Source: Metridium senile (Eukaryota; Cnidaria; Anthozoa; Actiniaria; Metridiidae). Taken from it: DNA of 64,000 bases. Shown piece by piece: positions 1-64,000 of the stretch. The stretch spans positions 34,710,768 through 34,774,767 of the forward strand of contig OX459095.1 of assembly GCA_949775045.1 (NCBI GenBank), given 5' to 3'. Within the stretch, counting starts at the first letter, position 1; every line of letters starts with the position of its first letter. The notes under the pieces are model-generated. The model saw only the letters and a program-made list of their open reading frames with translations, was not told the DNA's origin and made no database searches. Both the position numbers and the translations under genes were made by a program.

Positions 1-332
1 CGCAGACATGATGAAGTACCCCTTCCCAGGTGCTCTTGTGTTTCTCATGGTAGTTAGCTTGTCTTCTTGCAATGTAAGAATGGTTTTCATATGAGTTGAA
101 AACTGTGTGGTCTGTACTGTAACCACACCACAATTTCTAAATGACATTCGACAACTGTTATTAACTGCAATGAATGTTTGTTACTCATATACAATAACTA
201 CACTATATATTCCTTTAAACTTACCTTCAGCTCATCAACATCCCCCTTCAAAGCTTGTGCACAGTACCAAAAGCGATTAACAATAGGCTCAATCCATACT
301 TTCAAACCTGCACAACTCTTGACTTTAGCTGC
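1..332 (-). CDS. Partial uncharacterised gene: two exon-like blocks running off the window edge
   Basis: On the minus strand an open block runs from 332 down to 225. It is preceded by an acceptor-like TTTTTTAG and followed by a consensus donor GTAAGT, and encodes 36 codons including IEPIVNRFWYCAQALKG. A second block below about 136 stays open to the window edge and ends STWEGVLHHVC. Tryptophan-rich text of this kind, a '..FWYC....GD...L' block followed by 'W..VLHHVC', recalls an unnamed multi-copy family seen in cnidarian and fish genomes, probably transposon-derived. The splice phase between the two blocks does not join simply, so either the second acceptor is misplaced or the copy is decayed. 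No function is assigned. The family resemblance is from memory only. Confidence 0.4.
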
Positions 333-1375
333 CTAAAAAAGATTGCAACATGTTACTAAGTTTATAAACAAACAAGTACATATATGTGTATATCATATCA
401 ATCGTTGTGGGTAAATCATGAAATTTCAGATTACATCTTCTACTCAATAAGTCAACAGAGAAAATAGCAAAGTTCTTGAAACAGGAAAACAGACGTGGAG
501 ATGTTGTCCTTAATCGTGCACAATGCCAGGATACCAATTGTAATGCAGTTTTGATAAGATCTCCAGCTTTAGTCAAATCATCTAAGGCTATTCTTCCTGA
601 AATTGTTAATGATTGAAATATCATTGACCAATTGTCAATGGGACAGGTATTAATCATTGTTACTCCATCACTTGTTGTTTCATCTCAGGGTAATTATCAA
701 ATTAACTATCAAATTAGCTTGAGATGATATATGATTTTGTCTAGATAAATAAGAAGAAGCACAAGTGGTAAGCATAAATGCAATGTCGATTTCATCTGTA
801 GTATAACCATTGAGGCCACTAGAACTATTGCCGTTACCATGGGGGTCACTAGAACTACCACTGTTACCATGAGGGTCACTACGTGTAGAGCTGTTGAAAA
901 AAGTTGAAAAAAGTATGAGTCGAATAGCAAAAAGTAGCAAGTTGCATATGACAAAGTTGAATTTGAATGCCCAAATGTTAGATGTAAAATCTAAAACATA
1001 CAAGAGCGAACATATACTTGAAAGTCAAATAGCACATATCATGTAAAATTGGAAACTTTGAATTTTGACCCTAATTGGACGCCATAAGGCCGTACGTTTC
1101 ATGTTCATTGTGGTTAATTAATACACAACAAGAGAGACGCTCAGTTAATGAATTAATGTTTAACACAATAAGCTGGCAGGTTGAAGGTTGGTGTTGTTTA
1201 CTGTTGGCTTATACACAGTCGTATTAGAGTGATTGCCATATATGGTGTTATATGAATAGATAAATAATAATTGACCTCACATTGTGCGGTCATAACTGGA
1301 CCAATTTAAACCGTGATGAAGTCGTCATGGACACCTTGTTTTGCCTTCTTAGATGACATTCTGAACTTTGCTCGA
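333..1375. other. No supported gene
   Basis: AT-rich sequence with short chance reading frames. The minus-strand reading of 770-900 is rich in Gly, Asn and Ser because two 27-bp near-repeats (around 824-850 and 851-877, containing CCATGGGGGTCACTAGAACTA and a variant) lie in tandem. No splice-bounded exon or known domain was recognised. Confidence 0.5.
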
Positions 1376-1573
1376 TTACGGCCTCTTAACTTCTAGAGAA
1401 GCATTCAAAAGTTCTTCCTGTAAATATTCTTTGTCTGCTTTCTCGAGGGCTTTGGAGTTTTCAAACGAAGGGGTTTTATAAACTGGGTGCTGAATATTTA
1501 ATACACTGGTGACTTTCTCAGCAGCAGTGTACCCATGACTAATCACTCGTACTGCCAAAATTCGTAGAAATGA
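1376..1573 (-). pseudogene. Mutator-like transposase exon fragment
   Basis: The minus strand reads about 60 codons, AVRVISHGYTAAEKVTSVLN followed by QHPVYKTPSFENSKALEKA and ending EVKRP before a stop. In the animal 'Mutator-like transposase' proteins (Pfam PF20700 as I remember it) this region has a glycine, a short helix, then 'hNhPxPhxKxxaxxxxKxhxxA' and a tail of E/K-rich helix, which this matches in order and spacing. It would be the segment that follows the DxNTK block seen in the separate copy near 11.1 kb. No start codon is assigned: the reading continues upstream into the tandem repeat at 1549. It is an isolated exon without recognisable neighbours, so it is called a relic. Confidence 0.4.
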
Positions 1574-2105
1574 CAGTTAACATTCTTGGTATAATGTGGA
1601 AAGACCTTGTCAAAACGTGCGACTGGCACTCTTTATTTAGGCACACTTTATTTATAACAGTTCAGTCGAGGATGGACAAATACGAATTCTCCACTTCACT
1701 ATCAGAGTTACTTGATGACTCACCAGAAGATGCTGTTTCTTTGCTTGTAGGACTAGAAAACGCCTACATCTTTATTCGGCTAATTACTCGTACTGCCAAA
1801 ATTCGTAGAAATGACAGTTAACAGTCTTTGGTATAATGTGGAAAGACCTTGTCAAAACGTGCGACTGACACTCTTTATTTAGGCACACTGCAGTCCATGC
1901 TTTGCCTAAACCACGTCTCTATTCATTTTGTGATTCAACATTTGAATTTTCGCAAATTTTACAAGTAGTTGTTTTCTTCAGCTCTTTATTTATAACAGTT
2001 CAGTCGAGGATGGACAAATACGAATTCTCCACTTCACTATCGGAGTTACTTGCTGACTCACCAGAAGACGCTGTTTCTTTGCTTGTAGGACTAGAAAACC
2101 CCTAA
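1549..2105 (+). repeat. Tandem duplication (about 241 bp) carrying a short first-exon-like frame
   Basis: A unit starting at the text CTGCCAAAATTCGTAGAAAT (about 1552) recurs at about 1793, giving a period of 241 bp. Each copy contains a plus-strand ATG (1672 and 2010) opening the same peptide start, MDKYEFSTSLSELL, followed by SPEDAVSLLVGLEN. The second copy is longer: between 'GGCACAC' and 'TTTATTTATAACAG' it holds about 96 bp (1888-1983) that the first copy lacks. Because the first copy joins at a shared TTTATTTA, a deletion in copy one between short repeats is likelier than an insertion in copy two. The two copies differ by a few substitutions. Whether the peptide is a true coding exon is unknown; I do not recognise it. 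Confidence 0.7.
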
Positions 2106-2565
2106 ATCTTTATTCAGCTAGCTACAACAGCTTCACATGGCCTAGTTTCTCGGTTGTTTCTTCTTCCTCTGGCCATTCCTCGAACCACAAGCCTTTGTCG
2201 CTGTGTGCAAGTGATTTTTGTTCTTGACGATTCAATTATTTCACAGATGCCTTTCTTGGAACTTTTTTTCATTTTCTTTCTCTCCACTGCTTTTCTTTTT
2301 CTCCTTCTGACATTGAATAACATAGTTTTATAATATATAGATTTCGATGATAAACTTTGAAAGACGTGTAAACAAGTTTGCAAATAACTAGTACCAGGCT
2401 CCACAATAAATTCCCGGGAAAAAGTTAGAAGGTCGCATGACACGCTTATAGGGGGATTATAGAGGATTATGACATGACGCCTTTGTTTTTTTTGTTTGAT
2501 TTGTTGTAAAGTACTTTTTGCGCTCGATTGGATTAAATATTTTTGGAATATTATGACTGCGGACA

Positions 2566-3330
2566 ATGTCCCCTATAAGTGTAGTATATAAAAGAAATAA
2601 AATAGGTCCAAGGATGGATCCTTGTGGAACCCCACAGTTCTAAAATCGTGATGAAGTTGAAATACCTCCTTGTACACTGACCTGAAAACTTCTCTCATTC
2701 AAATAGTTTGTGAACCATTTAAGTGCATTCCCATTGATGCGAAATCTGGCGGAAAGTCAATTTAACAGAAAATCATGATTTAAAATATCGAATCCTGTAG
2801 ATAGATCAAGCAATACAAGAATAACAGAGGATTGATTGTCGAGGGCATGTAAGATGTCATTCTGCACTTTTAATAGGGCAGTTTCAACGCTATGATATTT
2901 CTTATAGGCTGATTGAAATTTCTCATGTAAGTGATTACACTCTAAGTAATCAACCAACTGAGTTGCAACGACCTTCTCAATAACTTACTGGATGTAAATG
3001 ATAAGTTTGAGACAGGTCCAAAGCTTGAAAACTCTTCATGAGACAAAGATGGCTTTATAATAATAGGTTTAACGGTTGCCTTTGTCATGTTAGATGTAAA
3101 TGTTGCTGAGCCTAAAGACAGTTTAACAATTTTAGTAATAACAGGCAGCAGGACTTTTTTAGGACAGTGCTTGGAACAGGGTCAAGATCACACCACTTTT
3201 TGACCAAAGGAAAAATAAGCTTAGAAAGATCATCAGTAGAAATATTTTTGAAAAATAAATAGTGACTGATATTAGAGTTAGAATCAAGCTGTACATCGAC
3301 GGAATCTTGAGAAGAGTGAAAAGTGGGTTT
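2566..3330 (-). pseudogene. CR1/Jockey-like LINE reverse transcriptase fragment
   Basis: Minus-strand reading gives, in order, LVDYLECNHLHEKFQSAYKK (around 2955-2890), HSVETALLKVQNDILHALDN, ILVLLDLSTGFDILNHDFLL (RT motif A, with the catalytic Asp in LDLSTGFD), then in another frame FRINGNALKWFTNYLNER and finally [15 protein letters not shown] (RT motif B region, about 2640-2590). This order and spacing is that of the fingers and palm of non-LTR reverse transcriptases of the CR1/Jockey/Rex group. The frames shift at least twice and a stop separates SVQGGISTSS from NCGVPQG. Motif C (the YADD block) should follow but is absent: after about 2566 the sequence no longer resembles RT. The element is therefore internally truncated and dead. 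Confidence 0.8.
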
Positions 3331-3520
3331 AAATAATTTTAACCTTCTTTACGAAAAAAAAAAAAACTGTTTGAAAAAAAAAGAAGAGAGTTTGCAAGTT
3401 CCTTTGCAGAGAAACATGATGGATAGAGTGGATCTGCTTTGTTATTGATCTGTTTATCAAAAGTTGAGAATAGGATTTTTTTATTAGACTTCTGTTCATA
3501 AATGATATTAGAGTAATGTT

Positions 3521-3755
3521 CATTTATGTCTCTCCCTCCACTTAATTCAATATCCCTTATACTGCATAGCCTGAGCTTTGTTTACTGGTCACAAATAACA
3601 CTGAGACTGAATGGGTTAAAATGGCTATGAAAAAACTCATAGCCGCTTTAATTATAAAAATACATAGGCATAAAGAATTTACATATCAAACCCTAAATAG
3701 GGTCAAACAAGTCTCATATAGCCCAGTAAAGGTGTGGGCATCAAACAGCCAATAT
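3521..3755. repeat. Direct repeat, copy 1 of 2
   Basis: About 235 bp, starting TTCATTTATGTCTCTCCCTC and ending near TGGGCATCAAACAGCCA, recurs in the same orientation at 5349-5582 with only a handful of differences (for example AAAAACTC versus AAAACTC and GGTCAC versus GGGCAC). The left boundary abuts the 5' side of the LINE relic. Such a pair could be solo ends of one element, two insertions of a short element, or a split terminal repeat of the YR retrotransposon downstream. The sequence does not decide between them. Confidence 0.8.
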
Positions 3756-5202
3756 AGTGGACAGGATATGGGGAGGAGGAGGAGGAGGGTGAAAGCAGAA
3801 GTTAGCGTCTTTCACAACTAATGAGTCCAGACAGAATGACCTTAACAAAGTGACCACGTGACTGGTAATCCCCTGAGGGGGTATCAGCAAATGACCTGGT
3901 CCCCATACCCCGTCCAAGCAGAATCACTTCCGGTAAAATAAATAAAATAAATGACACCGGAAATGATTCCATAACTAATTAAAACTGATAATCAAAGGCC
4001 ACCTATGGCCAACTCGTGGATCATAATTAGAACATTTTGAAAGCGCTTACAGTTTAGACCGCTCCATTACGATTATGTAATTATTTTCTCGGATTAGCTT
4101 GAGATGATTTGAAGCGAAAAATAAGTATTCAATGTTGTTGTGTTATTTGTATTTTTTTGGTTGTCGTCCGTTTCCCTTACGGTCCGTCGTTCCCTCAGTC
4201 CGTGATCCGCTGACAAGTCTGATATTTACCTGGTTCGATCTTCGGTTCGTGCAGAGATACATGCGAGTTCAAAGAGTGTCTAAGAAACAGTGTTATTAAG
4301 TTGTTCTTGCAAAATAAACGCCAGAAAAAGCAAAATAGATAGTCATTGAAGCAATTGGTGTTATATTTGAGGCGATTTGGGCTGTTGGGTGTAGTTTTTA
4401 GAGAGGCCGTTTTAGCTGTTTATTTGTTGTTGTCGAGGTCAACCTGGAGGTTTAAAACCGATCACGTTATCTCACATATTGTAAAGAAAGAAATATTACT
4501 TTCATCTACATATACATAGATCGTTAAGTTGAACTGCTAGATAATAGGGTGAAGCGATTTAAGTTTTGCGAATAAGTTTGTTGTTCTGTGTAAGAAGCTA
4601 AGAGCTCGAGAATCGCCTGTTTCAATCGCCGTTCGAATTTGTACGAATTAATAGTAGTCAATAAAATTAAACTATTGACAGATAAACTGGTTACTTTAAT
4701 CAAAAATATAAAAGAAATAATTACAATAAGCAATATATTTACCCTAAAACATCACTAAACTATTATACTGTTGTTGTCTTCACTTCTAGTGTGTATCGTA
4801 GAATGCTTACCGGAAATACTGTTAAATATGCAGTAATAACATCTTCGTCCTTTGTAACTGGTTGTGAATCCATTCCATAGCATTATGAAAGGATGGATAA
4901 AAAGTAGCTTCTGTTTATAGCAGGGAAGATATCTCGATAAATTTGATCATAATAAGTTGGCTCGCTTAGTTCGCTCGTAAATTGCATGATCTTTAGTAAA
5001 ATTCACAGTGACCATTTCCGAAAACATTCGACATAAACTTATGTGTAATTCTACTGCGAATCGTGTGGCGTGAGCACATAAAATATGAGAGTATTCGCGA
5101 TTAGTTCGACCGAAAAATCATTCCTTCAGACGAATCAAATATCCATGTGCTCGAAGTACGCTGACCGAGATCTTGGGGCTCAAAAGTTTACACTGACGAT
5201 CT
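3756..5202. other. No gene recognised
   Basis: AT-rich with no convincing exon. Small points only: an inverted pair CACTTCCGGT / ACCGGAAATG about 30 bp apart near 3926-3966, a GAGGA run at 3775-3788, and the 11-mer ACTCGTGGATC near 4013 that returns inverted near 5280-5291. The last could mark the ends of a degraded insertion lying between the two direct repeat copies. Confidence 0.5.
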
Positions 5203-5235
5203 AGTGAGTGAGCGAGTGAGTGAGTGAGTGAGTGA
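5203..5235. repeat. (GAGT)n microsatellite
   Basis: About eight consecutive GTGA/GAGT units with one GCGA interruption. Confidence 0.9.
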
Positions 5236-5348
5236 CACTTCCGGTTCAAAAGCCCCATCCCAATAACTCGAGGATCTTCGATCCACGAGTTAAAAATGAC
5301 TAAAACAAGCTTCAGGAGAGACATAAAAACCCTATTTGTAAACAAATA

Positions 5349-5582
5349 TTTCATTTATGTCTCTCCCTCCACTTAATTCAATATCCCTTATACTGCATAG
5401 TCTGAGCTCTGTTTACTGGGCACACATAACACTGAGACTGAATGGGTTAAAATGGCTATGAAAACTCATAGCCGCTTTAATTATAAAAATACATAGGCAT
5501 AAAGAATTTACATATCATACCCTAAATAGGTTCAAACAAGTCTCATATAGCCCAGTAAAGGTGTGGGCATCAAACAGCCAGA
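5349..5582. repeat. Direct repeat, copy 2 of 2
   Basis: Second copy of the 235-bp segment at 3521-3755, same orientation, starting TTTCATTTATGTCTCTCCC and ending AACAGCCA. The sequence to its right leads into the 3' flank of the YR retrotransposon. Confidence 0.8.
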
Positions 5583-5772
5583 AGCAGCATTGATATTTCA
5601 ATGGTGCTGCCCCACCCCAGGAAATGCAGTATAATTGAGGCAAATTTAACTAAAAACCTAGAGCCTAAATGGCCAATTTAGACAACAACTATTTGTCCCC
5701 TGGAGGACATATAATAACAATAACTTCGAATACATATGGGATGAAGAATTTCATCCAACCTTAAATAAGGTC

Positions 5773-6109
5773 ATGGTTGCTACCCCGGTTAGACAACCGT
5801 TATTATTTATGTACTCAGCTGTACGTTTATAGTGTAAATATATGGATAATTCATAAATTATTTGTAATTTAAAGAAATTAAGATTTGTACTTGAAATTAA
5901 AAAAGGTGAGACCTGCCCCTGTCAGACAAACACCTTCTTAATAAACGATAATTATTCATGTTTAGGATTATTACAATCATTTGAGAAATCAAATACACAT
6001 TATGGTTGCTACCCCTGTTAGACAACCAGTTTCCATGTGTACAAATATAACTATAAAGTTATTGGAAATTCAAAGAAAAAGTGTGCCTGCTGCCCCTGTA
6101 AGACAGGCA
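5773..6109. repeat. Cluster of four related short hairpins
   Basis: Four units share the loop core CCCC(T/G)GTNAGA, with a stem to each side: about 5773-5798 (GGTTG / CAACC), 5905-5935 (an outer AGGTG / CACCT), 6003-6028 (TGGTTG / CAACCA) and 6081-6109 (GTGCCTG / CAGGCAC). Spacing is roughly 135, 95 and 80 bp. Between units three and four both stem sides change together (GGTTG/CAACC to GCCTG/CAGGC), so pairing is kept although sequence differs. They lie just 3' of the YR gene of the retrotransposon on the minus strand, so they are probably part of that element's terminal region. Confidence 0.6.
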
Positions 6110-6168
6110 CAATTACCTTAAATAAATTTGCATTCATTGCCAATCCTACTACAATCACACCGCCAAAA

Positions 6169-7046
6169 TTAAGTAGAAAAACTATTTACTCGGATGTACT
6201 TAAGGAATGCATTGGACTTCCATCTGCCTAGAATTCGTATCTGTGAATCAGAGAGCCCTTGGGTGGCAGCATGCGATGCAGCCCCTATCCGAAAACTATG
6301 ACCCTTATAACGAGATGAATCAAGATTGCAATGAATCAGAGCAAGATTTAAAAATTGACAAAATTGCTCTCTTGATATGGCTTGACCACTGTTTGAATTA
6401 AAGAGTGGTCCAGGCGTGTTACCCCTAGCTCGTAAAAAATTCAGGATGATTTGCACCAGACAGATATTGTTTTGGCGATGTATAGTTATGGAAAAAGAGT
6501 TTTGATTATACTTGTGTTTTAAATAAAAAAATGTGACTTTAAGTGCCACGACTGTATTTTGTGCATCAACAAGCTCAGACAGCTGATGAAGGTGTAAGGG
6601 AGGGGTGGCATGACTGCCAGATCGAGTTGTCATCTCACTCACTCTTAAAAGGGCATAGAAAGCCAGAGATGCCATGGCCTTATATAGGGCAGCTTGGTAA
6701 TTTGTTTGCGTAACTGACTCGAAGGCTACTATGATTTGATGCAGAATAGGAAGTGTTATAGGTAAGCGGCTGTCAAGTCAAAAACCTAATTTTCCATAAC
6801 CCTTTAACATTTGCATTACAAAAAGACCTTTGCAGGGTTAGGTAGGCCGTAAAGCGTATGAGAATAGCCTATAGCAGATATATAAGTATTTACTGTGGAT
6901 GGTGCATAGTTCTGCTCGAAAAGAAAAGTTATGAAAAGAGCTAACATAGATGCTGGTATAGGTAATGGTATGGATACAATACCAAATACTGAGCTTAAAA
7001 ATAAACTACATGTATACAAATTCCATGCTCTCTTGTAAATTGGCAA
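6169..7046 (-). pseudogene. Tyrosine recombinase of the YR retrotransposon
   Basis: Two blocks. The upstream one (7046-6816) reads ASMLALFITFLFEQNYAPST then VNTYISAIGYSHTLYG, the SAM-like core-binding domain of phage-type integrases. The downstream one (6675-6169) is the catalytic domain: the first Arg in FYALLRVSEMT, then GHSFRIGAASHAATQG (His-x-x-Arg), LGRWKSNAF (Trp in the second His position, as often seen in this clade) and the nucleophile Tyr in LKYIR, ending six residues later. All catalytic positions are present. The enzyme would insert the circular cDNA by strand exchange. The 140-bp gap between the blocks contains stops and a frame change, so the gene is broken. Confidence 0.8.
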
Positions 7047-7084
7047 ATATGAAGGCTGGAGGCTAGATCTAATTAATGATCATA

Positions 7085-7724
7085 CTACATCACCCAATTT
7101 TGCGGCAGAAGATGATAAGGGATTGTGGTCGGAAATAGATTGACTGATGCTGGAGCCATCTGCTTGAATGCTGAAACCTGCAGACGAGATAAAGAGTCTG
7201 CTAAGGAATTACAAACCCCAGGGATATGCTTGGCCTTAAACAGAATGTTAAACTTCAAACAGATTGCAACCAACTTGGGAACAAAATGCATCAAGGAAAC
7301 ATCCCTACAAGACTGCTTGTTAATGACGTAAACTAATGCCTCATTGTCAGTAAAAAAATAAAACACACTGATTGCTTAAACGTTCACCCCACAGGTACAA
7401 ACTCAAAACGATTGGATAAAATTCTAAGATTGCAATGTTCAGATGTAACCAACTTTCAGGCCTTTTCCCATAGCACCAACTGTTGCCAAAAATGGCCCCA
7501 AAACCTAGTGAACCTTCTGCATCAGTGTAATGATTCAATTTATTGGAGTTAGACCAGATGTCAGGCAGAAGAAATGATTTACAGTTGTGTTTAGTCAGGA
7601 ATGAAAGCCAAACTCTTAGGTCATCTTTCACTGTTTTATTATGGCGAATCCGGTGGTGTGCCGCCTTAATGCCAATTGTCAAATCTATCAAACCACGAAG
7701 GAAAGCACGAACCGGTCTAACCAC
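7085..7724 (-). pseudogene. RNase H domain of the YR retrotransposon
   Basis: The upstream part reads LNHYTDAEGSLGFGAIFGNS (first catalytic Asp in YTDAEG), then RPESWLHLNIAILEFYPIVL with the catalytic Glu in the LEFYPI helix. A frame change near 7360 leads to FTDNEALVYVINKQSC (Asp of the third motif) and HIPGVCNSLADSLSRLQ (final Asp in the ADSLSR motif). These are the four acidic blocks of retroelement RNase H in order. A run of seven A/T bases at 7355-7362 is the likely site of the frameshift. The domain removes the RNA template during cDNA synthesis. Confidence 0.8.
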
Positions 7725-7819
7725 TGAACAGGCAAAATTTAGGAGACCTGTTAGGGTTTGAATATCTTAGAGCGTTACTTTTTTGGGGCTTAAAAAGGCA
7801 GATAGCAGACTTTTACACT

Positions 7820-8614
7820 TCAAAACTTTGTCATCAGGTAAACGAGCTTCCATGCGACATGAGTGAAGCTCAATTCCTGCAAAGGATAAAACCTGAGAGG
7901 GCCCAACTGTTTTTGTGGTGCTATGGGAATGCCGAGGTGAGAACACAAATTTAAAAATATATCCAATTGAGATTGGCAGAGTGATTGAGTAGGAGCGACA
8001 ATAAGAAAGTCATCTAGCAAATGTAGAATGCGTGAAATGGAAAATTTGTTATGGGCAACCCATTCAACTGCTGTACTTAAAGTTTCAAAAATCTGACATG
8101 AACTTGAACATCCCATAGGTAGGCAACGGTCATAATAATAATTGTTGTTCCAATGCCCAGTAGGTGATAATCTGTTGGATGAACTGGGATAATACGAAAT
8201 GCATTTTTTGTCAGTTTTTGCCAAATTCCTACCTGTGGATTTTAAAAAGCCAATTGCATCTTAAATGGTCGAGTAAGAAAGAGATGAATCCTCAGGCAAT
8301 ATACCGTCATTGACTGATGTCCCTTTTGGAAAGGACAGGTTATGTATCAAACGAAATTCACCAGGATTCTTTTTGGGAACAACACCTAGTGGTGAGATGG
8401 TAAATGTTTGGAAAGGCGGAGACTTGAAAGGTCCTGCCAGCCTATGAGATGCAAGTTCCTTAGCAAGTGTTTTGTGAACCACCTCAGGATTCTGTGATGC
8501 TGAGACCAAATTATTAGAATGCAAAGGTATTGAGGACCCAGAGTAGTCTAGACTAAAACCATTTTCAAAACCATCTTTTAGATAATCAACAGTTGAAGGG
8601 GTGTACCCTTCCAA
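7820..8614 (-). pseudogene. Reverse transcriptase of the YR retrotransposon
   Basis: The fingers part (8614-8261) contains SHRLAGPFKSPPFQTFTISP, then LGVVPKKNPGEFRLIHNLSF, the typical 'hGhVPKKxPGxxRLIxxLS' block of YR-element RTs. The palm (8224-7820) contains GCSSSCQIFETLSTAVEW and the catalytic LLDDFLIVAP (DD box in an LDDFL context, characteristic of DIRS/Ngaro rather than the YxDD of LTR elements), then QLDIFLNLCSHLGIPIAPQK. A stop and frame shift near 8225-8265 separate the halves, so it is inactive. Confidence 0.85.
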
Positions 8615-8630
8615 TAAAGTTATGAATAAT

Positions 8631-9260
8631 TCAATTTTTACCGGAGTTGGAATGCTGTGACTTAGCTGCTAGGGAACTGTTTTTTGTGTTGGACTGGTTG
8701 GTTGTTGAGCCACGAAAATTACAATTTAAAGCTTTATGGTTCCCCTTATTACACTTAAAACACTCATGCTTGAAGGAACACCCAGAACAATCCAAACCCT
8801 TGTGACAGAAGTTGTAACAGTAACCCGCAGGGATTGGTAAACGTGGTTGTGAATGGTTCTGGGGCAACATAGAGGAGTTACTGGCTGAAACTCGTGGCCG
8901 CGAGTTTAAAAAAGATTTTAGCCAAAGCTCCATGTGAATATTCCCTCTAGGATGATTTGAAGCATTTGATTGGCGTAAAAAATGATAATTCTCATCATAG
9001 TATTTCCAGTCATGACCCCTAGCAGCTAAATCATGCACTGTCTCCATGTTTTTTCCAGAGAGCCGGGGCCTCGTTCCCATATTTTTGGACATATATTCCA
9101 GCAAAAATCCTAAAAGCCTTGTCTCAGACATCAAGAGAAAATATCTTTTTAGGTTTGTTGGCTGGTTCAAGGCATAGTGAAGAAGTGCTACCGCGATCGG
9201 TCTGTTTGAGAGTAAACTGATATTGGTTTTCATTGGCTGGATTTGATAATAAAGAACCAA
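8631..9260 (-). pseudogene. Gag-like protein with CCHC zinc knuckle
   Basis: About 209 codons without an internal stop. Near the C-terminus, CFKCNKGNHKALNC is a perfect C-x2-C-x4-H-x4-C zinc knuckle, preceded by a second Cys/His-rich stretch (CYNFCHKGLDCSGCSFKHEC). The rest is polar, with an aromatic-rich middle (WKYYDENYHFLRQ) and an Asn/Ser-rich tail. Position directly upstream of the RT and the knuckle identify it as the nucleic-acid-binding gag of the YR element. The first Met is not assured: the frame may continue upstream through a splice or an older start. Confidence 0.7.
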
Positions 9261-9848
9261 TGTCTATGTATTCATTATTAGCACTAAAAAGTACTATACA
9301 ATATGTATACCTTGTTTTCCAATTGTTAATTGATGCTATTTAGCAATAATTCGTGATATTTCGTTGATGTCTATTTACAATTTTCTAAAATTGCTATTAT
9401 ATTTACCTGTTATTACGATGCTTGTTATTATGGGGGAAGGAATATTAAGCCCAGAAATTAAGCAAATTTTGCACAATTATATTTAAAAATAATAATTAAT
9501 AAGTCTTATTAATACCATAGCTATATGGTGATGAAGGCACTAAGGTAATCATGTAGAAATTAGAACTTACCCCATTTCTTTCCAATTCTGTGACATTTAA
9601 TAGGTTTTGTCAACCATCGTCAGAAATGGGTACTTGCAACCTTAGCAAAAGAAGCTGCCAGTCCGGAATGGTATTATTATTTTAATAGTTTCAACCAGCT
9701 TTTCCAGCAATTCTCTTGGAATCAATTATTGCAGTGTCTTTTTGATCCCTAAATTCCCCTCAACCTCTAAAATTACATCATGAATGACTTGTCTACTTTA
9801 ACCAGGCAGTTCCCCCTGGATAAAATACAGCACCGCGCCAAAACATTT
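9261..9848. other. 5' flank of the YR element; no gene
   Basis: AT-rich, without a convincing frame or splice sites. It may include the 5' terminal repeat of the retrotransposon, but no second copy of any part was found by eye. Confidence 0.5.
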
Positions 9849-10036
9849 AACAAATAAAACACATTTACTGTGTTTGCACAGGCTAATACAAACCGAGATG
9901 TGGTTGGGAGAATTCGAGAGCAGATCAGTGCAAACACGAGCCGCAGGCGAGTGTTTGCACCTGCTCGAGAATTCTCCCAACCACATCGAGGTTTCCATTA
10001 GCCTGTGCAAACATAGTCAATGTGTTTTATTTGTTT
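9849..10036. repeat. Imperfect palindrome (about 188 bp)
   Basis: The left arm from AACAAATAAAACACATT through TGTTTGCACAGGCTAAT and TGGTTGGGAGAATTC returns inverted on the right, ending AATGTGTTTTATTTGTT. The centre lies near 9942. The arms are near-identical over about 85 bp. The core word TGTTTGCAC returns in a small hairpin at 11212-11241, which suggests both are ends of one element around the Mutator-like exon. Confidence 0.8.
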
Positions 10037-10302
10037 TATAAAATTTTTTATTTATTTTTAATAAATAAACGATTGATTAAAACCGAAGAATTTTTAATTT
10101 AAATACAAATTCTCCTTACATTCGTGTGTATTTGAAACAACCAATCAAATCGCACGGATAAGACGCACAACCAATCAAATTGCGAGTTTGATTCATGCCT
10201 CCAAACATGAAATTGAAATTGAAAAACAAGATGGCGGCCGCAAAAAATGTGTTGTTTTCGTGATTTTTTAGATAGTTTTTAGATACTTTATACCATCACA
10301 AA

Positions 10303-11126
10303 ATGCCCCAAATGAGGAGAAATGGAAAATTCACAACACAAAAAGAGTATATAAGAAGAAAGAAGGTTGAAGAACTATTCAATGACAAGAAAACCGAGGA
10401 TGAAAATCGGGTTTTGGCCGATAGCGCTCGTAAATTTACGTCGACCGATGGAAAAGCAAAAAGCCAAAATACACCTTGGGATGAAGGAAGAAGGATTGTG
10501 GAGCTAAAAGTGTTAGAAGAATGTCTGAAATCTTGCAATGACTGTGGAGAAGGCCTATATCTTCATCAAATTGTTGAAGAAAAACGATACGGTTTTAGTA
10601 GTTTACCGGTGTAATTGCGGAGTGTTGTTGAACTAAGTTTACACTAGCAAAAGTCATCGACGAAACGACAGCTGCAAAAATGGCATTCCTATTTATGATG
10701 TTACAGCCAAACCCACTGAAGCGTTCCTATCGAGGTTAGAACATTCAATTTGTTTATCATTTTATTTATTTATTTGAAATTTGCATAAATGAGAATCGAT
10801 TCTTGTAGTTTTCAAAAACCGCTTCTAATCAAAACTTACTTTCAATCTTTTTTTGGACAACAGAAACTTGCTAAACTCATTCTGCTTACAGCCAATATTG
10901 TTATAAATGCTTCCTAAGGTATTTTATTACAATAGCATTATCAGTTATTGACCACAGATCGTGATTTCGGGACTTATTAACGGTTGACGGTTGAAGTCTT
11001 ATAATATCGGTTTCGTTTTTAAAACAAATTTAAACTTTAAATTCAATGTTTTGAAGAATAAATCGAGCCTTCCAACCTCGATAGGAACGCTTCAGTAGGT
11101 TTGGCTGAACACAAAAGCAGCTACAG
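10303..11126 (+). pseudogene. Mutator-like transposase N-terminal exon, split by a MITE
   Basis: The plus-strand frame opens MPQMRRNGKFTTQKEYIRRK and reaches WDEGRRIVELKVLEECLKSC, then CNDCGEGLYLHQIVEEKRYG. The 'GRRhVEL..L...L..C..C...L.L....EER..G..S' block is the amino-terminal signature I associate with animal Mutator-like transposases (PF20700). After a frame change at about 10600 the reading continues YRCNCGVLLN, a stop, then NGIPIYDV. There a 404-bp MITE intervenes, and on its far side NTKAAT resumes in the right register before a donor at 11127 (CAG/GTAATT). The expected family text is 'G.P.(F/Y)D(I/V)NTK.A.G', so the MITE sits exactly between V and N. Confidence 0.55.
10704..11107. 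mobile_element. 404-bp MITE, CAGCCAAACC inverted repeats
   Basis: The left end, CAGCCAAACCCACTGAAGCG then TTCCTATCGAGGTT, is matched in inverted form at the right end (CCTCGATAGGAACGC to GGTTTGGCTG). The left flank is TTA and the right flank AACAC. The exon reading on both sides implies an original GTTAAC, so a TA target with loss of one T at the right junction explains it best, pointing to a Tc1/mariner-type origin. The same left end is present alone at 41291. No coding capacity. Confidence 0.75.
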
Positions 11127-11211
11127 GTAATTTAGTAATAGATTTATTAAGAAGATGTTATTTTATTATGAAACATTTTCTTATCAAATTTACCGCCGGT
11201 GTCGCTCACAA

Positions 11212-11241
11212 CCGTGTTTGCACAGGGAAATGCAAACACGG
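11212..11241. repeat. Short hairpin CCGTGTTTGCA...TGCAAACACGG
   Basis: Perfect 11-bp arms around an 8-bp loop, followed by GACCAATCAGAGCGCACGGAC. Shares the TGTTTGCAC word with the palindrome at 9849. Confidence 0.7.
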
Positions 11242-12842
11242 CTCTCGACCAATCAGAGCGCACGGACTAACTTAAATATTTTATAATGCACAATGTCTCC
11301 CCATTATCGTCGTAGATCCTGTGTATTTCATTTATTATGGACGCACACTTAATTTTTCTTTTTTTGTAAGCAGGTTTTTATTTGTGTTCTTATATTTCTT
11401 TCAAAGAAGACAACGACAAAGAACTTGAAACACACTTCGTTTTGGCGTGCTTTTCACATCTTGATCGAGTGAAACATTTGAAGAAGAATTGCAGGATTCA
11501 CTTGGTGGTGATTCGGGTATACGGAATACAGATGAGTTGAAGCCTTTTAGCGGTGTACTAGTTGTACATGATTAATATAGCTTGACATCCTTGACTGAAC
11601 TTTTGGCGGGATAAAACCTTCTTGATTAATCTTCGCGTTAATCTCTAAAAACTGTTCTGATTTTAGTCATTTCTAATCGTCAAGACTTCTTCGGTGCAAA
11701 TTTCCAGCGATCAAAGCAAAATATGTACCAAAATTACCTTTCACTCCAGCATTGAAAATCTTGGCAGAGATCGGTCTGCCATCTTCATTGCTCAAGTCCT
11801 TCAGCAAACATGAAAATACTTTGCCGGTAAACACTTTAAAAACATCGATCTGGCAGAACTTATTCAGTAGAGCACCACAAAGATCCTTTGACAAAGCAAA
11901 CCCAAAAAAGCGAAAAAACTTGGACTGGCTGTAGAGATGGCATATTGAAGACTACATCCTTGCTCGCCTGAGCGCTCGCCATCGATCGTGTTGATCAAGT
12001 ACAAAACAGATTATGAGTTTACCATGTACAGTCTCGTGATTGCCAAATACGATTTAATCCAATATATTATGATCTTCTTCATCATCGATTATGTATGCCA
12101 ATGAGACAACACTTTGATAATTGTTTTAGCGCTATGACAACACTTTGCTCTGGCTGCCAATCAAGTTCAAAGCGTTAATGAGATCAATTCGTCTGTCAGT
12201 CTGCGGTTAGTAACATAGATACCCTACTGTTCCAATAAAACCTTGGTTGCGGCTTGTTATGAAGACAACACCAAATCCCTCGATGTCAGAATGATGGCCT
12301 ATGTTTTGGGACAAATTTATTCCATTTTCTACGGATTAATTTGATTGTTTGGAAAATCATTCATAGAGGTACCAGGACTAAGCTGTTGTTAGCAAACAAA
12401 CTTTACACAGGCCTCCAGCAACACAAAACTTTCAACTTATTCTACGTTTTTTAGCACAATGTCTGTCACACTCAATAACGTGACGTCATGACGTTGTTTT
12501 GAAGAAAAAAAAGTATGTTTATAGCAACAATGCTTTTCAAACTTTCGTAATAAAAACTCAAAAGTTTCATATTTGCTTTCTATTTTTTATATTTATCTTT
12601 CGCTGCATAGGCATAGGTACTTGTATGCCCCCTTAATTTTATCAGACCTATAAGTTACATCTATACTTCATCTATTTATATGCTAAATAATAATTAATGA
12701 ACAATCACCTGTCACTTGCCTGATTTTGTTTGAAAGATGCATTTATATAACTTGTTCTGGGGCCCGTAAGGTGCTCAAAAACCTGCAGTTTCTCAGTATT
12801 TTACGCAACTGGAACACGTTTTCAAACCCTCCACAAGACATT
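11242..12842. other. No confident gene
   Basis: A 70-codon open stretch exists on both strands over 11673-11934, a sign of chance openness rather than coding. The plus reading ends KRKNLDWL, the minus reading contains GNFGTYFALIAGNLHRR. Neither matches a family I know, and no splice sites frame them. The rest is AT-rich without signal. Confidence 0.4.
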
Positions 12843-13373
12843 TCATGTTGATGATATAGTTGCCATTGAAGACATCAGGATTGCGGCTAGAGCGTAGAAG
12901 GGGGACATATTTCGTGGCTTTTCAGGTGGCTTGCTTATTAGTGGTCGTTCCCCCCACCGCTTTTCCCTTGCCTCTTTCAATTGCTCCTTTTTCTTACTTT
13001 TAGCGTCCACACGAAGAGTGCGACCCATGTTGTATTCCAGATGAAAATAAGAAACTTTAATAATTACAATATAAAAAGATTTCTAATTAGACTATGTATG
13101 TGTAGAGGAATTTAACACTGCGCCGCATGTTAATAGAAGGGGGACATATTTCGTGGCTTTTTCAGGTGGCTTGCTTATTAGTGGTTGTTCCCTCCACCGC
13201 TTTTCTTTTGCCTTTTTCAATTGCTCCCTTTTCTTACTTTTAGCGTCCACACGACGAGTGCGACCCATGTTGTATTCCAGATGAAAATAAGAAACTTTTA
13301 ATAATTACAATATAAAAATATTTCTAATTAGACTATGCATGCGTAGAGGAATTTAACACTGCGCTGCATGTTA
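12843..13373 (-). repeat. Tandem duplication (about 240 bp) of a first exon
   Basis: A unit containing AGAAGGGGGACATATTTCGT at 12896 recurs at 13135, and the minus-strand start codon at 13028 recurs at 13268, a period of 239-240 bp. Both copies encode the same amino-terminus on the minus strand: MGRTLRVDAKSKKKEQLK in one and a variant with Arg for Leu at residue 5 in the other, followed by ERPLISKPPEKP-like text. The upstream flank (GTTGTATTCCAGATGAAAATAAGAAAC) is copied too, so each unit has its own potential 5' region. The basic, MGR-starting peptide looks like the start of a transposase or DNA-binding protein, but no downstream exon was identified. Confidence 0.75.
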
Positions 13374-14448
13374 ATTAGCTACTGACATCAAGTCTCAAAA
13401 ATTGTTTTTTTTTTGGCAGCTTTCTTTTTTTAGAGCTGTGTGAAAACCCCTAGAATGCGAGGCTGCGTCAAGAAAAAGAAAGAGCAGGAAAGACTCGGCG
13501 GGAAAATGTTATGAACTAAGTTTTTCGTAAATGGCAACGAAGTGAAAAAACTACGACTACATTAGGGGAGAATCAATCTTTAGTGAATCAATAATAACTA
13601 CATTGACTGCATGATTACAAATTAGATGTCAATTAATTTAAAACACTCCTTATTATACAAAGATAAATTTGATAATTTAGGTCCTCTCTTACGATACAAA
13701 TTTCCACACTTTAGCAAGGTGTCGTTTCACAACTCAAACATAAAGAATGTCACGCTCGTTGTAGTAAATTTTCACTCGGCGGGTGCTACTTTCGTACTTC
13801 AACTTCGGCGCTACTTTTAGAAACGTTCTTTTATACTGATTTGACTGAAGTTTTGCAACATTATTAGCTATATATCTAAAATTGTACTGTGAAGATATCA
13901 CTCATTTTTTTGTGTGTGAAAACTTCAAGCAAAACGTCATTTTGATAACAAGCTCGATCTCTGCATTGCCTACATATTAACCAGAGCTTTCCGCTGGGAG
14001 TTTAAATGGAGGTCCAAGGTCCAAGGTACATCATAATTTGTGCATCTTATGAAATGTTTTGACCGCCTATATTTACGCGCGAACAATACACATTTAAATG
14101 TTTTCGTGATTTATTCGTTATCGAACAGATAACTATTCTTCTAACTTTACCAATTGATGTGCTAAACGTAGCAGTTTATAGCACATTTATTGGTTTTTCG
14201 CAATCAGCTCAAATTCAAAAGATATTTAAGAAAAAACATTTTACAAAAAAGTTGTTGATCATTGCTATGGAAACTTTGATTAACATAATTAAAACATTCG
14301 AAACTTTCATCCAAGACTGTCATTTGGTAAAAAATTGACATTCATGGGGTGAAGGTAAGATCATGTAATTGCGAATTCAAAAAGGGATATGTGGGCCATT
14401 CAAAACTACCTCGAGCCACTTTAAAGGTTTCCGCTGCAAGTTCGTTTT
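13374..14448. other. No gene recognised
   Basis: AT-rich sequence with short frames only. A small tandem (GGTCCAA repeated at 14016-14029) is the only structure seen. Confidence 0.5.
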
Positions 14449-14467
14449 TTGTTACTGTCTTTAAAAA

Positions 14468-15069
14468 TGTCTAGACGAGTTTGTAAAGTGCTCCTCCAGG
14501 TAAATCAGACATACGCCGTAGTTGATCACTGGGTTGACACTTACACATTGAATGAAAAGAAAAGAACATTGAGTTCGAGGATTTCCACTACCAAAACCAT
14601 CCATGACCGAACTTGGGCCTCATTTAAACGACATATCAACATACTGGTTTTGTATGCCAAAATGACTTCATTTTATGCATTTGAGGTCAGCTGGTGCTTC
14701 AAAAACGTTCTGGCGCTGTGACAGGTAGCACCAGTTTGGGAAATGAGACATGAAACTCAGGTACAGTGTACCTTATATATGCCAATATTTTCGTTATTAT
14801 ATACAATTGGATTTCATAATGTTACCCGTACCCGTTTGAGCAATTTAATGTGTTCGACCTGGTCACATGTACTGGTAACAAATAAAACTCAAAGCGACTC
14901 AAAGTGCATGGTAAGGTCATTTGACTGATCTCTCCTCTCCTGACATTAAAATTTGCTTTTGTAGACGAAAGGTTGATGATTTGTTGCTACAGCATACAGA
15001 AGACCCTCAAGACGAGGACATAGAAAGTATGCTTGTCGATGCAATCCTCATTTCAACTATTACACACTA
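14468..15069 (+). CDS. Two possible exons of an unknown small gene
   Basis: A plus-strand ATG at 14468 opens MSRRVCKVLLQ, followed directly by a donor-like CAG/GTAAAT at about 14500. The next candidate exon follows an acceptor at about 14964 (TTTGTAG) and reads RKVDDLLLQHTEDPQDEDIE then SMLVDAILISTITHY, where the TA-flanked MITE at 15070 begins. The acidic second block and consensus splice sites are suggestive, but the join was not proven and no homologue is known to me. The longer unspliced frame over 14449-14721 is an alternative. Confidence 0.25.
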
Positions 15070-15324
15070 CAATCTTGGACAAAAGTAGTTGAGACATTCG
15101 CACGCTTTGTACGAATAATGTAAATAACTGTCCGTCTTGCTAACTGACATTAATTTGATCCCCTCCCCTCCATTCAATGTTGGATTTTGGGATTGTCTGG
15201 ACCACTGGCATTATCTATCAATACATACAACATTGATTGGATGGGGGATGGGGAAGGAACAGCTGAGAAATGCCGACTAGGGCTATAAAAACCGAAAGTG
15301 TCTCAACACTTTTGTCCAAGATTG
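15070..15324. mobile_element. 255-bp MITE, TA target, Tc1/mariner-like ends
   Basis: The left end CAATCTTGGACAAAAGTAGT then TGAGACA is matched by TGTCTCAACACTTTTGTCC then AAGATTG inverted at the right end. Both sides are flanked by TA (15068-15069 and 15325-15326). The interior also folds: CCCTCCCCTCCATTCAATGT faces ACATTGATTGGATGGGGGATG. No coding capacity; moved by a mariner-type transposase elsewhere. Confidence 0.85.
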
Positions 15325-15599
15325 TAGCTAGTCTACTTCGTTGCACACAGGAAGGAAAATCACTCTAACTTACAAGTAATACACAGGTGAAATGTTAAAT
15401 AAATTCACCCTTAGGGCTGATTTCATCTTCTGACTCACTACCGCTGTTAGCATTGCTGCTTCTAGTGAAGAATTGTGAATATAGTAAAATTAATGTAGTT
15501 TTTCAAGAATTTGTCAAATAAAATGCACGGAGCAAGTTGGCTTACTTCTTATCTGAATATCAATGCAAAATCAAAGGAAGAATCAACATGAAATAAGTG

Positions 15600-16245
15600 A
15601 ATATTTACTTGTTTTTAAAGAACACATCGCAGTGTCTCATATACTGCTCTTTTTCCTTTTTACTACTGGTTGTAGGCTGCTGCATCTTTTGATATGAAGT
15701 TATACTCTCACGTTCATTTCTGTGTACTCTTCTTCTGTACCAGACTTATTTTATTGAGCGTTGTATTTAGTTTTGCTTGATTAAGGGACTTTTCGTCATC
15801 CTTTCTCAATAGACTTTGTATGTCACAAAGCTTTTCTTCGAATACTTCTTTTGACTCTTGCAAATCCTTTACTCTTTTCCCCTGCAAAAACATCACCCTT
15901 TTTCTATAGTGATTGCTTACTTCACCGAATTGTTTATGTACATTCCCCCCCAGCAAATGTAAACGATAAAGATCCTCACCAGCTATTTCGTATTTGTTAG
16001 CTGCTTTTTATTTATCATGTCAGTAACATTCACTGCACACTGACACATTTCAGAAAATGCATGATCATTGTAACCGTAGAGGTTTATCCAATTCTCTTCG
16101 CTGTCCAGGTAGCAAATTTTCATAGTTGAATATTCATAAACATCAGACTTGTACATCTTTTTGCAACTAAAAAACTTATTGATCTTCCTTTCTCTTGCAC
16201 CCTGTATATTCGACTTTGAATTGATATTCCATAGCTTGTCAAACG
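15600..16245 (-). pseudogene. Uncharacterised coding block with a frameshift
   Basis: The minus strand reads KAFDKLWNINSKSNIQGARE, KINKFFSCKKMYKSDVYEYS, MKICYLDSEENWINLYGYND and CQCAVNVTDMINK, then, after a one-base shift in an A-rich run near 16010, AANKYEIAGEDLYRLHLLGG, VHKQFGEVSNHYRKRVMFLQ and a helical, charged stretch (RVKDLQESKEVFEEKLCDIQ). A further shift near 15735 leads to SYQKMQQPTTSSKKEKEQYM. The even amino-acid mix and conserved-looking register across the shift argue for real coding origin, but I do not recognise the family. The helical part may be a coiled coil. Confidence 0.4.
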
Positions 16246-16257
16246 CTTTTAAGCGTT

Positions 16258-16335
16258 TAAAATGATTAAAATGATTAAATTAAATTAAATTAAAATTAAA
16301 TTAATTGAATTAAATTAAAATGATTAAAATGATTG
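16258..16335. repeat. (ATTAA)n-like AT-rich simple repeat
   Basis: Runs of ATTAAAATG and AAATTAAATTA. A similar tract lies at 48237-48312. Confidence 0.85.
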
Positions 16336-17228
16336 TACTTTGTGGTTTTCGAAACTATGTTTTGAAGAATAAGAACTCATAACTTCAAACCCGTCAACAT
16401 ATCAAACCAATCAAAAAGGGCCAGCTGCACGCTCAACTGGAAATAGCAATATTTGATGCATTTGAAGTCAATTGATACTTCAACGCGTTGGTACTGGTAG
16501 ACATGCTAAAGGAAGGAAAAGTGTAACAGAACAATGAAATTAAAACCGAAAAGATGATTTAATAATCGTGTCGGACAGTTGCGAAGTAATTTTTCAATGC
16601 TTTCATGTCTAAAAAAGCACTAGATATGTCAAATGTAGTATCAAATGAAAGCTTATGATTTATACTTCTCTTTTCTATGAACGAACTGTAGAAAACGTAA
16701 ACAAACGGTAGTAAGTAGCTTTCTTCGCCGAAACAGACCAAATAAAACAATCTATAAGTTCTTCATAGGTTTTAAAAATAGTAGATTGTAATATAGAGGT
16801 GATAATAACGAATATATTTGAGCGTTTAATACCATTTGAAATATACAACTGACAGTTTGATTCTTTTTCATCCCAGTACGATCAAAACCCTTTTTGATTC
16901 ACTATATACAGTCTCTAAAAACAAATTGCGTCAAAATAAACAAAGTCTCATGAAAGATATTTCAAGCTCTACGATTAATGATAATAGCGTACTCGCAAGC
17001 ATAGAAACTGATGGTTAGATATAAATTATGTAAAAGAATTTGAGCCGATTCTTTGTTTTAGCTGCAGTTTGTTCTTTTTATATGTTTACTGCTATACAGG
17101 CAGTTTAGAAAAGATCCCGACCCCTCTTCCCACCATAAACTTGTTTTGTAAGTGACTCTACAAAATGGCGGTCAGCAGGGTGATACTCGATCGGTAAGTA
17201 AAATTAGTAATTTTTCGTTTTTTTCGTT
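16336..17228. other. No gene recognised
   Basis: AT-rich; the frames present (for example 16836-17018, plus) have no recognised domain or splice borders. Confidence 0.5.
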
Positions 17229-18657
17229 GCCGATTCATAGGCAGCCCAACTACTCCTTTTGAGGATTTTTTATTTTTCAATAAAGATTCAATGGAAAAAA
17301 ATGCGCGCGACTATTTTGGTTTCTTCGTTTGGCGCGCGCTTGTAGTCTTTGGGTTTCCTGTGGCGCGGTTGTAGATTATGGGGTTCCTGTGGTCAATCCC
17401 GCGGGAGACAAGTATATATTGTGACAAGGTATGAAACACGGTCACGTGATGGATCACAATTTCGCTACTATCTCATCACCTAAAAGACGAATTAATGATT
17501 TTTCTACGAATATGTAAACAAATAATCTTTCTCCAGATAACTTACGAATTTGAGTCTTCCATCTTTATTATATGACGAGAATTTCCTCTTGGACGCTCAA
17601 ACTCGCGATGGATCGATGTGTGCCCCAGGTAGCTGGGACACTTTTTCGTGAAGCGCTCGGGATTTTTCATTCGTTTGACATTCGTAGAGGTTTCGAGGAA
17701 GTCGTGAACTGTCGTGAGTGCACAAATTTTTCCGAAATCTTGGCGAATTTTCGGAATATTTCTACCTAAAACTAACCTGGAAATACTTCGTCCATCATAA
17801 AAGCTTTTTTTTAGGGATTTTCTTATACATAATGGCCGAAATTACTTTAAACACCGAGCAAAGGAAAGTGGTTGACCGTGTAATGTGTGGACACAATGTT
17901 TTTATCAGTGGTAAAGCTGGTACGGGGAAAACAATGTAGCTTGCAAGCTAATGAAACGATCGAGTTTGTCGTCAATAACATGTTTGTTGGCCGGTTCTTG
18001 CTGCTTTTTTGTATTCTTTTTAATTTCGAAAACAAAACTGTCAAATATAAACTTTTTTGATCCTTTTTCGCTCTTATTCAACAATAAAGTGACTTTTAGA
18101 ACTACCTGTTCTGTTAATGTGATGCATTGAGTGTTTTTGTTGTTTTTGCTTTGTTTATATCAGCTTTTTAACAAAAAGAAAATATTTACTCGACATTTTG
18201 AACCCCATTTTTAAAAAGTGAACAGGGAGCAAACATAACTTTTTCGCTGTTCATCCGTCTATTTGTTTTGTTTTGTTTTGTGTTTTGTTGTAAAGACGTC
18301 ATTCTATGTAATTTCGAAGACTGTTCGACCTACTCTACGAATGTCAAACGAATGAAAAATCCCGAGCGCTTCATGAAAAAGTGTCCCAGCTACCTGGGGC
18401 ACACATCGATCCAGCACGTGACTCGTGTTTCATGCCTTGTCACAATATACAAGGTACCTGACCCTGCTGACCATCCATCCCGCGGGATTGACCACAGGAA
18501 CCCCACAATCTACAAGCGCGCGCACAGGAAACCCAAAGACTACAAGCGCGTGCCAAACGAAGAAACCAAAATAGTGGCGCGCATTTTTTCCCCATTGAAT
18601 CTTTATTGAAAAATAAAAAATCCTCGAAAGGAGTAGTTGGGCTGCCTATGGCCGATT
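17229..18657. mobile_element. 1,415-bp TIR element with 7-bp target duplication and a PIF1 helicase fragment
   Basis: The element proper is 17236-18650. The left end CATAGGCAGCCCAACTACTC is inverted at the right end (GAGTAGTTGGGCTGCCTATG), and GCCGATT flanks both sides (17229-17235, 18651-18657), a 7-bp target duplication. The TIRs are long: about 320 bp match on the right (18330-18650) against two stretches on the left (17236-17450 and about 17600-17700), because the left arm carries an extra ~150 bp (17450-17595). Shared features include CCCGCGGGA, GCGCGC words and CCCCAGGTAGCTGGGACACT. Between the arms lies the start of a PIF1-type helicase. A 6-7 bp duplication is unusual: among known superfamilies it would suit Dada or Maverick, not hAT (8) or MULE (9). 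Confidence 0.85.
17832..17938 (+). pseudogene. PIF1-like helicase, N-terminal stub
   Basis: MAEITLNTEQRKVVDRVMCG followed by HNVFISGKAGTGKT is the standard opening of PIF1/RRM3-type helicases: the Q-motif-like 'LN.EQ..V...V..G.NVFI.G' and the Walker A box GKAGTGKT, at the right distance. The frame stops two codons after the Walker A threonine (TGT AGC reading TAG), so only about 35 of several hundred residues remain. An acceptor-like TTTTTTTTAG precedes the ATG by 20 bp. It lies between the inverted repeats of a 1.4 kb element, so it is most likely the surviving edge of a larger, helicase-encoding parent element after internal deletion. Confidence 0.65.
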
Positions 18658-19083
18658 AAGTAAAAATATTGTATAATCATCTTTTGTTTGGCATGTTTTG
18701 AGCGTTAATATGCCATTTCATTATAATCCTAAGTGAAAGCATTCACAGAAGCCAGATTTCTTCGTACGTTAAAAGACCTTTAATTAGGTTATTATCTTAA
18801 AGCTGAATTTAAGATTAAAGCTTTATTTCAGGGTACGTAAACTTAATTTAGCTCAGTTCTATTTTTTGTAGCGTACAGTCACTAATCTTAATCTAATGTT
18901 AAGCTTACTCCTCAAAATTAAACACATTAAGACAACTCTGAAATAAGCATCATTAGGTATAGTCATTGACTTTGTTATTTGTGGTGGCTCTTAAAAGAGC
19001 CGTTTTGGTATATAGTAATATGCTTTCCCAGCTTATGTTTGCTTGGTAGCTGCAAGGTCTTGTATTCTTTTGAGGATATCTGA
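18658..19083. other. No gene recognised
   Basis: AT-rich flank between the TIR element and the next gene; no frame or splice sites stand out. Confidence 0.55.
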
Positions 19084-19907
19084 CTATCTTTCTTTCTTGT
19101 GCTGGATCTTGTGAGTTTTCAGGATTTCTGCCAGTTGGACCACTTTCACTTTTCTTAGTTCATCTAGTGTTTGATCCAACTGCACCTTCTCTTTTTTGTC
19201 TGGTATTGCTGATGTACATGTAGGACTGTCAGATGAACGTGTGGAAATTCTTGGGACTTTCTTTGCTACCTCCCACTTTCCTTCTTGCCAAAACATGCTG
19301 TCAATTTTGTTATATTCTCTCTTTTTGCGCCTGTGGTCTTTGAGATCTACCAGTAGTAGACTAGAACATGCATCCCATCGGTTGATCTTGTGGTGGAAAT
19401 GTCGCCAAACCTCATCGTTTTTCTTTTCAACTCCTAGAAAAACATTTTAATAATACAAAAGAGGATGTCATGATTATATTATGGTTTAAAAACTTATAAC
19501 ACAGTGCATGCTTATTGATATACCCTCTCTCCCTCCCTTTCTATATATATATATATATATGCTTACCCTGTCTTGCAAACACAGCAATACTTTTGTATAG
19601 ACGGAGCATATCTGGAATGTGATAGATTAAAATGTGGATGTATGGGGTGATGCCAACAGTACTTTCACTGTAGCCAGGTCCTCTCATGTCCAACAGCTTC
19701 TGTGCCCATTGCTTTGCCTGCATGTGAAAATACTGCTTTTAAACAAGTTTGAATAATTTATACTAAAAAAATTATTGTTTTTTATCCCTCACTAACTGCA
19801 GTGCTGATGATGTACATATAAAATGAAATTTTATTAAATACAATGATATTTTTTCCGTTGTTTTATAATTGTTGTGACTGCCCTGCCTCTAGTTATGAAT
19901 AATATAT

Positions 19908-20108
19908 CTAGTCACTTGTTGGAATTATCGCTCTAACTAAAGAGTCTTTGAGCGATATTTTTCTCTTGTAAGAGACGAAAGGAGGATCAGGAAAGATCCT
20001 GTGTAGGTTCTCATTACTAAAAGTCAGGTTATACCTTTGTTTCAAAGCTGGCAATATCTTGACTGGTGTTAGCTCTCTTCTACTGCTCATCAAGTTCAAG
20101 GAAACCCT
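19908..20108 (-). pseudogene. Retroelement linker fragment (Penelope-like or similar)
   Basis: The minus strand reads ELTPVKILPALKQRYNLTFS then LHRIFPDPPFVSYKRKISLK and DSLVRAI, ending in a stop. A 'hF..PP.hh.(Y/F)(R/K)R..hL.D.LVR' stretch typically lies between the reverse transcriptase and a GIY-YIG nuclease in Penelope-like elements. No GIY-YIG block follows, so this is a fragment lying in an intron of the surrounding gene. The poly-A/T run at 20120-20136 on its 5' side could be a retroposition scar. Confidence 0.35.
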
Positions 20109-20811
20109 ATTTGAGCAAAAAAAAAAAAAAAAAAAATCATTATAATTATAAATCAATAATAATAACAATAAGAGATTACCATTACATTGCATAGCATAAG
20201 TACAGTACATGATGTATATTAATGTCAACTGTAACTAATATTAGTTGTATTATATAATGATAAGTCTTATCCGAGGGTTGTACCATTGATAATTATGATT
20301 ACCTGCCATAGTTCTCTGGTGGGGTCTACAGATTGTGGCTTTAAAAACAAGTGAAACAGCTACTCTAATAAATTGAAATATATTATTTGAAATTTACACC
20401 AATAGATCTCATGGTATTTTGTAGGGCATCAATATGTTTAGTTGACTTATCACGCAGTAACAAAAATTACAGAATGGGTAAGAATAATACTCTTTATAAT
20501 AATACTCTTTTCTTCTCTGTATCCTGTCATAGGGGTGAACTAAAATATCGGTATCAGTGTACTGACCTGGTCAAGTTCTAGTACCTCAATGACTATCCCT
20601 TTCTCAAGGCGGTCTGTAACCCTTAGGAGTAGATGCAACTCATCAATTATGACAATTGTATGTCAAATAGAGGTTGGCTGTGGCATCCCGGCTGCTTATG
20701 CCAGTCGTCATTCTTGCTTCTCATCAGAAGAGATGCTCTTGTAAGGGCAAGATTACACCTAGTGAGAAAAAGTAAGGAACAAATTACATAACATTACATT
20801 TTATTACAGAT

Positions 20812-20945
20812 AAATTGGTAAATTGTACTCTGGCTTGTTTTTTGGTTACATTTAATAGACGATTCGATCTTAACTAAGATCTTCATCAGTAATCTTAATT
20901 AAGATTGAAACGTCTATTAAATGTAAGCCAGAGTACAACCAATTT
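20812..20945. repeat. Foldback repeat inside an intron
   Basis: AAATTGGTAAATTGTACTCTGGCTT and ACATTTAATAGACG on the left return inverted on the right (CGTCTATTAAATGT, AAGCCAGAGTACAACCAATTT), closing on a short TCTTAACTAAGAT/ATCTTAATTAAGAT core. A small non-coding palindromic element. Confidence 0.8.
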
Positions 20946-21840
20946 ATATCTAAAATATCTAAATATGAATCCTGGCTGCAAATTCAACATTTTTATATTA
21001 CATTACATTAAATTACAATATTTAACAAAGTAATGCAAACCTGTCATTCTTGCAAATTTTACACCAGATGCATGAGTTGTTAGAGGTTGCAGACTTCATG
21101 CCATGGGCTAGCAAAAGGAATTTGTAGTCCCCACCCAAATAGAATTGAAGGTTAATATTATTTTTCCCAACTTTGATACTTTGCTGCTTGATGAGGCTGT
21201 TTACATCAGCAATGACATTGGCAAGGCTTGCTAGTAAGTTGTTGTAATCCTCATTAGTCTTGACAAGTGCAATAGTGTGGTTTCCTACCAATGTGCAAAT
21301 AAGAAGGGAGGAATGACAACACAATACCATTAATATGAAAGGATAAAGATTGACACATAATATCTAATACATGAATATCCCCATCAGTATGTTTATACTA
21401 AATTTATGTATCCATTTAAATTAATAATCAGCTTGAAAATCCCTTCTCCTAATTCCTATACTATTGATGTATGTTTGAGATGACTTACCATCGCTCGACA
21501 AAGCAGATTTACTGTCGTCAATTATGGAGAAGGAACAAACAAATATGTTGCTGGTTCTTGACAAAGCAGCACCATCTCCAGAGATCTTCACCTTTAGATC
21601 AACAATATTTTAGAGTATTGTAATCAAACTATTGTAATGAAAGGTCTAATTTTCCTCCAATTTTGTAATTATTATTGAAAATGCACCTATTTCTTTCAGC
21701 ATGAACACATTATCCTTTGCATTCTCTGCCTTGCAAAGTGGGCAGCGCTCTTCATTATCAAACCACCTCTCAACACAGTCTTGGCCGCCAATTATCCTCT
21801 GACAGCAATTTCCAACCATAACCTTCGATGAAATCCTGCG

Positions 21841-23460
21841 AGCAGAGCAGAGCAGAGCAGAGCAGAGCAGAGCAGAGCAGAGCAGAGCAGAGCAGAGCAG
21901 AGCAGAGCAGAGCAGAGCAGAGCAGAGCAGAGCAGAGCAGAGCAGAGCAGAGCAGAGCAGAGCAGAGCAGAGCAGAGCAGAGCAGAGCAGAGCAGAGCAG
22001 AGCAGAGCAGAGCAGAGCAGAGCAGAGCAGAGCAGAGCAGAGCAGAGCAGAGCAGAGCAGAGCAGAGCAGAGCAGAGCAGAGCAGAGCAGAGCAGAGCAG
22101 AGCAGAGCAGAGCAGAGCAGAGCAGAGCAGAGCAGAGCAGAGCAGAGCAGAGCAGAGCAGAGCAGAGCAGAGCAGAGCAGAGCAGAGCAGAGCAGAGCAG
22201 AGCAGAGCAGAGCAGAGCAGAGCAGAGCAGAGCAGAGCAGAGCAGAGCAGAGCAGAGCAGAGCAGAGCAGAGCAGAGCAGAGCAGAGCAGAGCAGAGCAG
22301 AGCAGAGCAGAGCAGAGCAGAGCAGAGCAGAGCAGAGCAGAGCAGAGCAGAGCAGAGCAGAGCAGAGCAGAGCAGAGCAGAGCAGAGCAGAGCAGAGCAG
22401 AGCAGAGCAGAGCAGAGCAGAGCAGAGCAGAGCAGAGCAGAGCAGAGCAGAGCAGAGCAGAGCAGAGCAGAGCAGAGCAGAGCAGAGCAGAGCAGAGCAG
22501 AGCAGAGCAGAGCAGAGCAGAGCAGAGCAGAGCAGAGCAGAGCAGAGCAGAGCAGAGCAGAGCAGAGCAGAGCAGAGCAGAGCAGAGCAGAGCAGAGCAG
22601 AGCAGAGCAGAGCAGAGCAGAGCAGAGCAGAGCAGAGCAGAGCAGAGCAGAGCAGAGCAGAGCAGAGCAGAGCAGAGCAGAGCAGAGCAGAGCAGAGCAG
22701 AGCAGAGCAGAGCAGAGCAGAGCAGAGCAGAGCAGAGCAGAGCAGAGCAGAGCAGAGCAGAGCAGAGCAGAGCAGAGCAGAGCAGAGCAGAGCAGAGCAG
22801 AGCAGAGCAGAGCAGAGCAGAGCAGAGCAGAGCAGAGCAGAGCAGAGCAGAGCAGAGCAGAGCAGAGCAGAGCAGAGCAGAGCAGAGCAGAGCAGAGCAG
22901 AGCAGAGCAGAGCAGAGCAGAGCAGAGCAGAGCAGAGCAGAGCAGAGCAGAGCAGAGCAGAGCAGAGCAGAGCAGAGCAGAGCAGAGCAGAGCAGAGCAG
23001 AGCAGAGCAGAGCAGAGCAGAGCAGAGCAGAGCAGAGCAGAGCAGAGCAGAGCAGAGCAGAGCAGAGCAGAGCAGAGCAGAGCAGAGCAGAGCAGAGCAG
23101 AGCAGAGCAGAGCAGAGCAGAGCAGAGCAGAGCAGAGCAGAGCAGAGCAGAGCAGAGCAGAGCAGAGCAGAGCAGAGCAGAGCAGAGCAGAGCAGAGCAG
23201 AGCAGAGCAGAGCAGAGCAGAGCAGAGCAGAGCAGAGCAGAGCAGAGCAGAGCAGAGCAGAGCAGAGCAGAGCAGAGCAGAGCAGAGCAGAGCAGAGCAG
23301 AGCAGAGCAGAGCAGAGCAGAGCAGAGCAGAGCAGAGCAGAGCAGAGCAGAGCAGAGCAGAGCAGAGCAGAGCAGAGCAGAGCAGAGCAGAGCAGAGCAG
23401 AGCAGAGCAGAGCAGAGCAGAGCAGAGCAGAGCAGAGCAGAGCAGAGCAGAGCAGAGCAG
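21841..23460. repeat. (AGCAG)n satellite, 324 perfect copies
   Basis: 1,620 bp of uninterrupted AGCAG pentamers; no variant unit was seen. Because 5 and 3 are coprime, each frame cycles through a 15-bp period, and no frame on either strand contains a stop: the plus strand can read S-R-A-E-Q repeats, the minus strand L-L-C-S-A repeats. It begins inside the 5' part of the RING exon of the minus-strand gene. The perfection implies very recent expansion or an assembly that extended the array artificially; true length cannot be trusted from one sequence. Confidence 0.97.
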
Positions 23461-24837
23461 ATTCCTTGACCTTTCACGCACTTTACAGATTAACCCAGTA
23501 ATCAACAAGATTAATGATGGTCTTTAAATGTCCTTTAACTTTTTTTTTTGACATGTGCTAATAGCAACACATTTGAAGTTTTTTGGATTAAACTTACTAC
23601 AGCCACAAGCGCCGCCGACATAATCGTAGATGCCGCAAGTCGCCATTGCTATTATCAAGTTGTCATTTAAAGTGTCCTTATTGCTTTAAGTAATCATTAT
23701 TAACTAGTCCATTGGGAAACCACGTTTTGTGTTTTTAAACCACGATGTCAGATGGACATTAGCGGCGACTAATGTTGGATGACACAAGTAAACAACCGGG
23801 ATTCCTGTGTGTAGATCCCGGCAAAATTTAATGATGTTTGATTTCAAAACACTCAAAACTTCTTAACCATACAAGTTTACTAGTATAAATATAAACAACA
23901 CATAAATGGTATTAAGATGACAGGGTTGATTGTTTGGATTAGTTTTATGCTAGCGTTTATGACTGTTAATTAGCATGAACACGACAGCCGTCTGTGGAGC
24001 TGTAATTATATCATATATAGAAAAGCAAACAAAATCTTGTAAAACTATTCAGAATGAAGTAATAAATCAATTAAAACATTATTCGTAGCCAGCGCTTTTG
24101 AACATTTAAAGATAGTAGGCAGAGAAGCAAATTTTGATATTTTTTTTGCTCATGTTATTCGAGACAGAATGTCACGCAATACCGTGACAGTGGGGAATTT
24201 TCGGTCCAAAGGCATGAACATTCAGGGCTGCCAGAGGTTTGCGTTTTGGTAGCCCAAAAATTTTATTGCATTTTCTTGAAGTGGAAAGATAGTACATCGT
24301 CTGGATTAGAGCCGCACATGTTGAATCATAGTGGCAATTTGTTTTTTTTTTGAGCCTCAATTTTGTGTTTTTTTGTCTTTCGAAAAAAATGCAAAAATCC
24401 TTCATATTGAAAAATCGATAAAATATTCAAATATCAACTGATTCAAAATTTAAGTCCACAGAGACAGCATATTTATTGGTCTTCTATGTCACAAATTATT
24501 TCAGATCTGTGGTTAATTCTTAAGTTCGGAACAGCCTGTTTACGAAGGGTACCAAAATCCCGTAAAAACCCCACCGGAAGCCGAAATTCAGAAAAAGTCG
24601 ATTTTCTCCTAAAATAATTATTTTTCAAATCTCTAAATTTTTTTAGGTTACTAGCTCCCTAAATGCTATCAGCTGGCAAAGTTTGAGCAATTTGAATTTT
24701 TGGCCTATTGCACGCTCTGGTCGATATTCTCGGACGGCCTCTCTTAAGACTGTACATGCATTTTGTAATTATACTAATTAATATATGCATGTGTACAAAT
24801 ATACATATAATTATACATATATAATAAGCATGTGGCC
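23461..24837. other. No gene recognised
   Basis: The first 40 bp right of the satellite read ITGLICKVRERSRN on the minus strand, possibly the rest of the RING exon. The remainder is AT-rich and without a supported exon. Confidence 0.5.
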
Positions 24838-25110
24838 TACCTGTCTACCTGTCTACCTAGCATCTATATATCTACATGTCTACCTATCTACAGTGTACCT
24901 AGCATCTATCTGTCCACCTATCTACCTAGCATCTACCTGCTTCCTATCTACCTGTCTACCTATCTACCTAACATCTACCTGTCTACCTATCTACCTAGCA
25001 TTTACCTGTCTACCTTTCTACCTAGCATCTACCTATCTACCTAACATCTACCTATCTACCTAGCATCTACCTGTCCACCTATCTACCTATCTAACTAGCA
25101 TCTACTTATT
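24838..25110. repeat. CTAC(C)-rich minisatellite
   Basis: Irregular tandem array of CTACCTGTCTACCTAGCAT-like units (about 20-28 bp, built from CTAC/CTGT tetramers), reading YLSTYLPSIYL-type repeats in the plus frames. No coding role is inferred. Confidence 0.9.
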
Positions 25111-25136
25111 TTGTTATAAGACTGATTTACCTGTTT

Positions 25137-25240
25137 AGTCAACCAGTTAGTCACGCCCCAGGGATTGGTTATCCCAGCTTGTAAGACTAGTTGACTTACG
25201 AAATTAACTAATCCCCAGGGATTGGTAACCCCAGCTCATA
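25137..25240. repeat. Two tandem CCCCAGGGATTGG units within a hairpin
   Basis: GCCCCAGGGATTGGTTATCC then CAGCTTGTAAGAC recurs about 65 bp later as TCCCCAGGGATTGGTAACCC then CAGCTCATAG. TAGTCAAC at the left pairs with GTTGACTTA around the first unit. Loosely reminiscent of the CCCC-loop hairpins at 5.77-6.1 kb. Confidence 0.5.
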
Positions 25241-25510
25241 GTACAATTACATACCTGAAATGATACTGAAAAACAGCTCATATTGCATCTGTGAAAACTG
25301 AATTGAATAAAGTTAAAACATGAACATACCCTACTGCATATGAATACAACATACCATCAGATGAGTTTTCTATTACTAACTGTAAAAACAATAAAAACAA
25401 GAATATAATGAAGTATTATTACAAACAGAAAATAGAGATGCTTATAGGGTATGGCATTGTAATATAATAATAACAGTAGTAGCTCATTCAATATCATGCC
25501 AAGTTTATTC

Positions 25511-27120
25511 TTATGTGCTGAGAAGTTGACATATTAAAATATCTAGTTTACCGATTTCACAGCTTTTAGAAATAGCATACCTGAGAGGGTCAGAACAGAA
25601 TTTAATGGCAGTATCCTTTGTAAACCCACAATAGCAGTATTCTGGAATATCTAGACAAGTTGGAACAAAGCTGATAGTCTTATGCTTGTAAATCGCTGCC
25701 CGTAGGGGCTTTTCCCTCAGATAAAAAGTTGTGACATACCCATGTCTAAATATGAGCTCCCATCTATTACACGGTAAGGTATGCTCAGCATATTTCTTAA
25801 GCTTGATGTTCTTAGCTTCCCTTCCCTGCATGGTATTGATGCCTAAACCTAAAGAAAAGTTATCCAGTGAATCGAAAATCAAATGACGTAGAAATACCAG
25901 CCTGAAACCACCTTTTGAGTTTAATGTACAAGAGGGTGCACTTGAGTTGGTATTTAATAGTGTTTAAGTACACTAGCAATGGACAATCTTCATGAAGCTC
26001 AGTAATATCATTAATACCTTTTGGAATTTGAGATACATTAAGTGCTAAGTTTAAAGTCTGCTTGTTAAAGTATTGCCAAGCGTTGTTGGTATTGTGAAGT
26101 GGCTCTGCTAGAGCTTTGTCTATGAGTTTTCCTAAAATCGGAATTTTCTCCTGGCTAGATTTCTCTGTTTTAATTAGTTCTAATACTTTTTTATTCCTGT
26201 TTGTTGATCGGGCAAGATTTGTGTCCTCAAGTTCTGTAGTTAATTTCTGGACCTTTTCAGCAACCTTTACTCTATTTTCATAACTCCATGGTTGACAGGT
26301 GTTAGAAGAGCTATTACCTAATGTGCCTAGTCTTTGGTATTTATTGTCAATATTGACATTGCCAAAGCTCGAGAAATAATAAGCTGCATTATTCAGCTCG
26401 CCTGAATAAAATGCAAGCCATTTCATGTCAGATGGAATTAACTCAAATTTAAAAGAAATTGTTACTCCTTCAACAATATTATTATACTGCCTAGATTCTA
26501 TCATAGCAATTTCATCCTTAAGTTTACAGGCATAACGTTCCATAGCAAGGTGGTCCTCCTTACAATTTGAACCACAAAGCAGAACATTTTCATTACAACA
26601 GGCAATATTTGAAGTTATATTTACAAAGCTGACAAGCAGTGGCCTCACCTTCTTTTACAAAAGGTGCACCGTCAGCACCTTTTGCTACTTTAAATGATCC
26701 CCTAATTAATTTGTCATAGGCCAAGATTCTGGGAATTGGAATCCCTTCCATAAAATTAATTCTACCCTTAGTTTTCTTAGTGGCAGCTGATTTACTTTCA
26801 AAAGAAGATGCCAAGCGAATATCCTTATATTTTGATTTGCTTATGAGACCTCCATTATAAAGCACCTTCAGACTACGGGCAGCATTATCAATACTAGACT
26901 CAAATTCACTTACTTTTTTTAATAATTGGAACGACTGATTTAGACAGACTACTGAATTATTTTCAATATAATTCTGAACCTGTTTGTTAGATGCATTACT
27001 TACAATGGTAGACCACAGCCCATCTAATGGTGGTTTAGTATCTGCATCTGTTGCCCCATGGACAATTTCTGCACATTGCATGATCTCTAGTACTCGATCA
27101 CATGCCCTTCGGTCATCCAC
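25511..27120 (-). pseudogene. Decayed copy 1 of the 'LPNDMK / NTMQGREAK' transposase-like family
   Basis: The minus strand gives, in order: SLKVLYNGGLISKSKYKDIR and KGRINFMEGIPIPRILAYDK (27120-26690); a GADGAPFVKEGEAT block; after a frameshift at about 26640, LLVSFVNITSNIACCNENVL and ERYACKLKDEIAMIESRQYN; ELIPSDMKWLAFYSGELNNA and AYYFSSFGNV; QPWSYENRVKVAEKVQKLT; LIDKALAEPLHNTNNAWQYF; then SFDFRFTG and a stop; finally INTMQGREAKNIKLKKYAEH, ELIFRHGYVTTFYLR and YCYCGFTKD (25840-25511). I know these blocks in this order from large uncharacterised cnidarian/fish proteins. Compared with them this copy lacks about 80 residues before GADG and well over 100 between RFTG and GINTMQ. Two deletions and one frameshift: dead. 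Confidence 0.75.
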
Positions 27121-27904
27121 GTCAAATTTACTGGTGTTGTTCTGTGTTACTCTTTAAGAGTTGCTTTGTTTTGTTCTTTTTTCCCCGCAGCAACAGCATC
27201 AAAACCTCAGTCACTTTTCTCTTCTGTGATGGTGTGGCCTGTAAAGCTTCAGTGGACTCACTTAGATTGATATCAGTGTTCTTGAACTAATTATAAACTC
27301 AAAAATATTACAATTAGATAGTTGTAAAGAATGGAAAAAATAATAGACTATGATCATACAAAAATATTTTCATTGACATTCAAATCAAAATAAAGCTATG
27401 TGTACTTATTTATGTAGTTGTTATAATGGAAATTAAAGATTACATAGTACATTTTGGAAAATGTGAAAACTGACGTTTCCCATGCTTGTCCTTTGTCAGA
27501 GTATTAAAAGAACAAACCTTAACTGTTCAGCTATTTCATATTAGAAACACTGATGCAGCCCTTCTACTAGCACAACACTTATTATAATTATATTCTTACA
27601 TAATCTGATTCCACAGCTTATTATATCATACATGCAATTAAATATGTAACTAAGTGGTATGTTGACATATTATAATTGCAGTAAAATAGTTTAATGAGTA
27701 GAAATGCGTTCGGTGTATAAGTGAAATAAAGATCTTGAGAAAAATATCATATAAAAACCACATAAAATATCACAATCTCGTATTTTTCTCATGATTTTTA
27801 TGTAAAATAGTAAATGAATAATAAAATTAAAAAATGAAGCAAAAGAATGATGTGGTAAAACATTTTTTTTATTATATGAAACAACCTACAGAGACAATAT
27901 ATGT
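27121..27904. other. No gene recognised
   Basis: AT-rich; nothing supported. Confidence 0.55.
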
Positions 27905-28050
27905 AAACATATCTGTCTGTCTGTCTGTCTATGTATCTAGAATCTATCTGTCTGTTTGTCTGTCTATCTATCTGTATCTAGTATCTGTCTGTCTGTCTGT
28001 CTATCTGTATCTAGTATCTATCTATCCGTCTGTCTGTATGTCTGTCTTTT
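27905..28050. repeat. (TCTG)n/(TCTA)n microsatellite
   Basis: Mixed TCTG and TCTA tetramers with TAGTATC/TAGAATC spacers. Confidence 0.95.
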
Positions 28051-28302
28051 TAGAAATGATTAATAACGTTGATCAAAGAAGACAATTAACAAAATTTAGA
28101 ATAAGTAACCATAGGTTAGCTATTGAAACTGGTCGCTATAGCAAGCAAAAGATACAAACTTATCAAAGACTTTGTGTCTTTTGTAACTCTAAAGCTGTAG
28201 AATCTGAAACACATTTATTATTTCAATGTTTATTTTATAATGATTTACGCAATACATTATTTGACAAAATTCATTATATAATGGCTCTACTCCTAATTTA
28301 GA
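28051..28302 (+). pseudogene. CR1-like LINE C-terminal fragment
   Basis: Reads RRQLTKFRISNHRLAIETGR, YSKQKIQTYQRLCVFCNSKA, ESETHLLFQCLFYNDLRNTL and a stop. 'hTKFRIS.H.L.IE.GRY....R.C..C....E.E.H.LF.C..Y..LR' is the zinc-binding tail at the C-terminus of CR1/L2-type LINE polyproteins (here C-x2-C, then H and C). The 5' end joins the TCTG microsatellite, so the rest of the LINE is missing. It would normally bind the element RNA. Confidence 0.75.
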
Positions 28303-28313
28303 TACTGATAAAA

Positions 28314-28430
28314 AGGGTTCTCCCTTTATCCAAGTGGTAGGGGTGATCGGCGTACCTTTTAGGGTTAAAATATTTCCAGAGCGTACCACTTGGACAAAGG
28401 GCGTACCCCCCCCCCCCCTCCCCCGGGATT
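28314..28430. repeat. Short inverted repeat with a poly-C tract
   Basis: CCCTTTATCCAAGTGGTA at about 28322 faces TACCACTTGGACAAAGGG at about 28383 (one mismatch), followed by a run of C interrupted once by T (28407-28424). Possibly a tiny MITE. Confidence 0.55.
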
Positions 28431-28579
28431 TAGGAATTGTTACTGATCGGGTTTTCTCAATATATTAATTTAACTAACTATGTTTTTTTATTATTCATGA
28501 AAGAACAGTGGACCACAATTATTGTTACAATCATTGTTAAAGTTTATCATACTATATATTGAATTGTCTACAATTTATA

Positions 28580-30196
28580 GATTCAACTACGGTTTATTGA
28601 CAAGAATGAACATTGCACCCAAGAAATTGTTGAAATTTTGAAGATGGTCAATAGAAAGTATGTTCCCACTACCAAAATCCAGACTGAATTTGAAAAAAAG
28701 AAACCATCAGAGAGCGCATAATGTTTGGAGGAGATCAACTGACAGTGGAGAGGGCTATGGGAGCTGTAATGGATGCAGAGACACCATACAAGCAGTTTTT
28801 ACCCTTAAAAGGGTATTATCCCAGTGGTTGAGGACTTTCATTGTGAAATGAATATTTTACAAGTAAGCTACATTTAGTTTTATTTTTTTTCTTGATAATT
28901 TTCTGTCATTGTAACAAACAAATAACTGGTTGCATAAATGTTTTCAATTTAAAATATGTCAAACTGACTGTAGCAGTTACTGCATAGTACTGTTTCTACA
29001 TAATTATTCTGAAATGATTATTTTTAATGTTTATTTTTTTTCTCCAGTTAATTTTTGACTTGATGTATGATAGTAAATCAGTCTCTGAACGTGGCATCCT
29101 ATACCAGCTTAAGACAAGACTGAACAGAATAGATGTAAAAGAGAAAGTGACAAGCAGTTACCATGGTTGCGAAGCTTTTTTCCGCAATGTTCTGGATGGT
29201 CACATTCTTTTAGCCATAATCAATCTTTTTGGCATGGAATCATTGGATAGCAATCCATTAAAAAATGTGCCTGAAGAAGAATCTAGGGGAATTGCAAACA
29301 TCATTCAGTTGTACAAGGAGGCTGGTAACATTTTGGCAAAAATTGTTTATCCGGAAAGAAGAGTTTCTGTGCTCAGAGAGAAGATTCGACAGCAAGATAT
29401 ACCAGTGCAAAGCTTTCCATGTAGGTATGGCACCTGCAACCGAGATTTCAAAAGGAAGGGAAATAGAGATAATCACGTAGCTAAAGTCCATCAACTAGTG
29501 ATTACTGATCATCAACCAGACAAAGTGGAGAAAGACGATTCAACAGAGGAACATGTGTTCAACTACTAGACAAATGTGCTTCTACTAGGGTTGTTACAAC
29601 GTAATTTCCAGGACGCAGTGAAGGAAGGTGATGGGGAACGGGTAATAAGGATGTGGAAACATCTGATGCTGTATTTCAGAGCACGTGGCAAGACAAAATA
29701 TGCTCTTGAATCGTTGTTGATCCATGTGCAACTCAATGCTATTCTTACTCCTCAAAAAGCTCATTATCTGAAATGGAACCGCACGGTCAACACAGTTAGT
29801 CGGGTTGGGAAAAACATTGCAAGAGATCTTGCAATGGAACATACGATCAAGACTACCAAGAACCTCTTTGCTGGCCAAGGTGCTAACTTCACTATGGAAG
29901 TAGCAAAGATTTACAGCAAGTCAACTAATGCAGTACAAAGTATAATTGAAAATTTCAACATGGAAAGACAGGTGAAAAAGGCATCCTCAAGACACGTATA
30001 CAGTACAAGTGATAAAGATGTCACCACAATCATAGACGAATTGAGTAGAATCCAAGCACTTAGTGATCTTAAAAATGGTAGGCAACACCAATCTTTACCT
30101 GATTTTGCAGCAGATGTTCTAGCAAAAACAGATCCCAGCAAATTGCAAACATGGATAACTTACCACAAGAAAAACATTCACAACTTCTGGGAATAG
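28580..30196 (+). pseudogene. DUF6589 transposase-like gene, near intact
   Basis: Exon 1 (about 28580-28864) contains RFIDKNEHCTQEIVEILKMV, FGGDQLTVERAMGAVMDAET and PVVEDFHCEMNILQ, with a GTAAGC donor. Exon 2 follows CTCCAG at 29046 and runs to 30196: LIFDLMYDSKSVSERGILYQ, a C2H2-like CRYGTCNRDFKRKGNRDNHVAKVH, DAVKEGDGERVIRMWKHLML, AHYLKWNRTVNTVSRVGKNI, DLAMEHTIKTTKNLFAGQGA and a C-terminus KKNIHNFWE. 'GGDQLTVERA', 'DAVREGDGERV.R.WK' and 'LKWNR..NT' are hallmarks of Pfam DUF6589 (PF20231), usually transposon-encoded. Defects: two frameshifts in exon 1 (about 28726 and 28816) and one in-frame TAG at 29567-29569, after which the same frame continues 200 codons. Function unproven; the acidic GGDQ and VVED residues could be catalytic. 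Confidence 0.8.
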
Positions 30197-30990
30197 CCCT
30201 GGAAAGATGACTTGGTACTTGTAAGTTTTCAATATACCTTCTGCAGCTGGGGTCAAATGATGCATTAATGAATGCGTTCGAATATTGAGAAGAGCTGTCA
30301 AAATTTGTTATCTTAGAAGTCACGACCACATGGTATCATGTTGTTACAGCGAAAACAAACTGAACAGAGTAAGCTAAAACCAAACTAAACTGCAACAACA
30401 TATAAAGTTTTTTGATATTTTTTTGATATTTCATCATTCTACTAGTTCTTAGAGTTTTTAGAATTCTAGATCGTCTTAGTCATGTTACGATCAGTCAAGG
30501 AACACATTTCTTACGTGACGCATATTGACTTACAAAGCCTAAGCTTGTCAGCATCGAGTAAATAATCTTTTAATGCTATTAACACAAAACTACAAATTTC
30601 TCAGTAGTAAAATTTGATAAAACATACAACTTTAAAAGGTTTATATGCAGAGATTTTTCGACCAATAACGTAACAATCGGCATGATGACTCAACCATATC
30701 TCAAGTTGCAAAGTGTGCCTGCGTTTGTTCTTTTACGTTTTCTTTCGTCAGATATTAGCCATTTACTAAAGAATGCACTGAAAAATATGTAGGTTGAACT
30801 TAAAAAATCATTAAAAAATTAACGAAGCGCCAAAAGACAAATCGCAGGCACACTTTGATAGATCAATATATGTTTAATAATAAGGTCAAAACATTTGATC
30901 CGTTCACATTAACACTTCTGCTTTTTAACATCTCGCGCTAAGACAACACTATCCCACTATATGCCCGATTTCTCCAAAACTAATGAGTTT
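30197..30990. other. No gene recognised
   Basis: 3' flank of the DUF6589 gene; AT-rich and featureless to the eye. Confidence 0.55.
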
Positions 30991-30994
30991 TATT

Positions 30995-32138
30995 TAAAAC
31001 TTCAACTAAATATGTAATCTTTATCATTTAAGCTTTTAGGAAATGTATACTTTGTAGGGAAATTGATGTAAACTAAACGCGTTAAGAGCTTTTTAAAAAA
31101 CGTCCCGATTGTGTCCTGTATATCCTTGAAAGTTAATGGTCCGGTCAAATCCAGAATATGCTTGACAACAACAATAGCAACAATAAACGTGAAATAAATA
31201 GCATTTGATAATGGTTGAGCATCATTCCTGCTGTCTATGTTCCAATTGCCATCCTTCAGTACAATGTCCTTAAGTGCTGAAGCTACAGGTAATAGCATTT
31301 CTACAATTCTGTCCATGCCGTGAATCCTTGCTACTCATCTGGTTCTACATACATTGATTATCACACCAAGATTGTTTTCAGGGAGCAGTTCCTTGATTTG
31401 TTTAATCTAATTGGCTCAGGCGAATTGTTGAAAAATTCTGATAGCTTCCTAACAGTTGTAATCATAAAAAGTAATGTTTGTAAATGTTTTTGTCACTCGG
31501 CATCAATCATGGGTTCAAACCCAGCTGAGATGACAAGTTGTAATGAACAGGAAATGACAATGTAAAGATAAAGTCGATGACTCATACAATGCACATAAAT
31601 AGGTAGAAGCTCCATTTAGCCAACCGGCCATGTTCCATACTCCATCATAACATTGTCCACGGCAATCATGTATAGACAGTCCTAAATCAGTCACTGCATT
31701 GTCTATCAGATATTTGATCGCTCGTCCGTTTGTTCCTTCTTCGCATAGGCGAAAGCCCCCCCCCCCCCCCCCCAAAAAAAATCTTCACAAATTGTTTGAT
31801 TTTTATCAATTAATCGTAAGCAAATAGATAGATTTTCTTCATATCAGCAACTTCATCTGCAAGTATAGAAAAATACTTGCTCTCTCTAATTTCACGCGAG
31901 AGAATATCCAGAATATACTTCCCAACAGTTTTTATCATTTCGTTCTGTATAATTTTTGAGGCATACGTCGCATTACGTGATACATTCTCAAGATGCGTTT
32001 GTAAAACTTGATCTCAACACGAAAATAGAGGAACGCTTGAAAATTTACGCTGGAGAATTTTATTGGTCGGATCGTCATCTCGTTGGCCCAGCAGAGGAAT
32101 ATTTAATTGGGACAACAAAATATTATAGTTTTGAATAA
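30995..32138 (-). pseudogene. hAT-family transposase relic (DUF4371 type)
   Basis: The minus strand reads LLSQLNIPLLGQRDDDPTNK; after a stop, HLENVSRNATYASKIIQNEM and IRESKYFSILADEVADMKK (first catalytic Asp in ILADE); DLGLSIHDCRGQCYDGVWNM then AGWLNG (second Asp in the RGQ.YDG..NM.G motif, around 31640); SEFFNNSPEPIRL; and DRIVEMLLPVASALKDIVL. These are the DUF4371 and RNase H-fold blocks of hAT transposases and their ZMYM1-like relatives, in order. Stops, frame changes and a 17-base poly-C run at 31757-31773 interrupt it. The C-terminal dimerisation domain was not found. Confidence 0.75.
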
Positions 32139-32689
32139 TGATGAAATGATGAAATAATCTCTCGATTCTTGGTAATTTGTTGCTGTAGTGAAGTATCGAG
32201 TTGCTGATCTAGAGGAACTACTTCTTGTCTCATACTTCAGATAAAGTTATTCATGGCAATAACAGAGTAATAGTGAATTTGGCATTTACTGTTTGAATAA
32301 CTTCCAAGGCGTTGAAAGGTTGTTGTCCAAGGTTGTCCAAAGGTTGTTGCTGCATATTTTTTTTTATAGATTCTATCCACTGGATAAGGATTTATCTTGT
32401 GGATAGTGCTATCCAGGCTACGTACAACCGGCCCCTGATACACCACCAGTTTACAAAGTGTTGTTTATCCTGATTTGCATAAGTTTTTACTTCAAATTAC
32501 TAAGCAAGATTTTATAAAACGGATTTAATTTTATATAAATTTAATATAATGGTTTTTAGCTGCCTACAATATACCCCCAAATGATGTGTGCTGAAGTGAT
32601 TATCTTTTATAATTACTGTTCTTTAAAAAAAAAAAAAAAAAAAAAACACTTAAAAATGAACAGATTCAAAATAGGTTACATTGCTAATT
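32139..32689. other. No gene; repetitive flank
   Basis: Contains GTTGTCCAAGGTTGTCCAAAGG (a short tandem, 32325-32346), a WATCCACTGGATAAGG-like palindromic word at 32376-32391 facing a GTGGATAGTGCTATCCAG block, and an A22 run at 32624-32646. The TATCCA words are typical of short dispersed repeats in cnidarian DNA; no coding signal. Confidence 0.5.
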
Positions 32690-33431
32690 GATGACAAATT
32701 TTATTGGTTGGTCCAGTGGTACCCCTGGATTAAGAGTCGTTACATCTTCAGGACCAGGATCTATGTCCTTTTGGAATGGCCTTATATATATCTTAGTTTG
32801 TTCAGCCAGTTGTTTCAATCGGTATGCAGTATGAGGCAACCCCTTTGGAAAAGGCACATTTCAAATCCTCCACCATTTTTCAATAGTAGAAAGGTCTCCA
32901 AAATTTTATCATAAACATGATCTTGGGAAGTCATTGTGATTGAGGCGTCCTCAAGGCCAATGTTGGAAAGGTAGGTCCTCTTGCTTACAGTTGTGGGAGC
33001 CGAGTGAGAGGTTTTTGACGATAAGCATACAGTTTTCAGTGTGCATGTTTGCTCCTTCTTTACTTTTGGGCCTTTCCTCTTCTCACTTGTCATTCTATTA
33101 TGAGTATTGGAGGAATAACCAAATAGTCTACGTTGTTCCGAGGCAACTGTATTGGATGTAGTGGAAGTCGAACTTCTGGAGGCTTGATCTGCTGAAAAAG
33201 CTCCTCCCCTCCTGTTGCTCTGTAAAAAAGGCAGATGCTTGTCGTCGGTGCTTGTAGTTCTTTACTTTTTAAAAAACGCTGTACTCTATCACTAAGAGTT
33301 TCTTCTTCACCTGGGAGATCACATTTGTTATTGGGAACAAATTTTATGAATAATGAGCGCACTTTATCTCGGACTTTGCTGTCTTTAATGTTTCTGAGAA
33401 TTGTTTTTAATTTTGTTCCTTGTTTTCTCAA
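32690..33431 (-). pseudogene. G2E3-like (HECT-associated) protein fragment
   Basis: The minus strand reads a basic start MRKQGTKLKTILRNIKDSKV (33431 down), LSDRVQRFLKSKELQAPTTS, then in another frame ASITMTSQDHVYDKILETFL and LLKNGGGFEMCLFQRG, and after a further shift LPHTAYRLKQLAEQTKIYIR and PFQKDIDPGPEDVTTLNPG. 'GGFE.....RG....L......hLK.hhgQ..IYIRP.Q.DL' is a block that, as I recall, precedes the HECT domain in the expanded 'G2/M phase-specific E3 ubiquitin ligase-like' proteins of cnidarians and fish. No HECT domain is present in the window. At least two frameshifts; a relic of a multi-copy family. Confidence 0.5.
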
Positions 33432-33454
33432 GTGAGATGGTTTTTTCCTCTATA

Positions 33455-33957
33455 CTTTTCTTAGAGACAAACTTTTCTCAAATTGTTTTGTTTGATTTTG
33501 CAATCATTTCAGAGTAAAATGCATTATTATCCAACTAGTCATAGGTGAAAAGACTTTAGCAAGTTTGGCTTCTTCTTCAGTTGTCCTTTTCTTAGATACA
33601 AACTTTTCTCAAATTGTTTTGTTTGATTTTGCAATCATTTCAGAGTAGAATGCATTATTATCCAACTAGTCATAGATGAAAAGACTTTAGGAAGTTTGGT
33701 TTCTTCTTCAGTTGTCCTTCTTCAGTTGTACTTTTCTTAGAGACAAACTTTTCTCAAATTGTTTGGTTTGATTTTGCAATCATTTCAGAGTAAAATGCAT
33801 TATTATCCAACTGGTCATAGATGAAAAGACTTTAGCAAGTTTGGCTTCTTCTTCAGTTGTCCTTCTTCAGTTGTCCTTTTCTTAGAGACAAACTTTTCTC
33901 AAATTGTTTTGTTTGATTTTGCAATCATTTCAGAGTAGAACGCATTATTATCCAACT
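33455..33957. repeat. Minisatellite, four units of 131-145 bp
   Basis: Units start at CTTTTCTTAG at 33455, 33586, 33731 and 33876, each continuing ACAAACTTTTCTCAAATTG, TTGCAATCATTTCAGAGTA, TGCATTATTATCCAACT. The last two spacings are 145 rather than 131 because of a 14-bp internal duplication (TTGTCCTTCTTCAG). Copies differ at a few positions. Non-coding. Confidence 0.9.
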
Positions 33958-34158
33958 TTATTTTATTAATATAATTTTTTTACTTTCTTTTTTATTTCTT
34001 TTTAATCTATAGGGGAAGTTGGGACGAAAGTCCTGTAGCTTCTACCTGTCACAAAATTAGTTTTATTTTATTTTAACTACATTATACTTATTGTGACAAA
34101 TAGATAGATAAATAAATAAATATAAAATATTCTCACTGCAGTTGACATAGCTACCAAC

Positions 34159-34874
34159 CTGTTTATGTCAATAGTGGATAAGTCAAACATTGTGTTATGC
34201 CATGGCATCCAATCATGAAGAATCATGTTAAGCATGCCATAGTTCTTTCTGCAACGTTGAAGTTCAGAACTTCCCGTACCATCTGCTGCCTCGTGCCAAC
34301 CAGCAACAACTGAAACATATTTAGCCTCTTCTGCATAGCCATTCTGTCTAAGAAATCGAGCAACATTGTAGGACAACAGCCTTTCAGCATATTGGAAAGA
34401 TTGTCTTCTTTCACCAGTGCAGCTTGTGTCAGGCCAGTTCCTGGATCAAGCAAAGCATCATTAAATCCTTTCATATTTAACTTTGGATCCCCCCTCCCTA
34501 GTGTGCTTTGCTATCCTTTTCAGGATGTGGCAATGATCTTCCCTTTCATGGAATAAATCACCAGTGATAGGGTCAATTTCTGGACAGTAGAAGTGCTGTT
34601 TGAAAGGGATGCCAACAGTTTGGTATTCGTCAATGGTACCTCTATATACATATGTAACAAACAAAGATTGTAGCTTATCTAACAAAGACTCAGATGTATC
34701 TGGTGGAAAGGTGTAGGGTACAAAGCTAGGGGGAACTAGCTTTCCTCTTAAGTAGGTAATTGCATCCTCAAGGGTCATATGTTGTTGAACTCGCAGGCTA
34801 TAAAACTCGTTGATCAATTCATCTGAGATATGCTTGTTTGGTGTCTGGACAATAGGCCTACCATTTGCATCCTC
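34159..34874 (-). pseudogene. Exon of an uncharacterised multi-copy family ('GWHEA.DG / STIDINR')
   Basis: After an acceptor-like ATAGAG at about 34876 the minus strand reads DANGRPIVQTPNKHISDELI, YCPEIDPITGDLFHEREDHC then HILKRIAKHTREGG, and, across a shift at about 34467, FNDALLDPGTGLTQAALVKE; across a second shift near 34375, YNVARFLRQNGYAEEAKYVS, VAGWHEAADGTGSSELQRCR, KNYGMLNMILHDWMPWH and STIDINR, then a donor-like CAG/GTTGGT. I know this order (CPEID..TG.LF.EREDH.H.LKRIA, DP.TGLT.AAL, GWHEA.DGRG..QLQRC, DEWMPWH....D.STIDINR) from abundant unnamed cnidarian genes. No catalytic assignment is possible. The two frameshifts mark it as a dead copy. Confidence 0.65.
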
Positions 34875-35479
34875 TATACAAAATACATGTAGAATAGCAA
34901 AAAAGAACATGTAAATATAAAATGGTAAAATGGTCAGTTTGTAATGATGTAGCACACTTAACCAGAATTTAAAGAAGTCAATATACATTTTACTTCTGGT
35001 TATGTTTTCACTCCATTGATTTTTTTTAAGATAACAACAGATCAGTGCAGGGGTTTCTTTGGAGACAGTGGTTACTTTTAATAACAGCAATAAGAACAAC
35101 GTTCAAGGTAACTTGACATTGTTGCTAATTCAACCGGGGCCACTTACATACATTGATTGAAGATTCTTATGAGCGTGATCAAATTATAACTATATATCAG
35201 TTCTAACTATCTCTTGTTTTACTGTTTTTGGTTGGTTTTATTTGATTGGCCCTAGTTGGATGTAATTCTATACCAAATTGCAACATGTTACAAAATTCTA
35301 ACTTAAGTGAACAGCAACAACAAAGTGACAATTATTTTACGGTATTTTTAGGAGTGCACTTGTTTTTTGATGATTTGCACTATCACCTCTCCATAATCCA
35401 TATTAATTCGCATTCCCTCAAGGATGGTATAGCCAAAGCTTGGGTGAGAAAGGCTTGCTAATAATATGGACCATTTACA
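34875..35479. other. No further exon recognised
   Basis: Upstream flank of the previous exon on the minus strand; no second exon of that family was found. Confidence 0.45.
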
Positions 35480-35710
35480 TGTGTATTTGATATAAATTGC
35501 GTGCTCTGATTGGCTGGAACGTCAATTTGTTTGATTTTAACTACTGAATATTTTATAAAAGAAATAGAAAACTCGGCAGCAGTGCTCTATCGAGTTAAAG
35601 AGCACTTGGGAATTGTAAGAAGACTTGAGAAGCGCCGAGAAGCACTCTGCTATGCGTAGTGCTTCTCCTAACGCTTCTCTCGTCTTCTTAATATTCCGTT
35701 TTCTATTCCT
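35480..35710. mobile_element. Foldback MITE with AGCACT-centred hairpin
   Basis: TAAGAAGACTTGAGAAGCG then GAGAAGCACT on the left (35618-35650) faces AGTGCTTCTC, AACGCTTCTCTCGTCTTCTTA on the right (35657-35692) about a short ATGCG loop. Flanking AGAAATAGAAAACTCGG faces CCGTTTTCTATTCCT further out. The GCGTGCTCTGATTGGCTG text at 35499 is typical of cnidarian foldback repeats. Confidence 0.65.
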
Positions 35711-36660
35711 TCAGTATATATCAGTGACTATAACATGTGTAGTAGTTCACAATAATTATCATTACAGTTTGTTATTTTTCAACATGTGCAGTAGCACTCA
35801 TTATGTAATCATAAAGTACTTTTTATATGTAAACACCTGTCACAATTTTAAGACCTTGAAAATTTGATTGGTGGTTGAATTGAAAGTATTATCATCAATA
35901 ATAAACACAAAACATTTTACAACCCTACTACCTGTAAGTTCAAAGACACACAATTAGTCAACAATATTAAATGCCATTGTTCTTCTTAGATAGAGTTAGG
36001 GCATTGAACCTGTGAAATATATATTAGACTAATCACTATAACTAGTCACTATTTAATTGTTTTCTTTTGTTTCTATTTGGCTACTCCACCTTGACTGCTA
36101 AATTTTATTTCACAGGATTAATGCCCTCACTGCTTGCAGGTTCATATTTATTAATTGGATTTTACTCGCCTGTCAGCATGAATGGCCAAATGATCATAAT
36201 TTAACATTAAGTGAGTACTTTAGCTTGTTTGTCACTCTCAATTAACAGAGCACGTTGTGTATGGCTGCAGTATTTACAATAGCTATCGTCAGGTTCCTTA
36301 TCGTAGCCATAGTAACAAAAGTTGGGCTTCTGACAGCGCTTTGGAATGTAACTTAGTCCAGTTTACACGCATGGTTTTAATGTACTGTGCTAACACTGAT
36401 TTCACTTTAAACAACATAGCCAGCATGACGATAATATCCACTTAATCCGCTGCTGTAATGTCACCAAGTGCACACAAATTGACCAAGGTTAGAAAGCTTA
36501 AATATTACCTCTAAAAGATACTGGTTGAGCAGTGCACAATGGTTCTACGTGAATTCTGTCTATCAAATTTCCAAGTGGTGGTGTGAATTCTTGTCTTCTT
36601 TGACATTTTGAAATAATGTTGATAATCTCTGCTTCAGTTCTTTAACTTTTTTAACGACTT
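35711..36660. other. No gene recognised
   Basis: AT-rich; a weak inverted pair (GGGCATTGAACCTGTGAAAT near 35998 and ATTTCACAGGATTAATGCCC near 36107) may bound a 130-bp foldback element. Confidence 0.5.
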
Positions 36661-37573
36661 TTTAACCTATCTGTTTTCCGATTCCTTTCCATATGTGCCA
36701 TTTAAGTTTGGACCATTTTTTATTCACATCTGCAAATGAAGAAAAGTATTTTGTACTATAACTGAGCTCCCCGCTGATAATTGTAAGCACCTTCATATCA
36801 TTGGGGAGTTCAGTAATAGCAAATGTAGCTTTAACAGGTTTGTTATAATTTAAAATGTATTCTCCTTTCTCAACTTCAGTGATCGCCTTGCAAAGCCTTT
36901 TTAGTTAGGTCCTAACTGGTGTGCTGTCTTCACTGCAGTTAGCACCAAAGAGTACATAATTCTCACTAGAGCTGAGTACAATTCAGTTTTCCCACTAGCC
37001 AAGCACACACAGTGTCATCCTTCACACAAGAAGCACCATCTCCACCTAAAAAAAAACAACATCTCAAACCATTTTAATTCATACAGATTGTTGTTATTTA
37101 AATACTACTGTGCAAGTGTGAGAAGGGTTTCTTTCAGATCCCTGTAGCAACCATGAGCCATTTCATCCATATCTTCACATAGAGTCATACACGCTGTAAA
37201 CTTTACCTATAGGTATCTTTTTAATATATGGCATGAACCTGTGGTAAGGAAACAGTTTAGGAAATGAACAACCATCAACAGATAAGGCTATGTTCTTTTT
37301 ACCGTTACCATTTCTCTTATATGACAATTTCCTATAAAACTTTTATGGAAATTTTCTTTTTCCCATGACCCCTCCACTATAATATACAGCTACACTTTTT
37401 ATTCTATTTTCTTCTGATTTTTCATAATCTTTAATCTTCTTCTTTCTGTGTCTGTTTATTTTCTTAATGAAGGCCTTGTTGCTGGTTATCTTCTCTACTA
37501 TTTGATTTGGTCTGCACTTCTTGACTACAGTATCTGTTTCTGCTGCTTCGTGTGTTCCGCCATGGATTTTCAA
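36661..37573 (-). pseudogene. Decayed copy 2 of the 'LPNDMK' transposase-like family
   Basis: Minus strand: KIKDYEKSEENRIKSVAVYY then SGGVMGKRKF (37573-37343); IALSVDGCSFPKLFPYHRF-like text (about 37300-37220); after an acceptor TTTTTTTAG at about 37048, GGDGASCVKDDTVCAWLVGK; a shift; SSENYVLFGANCSEDSTPV; a stop; KRLCKAITEVEKGEYILNYN, FAITELPNDMKVLTIISGEL and STKYFSSFADVNKKWSK. Order and motifs match copy 1 at 25.5-27.1 kb (SLKVLYNGGLISKSKYK, GADGAPF, NENVLLCGSNC, LIPSDMKWLAFYSGEL) at low identity, so they are separate lineages of one family. Frameshifts at about 36985 and a stop at about 36905 disable it. Confidence 0.7.
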
Positions 37574-39549
37574 TGCTACCTAATAATAATGATAATAATA
37601 ATTAGTTAATGTATATTTGCATATTACCACATATCTAGAACTTAGACAACTGACTATTCCTATGTGATTTTGGATGCTGAGTTAAAATGTGTGAGTTAAT
37701 ACTCCTAAAAATGAATTCCAGGTGGGGTTAATTCAATATCTAATTCAATATGCTTATGGCTTATCTCGCATCATGCCAAAGCGACATTTTGACCATATCT
37801 TGTAGACCCAATATGTTTGTTGACTAACTATACTTTGACAAAGAAACTGTAACTCCTGTAAGATGCTTTAAAAATCCAACCTGATCTTATTAATAGTACT
37901 AATGAAACAATAGAAAACAACCGAGTATCGGCAATAAACCAATGAAACAGCACTATCAAATTTATACCAATAGATTTGATACTATAAATGTGTAACTAAA
38001 GTTGCTTGTGGTTTTGTTGAATGCAGGATTTTGACTTATAGTAATTTAATAGAGCATCACACCGCTGTTTCTTTGTAGAGATATCTAATTTATGACTAAT
38101 ATTTGATACTTGTAGACTCTAGAAACATGTTTTCTATTGTTTTGGTCATTTTTTGTTTTCTACAGGTTAGAATAAAATCCCACTAATGTTTTTCGTTATT
38201 TGTTTTACTTAATTATGATTGTTTATGAGGGTATATAGTCTATAGTCTTGGAACATAAACTAAATAGTCAGGCAATTTCAAAACAGGTATTAATTATTTT
38301 CAAATTATTATTTTCGGGTAGTTTTCCATCTTCAACCTAAAGTTCACACTATAAAATTAAATACAAACATAAACCGAAAAAAATAATAATAGCTGATGGT
38401 TTGTGATTCAAAACCTCGCAGCTTTGAACATGTTCATTGCAGTGTCAGTGTATTCGATCATCTCTTAAAAAATAGTTAAAAGTTTGACATTTTTATTCAT
38501 CTTCAGCAATTTTGCAAAAACTTTACTAAAATAGATTTGTATTTTTTTAGCCGTTTCTTCAAAACTTAGTTTTATCTGACACCGTTTAAAAGAAAAACAC
38601 ATACCTAACCATGACTTGTAATGGCTTTTGAGGTAATTTTGTTGGTGGTTTAACTTTCATAAACAACATGTTCGGTTTTTTTTCTTTGTCGATGAATCCA
38701 TTGCCGATCCATTGCCGAATTTCACGTGTAATGTCCTTACTTCTTCATCGGTAGATTTAGTAGAGAACTATGTTTAGATTTGTGTATATGTGCTCCCTAA
38801 CAGACTTGAATTGATCATCGAAAAACAAGTTATTTTATCACCACGATGTTGATTGAAATGATGATACGTTCGACTCGTTTCTTGATCACGTGTTTGCCGA
38901 TGTAAAATTTCACAGGTAACCGGTAAACATATTATTATGGAAGACAGAAAAATAAACCATTATGTTATCTCTGTTATATAATTATGTTTTGTTTACGATC
39001 GAAATTAACCAACATTGATATCAATGGCGATCTCTATATATTTCTCTTTTTAATACTGAATAGAGAAATCAAACGAGCTCGCGCCTTAAATTTTTTTCAG
39101 TTAATAATAATATTTTTTAACTCCATGTTAACCAAAATTAATTTTCCCTATCCGGACCTCGGTAAATAACCTATATTTATTTACAAAGTTGTGTACTTTT
39201 TAACTCTGGAAATTCAAAATCTAATAACAAATCCACTGTAAATTTACTAAATAAAAAACTGATACCTTTCTTATTATTGGGGCACTAGTCCATCACAATT
39301 GTACACATTATGAAACACTGGCAAATAAATCAATGTATCAATGTATACAAGGTCCATTTTTAACCTTATGGACAATCCCGATATATCCTTGCTATAGAAG
39401 TTGTTTTAGTAGTAAAAGTAATTTATGCGCTTTGTTTGGCTAGCTCACCGTCCGGTTTTTCACTATATGTGCGGTCCACAGTATCCTGTAGCTAGGAAAT
39501 CACTTTCGTGCAAAATTTATACAACCAAAAAAATAAATAGTTAAATGTA
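37574..39549. other. No gene recognised
   Basis: Two kilobases of AT-rich sequence without supported exons; probably intron or decayed flank between copy 2 and its possible first exon at 39.6 kb. Confidence 0.5.
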
Positions 39550-39551
39550 TT

Positions 39552-39648
39552 TACCGGCTAGAGTTTGGTCTGTATACGAGAAAAACACTCTCGGCAGCCT
39601 TAGTTAATTCATTCAAGACCTTGGGCAGTGTTTCCATAGTATATGGAC
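39552..39648 (-). CDS. Possible first exon of a minus-strand gene
   Basis: QLEGPYTMETLPKVLNELTK then AAESVFLVYRPNSS is open on the minus strand and ends at a donor-like CCG/GTAAAT. The helical LPKVLNELTKAAESVF stretch looks coding. By position and strand it could open the copy 2 gene at 36.7-37.6 kb, but this is inference; no family match was made. Confidence 0.3.
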
Positions 39649-39659
39649 CTTCTAACTGG

Positions 39660-40435
39660 TAAATAACATTTATTTCAAAATGCTAAAGCTAAAACATCTA
39701 TTAATTCAAGGGAGTTTTCTTTTTAATTTGGTAAAATAACCAGCAATACTTTTTTAGATTTAGCTTAATAATAGGGTTGTTGCTTGACTTTTGACACAAA
39801 TAAGTAATTACAAACACAATGTGATTTGTTCTATTTTAGAATATATATATATACATATTTAGATATATATTCAAAACAATGTATTACAAATTTTAAAAAT
39901 TAAATTGAGAAATGTTGTCTTCATTGTTTCCATGGAGTCCATAGCATTGAAAACAAAATTGAAAGAAAAGAACATGCATGCAATTAAGTCAATGAATAGA
40001 TAAATAGAATAGAATTTCCTAGGAATTTCATTATATTACATTATAAATTAAGATGGGCAATGACTAGAATGGGATAAATTATGAAAGAACTACCTAGAAA
40101 TTATTGATTTAATGGAATGTATGTCAATCCACTAGAGGACACAGGCTTCTTTCTATACCCTTCTTATATACCCTTCGCAACCAGATTAAGGAAACATTAT
40201 CATGCATAAAAGTGTGTTCCCATCTTGAATTAAAATTTGTATTTACACTATACTTACCTATGGAAACATGTTTTGATTCCCTTCCCTTCTAGAATTAAGA
40301 CTCAACCTCATACCATGTTAACATTTCATTTCCCTAGTGTGAACAGGCACAACATGGCCCAATGTCCACACTGTTGGATTAAAATTAAAATGACTAATAT
40401 TCAGCTTAAAAACAACACTACAAAAATGCTCAAGT
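39660..40435. other. No gene recognised
   Basis: AT-rich; includes a short (AT)n-like stretch at 39841-39869. Confidence 0.5.
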
Positions 40436-41290
40436 TTACTTACCTGTTCTGAAATGTCAAGGCGGTTAAAGAGGGGAACACAAGCAAGAAATGCAAGAAT
40501 ACAAAAGCAAGAAATGCAAGAACATGAAAATGTAATTTATATTTAGTTTTTTCCTGTACCCCTTGTTCAATTGCATCAATTAAAAACATAAAATTGTGAA
40601 GAAAAAGTCTGGAGTCTTTTCCAGGAAACCTGTAATCAAATTTTTTTGCAACATGTACACCTGTCTCATCATATTGTTTTATTACCTTTTTTTCAGCCTA
40701 GATAAAGAACAATTGAACTTGAGGACATTAACATAATGAACCAAAGGACAATTAGATGGCAACTGTGAAAAAGAAATATGATCAGAAGGAATGTTTGAGA
40801 CTTTGACAAAACTTCTTCCAAAAACTATTTATGGACAAGAGCACAAGCATTTTTCAAATGTAATAGCTCTTCATGAGCTACATCAACAACATTTTCAACA
40901 AGAGGTTTGAACTCTTGACGGCTTTTCGAACTTGAAATTAATTCAATATTTGTTTTCGTTTTGTTTTTTTGTGTTAGTTTTTTTCTTAAGAGGCCCCCTT
41001 TTCTTGTTGAACCTTTTTGACCACTTTAAGTCTCTGAGAGTAGTCCCAGGGTTTCCAAAGATTATTCTCCTCTCTTCCAAATGTACCATTAAGGCTTTTC
41101 CCATCTGCAAAAGAGGAGAAATAGCTTGCACTGTTAGTAAGTTCACCAGAAAGAAAGGCAAGCATTTTCATATCATTTGGCAATTCAGATAACGTGAATT
41201 TTACAGCAACGTTTCTAGTGCCATTGAAAATTGTGTATGTTTCTTTCTGCAAAGTCTTGATTTCTGAAAGAAGAAAATTAATATATCTTA
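40436..41290 (-). pseudogene. Decayed copy 3 of the 'LPNDMK' transposase-like family, cut by a MITE end
   Basis: The minus strand reads INFLLSEIKTLQKETYTIFN, VKFTLSELPNDMKMLAFLSG, ELTNSASYFSSFADGKSLNG, LWKPWDYSQRLKVVKKVQQE (41297-40990); SRQEFKPLVENVVDVAHEEL (about 40890-40830, with a stop after it); PSDHISFSQLPSNCPLVHYV; KKFDYRFPGKDSRLFLHNFM and FLIDAIEQG (about 40640-40560), then a donor GTAAGT at about 40440. Unlike copy 1 it keeps the segment after the DYRF(T/P)G block. At its 5' side coding stops abruptly at 41291, where a CAGCCAAACC repeat end begins. Several frameshifts and stops. Confidence 0.7.
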
Positions 41291-41415
41291 CAGCCAAACC
41301 TACAGAAGCGTTCCTATCGAGGTTGGAAGGCTCGAATTATTCATCCAAACTTGATTTTAAATTTTATTTTAAATTTTCATAAATGAATCGAATCTTGTAA
41401 GTTTCAAAAACTTGA
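41291..41415. repeat. Solo end of the CAGCCAAACC MITE
   Basis: CAGCCAAACCTACAGAAGCG then TTCCTATCGAGGTTGGAAGG matches the left end of the MITE at 10704 and continues similar to about 41415 (AAATTTTCATAAATGAATCG). The opposite end was not found nearby, so this is a truncated or solo copy. It is preceded by TTA like the 10.7 kb copy. Confidence 0.65.
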
Positions 41416-42468
41416 AGAAGTGCTTGTCTTCATCATAACAAAATGGTATATTATGGTCTTTCTTTCCCACTGACAACATTTTCATTGAACATGAAAGTAG
41501 ACTGAAAAAATAATAATAATGCACTCACTCGAAGCAACACTGTATGGAGCATTATACATGCAATTTCCTGAAAAAGACTATATATTATGAGTTAATCTAT
41601 TTGGTCACTTAACAAATTGCAAGTTGTCATGGTTATAAATGTGAATCATTACAATCAATGTGAGTTAAGTACACTGCTATTCAGTATATTGCCTTAAAAG
41701 AAAGAAAAAGAAAATTTTTTTTTGGTAGGTCCTTCAAATGTTATTTTCTTTCTGTCCTTCATCTCTTTCCCTAAACTGAACATAAATTCTGCCAATTGAT
41801 TACTGACCTTGTCTATCCTCCTGAGGCTCCTCTTACTCATCGGCTACCGGCGCCCTGATCCCTGTGAATATTCGAAGCACATGAGTCACATATTCCTATA
41901 GATTCTTAAACAATTATGAGTTGATGGTCGTGATCATTAATGACATGTTTGAAAACACTAAAATCGGCTCGGCTTTCACTTGCTTTTAGCTTGTGATTTT
42001 ATAATTTTTCTCGTGTTTCTCACACTTCTATTTACTATTTCACCGGTAGAGTCATAGGAACGTGAAAACCGTAATTTTGGTACTTTTCATAATTATTTTT
42101 TTCATATAAGAGTTCTGATTTCCTAATAACTATTTATACCGAAATGAAGAGGAATAGTTGTTCTTCAACTCCAATGAAAAACATTTCTGGGCACTTTGAG
42201 TTTTGGCTACAAAATATCATCGTAAAATGCAAGAAATATCAAAATCAACAATATCGATGGACATTATATACATCCACATTACATTGGTTTTAAATCATAA
42301 AACATACATTAACTGGTTCAAAAGTAATATTAGAATGAAATAAAACGCAAATGCATCGATGAAAAGATCATTTTTCCAGAAAATTTTAATTAAAACACTA
42401 TTTTATCATATATGCAAATTTGCATTTCACAGCGAGGTCACTCGCTTACTCACCTCCACTCCCACGGG
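41416..42468. other. No gene recognised
   Basis: AT-rich flank between a decayed gene and the 5.3 kb TIR element. Confidence 0.5.
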
Positions 42469-42471
42469 ATA

Positions 42472-42963
42472 TAGTGGGGCGGATAAGCGTAATTTTTTTG
42501 AAGAATTGTGCACTTTTTGAAGAAAGCACCAAATTTTGCACAGAGGTAGCTTATGATGGCCTTTAAAGATCTAGATATGGAGCCATCGCAAAATATCTCT
42601 ATTTTGCCATTTAAGGGGGTATTTAGCGTGGAAACGAGGCTAAAACTATAAATATCTCTAGAAACGGTTTTTCCTTTTAATATCACTTCCTTAAATCTCA
42701 GTATAAGTATATTTATGTGTAGCAACCTTAATATCCTGTTAAATTTGTCATTCTACCATTTAGGGGATATTACATGGAAACGAGGCTAAAACTAAAAATA
42801 CCTCTAAAAACTGTCTTTACACACTATTACGCCTTGTTTAAAGCTCAATATGAGTTTATTTATGTGTAACATACTTTATATCAGCTGAAGTAAGCCATTC
42901 TTTCATTTATGGGATATTGCATGGAAACGAGGCTGACCATTTAAAACTATATTTAGCTTAAAT
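42472..42963. repeat. Left TIR of the 5.3-kb element
   Basis: Composite of three ~147-bp subrepeats, each with TGGAAACGAGGCTAAAACTA-like text followed by TATCTCTAGAAAC/ TACCTCTAAAAAC, a TTTATGTGTA(A/G)CA block and a GGGATATT(A/G)CA block. The outer 150 bp (end to GGGGGTATTTAGCG) are single-copy. Confidence 0.9.
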
Positions 42964-43119
42964 ATATGCAAATAGAACATCAAGTAACATGTATAAGAAT
43001 ATATATAGTCTAGAAAAATATGCGACTAAAACTAATTAAATCTATTGCATTTTCGAAAAAAGTTGATAACATATTTTGTGTGAAATCCTTAAAGTTGTTT
43101 GGTTCAATCCTTTGATTAA

Positions 43120-43432
43120 AGGGGCACTTGGATGAAAACGCCCCGTTTTTTGAAAGTCCGAATAATTCAAGTATTTGAGAATAATATGACTCAATTATGA
43201 TTATGAAAACATGATTGGCAAAAATTTTAGCCTGGGAGCCACTCGCAGTTGAGAAATTTTGGTTTAAAAACTATAAGAACAATAGGGTTGAGTAAATGAC
43301 GTCATAATTTTTATCCGCCAATTTTGACTGTGAAGAAAATATGTTGCTTGGCTACTATTGGGGCCATATAGATAAGTTTAACGAAGTTTCAAGTCATTTC
43401 CAATTTTCATCGATTTTCATCCAAGTGCCCCT
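43120..43432. mobile_element. 313-bp TTAA-flanked MITE nested in the 5.3-kb element
   Basis: The left end AGGGGCACTTGGATGAAAA is inverted at the right (TTTTCATCCAAGTGCCCCT), and TTAA flanks both (43116-43119, 43433-43436). A TTAA target indicates a piggyBac- or Kolobok-type mover. It lies just 8 bp beyond the stop codon of the host element's gene, so it is younger than the element. Confidence 0.9.
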
Positions 43433-43443
43433 TTAAGTTATTA

Positions 43444-46400
43444 TTATGTACTGTCAATATAAAAGTTAATCTTCAACACAGTGGCCTTCACATGCACAAA
43501 GTGCAGTGCACTATCTAATCGATTGACATGGTGGAGCTGAGACTTGAGATGAGGTATGAGAACATAGTCAGAGTAATCCTGGAATGTTTTCACAGCATTT
43601 GATGGTTTGAGCATATTGATGATTGCTGCACCATCCAAGATCATTGCTTCTACCTTCTGCCTGCCTTCCTCAAGACTTGAGAATGGAAGGCAGTCAAGCA
43701 GATCGGACTTCTTAGAAGAAATACGTAGTTTCCCGTTAAGAGAAATAGATGGTGGGCATCCTTGGTTTTCATGTTGAAAAAAGTCATCAAGATCTTCATT
43801 TCTCGTCTGGCAAGAGATGAAAAGTCTTGAAAACAGAGCACAGTCAGTTTTAAGAGAAGAAATTTGTTGTTTTTCCTTAGATAGTGGCTTTCTAGTAGGG
43901 GTTTTAAATAATGCCAGCTTATTCTTCTTGATAGGGTCGCATACATTCTTCTCTTGATTCTCTAAACGTTCTTTTTGAAAGTTGTCAAACTGGCTTTTTC
44001 CAAGTGCTTCAATTTCTTTGACGGTCTTTATCACGTCGACAGCAGCTAGGTCGCGAGTGTCAAGCACGAGAAGATCTTTGCTCTTCTCTGTAAAGGGATT
44101 CCCCATTTCTTCAACCACTGTTACTAACGATTGAACTTCTTTGGCAAACTTTGATTGCAGACCTTTTGATGTTTCATGGTGCTTTCCTATCCATTGTGTT
44201 TCATCTTCGATTCCACTGAATGATGCTTCAAACTCTGTAACCATTCGTGCAATTTCAGGTCCGGCGACCATCCAACGTCGTAATGCTTCTGGACTCTCTG
44301 TAAGCCCTACGGCGCCACCATCTCCTTTTACTAGAGCATTGTTTTGTTCATGCGCCTGGTCAATAGCAATTGCAGAGAAAGCGTTGGAACTCTTCTTTAC
44401 AGTGAAGCTTCCTTCATTCAGTTCTTGGTAAACCTGAGGGAGTTTATGTTGAAGTACCTGGATGTCTTGAAGATAAAATGGCAACCATCTTGCATAATTA
44501 ATGTGATTAAGAGAAAACAACCATGGGACGATTTTGTGTAGAACACTAATGTACAGGGAAAAGTTTGATTCTCTCAGTGAGCGCACAAACAGCAAATAGA
44601 TTAATTCGAGCTGGAGTGTGGTGTACCAAAATTGAAACTGCGGGTAAAGAGTTGAATGATCACTACACCAATCATCGAATGACATTGACTGCGCAATTAA
44701 GCCTTTGTCCTTGAACATATGGAAGGCTTTATTCAGCAAGCAGAAAAGAGCACTTGCTGTTACCTCATGTGCATGCCTTGCACGTTTAACGTTTGATCCC
44801 TTTAGAAAAGCATTTGCAACACCAGGTGAGGCGATGTTTGCTTGAACTAAAGCACTTGTCCATCCACTGTCTTCAAGCAAGTCGCCAAGAACTGATAAAG
44901 TGGCCATTTCGATATGAAGGCCGCCTGGGATGATTACAAACTGCTGCTCACCATGCGTATCTGGCCAATTCCACTGTATTTGCTTAGCCACACTATAAAG
45001 GGGCTGATCTACAGTGATCACTGGAATTTGACCAGGGTTCAGAAACTCGATTGCGCTTTTGATTACATTCATAGCATGACGTATCATGGCCACAGACTTA
45101 GCTTCATAGGAAAACAATGGAAATAAGGAAGAAATTGCAGGTAGCGTAGAACAGTCACCTTGTTGCATGATTGAATGATAACCAGACCAAGTTACAGAAC
45201 ATTCAGGTTCAGGTTGATTGTTGTCTTGTGTTGTCCTTGTTACCCTTTCAACTGCACGAAGCCATTCATATTCTTCTTTCTTTGCTTTCTCAAATTCACA
45301 GGGTCTTTGCTCTCTTTGAGGTATATTAGCTTTTGGGGCAGTTTCCGCAGTGTTCCTCAAAATACAGGGTGGCACTTCAGCATACCAGTCTGGAAGGGAA
45401 CAAATAGATTTTGTGGATAATTGACCCCCACACTCCATAACTGTGACATCTCTCTCCTGGCCTGTATTTGTGCTATCCATATTCTGGAAGAGAGAAATGC
45501 CAGTTCCATGGAAAGCTCCTTGTGCTGTATTTGAACTGGGATTGTGGTCGATGTTATCAATCGCGGCAGTAGTAAAAAGATCTTTTCTCAATTTGGTCGG
45601 ACATACGACACCTTCTTATTCAAATCGTCGGCAAACAGCATTTCCAACATCAGTGGAGATTGACAACACTCTATCATATGATATTGAAATGCCGAGTTTA
45701 CTTAGAGAATCCACTAGATCCCGCTTACGAGTTTGAGCATGAAGAGAGACACCTATGTATATCGGTAATGGTGTTTCTCGGTCTTTGTTATGGCGAACAT
45801 AATTTGAATTATCTTCTGGTTTACGCGAGTAGCAATTAAACTGCAGCAGCTGAGCAATGGTTAAAGCAGCTTGCGATGAGTCGATTTTCATCTGATTCTG
45901 GATGTTTGGGCCATAAAGTATCATTTTTACCAATGATTTTAGAGATGACGGAGTAGATTCTTCCTGACAATCTGCTTTGAACTCGCCGTCAAAATTAAGC
46001 TGCATTGACAACATCTCCTTCCTTACAATCTCAGCTGCTTTTGCAAGATGGTTGGCTTCAGTATCAGTGTTTGACTCGAGGGCTTTTCTGAGAGCTATAC
46101 CTATCTCGCTGTCAAAAGCTAGATAAGTATCCCGACCTTGCGGGTAGGCTTTCAGATCTGGAATGCTTACAAGTATCCTCTCTTTTAGTCGGGTGGATTG
46201 TATAGTGGTGTCTACGTAACCAAACTGCTTCAGTCGAGATGAGTACATGCTTGAGAGATCTTTTAACTTCAACACCGATACAACTTCGCTTTCATCCCTC
46301 CTTTCTTCTATATAGGCAACTAACTCTGCCAGAATAATGCCATGAATGACTTTATCAGCGTGATGTTTGGCATCAACTTTGTTTTCTGCAGATCTTGCTC

Positions 46401-46968
46401 TATTGTATAAAGCTGTTAAGCATGTTTTGTGATAAACTGCATCGATTGCAACCATGTCACCGGCACTTAGTTTTGCTAACAGCTCATTATCTTGCAAAAG
46501 TAAAGCACAATCACGGACTCGAATATTTATACCAAGTGTGCTTACTTTATGCATTGGCTCATTATTATCGGGCTTGTCACAAAAGAAGCATTGTTCTTTA
46601 GAATGACCACATTCTGAAGGTGTCTTTTTCCTTTTAGGATATACCTCTCTTGCTTCATCTACAGTGACATCTGAGAAACGCTTTTTTGCTCTCTTGAGCT
46701 TGGTGTTGTTATATTTGAGAGCACAGCTCTTGTGCCAGCAGGCATTATTTCTTCTCAAGCATTCCTCTACGCCATTTCCCTCATCCAGTATATCTAGGTT
46801 AACATCTATGATATTAGGGTTCAGTTCATGAAAGATCTGAAGATTAGTCGCCAAGGATTTGTATCCCGAACCAACATCTGTTCGTTTCGACTTCGCTGGG
46901 CACTGAAGTGATTCATTTTTACTACTCTGACATAAAACACACTTTTTCCAGTCGATAACATTTTGCAT
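43444..46968 (-). pseudogene. Large transposase-like protein of the 5.3-kb element, one nonsense codon
   Basis: A minus-strand reading of about 1,174 codons from a likely start MQNVIDWKKCVLCQ (46968; an in-frame upstream Met at 47034 adds 22 hydrophobic residues) to 43444. N-terminal C-x2-C (CVLC, then HKSCALKYN and CFFC) suggests zinc binding. Later blocks: DTYLAFDSEIGIALRKAL, PLPIYIGVSLHAQTRKRDLV, LFTTAAIDNIDHNPSSNTA, FHGTGISLFQN, HINYARWLPFYLQDIQVL, IAIDQAHEQNNALVKGDGGA, VGLTESPEALRRWMVAGPE. This is a well-populated unnamed family in cnidarians and fish. The DNIDHN and DQAHE residues are candidate catalytic acids, by inference only. A single TAA at 45616-45618 interrupts one otherwise continuous frame; downstream text (EGVVCPTKLRKDLF) continues in register. 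Otherwise intact, so recently active. Confidence 0.85.
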
Positions 46969-47275
46969 TATACAATGTGAAACCAAGATTACTATTAAAT
47001 ATTTCAAGAACATTCGAAGATACTTACAGATCACTCAGAGAGAAAATCCAAAATGGCCGGCTCTAAATGTCTTGCAATGAATGATGGGTAAGCCCCAAAG
47101 CATGATGGGTAGATCCCAGTCTCCAAACAATAAATAAGCATAAAAAGATGCAATACCACAAAAACAACAAAATATTTCTAGCGTTAAACTAAAGGATATT
47201 CTTTTTCTTTGATTTTTACATCTCCTCATTATCAATTGATAATAATTTTCAATGATATGTATATTTTGCATATAT

Positions 47276-47756
47276 TCAAGCTAAATATAGCTTTTAAATG
47301 GTCAGCCTCGTTTCCATGCAATATCCCATAAATGAAAGAATGGCTTACTTCAGCTGATATAAAGTATGTTACACATAAATAAACTCATATTGAGCTTTAA
47401 ACAAGGCGTAATAGTGTGTAAAGACAGTTTTTAGAGGTATTTTTAGTTTTAGCCTCGTTTCCATGTAATATCCCCTAAATGGTAGAATGACAAATTTAAC
47501 AGGATATTAAGGTTGCTACACATAAAGATACTTATACTGAGATTTAAGGAAGTGATATTAAAAGGAAAAACCGTTTCTAGAGATATTTATAGTTTTAGCC
47601 TCGTTTCCACGCTAAATACCCCCTTAAATGGCAAAATAGAGATATTTTGCAATGGCTCCATATCTAGATCTTTAAAGGCCATCATAAGCTACCTCTGTGC
47701 AAAATTTGGTGCTTTCTTCAAAAAGTGCACGATTTTTCTGCTTATCCGCCCCACTA
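47276..47756. repeat. Right TIR of the 5.3-kb element
   Basis: Inverse of 42472-42963 with few differences (the outermost 40 bp differ by a short indel: GCGTAATTTTTTTGAAGAATT versus a shorter GCAGAAAAATC form). It carries the same three subrepeats. Confidence 0.9.
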
Positions 47757-47934
47757 ATATGGTAGATTGTCGAAAAGCTTCGTTTTGCCAATATAATCAC
47801 CAAGAAAAATAGCATTTGATTACAATTCAATTTCAATTTAATAGACATGGAAAACTAGCCTTTGAGATCTTAAATATTAAGTTACAATCACTCATGTAAG
47901 CAGTGACTATTACTTTTCTATGTGTTGTCATGCA

Positions 47935-48215
47935 GTTTTTTCTCAGGTGTACGGTGTAGCAATCGATCAATAGAACGGAATAAATCTTTACAGTTTGAGC
48001 CAGCATCAGTAATCAATTTAGAATAATAATTCATTTTTGCTTCGAAGATTAGTTTTTTAACAACATTACATTGATCCACATATAAATCACGGTGAATTGT
48101 TAATTTAGAACGTCACCAACGTCTTTCTAGATTACGACGTTTTGTTTTGTTTACTTGGATACAATGAGTATACCATGGAGCTCTTGGACGAAGTGAGATG
48201 GATCGTGTGCGCAAA
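47935..48215 (-). pseudogene. CR1-like LINE fragment between endonuclease and RT
   Basis: The minus strand reads ISLRPRAPWYTHCIQVNKTK, RRNLERRW, a stop, then RSKLTIHRDLYVDQCNVVKK, LIFEAKMNYYSKLITDAGSN and KDLFRSIDRLLHRTPEKKLH. 'RP.APWYT..I...KR.RR.LER.W..S.L...R..Y..QC..V..LI...K..YY...I......K.LF...D.LLHR' is the linker of CR1-type polyproteins. Neither the endonuclease nor the RT palm is present. It is a third LINE fragment in the window, from a different part of the protein than those at 2.6 and 28.1 kb. Confidence 0.75.
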
Positions 48216-49188
48216 GGAGCAGAATATGATATGTATATAATAAAATAAATTAAATTAAATAAAAATTAAATTAAATTAAAATAAATTAAAATTAAATTAA
48301 ATATAATTAATTGTGATAAGTGTAGTATGTAAAATACTCATTTGGATATTTTTTTTTAAAAACAAAAACATTGGAATAGATCTGAAATCATAACAAATGT
48401 CAAAATCCATTCAAAGATCCTAAAATGTCCTCGTTGTCATTAATAGGCAACAAGAGACAATTGTCTCTTTCAAATTCCAATTCTCTGCAAATAAATCATA
48501 CAGTTGACGAATAAACAAGAGCAATATTTCCTCTTTCCACTTTAAATTTGATGGAATTTTTACATGTCCCTTTTGAACTTTGGTTGCATTTCACCCCCCC
48601 CCCCCCTCCCCCCCTCCACTGATGACTGATGACAGTGATGATTAAAATGTTAGTAGAATCGAGCTTTCATTTGTAGTTTCATGTTTAGTCAGAAAAATTG
48701 AGAAAAATTGAGCCTTAACTTCCGGTCACGTGACCCCTATAATTATCCCTACAAACGGTGATATTCAGTACAACATCTCAGACTATCATAAAACTCAATA
48801 TCATAATGAAAAATATTAAATTAAGACCAGCTTTCTTTTAGTTTTTATGAGTGAGCCTCGTTTTCATGCAAGATTAGAGTGGGTAGTTTTCAAATGCCCC
48901 TTAGGCCCCCCCTGCACGACTTACATAATTGCCGACAAAATTTAAAATGTTCTTTAGGTCCTACTCAACACTTCTGCACAGGTGGCGTTTAATCTTCACG
49001 AAAATCCCACGGCACTACATGTGCTCCCAGACTATAATTATGCACCTATAGAGGGGTACTGGAAATGACCGTCCCAGAATGCATGAGTCATACACATGTG
49101 CTTTTTCTATAGTTGGTTTGGAATCTTATTATTTTTAACACTGTTGATGTTTTTGGGCCTTATTTTCTTTCAAAACCCTGGGAATAAA
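48216..49188. other. No gene; simple repeats
   Basis: Contains an ATTAAATTAAA-type tract (48237-48312) and a poly-C tract with T interruptions (about 48594-48617). Also TTGAGAAAAATTGAGAAAAATTGAG, a short tandem near 48698. No coding signal. Confidence 0.6.
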
Positions 49189-49192
49189 TTAT

Positions 49193-49340
49193 TATAACGG
49201 TTTGGGTTCCCTGTGGAATCCCACAGGCCCGCAAGGGTTAGCTGGGAAAAGACATTCTTCGTTGTGAAACACGTTTTGTTGTTCTCGAATTAAAATGCGA
49301 TTTATGCACCAGAATCTGGCGTAGTTCATCTGAATTCACA
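49193..49340 (+). repeat. Left LTR
   Basis: Begins TATAACGGTTTGGG (the canonical TG is mutated to TA here but intact in the right LTR) and ends GAATTCACA. Confidence 0.95.
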
Positions 49341-49450
49341 TTGGTGACCCCGACGTAAAAGCAAGCAACGGCACAGCGAAGTCAGCTGCTTCACAACGCT
49401 TGGAAACGTGCTCACTTTGACGACTTTTCGCCGCTCGCTGCTTCGACAAG

Positions 49451-50142
49451 ATGCCTGATCAAGAGGAAAACAAACCCGAAGTTTCCTGTCACGCTGTTGC
49501 CTTAAAGCTACCTCAATACTCAAATACTCAAATACTCAAATATGGTTCGCTCAAGTGGAAGCACAGTTTGCTACTCGGAAAATAACAAATCAAGACACGA
49601 AATTTCATTATGTCGTAGCATCTCTTTCACCCGAAGTCGCCGTCGATATTCGTGACCTTCTTATCCAAAAGCCGGCAGAAAATGCTTATGATGAGCTGAA
49701 AAAGAAACTCCTAGAGAGAATAACAACAACAATAGCACAAAAACTGCAGCAATTATTAGCGACAGAGGAGTTGGGCGACCGTAAACCTTCCCAACTCTTG
49801 AGGCGATTCCAACAGCTATTGGATGACAGCCCCACCGACCATCCATTAGTTTGTGAGTTATTTTTACAGCGTTTACCGCAGCACGTACGTCAGCTACTTG
49901 CCGTAACGTCCAATGCTACAACACCTCTAGAGGAGCTGGCGAAGCTCGCCGACAAAGCCATGGAGGTGCAAGGTAACAATATAAACGCCGTTCAGCGTCC
50001 ATCTGAGTTAGCAGCTTTCGACAACTTGCAAGCCCAGTTGAACGAGATAAACAACACCTTAGCCACACTGACCCAAAAGCGGACAAAGCCTGCTGGACAA
50101 CCAACAGCGAGCTTGCAAACTGGCAAACAACCCCTGTGTTGA
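49451..50142 (+). pseudogene. Gypsy gag
   Basis: The start ATG at 49451 opens MPDQEENKPEVSCHAVALKL. Soon afterwards a run of the 9-mer ATACTCAAA, three times (about 49514-49541), throws the frame; in the second frame WFAQVEAQFATRKITNQDTK resumes, then FHYVVASLSPEVAVDIRDLL, LLRRFQQLLDDSPTDHPL and LFLQRLPQHVRQLLA, the standard Gypsy capsid. Near its end LC, a TGA at 50140-50142 where Trp is expected, and YHQRFG mark the Cys/His motif of this clade. The microduplication and the stop disable the gene. Confidence 0.85.
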
Positions 50143-50173
50143 TATCACCAGCGATTTGGAGGCAGGCCCGTAA

Positions 50174-50761
50174 GTGTCAGCCACCGTGTTGCCAGGGAAA
50201 CGACACAGTCAGCACGTAAAAGCGACCTACATGCTGACAGAAACAAAGAGTCGCTTATTTTTCGTTATAGACAGTAATTCAGGAAAACAGTTTTTAGTTG
50301 ACACTGGGGCAGAAGTTAGTGTTTTACCGTTTTACAAACAGGGACCGCCCCTCCCACCAAGTTCGATTTATCTTGAAGCTGCAAACCACAGCAGAATTAA
50401 AACGTATGGTACACGTTCAGTTAACTTAAACCTTGGCTTACACCGAAAGTTTCAGTGGAAATTTATTGTTGCAGACGTTAAATTTCCAATTCTTGGAACA
50501 GACTTTCTGCGCCAATATGGTTTACTTGTTGATGTTAGTAAAAGCAGGCTGCTTGATGTTACAACTTACCTAAGTACTCAAGGCTTAACAACCCAAGTAT
50601 TCTCAGTCAGCCCGATAACTGTGGGATCACACTCAAAGTATCACAGAATACTCAACGATTTTCCGTCGCTAACCAGGGTTACCCAGGACATGCATGTTAA
50701 ACACAACGTAACTCATCATATCATTACAAGAGGACAACCAGTGTATGCCAGACCTAGGTGA
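50174..50761 (+). pseudogene. Gypsy aspartic protease and start of RT
   Basis: About 195 codons. FLVDTGAEVSVLP carries the DTG active site of a retroviral-type aspartic protease; KFPILGTDFLRQYGLLVDV is the conserved C-terminal ILG block. The C-terminal HHIITRGQPVYARPR is the known lead into RT, where a TGA at 50759-50761 replaces Arg in the RRLAPE motif. The protease would cut the polyprotein. It overlaps no other gene and is otherwise intact. Confidence 0.85.
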
Positions 50762-51523
50762 CTAGCTCCAGAGAAGATGACAATAGCACGTACCGAATTT
50801 AGCAATCTCATGGACCTGGGTATCATTCAACCCTCGAAAAGCAACTGGTTTCACCTTTGCACATGGTGCCTAAGAAAAAGCCCGGAGAATGGAGACCCTG
50901 TGGCGATTACCAAGCTCTTAATGACATAACCGTACCAGACCGGTATCCAATTCCACACATTCAGGATTTCACATCAAGTCTACACGGCACAACCGTTTAT
51001 TCCAAGGTGGATTTAGTTCGTGCATATCACCAGATTCCTGTAGAACCCGGCGATGTGCACAAAACGGCACTGACCACACCTTTCGGAATGTTTGAATTCA
51101 CTCGAATGCCATTTGGCTTGCGTAACGCAGCTCAAACATTTCAGGATCATTGATCAGGTCATTCATGGACTAGACTTTTGCTATGGTTACATTGATGACA
51201 TTCTTATAGCTAGCACAACACCACAAGAACACGAACAACATCTGCGAATGTTATTCCATAGATTGGATCAATATGGACTCATCATCAACCCAGATAAGTG
51301 CGAGTTCGGAAAATCCGAGTTAACCTTCTTGGGCCATCATATCAGCAAGGAAGGCATACAACCACTGCACGAGAAAGTCCAGGCAGTTCTGGATTTTCCT
51401 CTTCCTGAATCTACCAAGAAGCTTAGAGAATTCCTTGGTTTGGTAAACTTTTACCACAGATTTATACCTGAGTGTGCTACACTACAGGCCCCACTCCTTA
51501 GTTGTCTAACGGAGGCAGACTGA
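50762..51523 (+). pseudogene. Gypsy reverse transcriptase
   Basis: [20 protein letters not shown] then, after a small deletion at about 50853, [79 protein letters not shown]; a second frameshift at about 51145; [20 protein letters not shown] (YIDD active site), IINPDKCEFGKSELTFLGHH and KKLREFLGLVNFYHRFIP. Catalytic Asp residues are KVDL and YIDD. Two frameshifts disable it. The Gypsy-type FLGH and LGLVNFYHRF blocks are unambiguous. Confidence 0.9.
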
Positions 51524-51674
51524 CGCAGAAGGTCACTGCATTAGACCGATCAACTCGTCGAACATTTTAACAAACTAAAAAAAGCCTGAGCAGCAGCAGC
51601 ACACCTCTCTCGTTGGCATCCAACAGCCGAAACATGTCTGATTGTAGACGCGTCAGACGTCGCTGTAGGTGCAG
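51524..51674 (+). pseudogene. Gypsy RNase H, N-terminal part
   Basis: In one frame DQLVEHFNKLKKA, a TGA at 51587-51589, AAAAHLSRWHPTAETCLIVD and ASDVAVGAV. The VDASD acid is the first RNase H catalytic residue. The block is interrupted after GAV by the MITE at 51677 and resumes with [14 protein letters not shown] beyond it. Confidence 0.8.
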
Positions 51675-51676
51675 TA

Positions 51677-52490
51677 TTAGGGACTTTTAGCACCAGGACG
51701 GGAGACGTGACTACGGGGCATCGGAAGTAATTTTGTCATTATGAGCATGCGCAGATCAATTGGTCTCAGATTACTTTCCCGTCGAGCGCAATCGAGAGCG
51801 TGTACTCAAGGGTTTTGCCGTAGTGCCATTACGTGAAGCTTTTTCTCACAATTATTATAGGTAAACCTTTTTCTACCTTCAGCATATTGAACACAAGTTC
51901 AATTGAATTATTTTGAAATCAATTTGACGTCCTCAGATTACTTTCCCGTCGAGCGCAATCGAGAGCGTGTACTCAAGGGTTTTGCCGTAGTGCCATTACG
52001 TGAAGCTTTTTCTCACAATTATTATAGGTAAACCTTTTTCTACCTTCAGCATATTGAACACAAGTTCAATTGAATTATTTTGAAATCAATTTGACGTCGA
52101 AAATTAACTGATTAAAATCAGTTAATTTTCGACGTCAAATTGATTAAAACCAATTTCTGACTAGTCTGGTAATCTCATCTTCGCGCCGGAGTTCAAGTCA
52201 AATGACTTGTAAGCTTCGTAGCTGAAATCAGGGTTATTGGATGTGTTCTGTTCTGTTAGAACTATGAATTTCTCATCATCAATATCTCCATGTTAAAATG
52301 ATTCCAGGAGAGCTTCTCTTGTCTGTTAAAATGAGTCCATTTCGATGTTTTTGTAAAGCGTTTTAAGCGTGCCGTAGTTTAATGCTAAAAGACACGGAGA
52401 CGAGAGGACGGACGGGGTCTTAATCCCCAGTCCTATCTCGGAATCGACGTCGCTGTCCTCCACTCCTGTCCTGGTGCTAAAAGTCCCTAA
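51677..52490. mobile_element. 814-bp non-autonomous DNA element inside the Gypsy RNase H
   Basis: Ends TTAGGGACTTTTAGCACCAG and its inverse CTGGTGCTAAAAGTCCCTAA, 28 bp with one mismatch, with TA on both sides (51675-51676, 52491-52492). If TTA is counted as target rather than end, a Harbinger-like GGGAC end results, but then the right flank reads TAA, so the TA reading fits better. Inside: a 167-bp tandem duplication (about 51767-52100; CAGATTACTTTCCCGTCGAG at 51767 and 51934) and a 62-bp perfect hairpin. No coding capacity. It must be younger than the Gypsy copy. Confidence 0.9.
52084..52145. repeat. Perfect hairpin, 30-bp arms, 2-base loop
   Basis: AATCAATTTGACGTCGAAAA then TTAACTGATT, loop AA, then the exact inverse. 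The arm begins with the end of the adjoining 167-bp tandem repeat, so the hairpin probably arose by an inverted copying event at that edge. Confidence 0.95.
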
Positions 52491-52492
52491 TA

Positions 52493-53595
52493 CAACAGAA
52501 GGTCAACGGTGACTGGCAACCACATGTTTTTTTTTTCTAAAAAAACTTAAGCCAGCAGAAACTCGATACAGCACATTCGGAAGAGAGTTGTTGGGGATTT
52601 ATCTAGCAATCAAACACTTTCGACACCTTCTAGAAGGCAGGAACTTTTATGTTCGTACTGATCATAAACCACTGACATACATCTTCAATAGCAATTCCGA
52701 TAAATACACACCCAGAGAAGTCCGACAAATGTCCTACATCTCAGAGTTTACTACAGACATCCGTCATATCAAAGGTAGTTCTAATGCAGCAGCCGATGCA
52801 CTCTCACGATTGACCATAAATTCTGTAGAGTTAAGCCCAAGTTTAGATTATGACTTGCTCGCTGAAGTTCAGGCCGACGATCCTGAGATACAAGGCATCA
52901 TACACAACAGCAACACAGTACAGTTCAAGGAAGTACTCTTCACAGGTGCAACAAAACCTGTATTGGGCGACATTTCTACTGGTACTCCAAGACCATTTTT
53001 ACCTAAAGAATTTAGAAGACCAATGTTCAATTTGTTACATGGACTGTCACACCCTGGAATACGTGCTTCACAGAGACTTGTTACATCTCGTTTCATCTGG
53101 CCCAGAATAAATACCGATGTGCGGAAATGGTCTAAGGAATGTGTGGCATGCCAGCGATCAAAGGTTTACCGTCACACAGTTACACCTCTTGGTAATTTTG
53201 ACCTCCCAAAGCGCAGATTTGACAATGTACATATTGATCTGGTGGGTCCCCTACCGTCAGCAGAAGGATACAGATATGTACTTACGTGTATCAATCGTTA
53301 CACACGTTGGCCGGAAGCTATACCAATAAGTGGTATTACAGCAGAAACTGTGGCTAAAGCTTTTGTCTCCGGATGGATAGCAAGATTCGGAGTTCCGTCA
53401 ACAGTAACTACAGATAGAGGAAGGCAGTTTGAATCACAACTGTGGAAGGAACTTAGCAAACTTCTAGGAACCAAACAAGTTCGTACAACCGCCTACCATC
53501 CAATCTCAAATGGAATCATTGAACGGTTTCATCGACAACTCAAAAGTTCTCTCAAAGCTAAAACAGGCGGGACCTGGGTGGATGCTCTGCCCTGA
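52493..53595 (+). pseudogene. Gypsy RNase H (rest) and integrase
   Basis: After a slip in a T10/A7 run near 52529-52548, [35 protein letters not shown] (RNase H Asp), [18 protein letters not shown] (final RNase H Asp). The integrase follows: the HHCC zinc finger [20 protein letters not shown] / [12 protein letters not shown], then the DDE core: [40 protein letters not shown]. All three catalytic acids are present at the expected spacing. At 53593-53595 a TGA stands where this family has Trp (ALP-W-hLLG), ending an otherwise open 336-codon frame. Confidence 0.9.
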
Positions 53596-54168
53596 ATCCT
53601 TCTAGGAGTGAGAAGTGCTTTCAAAGAAGAACTGCAAGCTTGCACTGCTGAACTTGTTTATGGAACTGTTTTGTGTTTACCTGGGCAATTGCTCAACTAT
53701 GAGTCGCAAGACTTAGTGGTTCCAACCTCGGAATTTGTTAACAAGCTCAAGAGCTGTATGCAGTCGCTCAAAGCAACACCTACAAAACATCGCTCTCGAC
53801 CGGTCTACATCCACAAAGCATTGGACACTTGTACACATGTTTTTGTCAGGCAGGATCATGTCAAAAAGCCATTGGAGCGACCTTACAAGGGGCCGTATCG
53901 TATACTGCAGCGTTACTCTAAGTGTTTCAAGCTTGATCTTGATGGGCGTCAAGACACAGTATCCTTAGATCGTCTCAAACCTGCATTTATCGAGACTTCC
54001 GCTGACAACGAGCTACAAAGCAACACAGAGGCTTTAAGACAGTCCGTTCAGCAAACCGCAGTAAATCATACTAAACCACAAGCAACCAAGGATATCCAAC
54101 CCCTTCCTGCATCCTACCAAACACGTAGTGGAAGACTCGTCAAAGCACCACAACGTTACATGTTGTAA
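53596..54168 (+). pseudogene. Gypsy integrase C-terminal module
   Basis: In the same frame as the integrase: ILLGVRSAFKEELQACTAEL, YGTVLCLPGQLL, then VFVRQDHVKKPLERPYKGPY, RILQRYSKCFKLDLDGRQDT and VSLDRLKPAF. This is the GPY/F-like module ('PL.RPY.GPY.hL.R..K.F.h...G....VS.DRLKPA') of this Gypsy clade. The protein ends RSGRLVKAPQRYML, a classic terminal block. Only the TGA at 53593 separates it from the integrase. About 12 bp beyond the stop comes the polypurine tract. Confidence 0.9.
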
Positions 54169-54183
54169 CTAGAGGGGGAGTAC

Positions 54184-54331
54184 TGTAACGGTTTGGGTTC
54201 CCTGTGGAATCCCCCCGGCCCGCAAGGGTTTGCTGGGAAAAGACATTCTTCGTTGTGAAACACGTTTTGTTGTTCTCGAATTAAAATGCGATTTATGCAC
54301 CAGAATCTGGCGTAGTTCATCTGAATTCACA
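54184..54331 (+). repeat. Right LTR
   Basis: Begins TGTAACGGTTTGGG, ends GAATTCACA; four differences from the left LTR (positions 2, two in CCCACAGG/CCCCCCGG, one in GGGTTAGC/GGGTTTGC). Its last base lies 17 bp before the F-box start codon at 54349. Confidence 0.95.
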
Positions 54332-54348
54332 TTATAAAAGCATCATAG

Positions 54349-57300
54349 ATGGATGGTAAGTTATTTATTTTTAGTTAACGATGTTTATGTTTTGTAAAGA
54401 GTTTTTCTCATGTAAATAAATCATAAGAGCTGTTTTACTTTTTGCTACTTGATTGAAGTGTTGGCTTAGAGACAAAATTTAAAACATTATATTTCGCTCT
54501 TTAAGTCAATAATAATCCTTTTTGCACAGGATTAGTAGAAGAAACGATGGTTGAAGTCTTCAAATACTTTAGCCTAAAAGAAATATTAGGAACTCTGTGT
54601 TTGGTTTCCAAGAAATGGGAGAGAATTTCTTGTACCAATGTTATGTGGAGAGATATTCGTTTGGACACATGGGATATGTTTAGAAGATCCATATTTAGAA
54701 GAAAGACACTTGATGAACATATTAAGTCACTCACCTGGATTTGTTTAATTCTCTCTGAACGGTATCCAGTCGTTTCGCAAACTCGTCAGTTTGCAAACGT
54801 CCAGTTCGCAAACGTTCTCGACCTGTTCGCAAACGGATTTTTAAGACAAGTCTTAACACAGATAAGTTAGACTTAAAACCGTTAGTATATAAATAAATCA
54901 TTTAAACATGATTGCAACATTAACCAATAAAATATAATAAAATATAATAAATAATTACTTTGAGATCGTGTTCACGATCGGACAAGTATATTTGTAATGT
55001 GCAATATATTCTTACTCTTAAATCTACTATAAATACTCCTCTATCCCAATAAAGTTTAATAGAACTTTAATAGAACTTATTTTTTCGTGCAGACTGATTA
55101 GTGCAAAGACTCGAGAATCCTTACTACAAACAAAATCTGTCAACGTTTATGATGGACGGAATCTGTGGCGATCGACTGTCGCTGTTTAATAAACTCAAAC
55201 TCATATTAAACACAATAAATTCCACAGAACAATTCATTTTTACTTCTTTTCATGTTTAATTGGTGGTTTTTCTATTCAAAACTAAGATAAAGTAATGTAG
55301 ATACTTTAAAAGTATCATTGTTTAGAATTATTCTCAGGAAACCAGCGACGGCTAGTAAACAATTCGAGAACCTGAATGATCAAACCGTTTTATAAAGTGA
55401 AAATCGACCTTACTGAGTCAGAATTATCTTTTAAAACCAACCCAGTAAATGCTTACAATATATTATTCGGTTCAGACAGACATAGCATGTAAAATACGCG
55501 TAAAAAAAACTACCAACAAGACGTTTGCGAAACTGTCAGAACTGTCCTGTTGATCGATCGACATATCCCAGCTTTATAGTTAAGTTTACAAACTGGCTTT
55601 TCCAAGTCTGAATTTTCGAGAAATGTAACTAAATAATTTGAGTAATATAACAAAGTTAATATGTTGAAAGCAAATTGATTAAAAATATGAGCTGAAGATC
55701 ACAAAACTTCCACTGAATGAGTATCTCAGCTTAGCAACGCAGTGTCATAACAGTAAACAATTCGAAAACAAAAAGAACAAGAATGATGAAGCCGTTTATT
55801 CAGTGAAAATTGATCTTACCGAGTCAGAATTATCTTTTAAAACCAACTCAGTAAATGCTTTCAAACAGCTGGTAACAGTCAATGCTTTTATCAAGTCAGG
55901 GGATTGCATGAAGCAAATACCATTGGTATTTGTTTTTATGTCAGGCAAAAGAAAAAATGACTACAAAAAGGTAAATATTATTGATTAATTTTATCTTATG
56001 GTATAAATTATAACCATTCATGAATGTAAGATAAATGCTTTCAGTGATTGTACAATAATATTATAATTATAAATTAATAAGGTATCCCTTTTTATCATTA
56101 TTATTATTAATGTGATCATATCATTTACTTGTTCCAGGTGTTAAAGGCTATCTTGACAGCATCGAGTTTGAGCCAGCAGTGCGTCAGGTGACCCTCGACT
56201 TTGAGCTTGCAATGTGGCAAGCAGTAAAAGAAGTGCTACCTGAGGCACACATCCAAGGCTGTTTGGAGAAAGGTATATATATATATAAGCAATTCCATAT
56301 GAGAGAGCAAACATTTAATATGTGATAATATATATATGGGTTTTAAAGAGGTTAAAAGAAGTTAAAATAAAAACTTATCAAGAGAACTTTTTTATCAGAG
56401 TGAAAATAAAAGGGTGTTTTTGTTTTTTCAACTTTTGTGGTTGGAATGAAACCGTTGGAACATATACATGTTACTGTAACGAGTATATGTTCATGTACGA
56501 CAGTTTGAAAGATACAATACATTCAATGGCAATGGACTCATATTTATATGTAATATATATTTATTTCTGTCATTTTAGATACAAGAACTTGGCCTCTCCG
56601 TCCACTATTCTAGCGACAACGCATATCATTCTTACCTGAGGAAGCTCCTAGCACTACCATTTATCCCTAACCAGGAAATTGTTGGTCAATTTAACAAACT
56701 GGAGGAACATGCCAAGACCCAACCGCTCCATGAGCTTACCTCGTATGTTAAAAGGCAATGGGTGGAAAACTCACATTTTCCTACTCAAAACTGGTGTGTT
56801 TATGGCCACCCCATTCGTACCAACAATGATATTGAAGGGTGGCATCATGCCTTAAATAGACGTGCTCGTGGTCGTGCGAATCTACCATTTTACATGTTGG
56901 TAGAACTTCTACACCAAGAAGCGAAATTAGTATCAATAAGCATTAAGCTGGTCTCTGACCAAAAATTAAGCAGAAACCAACGTAAAGTTTTGACTATATT
57001 ACAGGGGAAAATATTTTCTGAGTGGGACAAGTATAAGAACGGGGAAAGGACAGCGGGTCAACTATTGAGGGCTATTTCAAAAATAAATGGTCCAAAACGT
57101 CAAGAATAAATATTTTAGCTTGTAACAGTGTGACCACTTCAACTAAAACAGATTTTATATGATATTTTGATTCAGTCTTAATCTATTCCATTTAAAGTTA
57201 TCAGCATTTTAGGCAAAAACAAAACAAACATTTGTAGAGATTCTTTCTCATAATAGGCCATAATATTCCCTTAGTTGAAGTTGTTGCACTGTGTTATTAC

Positions 57301-58484
57301 AGACTTATTTATTTACATTCTTAGAGTGATTTCATTTTACCCCTATACATGATAAATAATTGAAATTAGTCATATTCTGTTTGCATTTCGAAATAATTTT
57401 TAATGATGGAAATGTTAATAATCTTTGGGAGTCAATTAAAATCACTCTATGATTGTATGTCTTATATGTTTTTATATCAATTATTTCAATTAGCTTTAGT
57501 TAATTATCATTGAAATTTCCATTTAAATGTACATAGATATAGTAATTTAAAAAACGTTTGTAACTAAAATATTGAAATTATATTGTAGCTTGTACATTAT
57601 ATCATCATAATCTTATACTTTTATCAATAAAATTGTTTGAACTTTATCGAAATGTATTAAGCTTCAATGAATTAATTGCTCTTGTCACTATAAAGTCACT
57701 TAATTTATATAAGCGTTGCAAAACTAGAAAATTATAAAATAAAAGTTTAAGCTATATTTAAGGCAAAGGAGACTCTGCTCGCAGGGTAAAAAAGAATATG
57801 AAGAAGTTGGAATACAACTCGAGCGCATTAATAACGTCCAAATTGCAATGCAAAGTGCTAACGAATATAACTTAGAAGCGATATTACCTATTAAAATACG
57901 AACAATATGCTTTACAAAGCGCCATAGAGTAATAATTTATATACATACCCGGTGTTCCATACTAGGTAGTAGCTTCTATTACTAAAATGTAGCGAGGGGA
58001 AAAAATATAAAATGGCTGATATGATTTATACGTACTTCGGCGATCGATAACAAATCGTTCTATCTTTCGACATATCAGATAATCGCTCGGAAGTGTTCGG
58101 ATTTTTCTGATGATTCTACCCGGACATCGACTCAGAAGCTATATTATATATCGAAAACTCTTCAGATATTATTTCTAGAAGAAAAAGAAAATAGTTCGAA
58201 ATCAACATACAACTTATACAAATCAGTTTGCGAACCGGTCTCGGACGTTTGCGAAACGGTCGAGGCGTTTGCAAACTGGACGTTTGCGAACTGACGCGTT
58301 TACGAACTGACCGTCATTCCTCTGAACCGCAATCCGTTGGAAGGACAGACAGATCAAATTTCTAGAGCTCTAGAAACTAGCCTTGCGTGTGCTCAAAAAC
58401 GTTTGTACTTAGATCTAAGTGGTCAGCAATTGTATTCAATAGATTTTTTGCTGAATGTAAATGGAAGAATCCCAACTCTTAATA
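54349..58484 (+). CDS. F-box protein gene, second exon split by a MULE
   Basis: Exon 1 is only ATGGATG (54349-54355) before GTAAGT; the intron ends TTTTTGCACAG at 54529; exon 2 joins in phase and reads [60 protein letters not shown] and [16 protein letters not shown] up to 54760. The F-box pattern (L..E...EVF.Y.S..E.L...LV.K.W......LWR...L) covers residues about 4-45. A 3,559-bp MULE then intervenes; on its far side [40 protein letters not shown] and [14 protein letters not shown] follow, and the exon is lost after about 58480. F-box proteins bring substrates to SCF ubiquitin ligases; the C-terminal partner domain is not recognised. Most likely a host gene, disabled by the insertion. Confidence 0.6.
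55868..57109 (+). pseudogene. MULE transposase
   Basis: Block 1 (to 55970): [20 protein letters not shown] then [11 protein letters not shown], donor GTAAAT. Block 2 after CCAG at 56138: VLKAI, a one-base shift, [40 protein letters not shown] to about 56274. Block 3 after TTTTAG at about 56577: [80 protein letters not shown] and [15 protein letters not shown] stop. The MULE/PF10551 order ('DFE.AM', then 'GC.FHW', 'E' in NDIEGWH) is clear. The expected FHW..A block after GC is missing, the first catalytic Asp lies outside what I can read, and a frameshift is present: inactive. Confidence 0.8.
57110..58319. other. 3' non-coding part of the MULE
   Basis: AT-rich up to the right inverted repeat (about 58225-58319); no second gene recognised. 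Confidence 0.6.
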
Positions 58485-58879
58485 CTTATACCAGATCACT
58501 AATTTTACTGACTTAATATGCTTGACTGCTGTAATACAGAATATGACAAATCTTTCATGGCTTTCTTTGAATAATATTGATTTTCCAATTCCTGCTAAAG
58601 TAGCTGTGAATTTAGTTAACTTTATACCGAAGGTGTGTAATTTAGGCTTTTCAGGTATAAGGCTTAATGGTATAGACATACCAAATATTTGATTTTTTTC
58701 ACAATGTCCAGTCCTGCCTATGATGAAGATTATTAAAGATAATGTGTAAAGCGCATTTGAATATATACACATAGAAAGTGCGCTATATAAATACATTATC
58801 ATTATTATCATTGAAATAAAGTAATAAAACAAAGTTCATGAGAAAATCTTTGTCTTATACTTAATGATCTAAATTTGCA
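58485..58879. other. No gene; LINE/SINE-like tail
   Basis: 58735-58815 reads AATGTGTAAAGCGCATTTGA ... GTGCGCTATATAAATACATT then ATCATTATTATCATT. 'GCGCTATATAAAT' followed by a (TTA/TCA)n tail is the usual 3' end of animal CR1-like LINEs and their SINEs, here plus-strand. The F-box reading frame ends upstream. Confidence 0.5.
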
Positions 58880-58885
58880 TTGATC

Positions 58886-59326
58886 ATGCCTTCTGGTGGT
58901 AAATGTGTATTCAATCCTGAGTGGCTTACAGATGACACCTACACAGGTTGGCTACAGAATGTTAAGGGGCAAAAACACAGTGCCTATTGTAAGCTGTGCT
59001 GCCGTAAATTCAGTTTAGCAAGTATGGGGGTAACTGCTTTGAAGTCCCACATTCAAAGTACTAAACACAAGAATATTGCCCAAAATGTGTCTATGGGAAA
59101 AATAACAAGCTTTGTTGTAAAAGAAACACCTCAACATGGATCACCTTTCACATCAAATACTGATGGTATTTATGGAGTACTGGGAAACAATTCCACACAG
59201 TCCCTACACAGCTTAAGTAATTTGTCTAAAAGTGTTACTGATGCAGAGATTTTATGGACATTATTTTTTATAGGGAGGGCAGTAAAAAAAAATGCATCCA
59301 GCTGGTCGAGCAGATCAATTCCCTGA
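58886..59326 (+). pseudogene. BED-like zinc-finger N-terminus of a hAT-type protein, truncated
   Basis: MPSGGKCVFNPEWLTDDTYT, WLQNVKGQKHSAYCKLCCRK, FSLASMGVTALKSHIQSTKH, then a Ser/Thr/Asn-rich linker and SVTDAEILWTLFFIG. The C-x2-C ... H-x5-H pattern with preceding aromatic residues is the BED-like finger that opens many hAT-type transposases in cnidarians ('C.F...W......W........AYC..C...F...MG..ALKSH....KH'). The following transposase body is missing; the frame runs into unrelated text at about 59265 (poly-A, then C-rich DNA). An in-frame Met at 58880 is an alternative start. Confidence 0.6.
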
Positions 59327-59732
59327 ACCGTCGCACCCAAGACATATCATCGTCCTCCCCCCCCCCCCCCCCCCCCATAGCCACTCCCCCCACCTCTTTA
59401 AAAATTGAATCCATGTAACTTCTATCAAATCGCTCATTCGGTGTTTCCGAGGAACTTGGAGAGCGAAGGAGAATTTCGGCCATATTTATACTATGCTAGG
59501 TGATCACAGCTTACATTTGCACGCTTTTCACGCCTTTCAGTTCCCGTGGAATGTTTTTCGGCCGATTTGGATAGTAGTATATCCAAACCGGCCTTTGTTC
59601 CACGGATCACTGATTTAGAGTTGGGAAAGACATATCTAACTAATCAAAACAATTCCCACACCTCATCCCCCACACCTCATAACCCCAACTCTCATAGCCA
59701 AAGTCCCCATTATCTAACGGAAATATTTATTC
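59327..59732. other. 3' flank of the DIRS-like element; poly-C tract
   Basis: A run of C (59356-59376), then short CTCATCCCCCACACCTCATAACCCC-type words. The minus strand from 59483 reads MAEILLRSPSSSETPNERFD then RSYMDSIFKEVGG before the G-run, perhaps part of a retroelement protein, but unconfirmed. An inverted pair GGATAGTAGTATATCC lies at 59567-59582. Likely includes the 3' terminal sequence of the DIRS-like element. Confidence 0.4.
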
Positions 59733-60381
59733 TTATTGTGACGGTTGCTTGCGCTTTCTTGGACTTTCTGGGGGAAACGCCAATACAAAGTTCTTGATGG
59801 CATTAAGGTCTTTGTATTGTTGTGTAAGCCCTGTCACAATCTGGTCGTCTATGACCTCCAATAACCGTGCTGAAGTATCATCACTTCGCAAAACCTTGCC
59901 GAGTTGCATATAGTAGCTCGCCGTATGTGCCCTTTCCCAGCCGACATGGCTCATTATTTCTGATAGTGCAGAACCTGACAGGGCAAGCGTTATAGCACAA
60001 CCCGACCTGAAACTATGGGCGGTCTCACCCTCATCCATACCTGCCTCCTTAAGGTATCTTTTGAGTCTGGCGTTCATGGTCTCAGAGGATACTGGTGACG
60101 GTGTGATTTCACCTTGGTTGTTGGTCGGTTGGAAAAGAAACCCTTCTGTTAGGTCGACCTTCATTGCTCGCATAGAGGACATGTACTTCTCGATTGCAGC
60201 GACAGGGCATATCTTGATATTAGAACGTCTCCTAATCCCAAAGAGGTTAGAGTTGTTTCCACGTAGCGTTTTCCCCCATGTGTGGTTAAAGAGTAGGCCA
60301 TCATCATTGGGGAACCTTAGCATTTCATTGGTCCTAACCTGACCAAGATCGCCAGGTCTATCCCCAGAGAAGAAAAGTGTT
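59733..60381 (-). pseudogene. Tyrosine recombinase of the DIRS-like element, catalytic part
   Basis: The minus strand from the TTAA junction reads TLFFSGDRPGDLGQVRTNEM (Arg of box I in GDRPGDLG), LRFPNDDGLLFNHTWGKTLR, NIKICPVAAIEKYMSSMRAM, RLKRYLKEAGMDEGETAHSF, RSGCAITLALSGSALSEIMS, HVGWERAHTASYYMQLGKVL and ends PRKRKQPSQ. His-x-x-Arg (HSFRSG), the second His (HVGW) and the Tyr (TASYY) are all in place. The frame is open throughout. The apparent N-terminal extension to 60467 comes from the inserted palindrome, not from this gene. Confidence 0.9.
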
Positions 60382-60385
60382 TTAA

Positions 60386-61825
60386 GGAGGCTCGGGTCAG
60401 TATTTTTCGCGCTCACCCAGCGACGTTTGAAAGGCCGTAGTTCCCGCGTCAGAGGGTATTTTGACAAGATTTTTTAACACATGTCTACATATAGAACAAA
60501 GTTTTTAAAAAAGTTATTTTTAATAAAATCGATAATATTTTAGCCGACAAATGATAACGCCGCCGAATTTCTATGTAGCCTATTTTTGGGAAAAATCGAC
60601 CTAAACTTTTAAAACCACATAGCCTACTTTAAAGCTGTTACCTAGGTCAACAATCTGGCAAAGTTTAAAAAAAATTCATCTCACCGATTTGGAATAAAAA
60701 CGGGTCATTTTTTTTCCTAGCAAAAATTCATTGTTTTATTATGTTTACCGATAACAACAGACTTTGAAGAGATAAATCCAAATCCTTACAACCAGGTATT
60801 AACAGGACATTTGTCTATATTGTCTGTGAATTTCAACTAATTTAGTCTACGGGATTTCTTTTGGGAAAGGATACAAATCGGCAAAAGTTTGTCAGTTTTT
60901 GTGCAAAACTTCTAATTTTTACTTTTGAGCACGCTAACAAAAAAATCTGATAACTTTTTTTTATTTTTTAGCTATCAAAAGTTCACCATATTTTCAATTG
61001 CGCCTCTAAATTTTATAGTGATTGAAATATTTTGAGGCGGTCAAATAAAATTCCGAACGTGGGTATATTTGCCTTCGCTTTGCAGCGGCCAGTTTGTTTT
61101 TATTTTCGAGTTATACATGATTTGCATGCTTTTGCTTTTTTATACCCACGTTCAGAATTTTATTTGACCGCCTCAAAATATTTCAATCACTATAAAATTT
61201 AGAGGCGCACTTGAAAATATGGTGAACTTTTGATAGCTAAAAAATAAAAAAAAAGTTATCTCAGATTTTTTCGTTAGCGTGCTCAGAAGTAAAAATTAGA
61301 AGTTTTGCACAAAAACTGACAAACTTTTGCCGATTTATATCCTTTCCCAAAAAACATCCCATGGACTAAATTTGTTGAAATTCACAGACAATGTAGAAAA
61401 ATGTCCTGTTAATACATGGCTGGAAGGATTTGGATTAATCTCTTCAAAGTCCGTTGTTATCGGTAAATATTTTAAAACAATGAATTTTTGCACTGAAAAA
61501 AATTGTCCCGTTTTTATTCAAAATCGGTGAGATGAATTTTTTTTAAACTTTGCCAGATTGTTGACCTAGGTAACAGCTTTAAAGTAGGCTATGTGGTTTT
61601 AAAAGTTTAGGTCGATTTTTCCCAAAAATAGGCTACATAGAAATTCGGCGGCGTTATCATTTGTCGGCTAAAATATTATCGATTTTATTAAAAATAACTT
61701 TTTTAAAAACTTTATTCTATATGTAGACAAGTGTTAAAAAATCTTGTCAAAATACCCTCTGACGCGGGAACTACGGCCTTTCAAACGTCGCTGGGTGAGC
61801 GCGAAAATTACTGACCCGAGCCTCC
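60386..61825. mobile_element. 1,440-bp TTAA-flanked palindromic (foldback) element
   Basis: Arms 60386-61067 and 61141-61825 are inverse copies, near-identical over about 683 bp, around a 73-bp spacer. TTAA flanks both sides (60382-60385, 61826-61829). The outer ends are GGAGGCTCGGGTCAGTA / inverse. Removing it with one TTAA joins the recombinase text DQAYFK to TLFFSGD in frame, which proves insertion into a working or recently working gene. TTAA points to a piggyBac- or Kolobok-type transposase. The arms have no long frame of their own; they differ slightly (for example GAATAAAAACGGGTC versus GACAATTTTTTTCAG near the inner third). Confidence 0.95.
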
Positions 61826-61829
61826 TTAA

Positions 61830-62351
61830 AGTATGCCTGATCTCTAACGATGATATATGTCTTGAGCCATTATAGCCAACTTGTCTACAAACAGTGGTGT
61901 GGCCTGTGAAGGGGTGATGCCAGCGGTTGCCTGCTCTTCCTTAATGAGTTTGAGATACCTACAAACTAGCCTAGACGCTGCAGGGTTCCCCAAGCCCAAG
62001 CCCTCCTTCATTGTAAAAAGCCCGTAACTTCTCGATCAAGGAATCTACTGAGCCCGCAGAGAGACGCAAAGGGCAAGAGCAATCAAAGGATCCCTTCAGG
62101 CCTCAATGGGGACATTCCAACGCGTGTACTTGGGTCTTTCTATTCTGATCTTTCCATACCAGGAAGCGTACAATATCAAGAGAGGATGCTGACAAAATAT
62201 CCTTTGGTGTCTCCAAGGAACGCAAGAACAGTGATAACTGAGAACTCAGCCGGGATTTCTGACAGTCAAAATTGGATTGTTTTGCAAACAATGTATGTAA
62301 CCAGTTGTCAATGGGCTCGATGTCAATATCCAGGGTTTCCCCAGGTCCCAA
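61830..62351 (-). pseudogene. Tyrosine recombinase of the DIRS-like element, N-terminal part
   Basis: LDIDIEPIDNWLHTLFAKQS, LFLRSLETPKDILSASSLDI and VRFLVWKDQNRKTQVHALEC, then a TGA at about 62101, and in the same frame FDCSCPLRLSAGSVDSLIEK, LRAFYNEGGLGLGNPAASRL, KLIKEEQATAGITPSQATPL, FVDKLAIMAQDIYIIVRDQA and YFK up to the palindrome. 'TP.DI......DI.RFL.WKD..GKT.VH...C' is the N-terminal zinc/SAM-like domain of DIRS recombinases. One nonsense codon is the only defect apart from the insertion. Confidence 0.85.
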
Positions 62352-62780
62352 TGGTGCCAGAGACCGTCTTTTTTATCCACACCTCTGACAAAACCGGAAT
62401 GTATGGTCGTTCACATGTGCACATAGAGGGCAAGCTACTGCTGGCACCCATATTCTAGGGACCTCTCGAAGTGGCTAGAACAGGAAACAAAGAAACAGAA
62501 CGCAAAACGTAAGTCTCCCGCCGACTCCCATAAAACATTAATAAGATCACAGAGACAGATGTAGAGTCATTTTTTTGTTTTTTTTTGTTCTTATCATCCT
62601 TATTATTGACACTGAAATAATTTAAATTAATGATGGAGTACATGACGTCGTATCAATCTTTCAGAAAGTTGTGCTCTCTGAACGTATGCATTTACAATAA
62701 TGGCATCATCAATTTGTTACACTACCTTTTTTTTCCGATTTTTATTCTTATTCTTATTCATCATTATTACTATTGTTTTT
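62352..62780. other. Spacer between RNase H and recombinase genes
   Basis: No frame recognised. Contains a T-rich run at 62568-62588. Confidence 0.5.
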
Positions 62781-63974
62781 TCAGACATAAGTGACCGAAA
62801 AAGCCCATAGATCCCACGGGATTGGGCCGTATTCTACGAAACCATCTCTAGTCGGACGGCGTAGCACGCCATCTCCTTTCCTGGCCAAACAAACTCGGAA
62901 TACGCTGTGATACTGGATGATCGGCCACCAGTATAGTCTTGGGTACCTGTCCGGTACGACGATAGTGCACTTTGCCTTTTGCTCTCTTCTTACATACTGG
63001 AGGGTGGGGCCAATGAGTTGAAAGGGAGGGAACACAAAGGGGTTCTCCACAAGGGAGCATTTCCTCCAAGAAATTTGCTGTGAGAAGAGATTTACCCCTG
63101 CGGCTTTTAGTGTGGGATGGGGTGCAAAGTACGGCAACGGATTACCCTTCAGGTCAGGTTGGGCATTTGTGTCAAGAGCCATCAAATCGCAAGTATGGCC
63201 CGTCGAGCCCCCAAACACGCGTTGTATTCTGGACCACACTCTTGGTGATAAGGAGCAGTCGGCCTGCGAGAGACGCCGGGATGGTGCGTCTGCCAGGTTT
63301 TCCAGTGAGCTAATGTAGCAGAGACTAATTACCACATTAAGCTCGACTGTTGTCCAGAAAAGCTCTTTCAGGGCCTGAAGCATATCATGCGAACCGGCGT
63401 ACTGCCTCTCCCAACACCAAATTAAGATCATGTTGTCGACCAGTACGTCTATGCGACTGTTTCTTACAAAATCCTTCAGGGCTTGCAGAGTACGAGTTAG
63501 CGCAATCGTCTTCTTAACACCGACCTCCTTTACGGACGTTTGTTTTGAATCTAGTATGGCTCCTCCCCATCCGAAGTTAGATGCATCCGAGGCCAGAGAA
63601 ATCGTGAGATGTCTCTCTTGGCGCCATTTCATGTGGCCTTGCCAAGTATCTAGGAATCTCCAGTATTCAATCTCTGTACGGAGTGGCCCACATATTTTAA
63701 TGAATCTCTTAGTTCGCAGAGATTTTGAGACAGCCAGGTTCATCTCGCGCGTGAAGAGTTTGAGTTTTGAGATGCACTTGCCAATAAGCTTTTGGAGGGA
63801 TATAACCGGGATAGAGACTTGTGATAGTATCGATTCTCTCAACTCCGAGAATCTTTGGATCTTCTCGGCCGGCAGAGTAAACGCTTGAAGTTTTGCATCA
63901 CAACAGAGGCCCAGAAAAACAATCTGCTGAGTCGGAGTGAAAGTCGACTTTGACAGGTTTAGAAAGTACCCCAA
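62781..63974 (-). CDS. DIRS-like RT thumb and RNase H
   Basis: An open frame of about 397 codons, continuing upstream out of the window. MGYFLNLSKSTFTPTQQIVF then LGL is the RT thumb ('G..hN..KS...P.Q.h.FLG'). The RNase H shows LASDASNFGWGGAI (Asp 1), VLVDNMILIWCWERQ (Asp 3) and SLENLADAPSR (last Asp). After it, LSPRVWSRIQRVFG, DLMALDTNAQ, PLPYFAPHPTLKAAGVNLFS, NPFVFPPFQLIGPTLQYVRR and VVPDRYPRLYWWPIIQYH form the DIRS-specific C-terminal region, whose role is not settled. No stop in the visible part. The true start is beyond 63974. Confidence 0.85.
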   Translation of the reverse strand: MGYFLNLSKSTFTPTQQIVFLGLCCDAKLQAFTLPAEKIQRFSELRESILSQVSIPVISLQKLIGKCISKLKLFTREMNLAVSKSLRTKRFIKICGPLRTEIEYWRFLDTWQGHMKWRQERHLTISLASDASNFGWGGAILDSKQTSVKEVGVKKTIALTRTLQALKDFVRNSRIDVLVDNMILIWCWERQYAGSHDMLQALKELFWTTVELNVVISLCYISSLENLADAPSRRLSQADCSLSPRVWSRIQRVFGGSTGHTCDLMALDTNAQPDLKGNPLPYFAPHPTLKAAGVNLFSQQISWRKCSLVENPFVFPPFQLIGPTLQYVRREQKAKCTIVVPDRYPRLYWWPIIQYHSVFRVCLARKGDGVLRRPTRDGFVEYGPIPWDLWAFSVTYV

Positions 63975-64000
63975 AGATGTAAGAACCGAGACGGCTATCC

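Follow-up and report, generated by a model that had tools for sequence, protein, structure and literature searches.

The window, the 64,000-bp stretch of Metridium senile DNA that was analysed, contains a 1,415-bp element (17236–18650) with GCCGATT directly outside both ends. Its terminal letters are CATAGGCAGCCC...GGGCTGCCTATG, the right end being the reverse complement of CATAGGCAGCCC. A perfect target site duplication (TSD) and long inverted ends starting CATAGGCAGCCC had been put forward in the original prediction, made from the sequence alone, and both are borne out: the 7-bp repeat is exact, and the terminal inverted repeats (TIRs) consist of outer arms that are 86.8% identical over 243 columns with 23 gap positions, and of inner arms that pair at 97% over 86 nt (Table 1). 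About 150 bp of the left arm (17456–17603) have no counterpart in the right arm. The subterminal direct repeats of the left side have a mirror set at 18493–18552; these 29/30-bp repeats (CACAGGAA..CC) are candidate transposase-binding repeats.

Table 1. Features of the element and its target site (window coordinates).
Feature	Position	Strand	Basis or remark
Left TSD copy GCCGATT, 7 bp	17229..17235	.	Sequence reading and survey of copies
Left outer TIR, starts CATAGGCAGCCCAAC	17236..17455	+	Arm alignment; 40 near-full genome copies at 96–100%, window copy included
Two 29-bp subterminal direct repeats	17334..17391	+	Reverse complements start CACAGGAA..CC; resemble the element's own end
Left inner arm of inverted repeat	17604..17689	+	86 nt, 97% complementary to 18333–18418
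PIF1 helicase N-terminal stub, then TAG	17832..17939	+	35 codons through Walker A (GKAGTGKT)
Junction of further internal deletion	18000..18003	.	Other copies break here, mostly with ~450–460 extra bases
Right inner arm of inverted repeat	18333..18418	-	Pairs with left inner arm
Right outer TIR, finishing GTTGGGCTGCCTATG	18408..18650	-	Arm alignment
Right TSD copy GCCGATT, 7 bp	18651..18657	.	Sequence reading and survey of copies

Between the arms, an open reading frame (17832–17936) encodes the 35 residues MAEITLNTEQRKVVDRVMCGHNVFISGKAGTGKTM, with TAG next, and ends just past the Walker A motif (GKAGTGKT), in agreement with the framed PIF1 N-terminus that had been predicted. Taken alone, this stub matches PF05970 with 21.0 bits (E 2.8e-4), below the curated cut-off of 25.9 bits, and other P-loop families score nearly as high on the 35 codons. 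Against the PDB it gives 11 matches up to E 1, with an AAA-family ATPase at the top and mostly proteins bearing the name PIF1 below it (E 0.002–0.06). A transposase is absent from the window copy itself.

Copies of the element were sought in the 389-Mb assembly (G000) that contains the window. Of 335 candidates for a left-end query (17229–17500, 272 bp), 40 were scored and gave at least 43 matches; of 401 for an interior query, 40 were scored and gave at least 75. With so many genome copies, a chance origin of the window element is excluded. All interior-query matches other than the window copy break at query positions 311–314, and the copies listing both stretches usually have about 450–460 additional bases between them, which indicates that the window copy carries one internal deletion more than the common form. 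This longer form was confirmed in the sequence of one locus (L003), and 17 of 20 copies measure 1,813–1,878 bp. Among 20 distinct copies with both ends inside the fetched locus, a count that leaves out the L050 entry because a wrong left end had been paired there, 17 are flanked by an exact 7-bp duplication, as anticipated; the exceptions have one mismatch (L043), two mismatches (L054) or no duplication (L040).

The 35-aa stub, used as a query, found 92 matches in the genome (all 138 candidates scored). Eighty-four of the matched places, the window's own included, belong to the window stub family (77–100% identity); 25 of them have a stop inside the match, three match residues 1–20 only, and at none of the 84 is there an open frame longer than 118 aa. 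The remaining eight are 53–60% identical to the stub, seven being PF05970 places and one (C1:56919326) being unexplained. The original prediction had considered that copies sharing these ends might lack PIF1, which is contradicted by the 84 places, or that PIF1 might be a separate insertion, which is contradicted by the copies read, where the same order is found inside the left arm, and by a larger relative described below, whose whole PIF1 gene begins just inside the TIR. A 15-mer end pattern covering the window family and its sister families occurs 5,261 times, partly owing to a tandem array, versus once for the reversed control. At G000:C1:2340068–2346038, units of about 86 bp holding the CACAGGTAGCCCAAG end motif form a tandem array, apparently a satellite built from sister-family ends.

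A genome search with PF05970 gave at least 109 matches (150 of 161 candidates scored). At one of these loci (L017) a long PIF1 frame lies near a CACAGGCAGCCC end, and extension along the contig from there closed an 11,517-bp element at G000:C8:2199129–2210645, hereafter called the C8 relative, with TIRs of about 710 bp (97% over 724 columns) and the TSD ATGAAAC. On its plus strand, a frame of 857 aa begins at the inner TIR edge. PIF1 (PF05970) is matched at 3.7e-28 within the first 720 residues of this frame, a UvrD_C_2 match is below cut-off, and the C-terminal region after PIF1 is helical and without a Pfam match. On the minus strand, convergent to the PIF1 gene and within the same TIRs, lies an exon with a match (1.9e-8) to PF21789, the family for the C-terminal part of the RNase H domain in P-type transposases. 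Of the first 15 bases, 13 are shared between the ends of the window element and of the C8 relative; inward of these roughly 15 bp, the two TIRs have little in common apart from AT-rich runs. The C8 relative, the only two-gene element closed at both ends with a TSD, supports the proposal that the window element arose by deletion from a larger TIR transposon encoding a helicase. The further expectation of a full PIF1 gene and a transposase within the same TIRs is borne out in part: the C8 relative has ends of the same terminal type, while an intact parent of the window's own CATAGG subfamily was not found in the 35-aa stub search of the assembly.

The original prediction left the superfamily unnamed. 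Joined translations of the C8 exons match PF21787 (3e-9) and PF21789 (3.6e-8), both over cut-off. Across its full length the joined peptide shares 64% identity with an annotated protein of Porites. As a search query it found 72 proteins, many from cnidarians and two bearing the UniRef label 'Transposable element P transpo...'. A profile made from 30 of these 72 relatives matches the Drosophila P transposase 6p5a at 1.5e-13, and three acidic positions, which I take to be the catalytic ones of P transposase, align in this match. The predicted model of the Porites protein P0121 (pLDDT 89) gives TM 0.72/0.78–0.79 against 6pe2/6p5a, the next fold being Hermes at TM 0.25. The GTP-binding insertion domain PF21788 is matched weakly in P0121 (17.9 bits, cut-off 24.8) and is not listed for the joined C8 exons; the corresponding region is aligned to 6p5a in the relatives' profile. 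No THAP domain was matched in the N-side exon, in the joined exons (a model that begins after the first C8 exons), or in P0121, P0122 and P0149. On the evidence of the C8 relative and its protein relatives, the transposase of this lineage is an RNase H-type DDE enzyme of the P superfamily. TSDs of 7–8 bp are those of this superfamily, and they measure 7 bp in 17 of 20 window-family copies, in the C8 relative and in a shorter relative with TATTTTC (L010).

The transposase exon matches eight distinct loci in the genome (nine matches, of which two are parts of a single locus; all 15 candidates scored). A convergent PIF1 gene is present within 5 kb at six of the eight (C8:2.20 Mb, C2:16.54 Mb, C2:1.44 Mb, C2:1.41 Mb, C15:5.07 Mb and C1:39.51 Mb), at distances of 0.6–5.0 kb, the C8 distance being counted from the start of the PIF1 match (the nearest matched stretches are 2.9 kb apart). 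The chance of finding six of eight within 10 kb is about 2e-12, a bound calculated for independent placement and at most 124 PIF1-type matches in the genome. The other two loci, C8:1315678 and C1:10885176, have no PIF1 match within 10 kb among the matches listed. A genome search with PF21787 gave 12 places, none of them among these eight loci, and all but one of the 12 lack a PIF1 match within 10 kb among the matches listed; P-type transposases without an adjoining helicase therefore also exist in this genome. One two-gene locus, L080, has an 813-aa frame that matches PF05970 at 3.8e-22. The helicases of these relatives have the SF1 core, with Walker A at one end and the C-terminal motifs at the other, whereas the window copy keeps its first 35 codons only. 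At L080 (3323–3838) and at L082 (5695–5985), a separate frame lies downstream of PIF1 on the helicase strand; its Pfam matches (SAP-like, LETM1-like) are all below cut-off, and the frame could represent a third gene or else a missing exon.

Two further elements with ends of this kind also hold PIF1 and differ in architecture. L010, 1,936 bp long, has TIRs of at least 174 bp that enclose a PIF1 frame of 273 aa. At G000:C8:15059775–15065560 (L022/L023) lies a fold-back element with arms of 2,361 bp that are 99.8% identical; each arm includes the N-terminal half of PIF1, a match to the C-terminal domain is in the loop, and the flanks repeat CTTTTCGT (8 bp). An element at C15:5066716 starts with the same end; its right end was not found among the matches listed, which leave out the two-mismatch entries for C15. 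The differences between these forms indicate that TIR length varies in the lineage and that TIRs can grow into the helicase gene.

Outside this genome, a query comprising PIF1 and the C-terminal region found 561 proteins at E ≤0.001 among 7,996 candidates scored. Among the best 120 of the 561, proteins of Exaiptasia, Oculina and Actinostola cover at least 94% of the query, with partial cover in Paramuricea (61–71%) and Stylophora (45%). The highest identity to the C8 helicase among the named proteins listed is that of a protein from the sea anemone Actinostola, 73% over 38% of the query. In Paramuricea clavata, a PIF1 protein (P0106, helicase part only) and a transposase (P0156) are each on a contig of 34,987 bp, which is a match of size and not a map. 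This protein search suggests that some cnidarian gene models named 'ATP-dependent DNA helicase PIF1' may be transposon genes.

The window element is thus very probably a non-autonomous, internally deleted cut-and-paste copy of the P superfamily, derived from a lineage with PIF1 beside the transposase and moved in trans by a P-type transposase. Full-length members would be bounded by long fold-back-like TIRs with CA...TG ends and 7-bp TSDs, and would contain two convergent genes. One, starting just inside one TIR, would encode a PIF1-type SF1 helicase to which a conserved helical C-terminal domain is fused; the other, on the opposite strand, would encode an intron-containing P-type DDE transposase. 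The small copy would have retained both TIRs and the first 35 helicase codons. As both its ends are present but it encodes no transposase, its movement requires an enzyme supplied in trans, and the 7-bp stagger, the CA...TG ends and the shared terminal bases point to a P-type transposase, which would make a 7-bp staggered cut at the target. Internal deletions in P elements are usually attributed to interrupted gap repair, and PIF1 helicases promote strand-displacement synthesis in break-induced replication. Because of this activity, the most likely guess is that the helicase helps to repair the gap or to re-synthesise the element after excision. A more ambitious hypothesis, which I regard as possible and on balance doubtful, is that in a THAP-less P lineage across Cnidaria, PIF1 with a C-terminal domain dedicated to it takes an active part in transposition: the helicase would drive a strand-displacing repair, similar to break-induced replication, that restores or re-copies the element, and template switching would lead to extreme fold-backs such as the 2,361-bp arms and to the many deletion derivatives.

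Other origins of the element were weighed against a P-superfamily derivation. Small TIR elements with gene pieces are well known, the stub is just 35 codons long and the assembly yielded no intact parent, all of which would fit a piece of a host PIF1 gene captured by a MITE or a Pack-MULE-like element that is unrelated to the mobilising transposon. However, a sister element contains an entire PIF1 frame just inside the TIR, with position and orientation matching those of the stub, PIF1 stands beside the P transposase at six of eight loci, and the protein combining PIF1 with the C-terminal domain recurs in other cnidarians. Capture is largely refuted by these observations and is quite improbable.

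It is very improbable that another TIR superfamily, of Mutator type, mobilises the window family while the P transposase belongs to its relatives only. The idea draws on foldback elements with 8–10-bp TSDs assigned to Mutator in the Tetris report (PMC4079207), whereas 17 of 20 TSDs here are exactly 7 bp, as given for Galileo, of the P superfamily, in PMC4168063, and the terminal bases of the window element match those of its P-type relative. The type of helicase might suggest a fragment of a Helitron or Helentron, and the genome also has PIF1 matches lying in open frames as long as 2906 aa, which could be read as Helitron-sized. Precise 7-bp TSDs and long TIRs are nevertheless both present, a P-type transposase adjoins the helicase of the C8 relative, and no Rep family is among the best 25 of the 37 families matched by the C8 helicase frame, which leaves this origin hardly credible.

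Within the P superfamily, Drosophila P and THAP9 elements resemble the present lineage in the transposase fold (6p5a/6pe2), target duplications and deletion derivatives. Target duplications, deletion derivatives, P-MITEs and common internal deletions are described for them in PMC7776569 and PMC1562414. They differ by 8-bp TSDs and short TIRs (reported as 13–31 bp); they have a THAP domain, which no scanned protein of this lineage showed, and one transposase gene, and are not known to encode a helicase. Galileo of Drosophila, as described in PMC4168063 and PMC3688188, has long fold-back-like TIRs containing internal repeats, TSDs of 7 and sometimes 8 bp and a P-type transposase; the word 'helicase' is absent from both papers. 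The likeness to this lineage lies in the long TIRs, the 7-bp TSDs and the P-type transposase, and the difference in the THAP domain of the Galileo transposase, none being detected in the scanned proteins of this lineage.

Helicase-encoding DNA transposons form a second group for comparison, of which AcademH is reportedly a helicase-bearing lineage of Academ. KolobokH is a lineage of another superfamily that encodes a RecQ helicase (PMC9587614). Both share with the present lineage the possession of a helicase; they differ in belonging to other transposase superfamilies, and the KolobokH helicase is RecQ, not PIF1. Helitrons and Helentrons share the PIF1 type of helicase with this lineage. They differ by their rolling-circle Rep-helicase proteins (PMC6431247) and are not known to have TIRs or TSDs of the kind found in the window element.

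A limited literature search (titles and abstract openings) found no PIF1-encoding P element; a family deposited in Repbase may exist. P elements themselves are known, and on this search the pairing of PIF1 with a P transposase is an apparently undescribed variant. P elements, a textbook case of transposons, depend on repair by the host once they have excised. If true, a helicase of its own in a P lineage would mean that the element itself encodes part of the repair half of transposition. Such a natural system would make it possible to test the role of a helicase in gap repair, in the formation of fold-backs and in the origin of MITEs.

Several other features were observed elsewhere in the window. 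At 42500–47738, inverted repeats of 474 bp (98.7%) surround two neighbouring frames (723 and 472 aa) on the minus strand, neither with a Pfam match at E 0.001; this is probably another, rather young, TIR transposon. At 49195–54333, direct repeats of 148 bp (98%) surround RNase H, integrase zinc-binding and integrase core domains, which identifies an LTR retrotransposon, probably of Gypsy type. A tyrosine-recombinase-type frame (PF00589, 4.3e-10) at 59736–61830 overlaps a pair of inverted repeats of about 690 bp (60381–61067/61141–61830), and a second recombinase frame, sub-threshold, lies at 6172–6777. Finally, a short tandem repeat of about 1.7 kb at 21803–23527 is open in all six frames.
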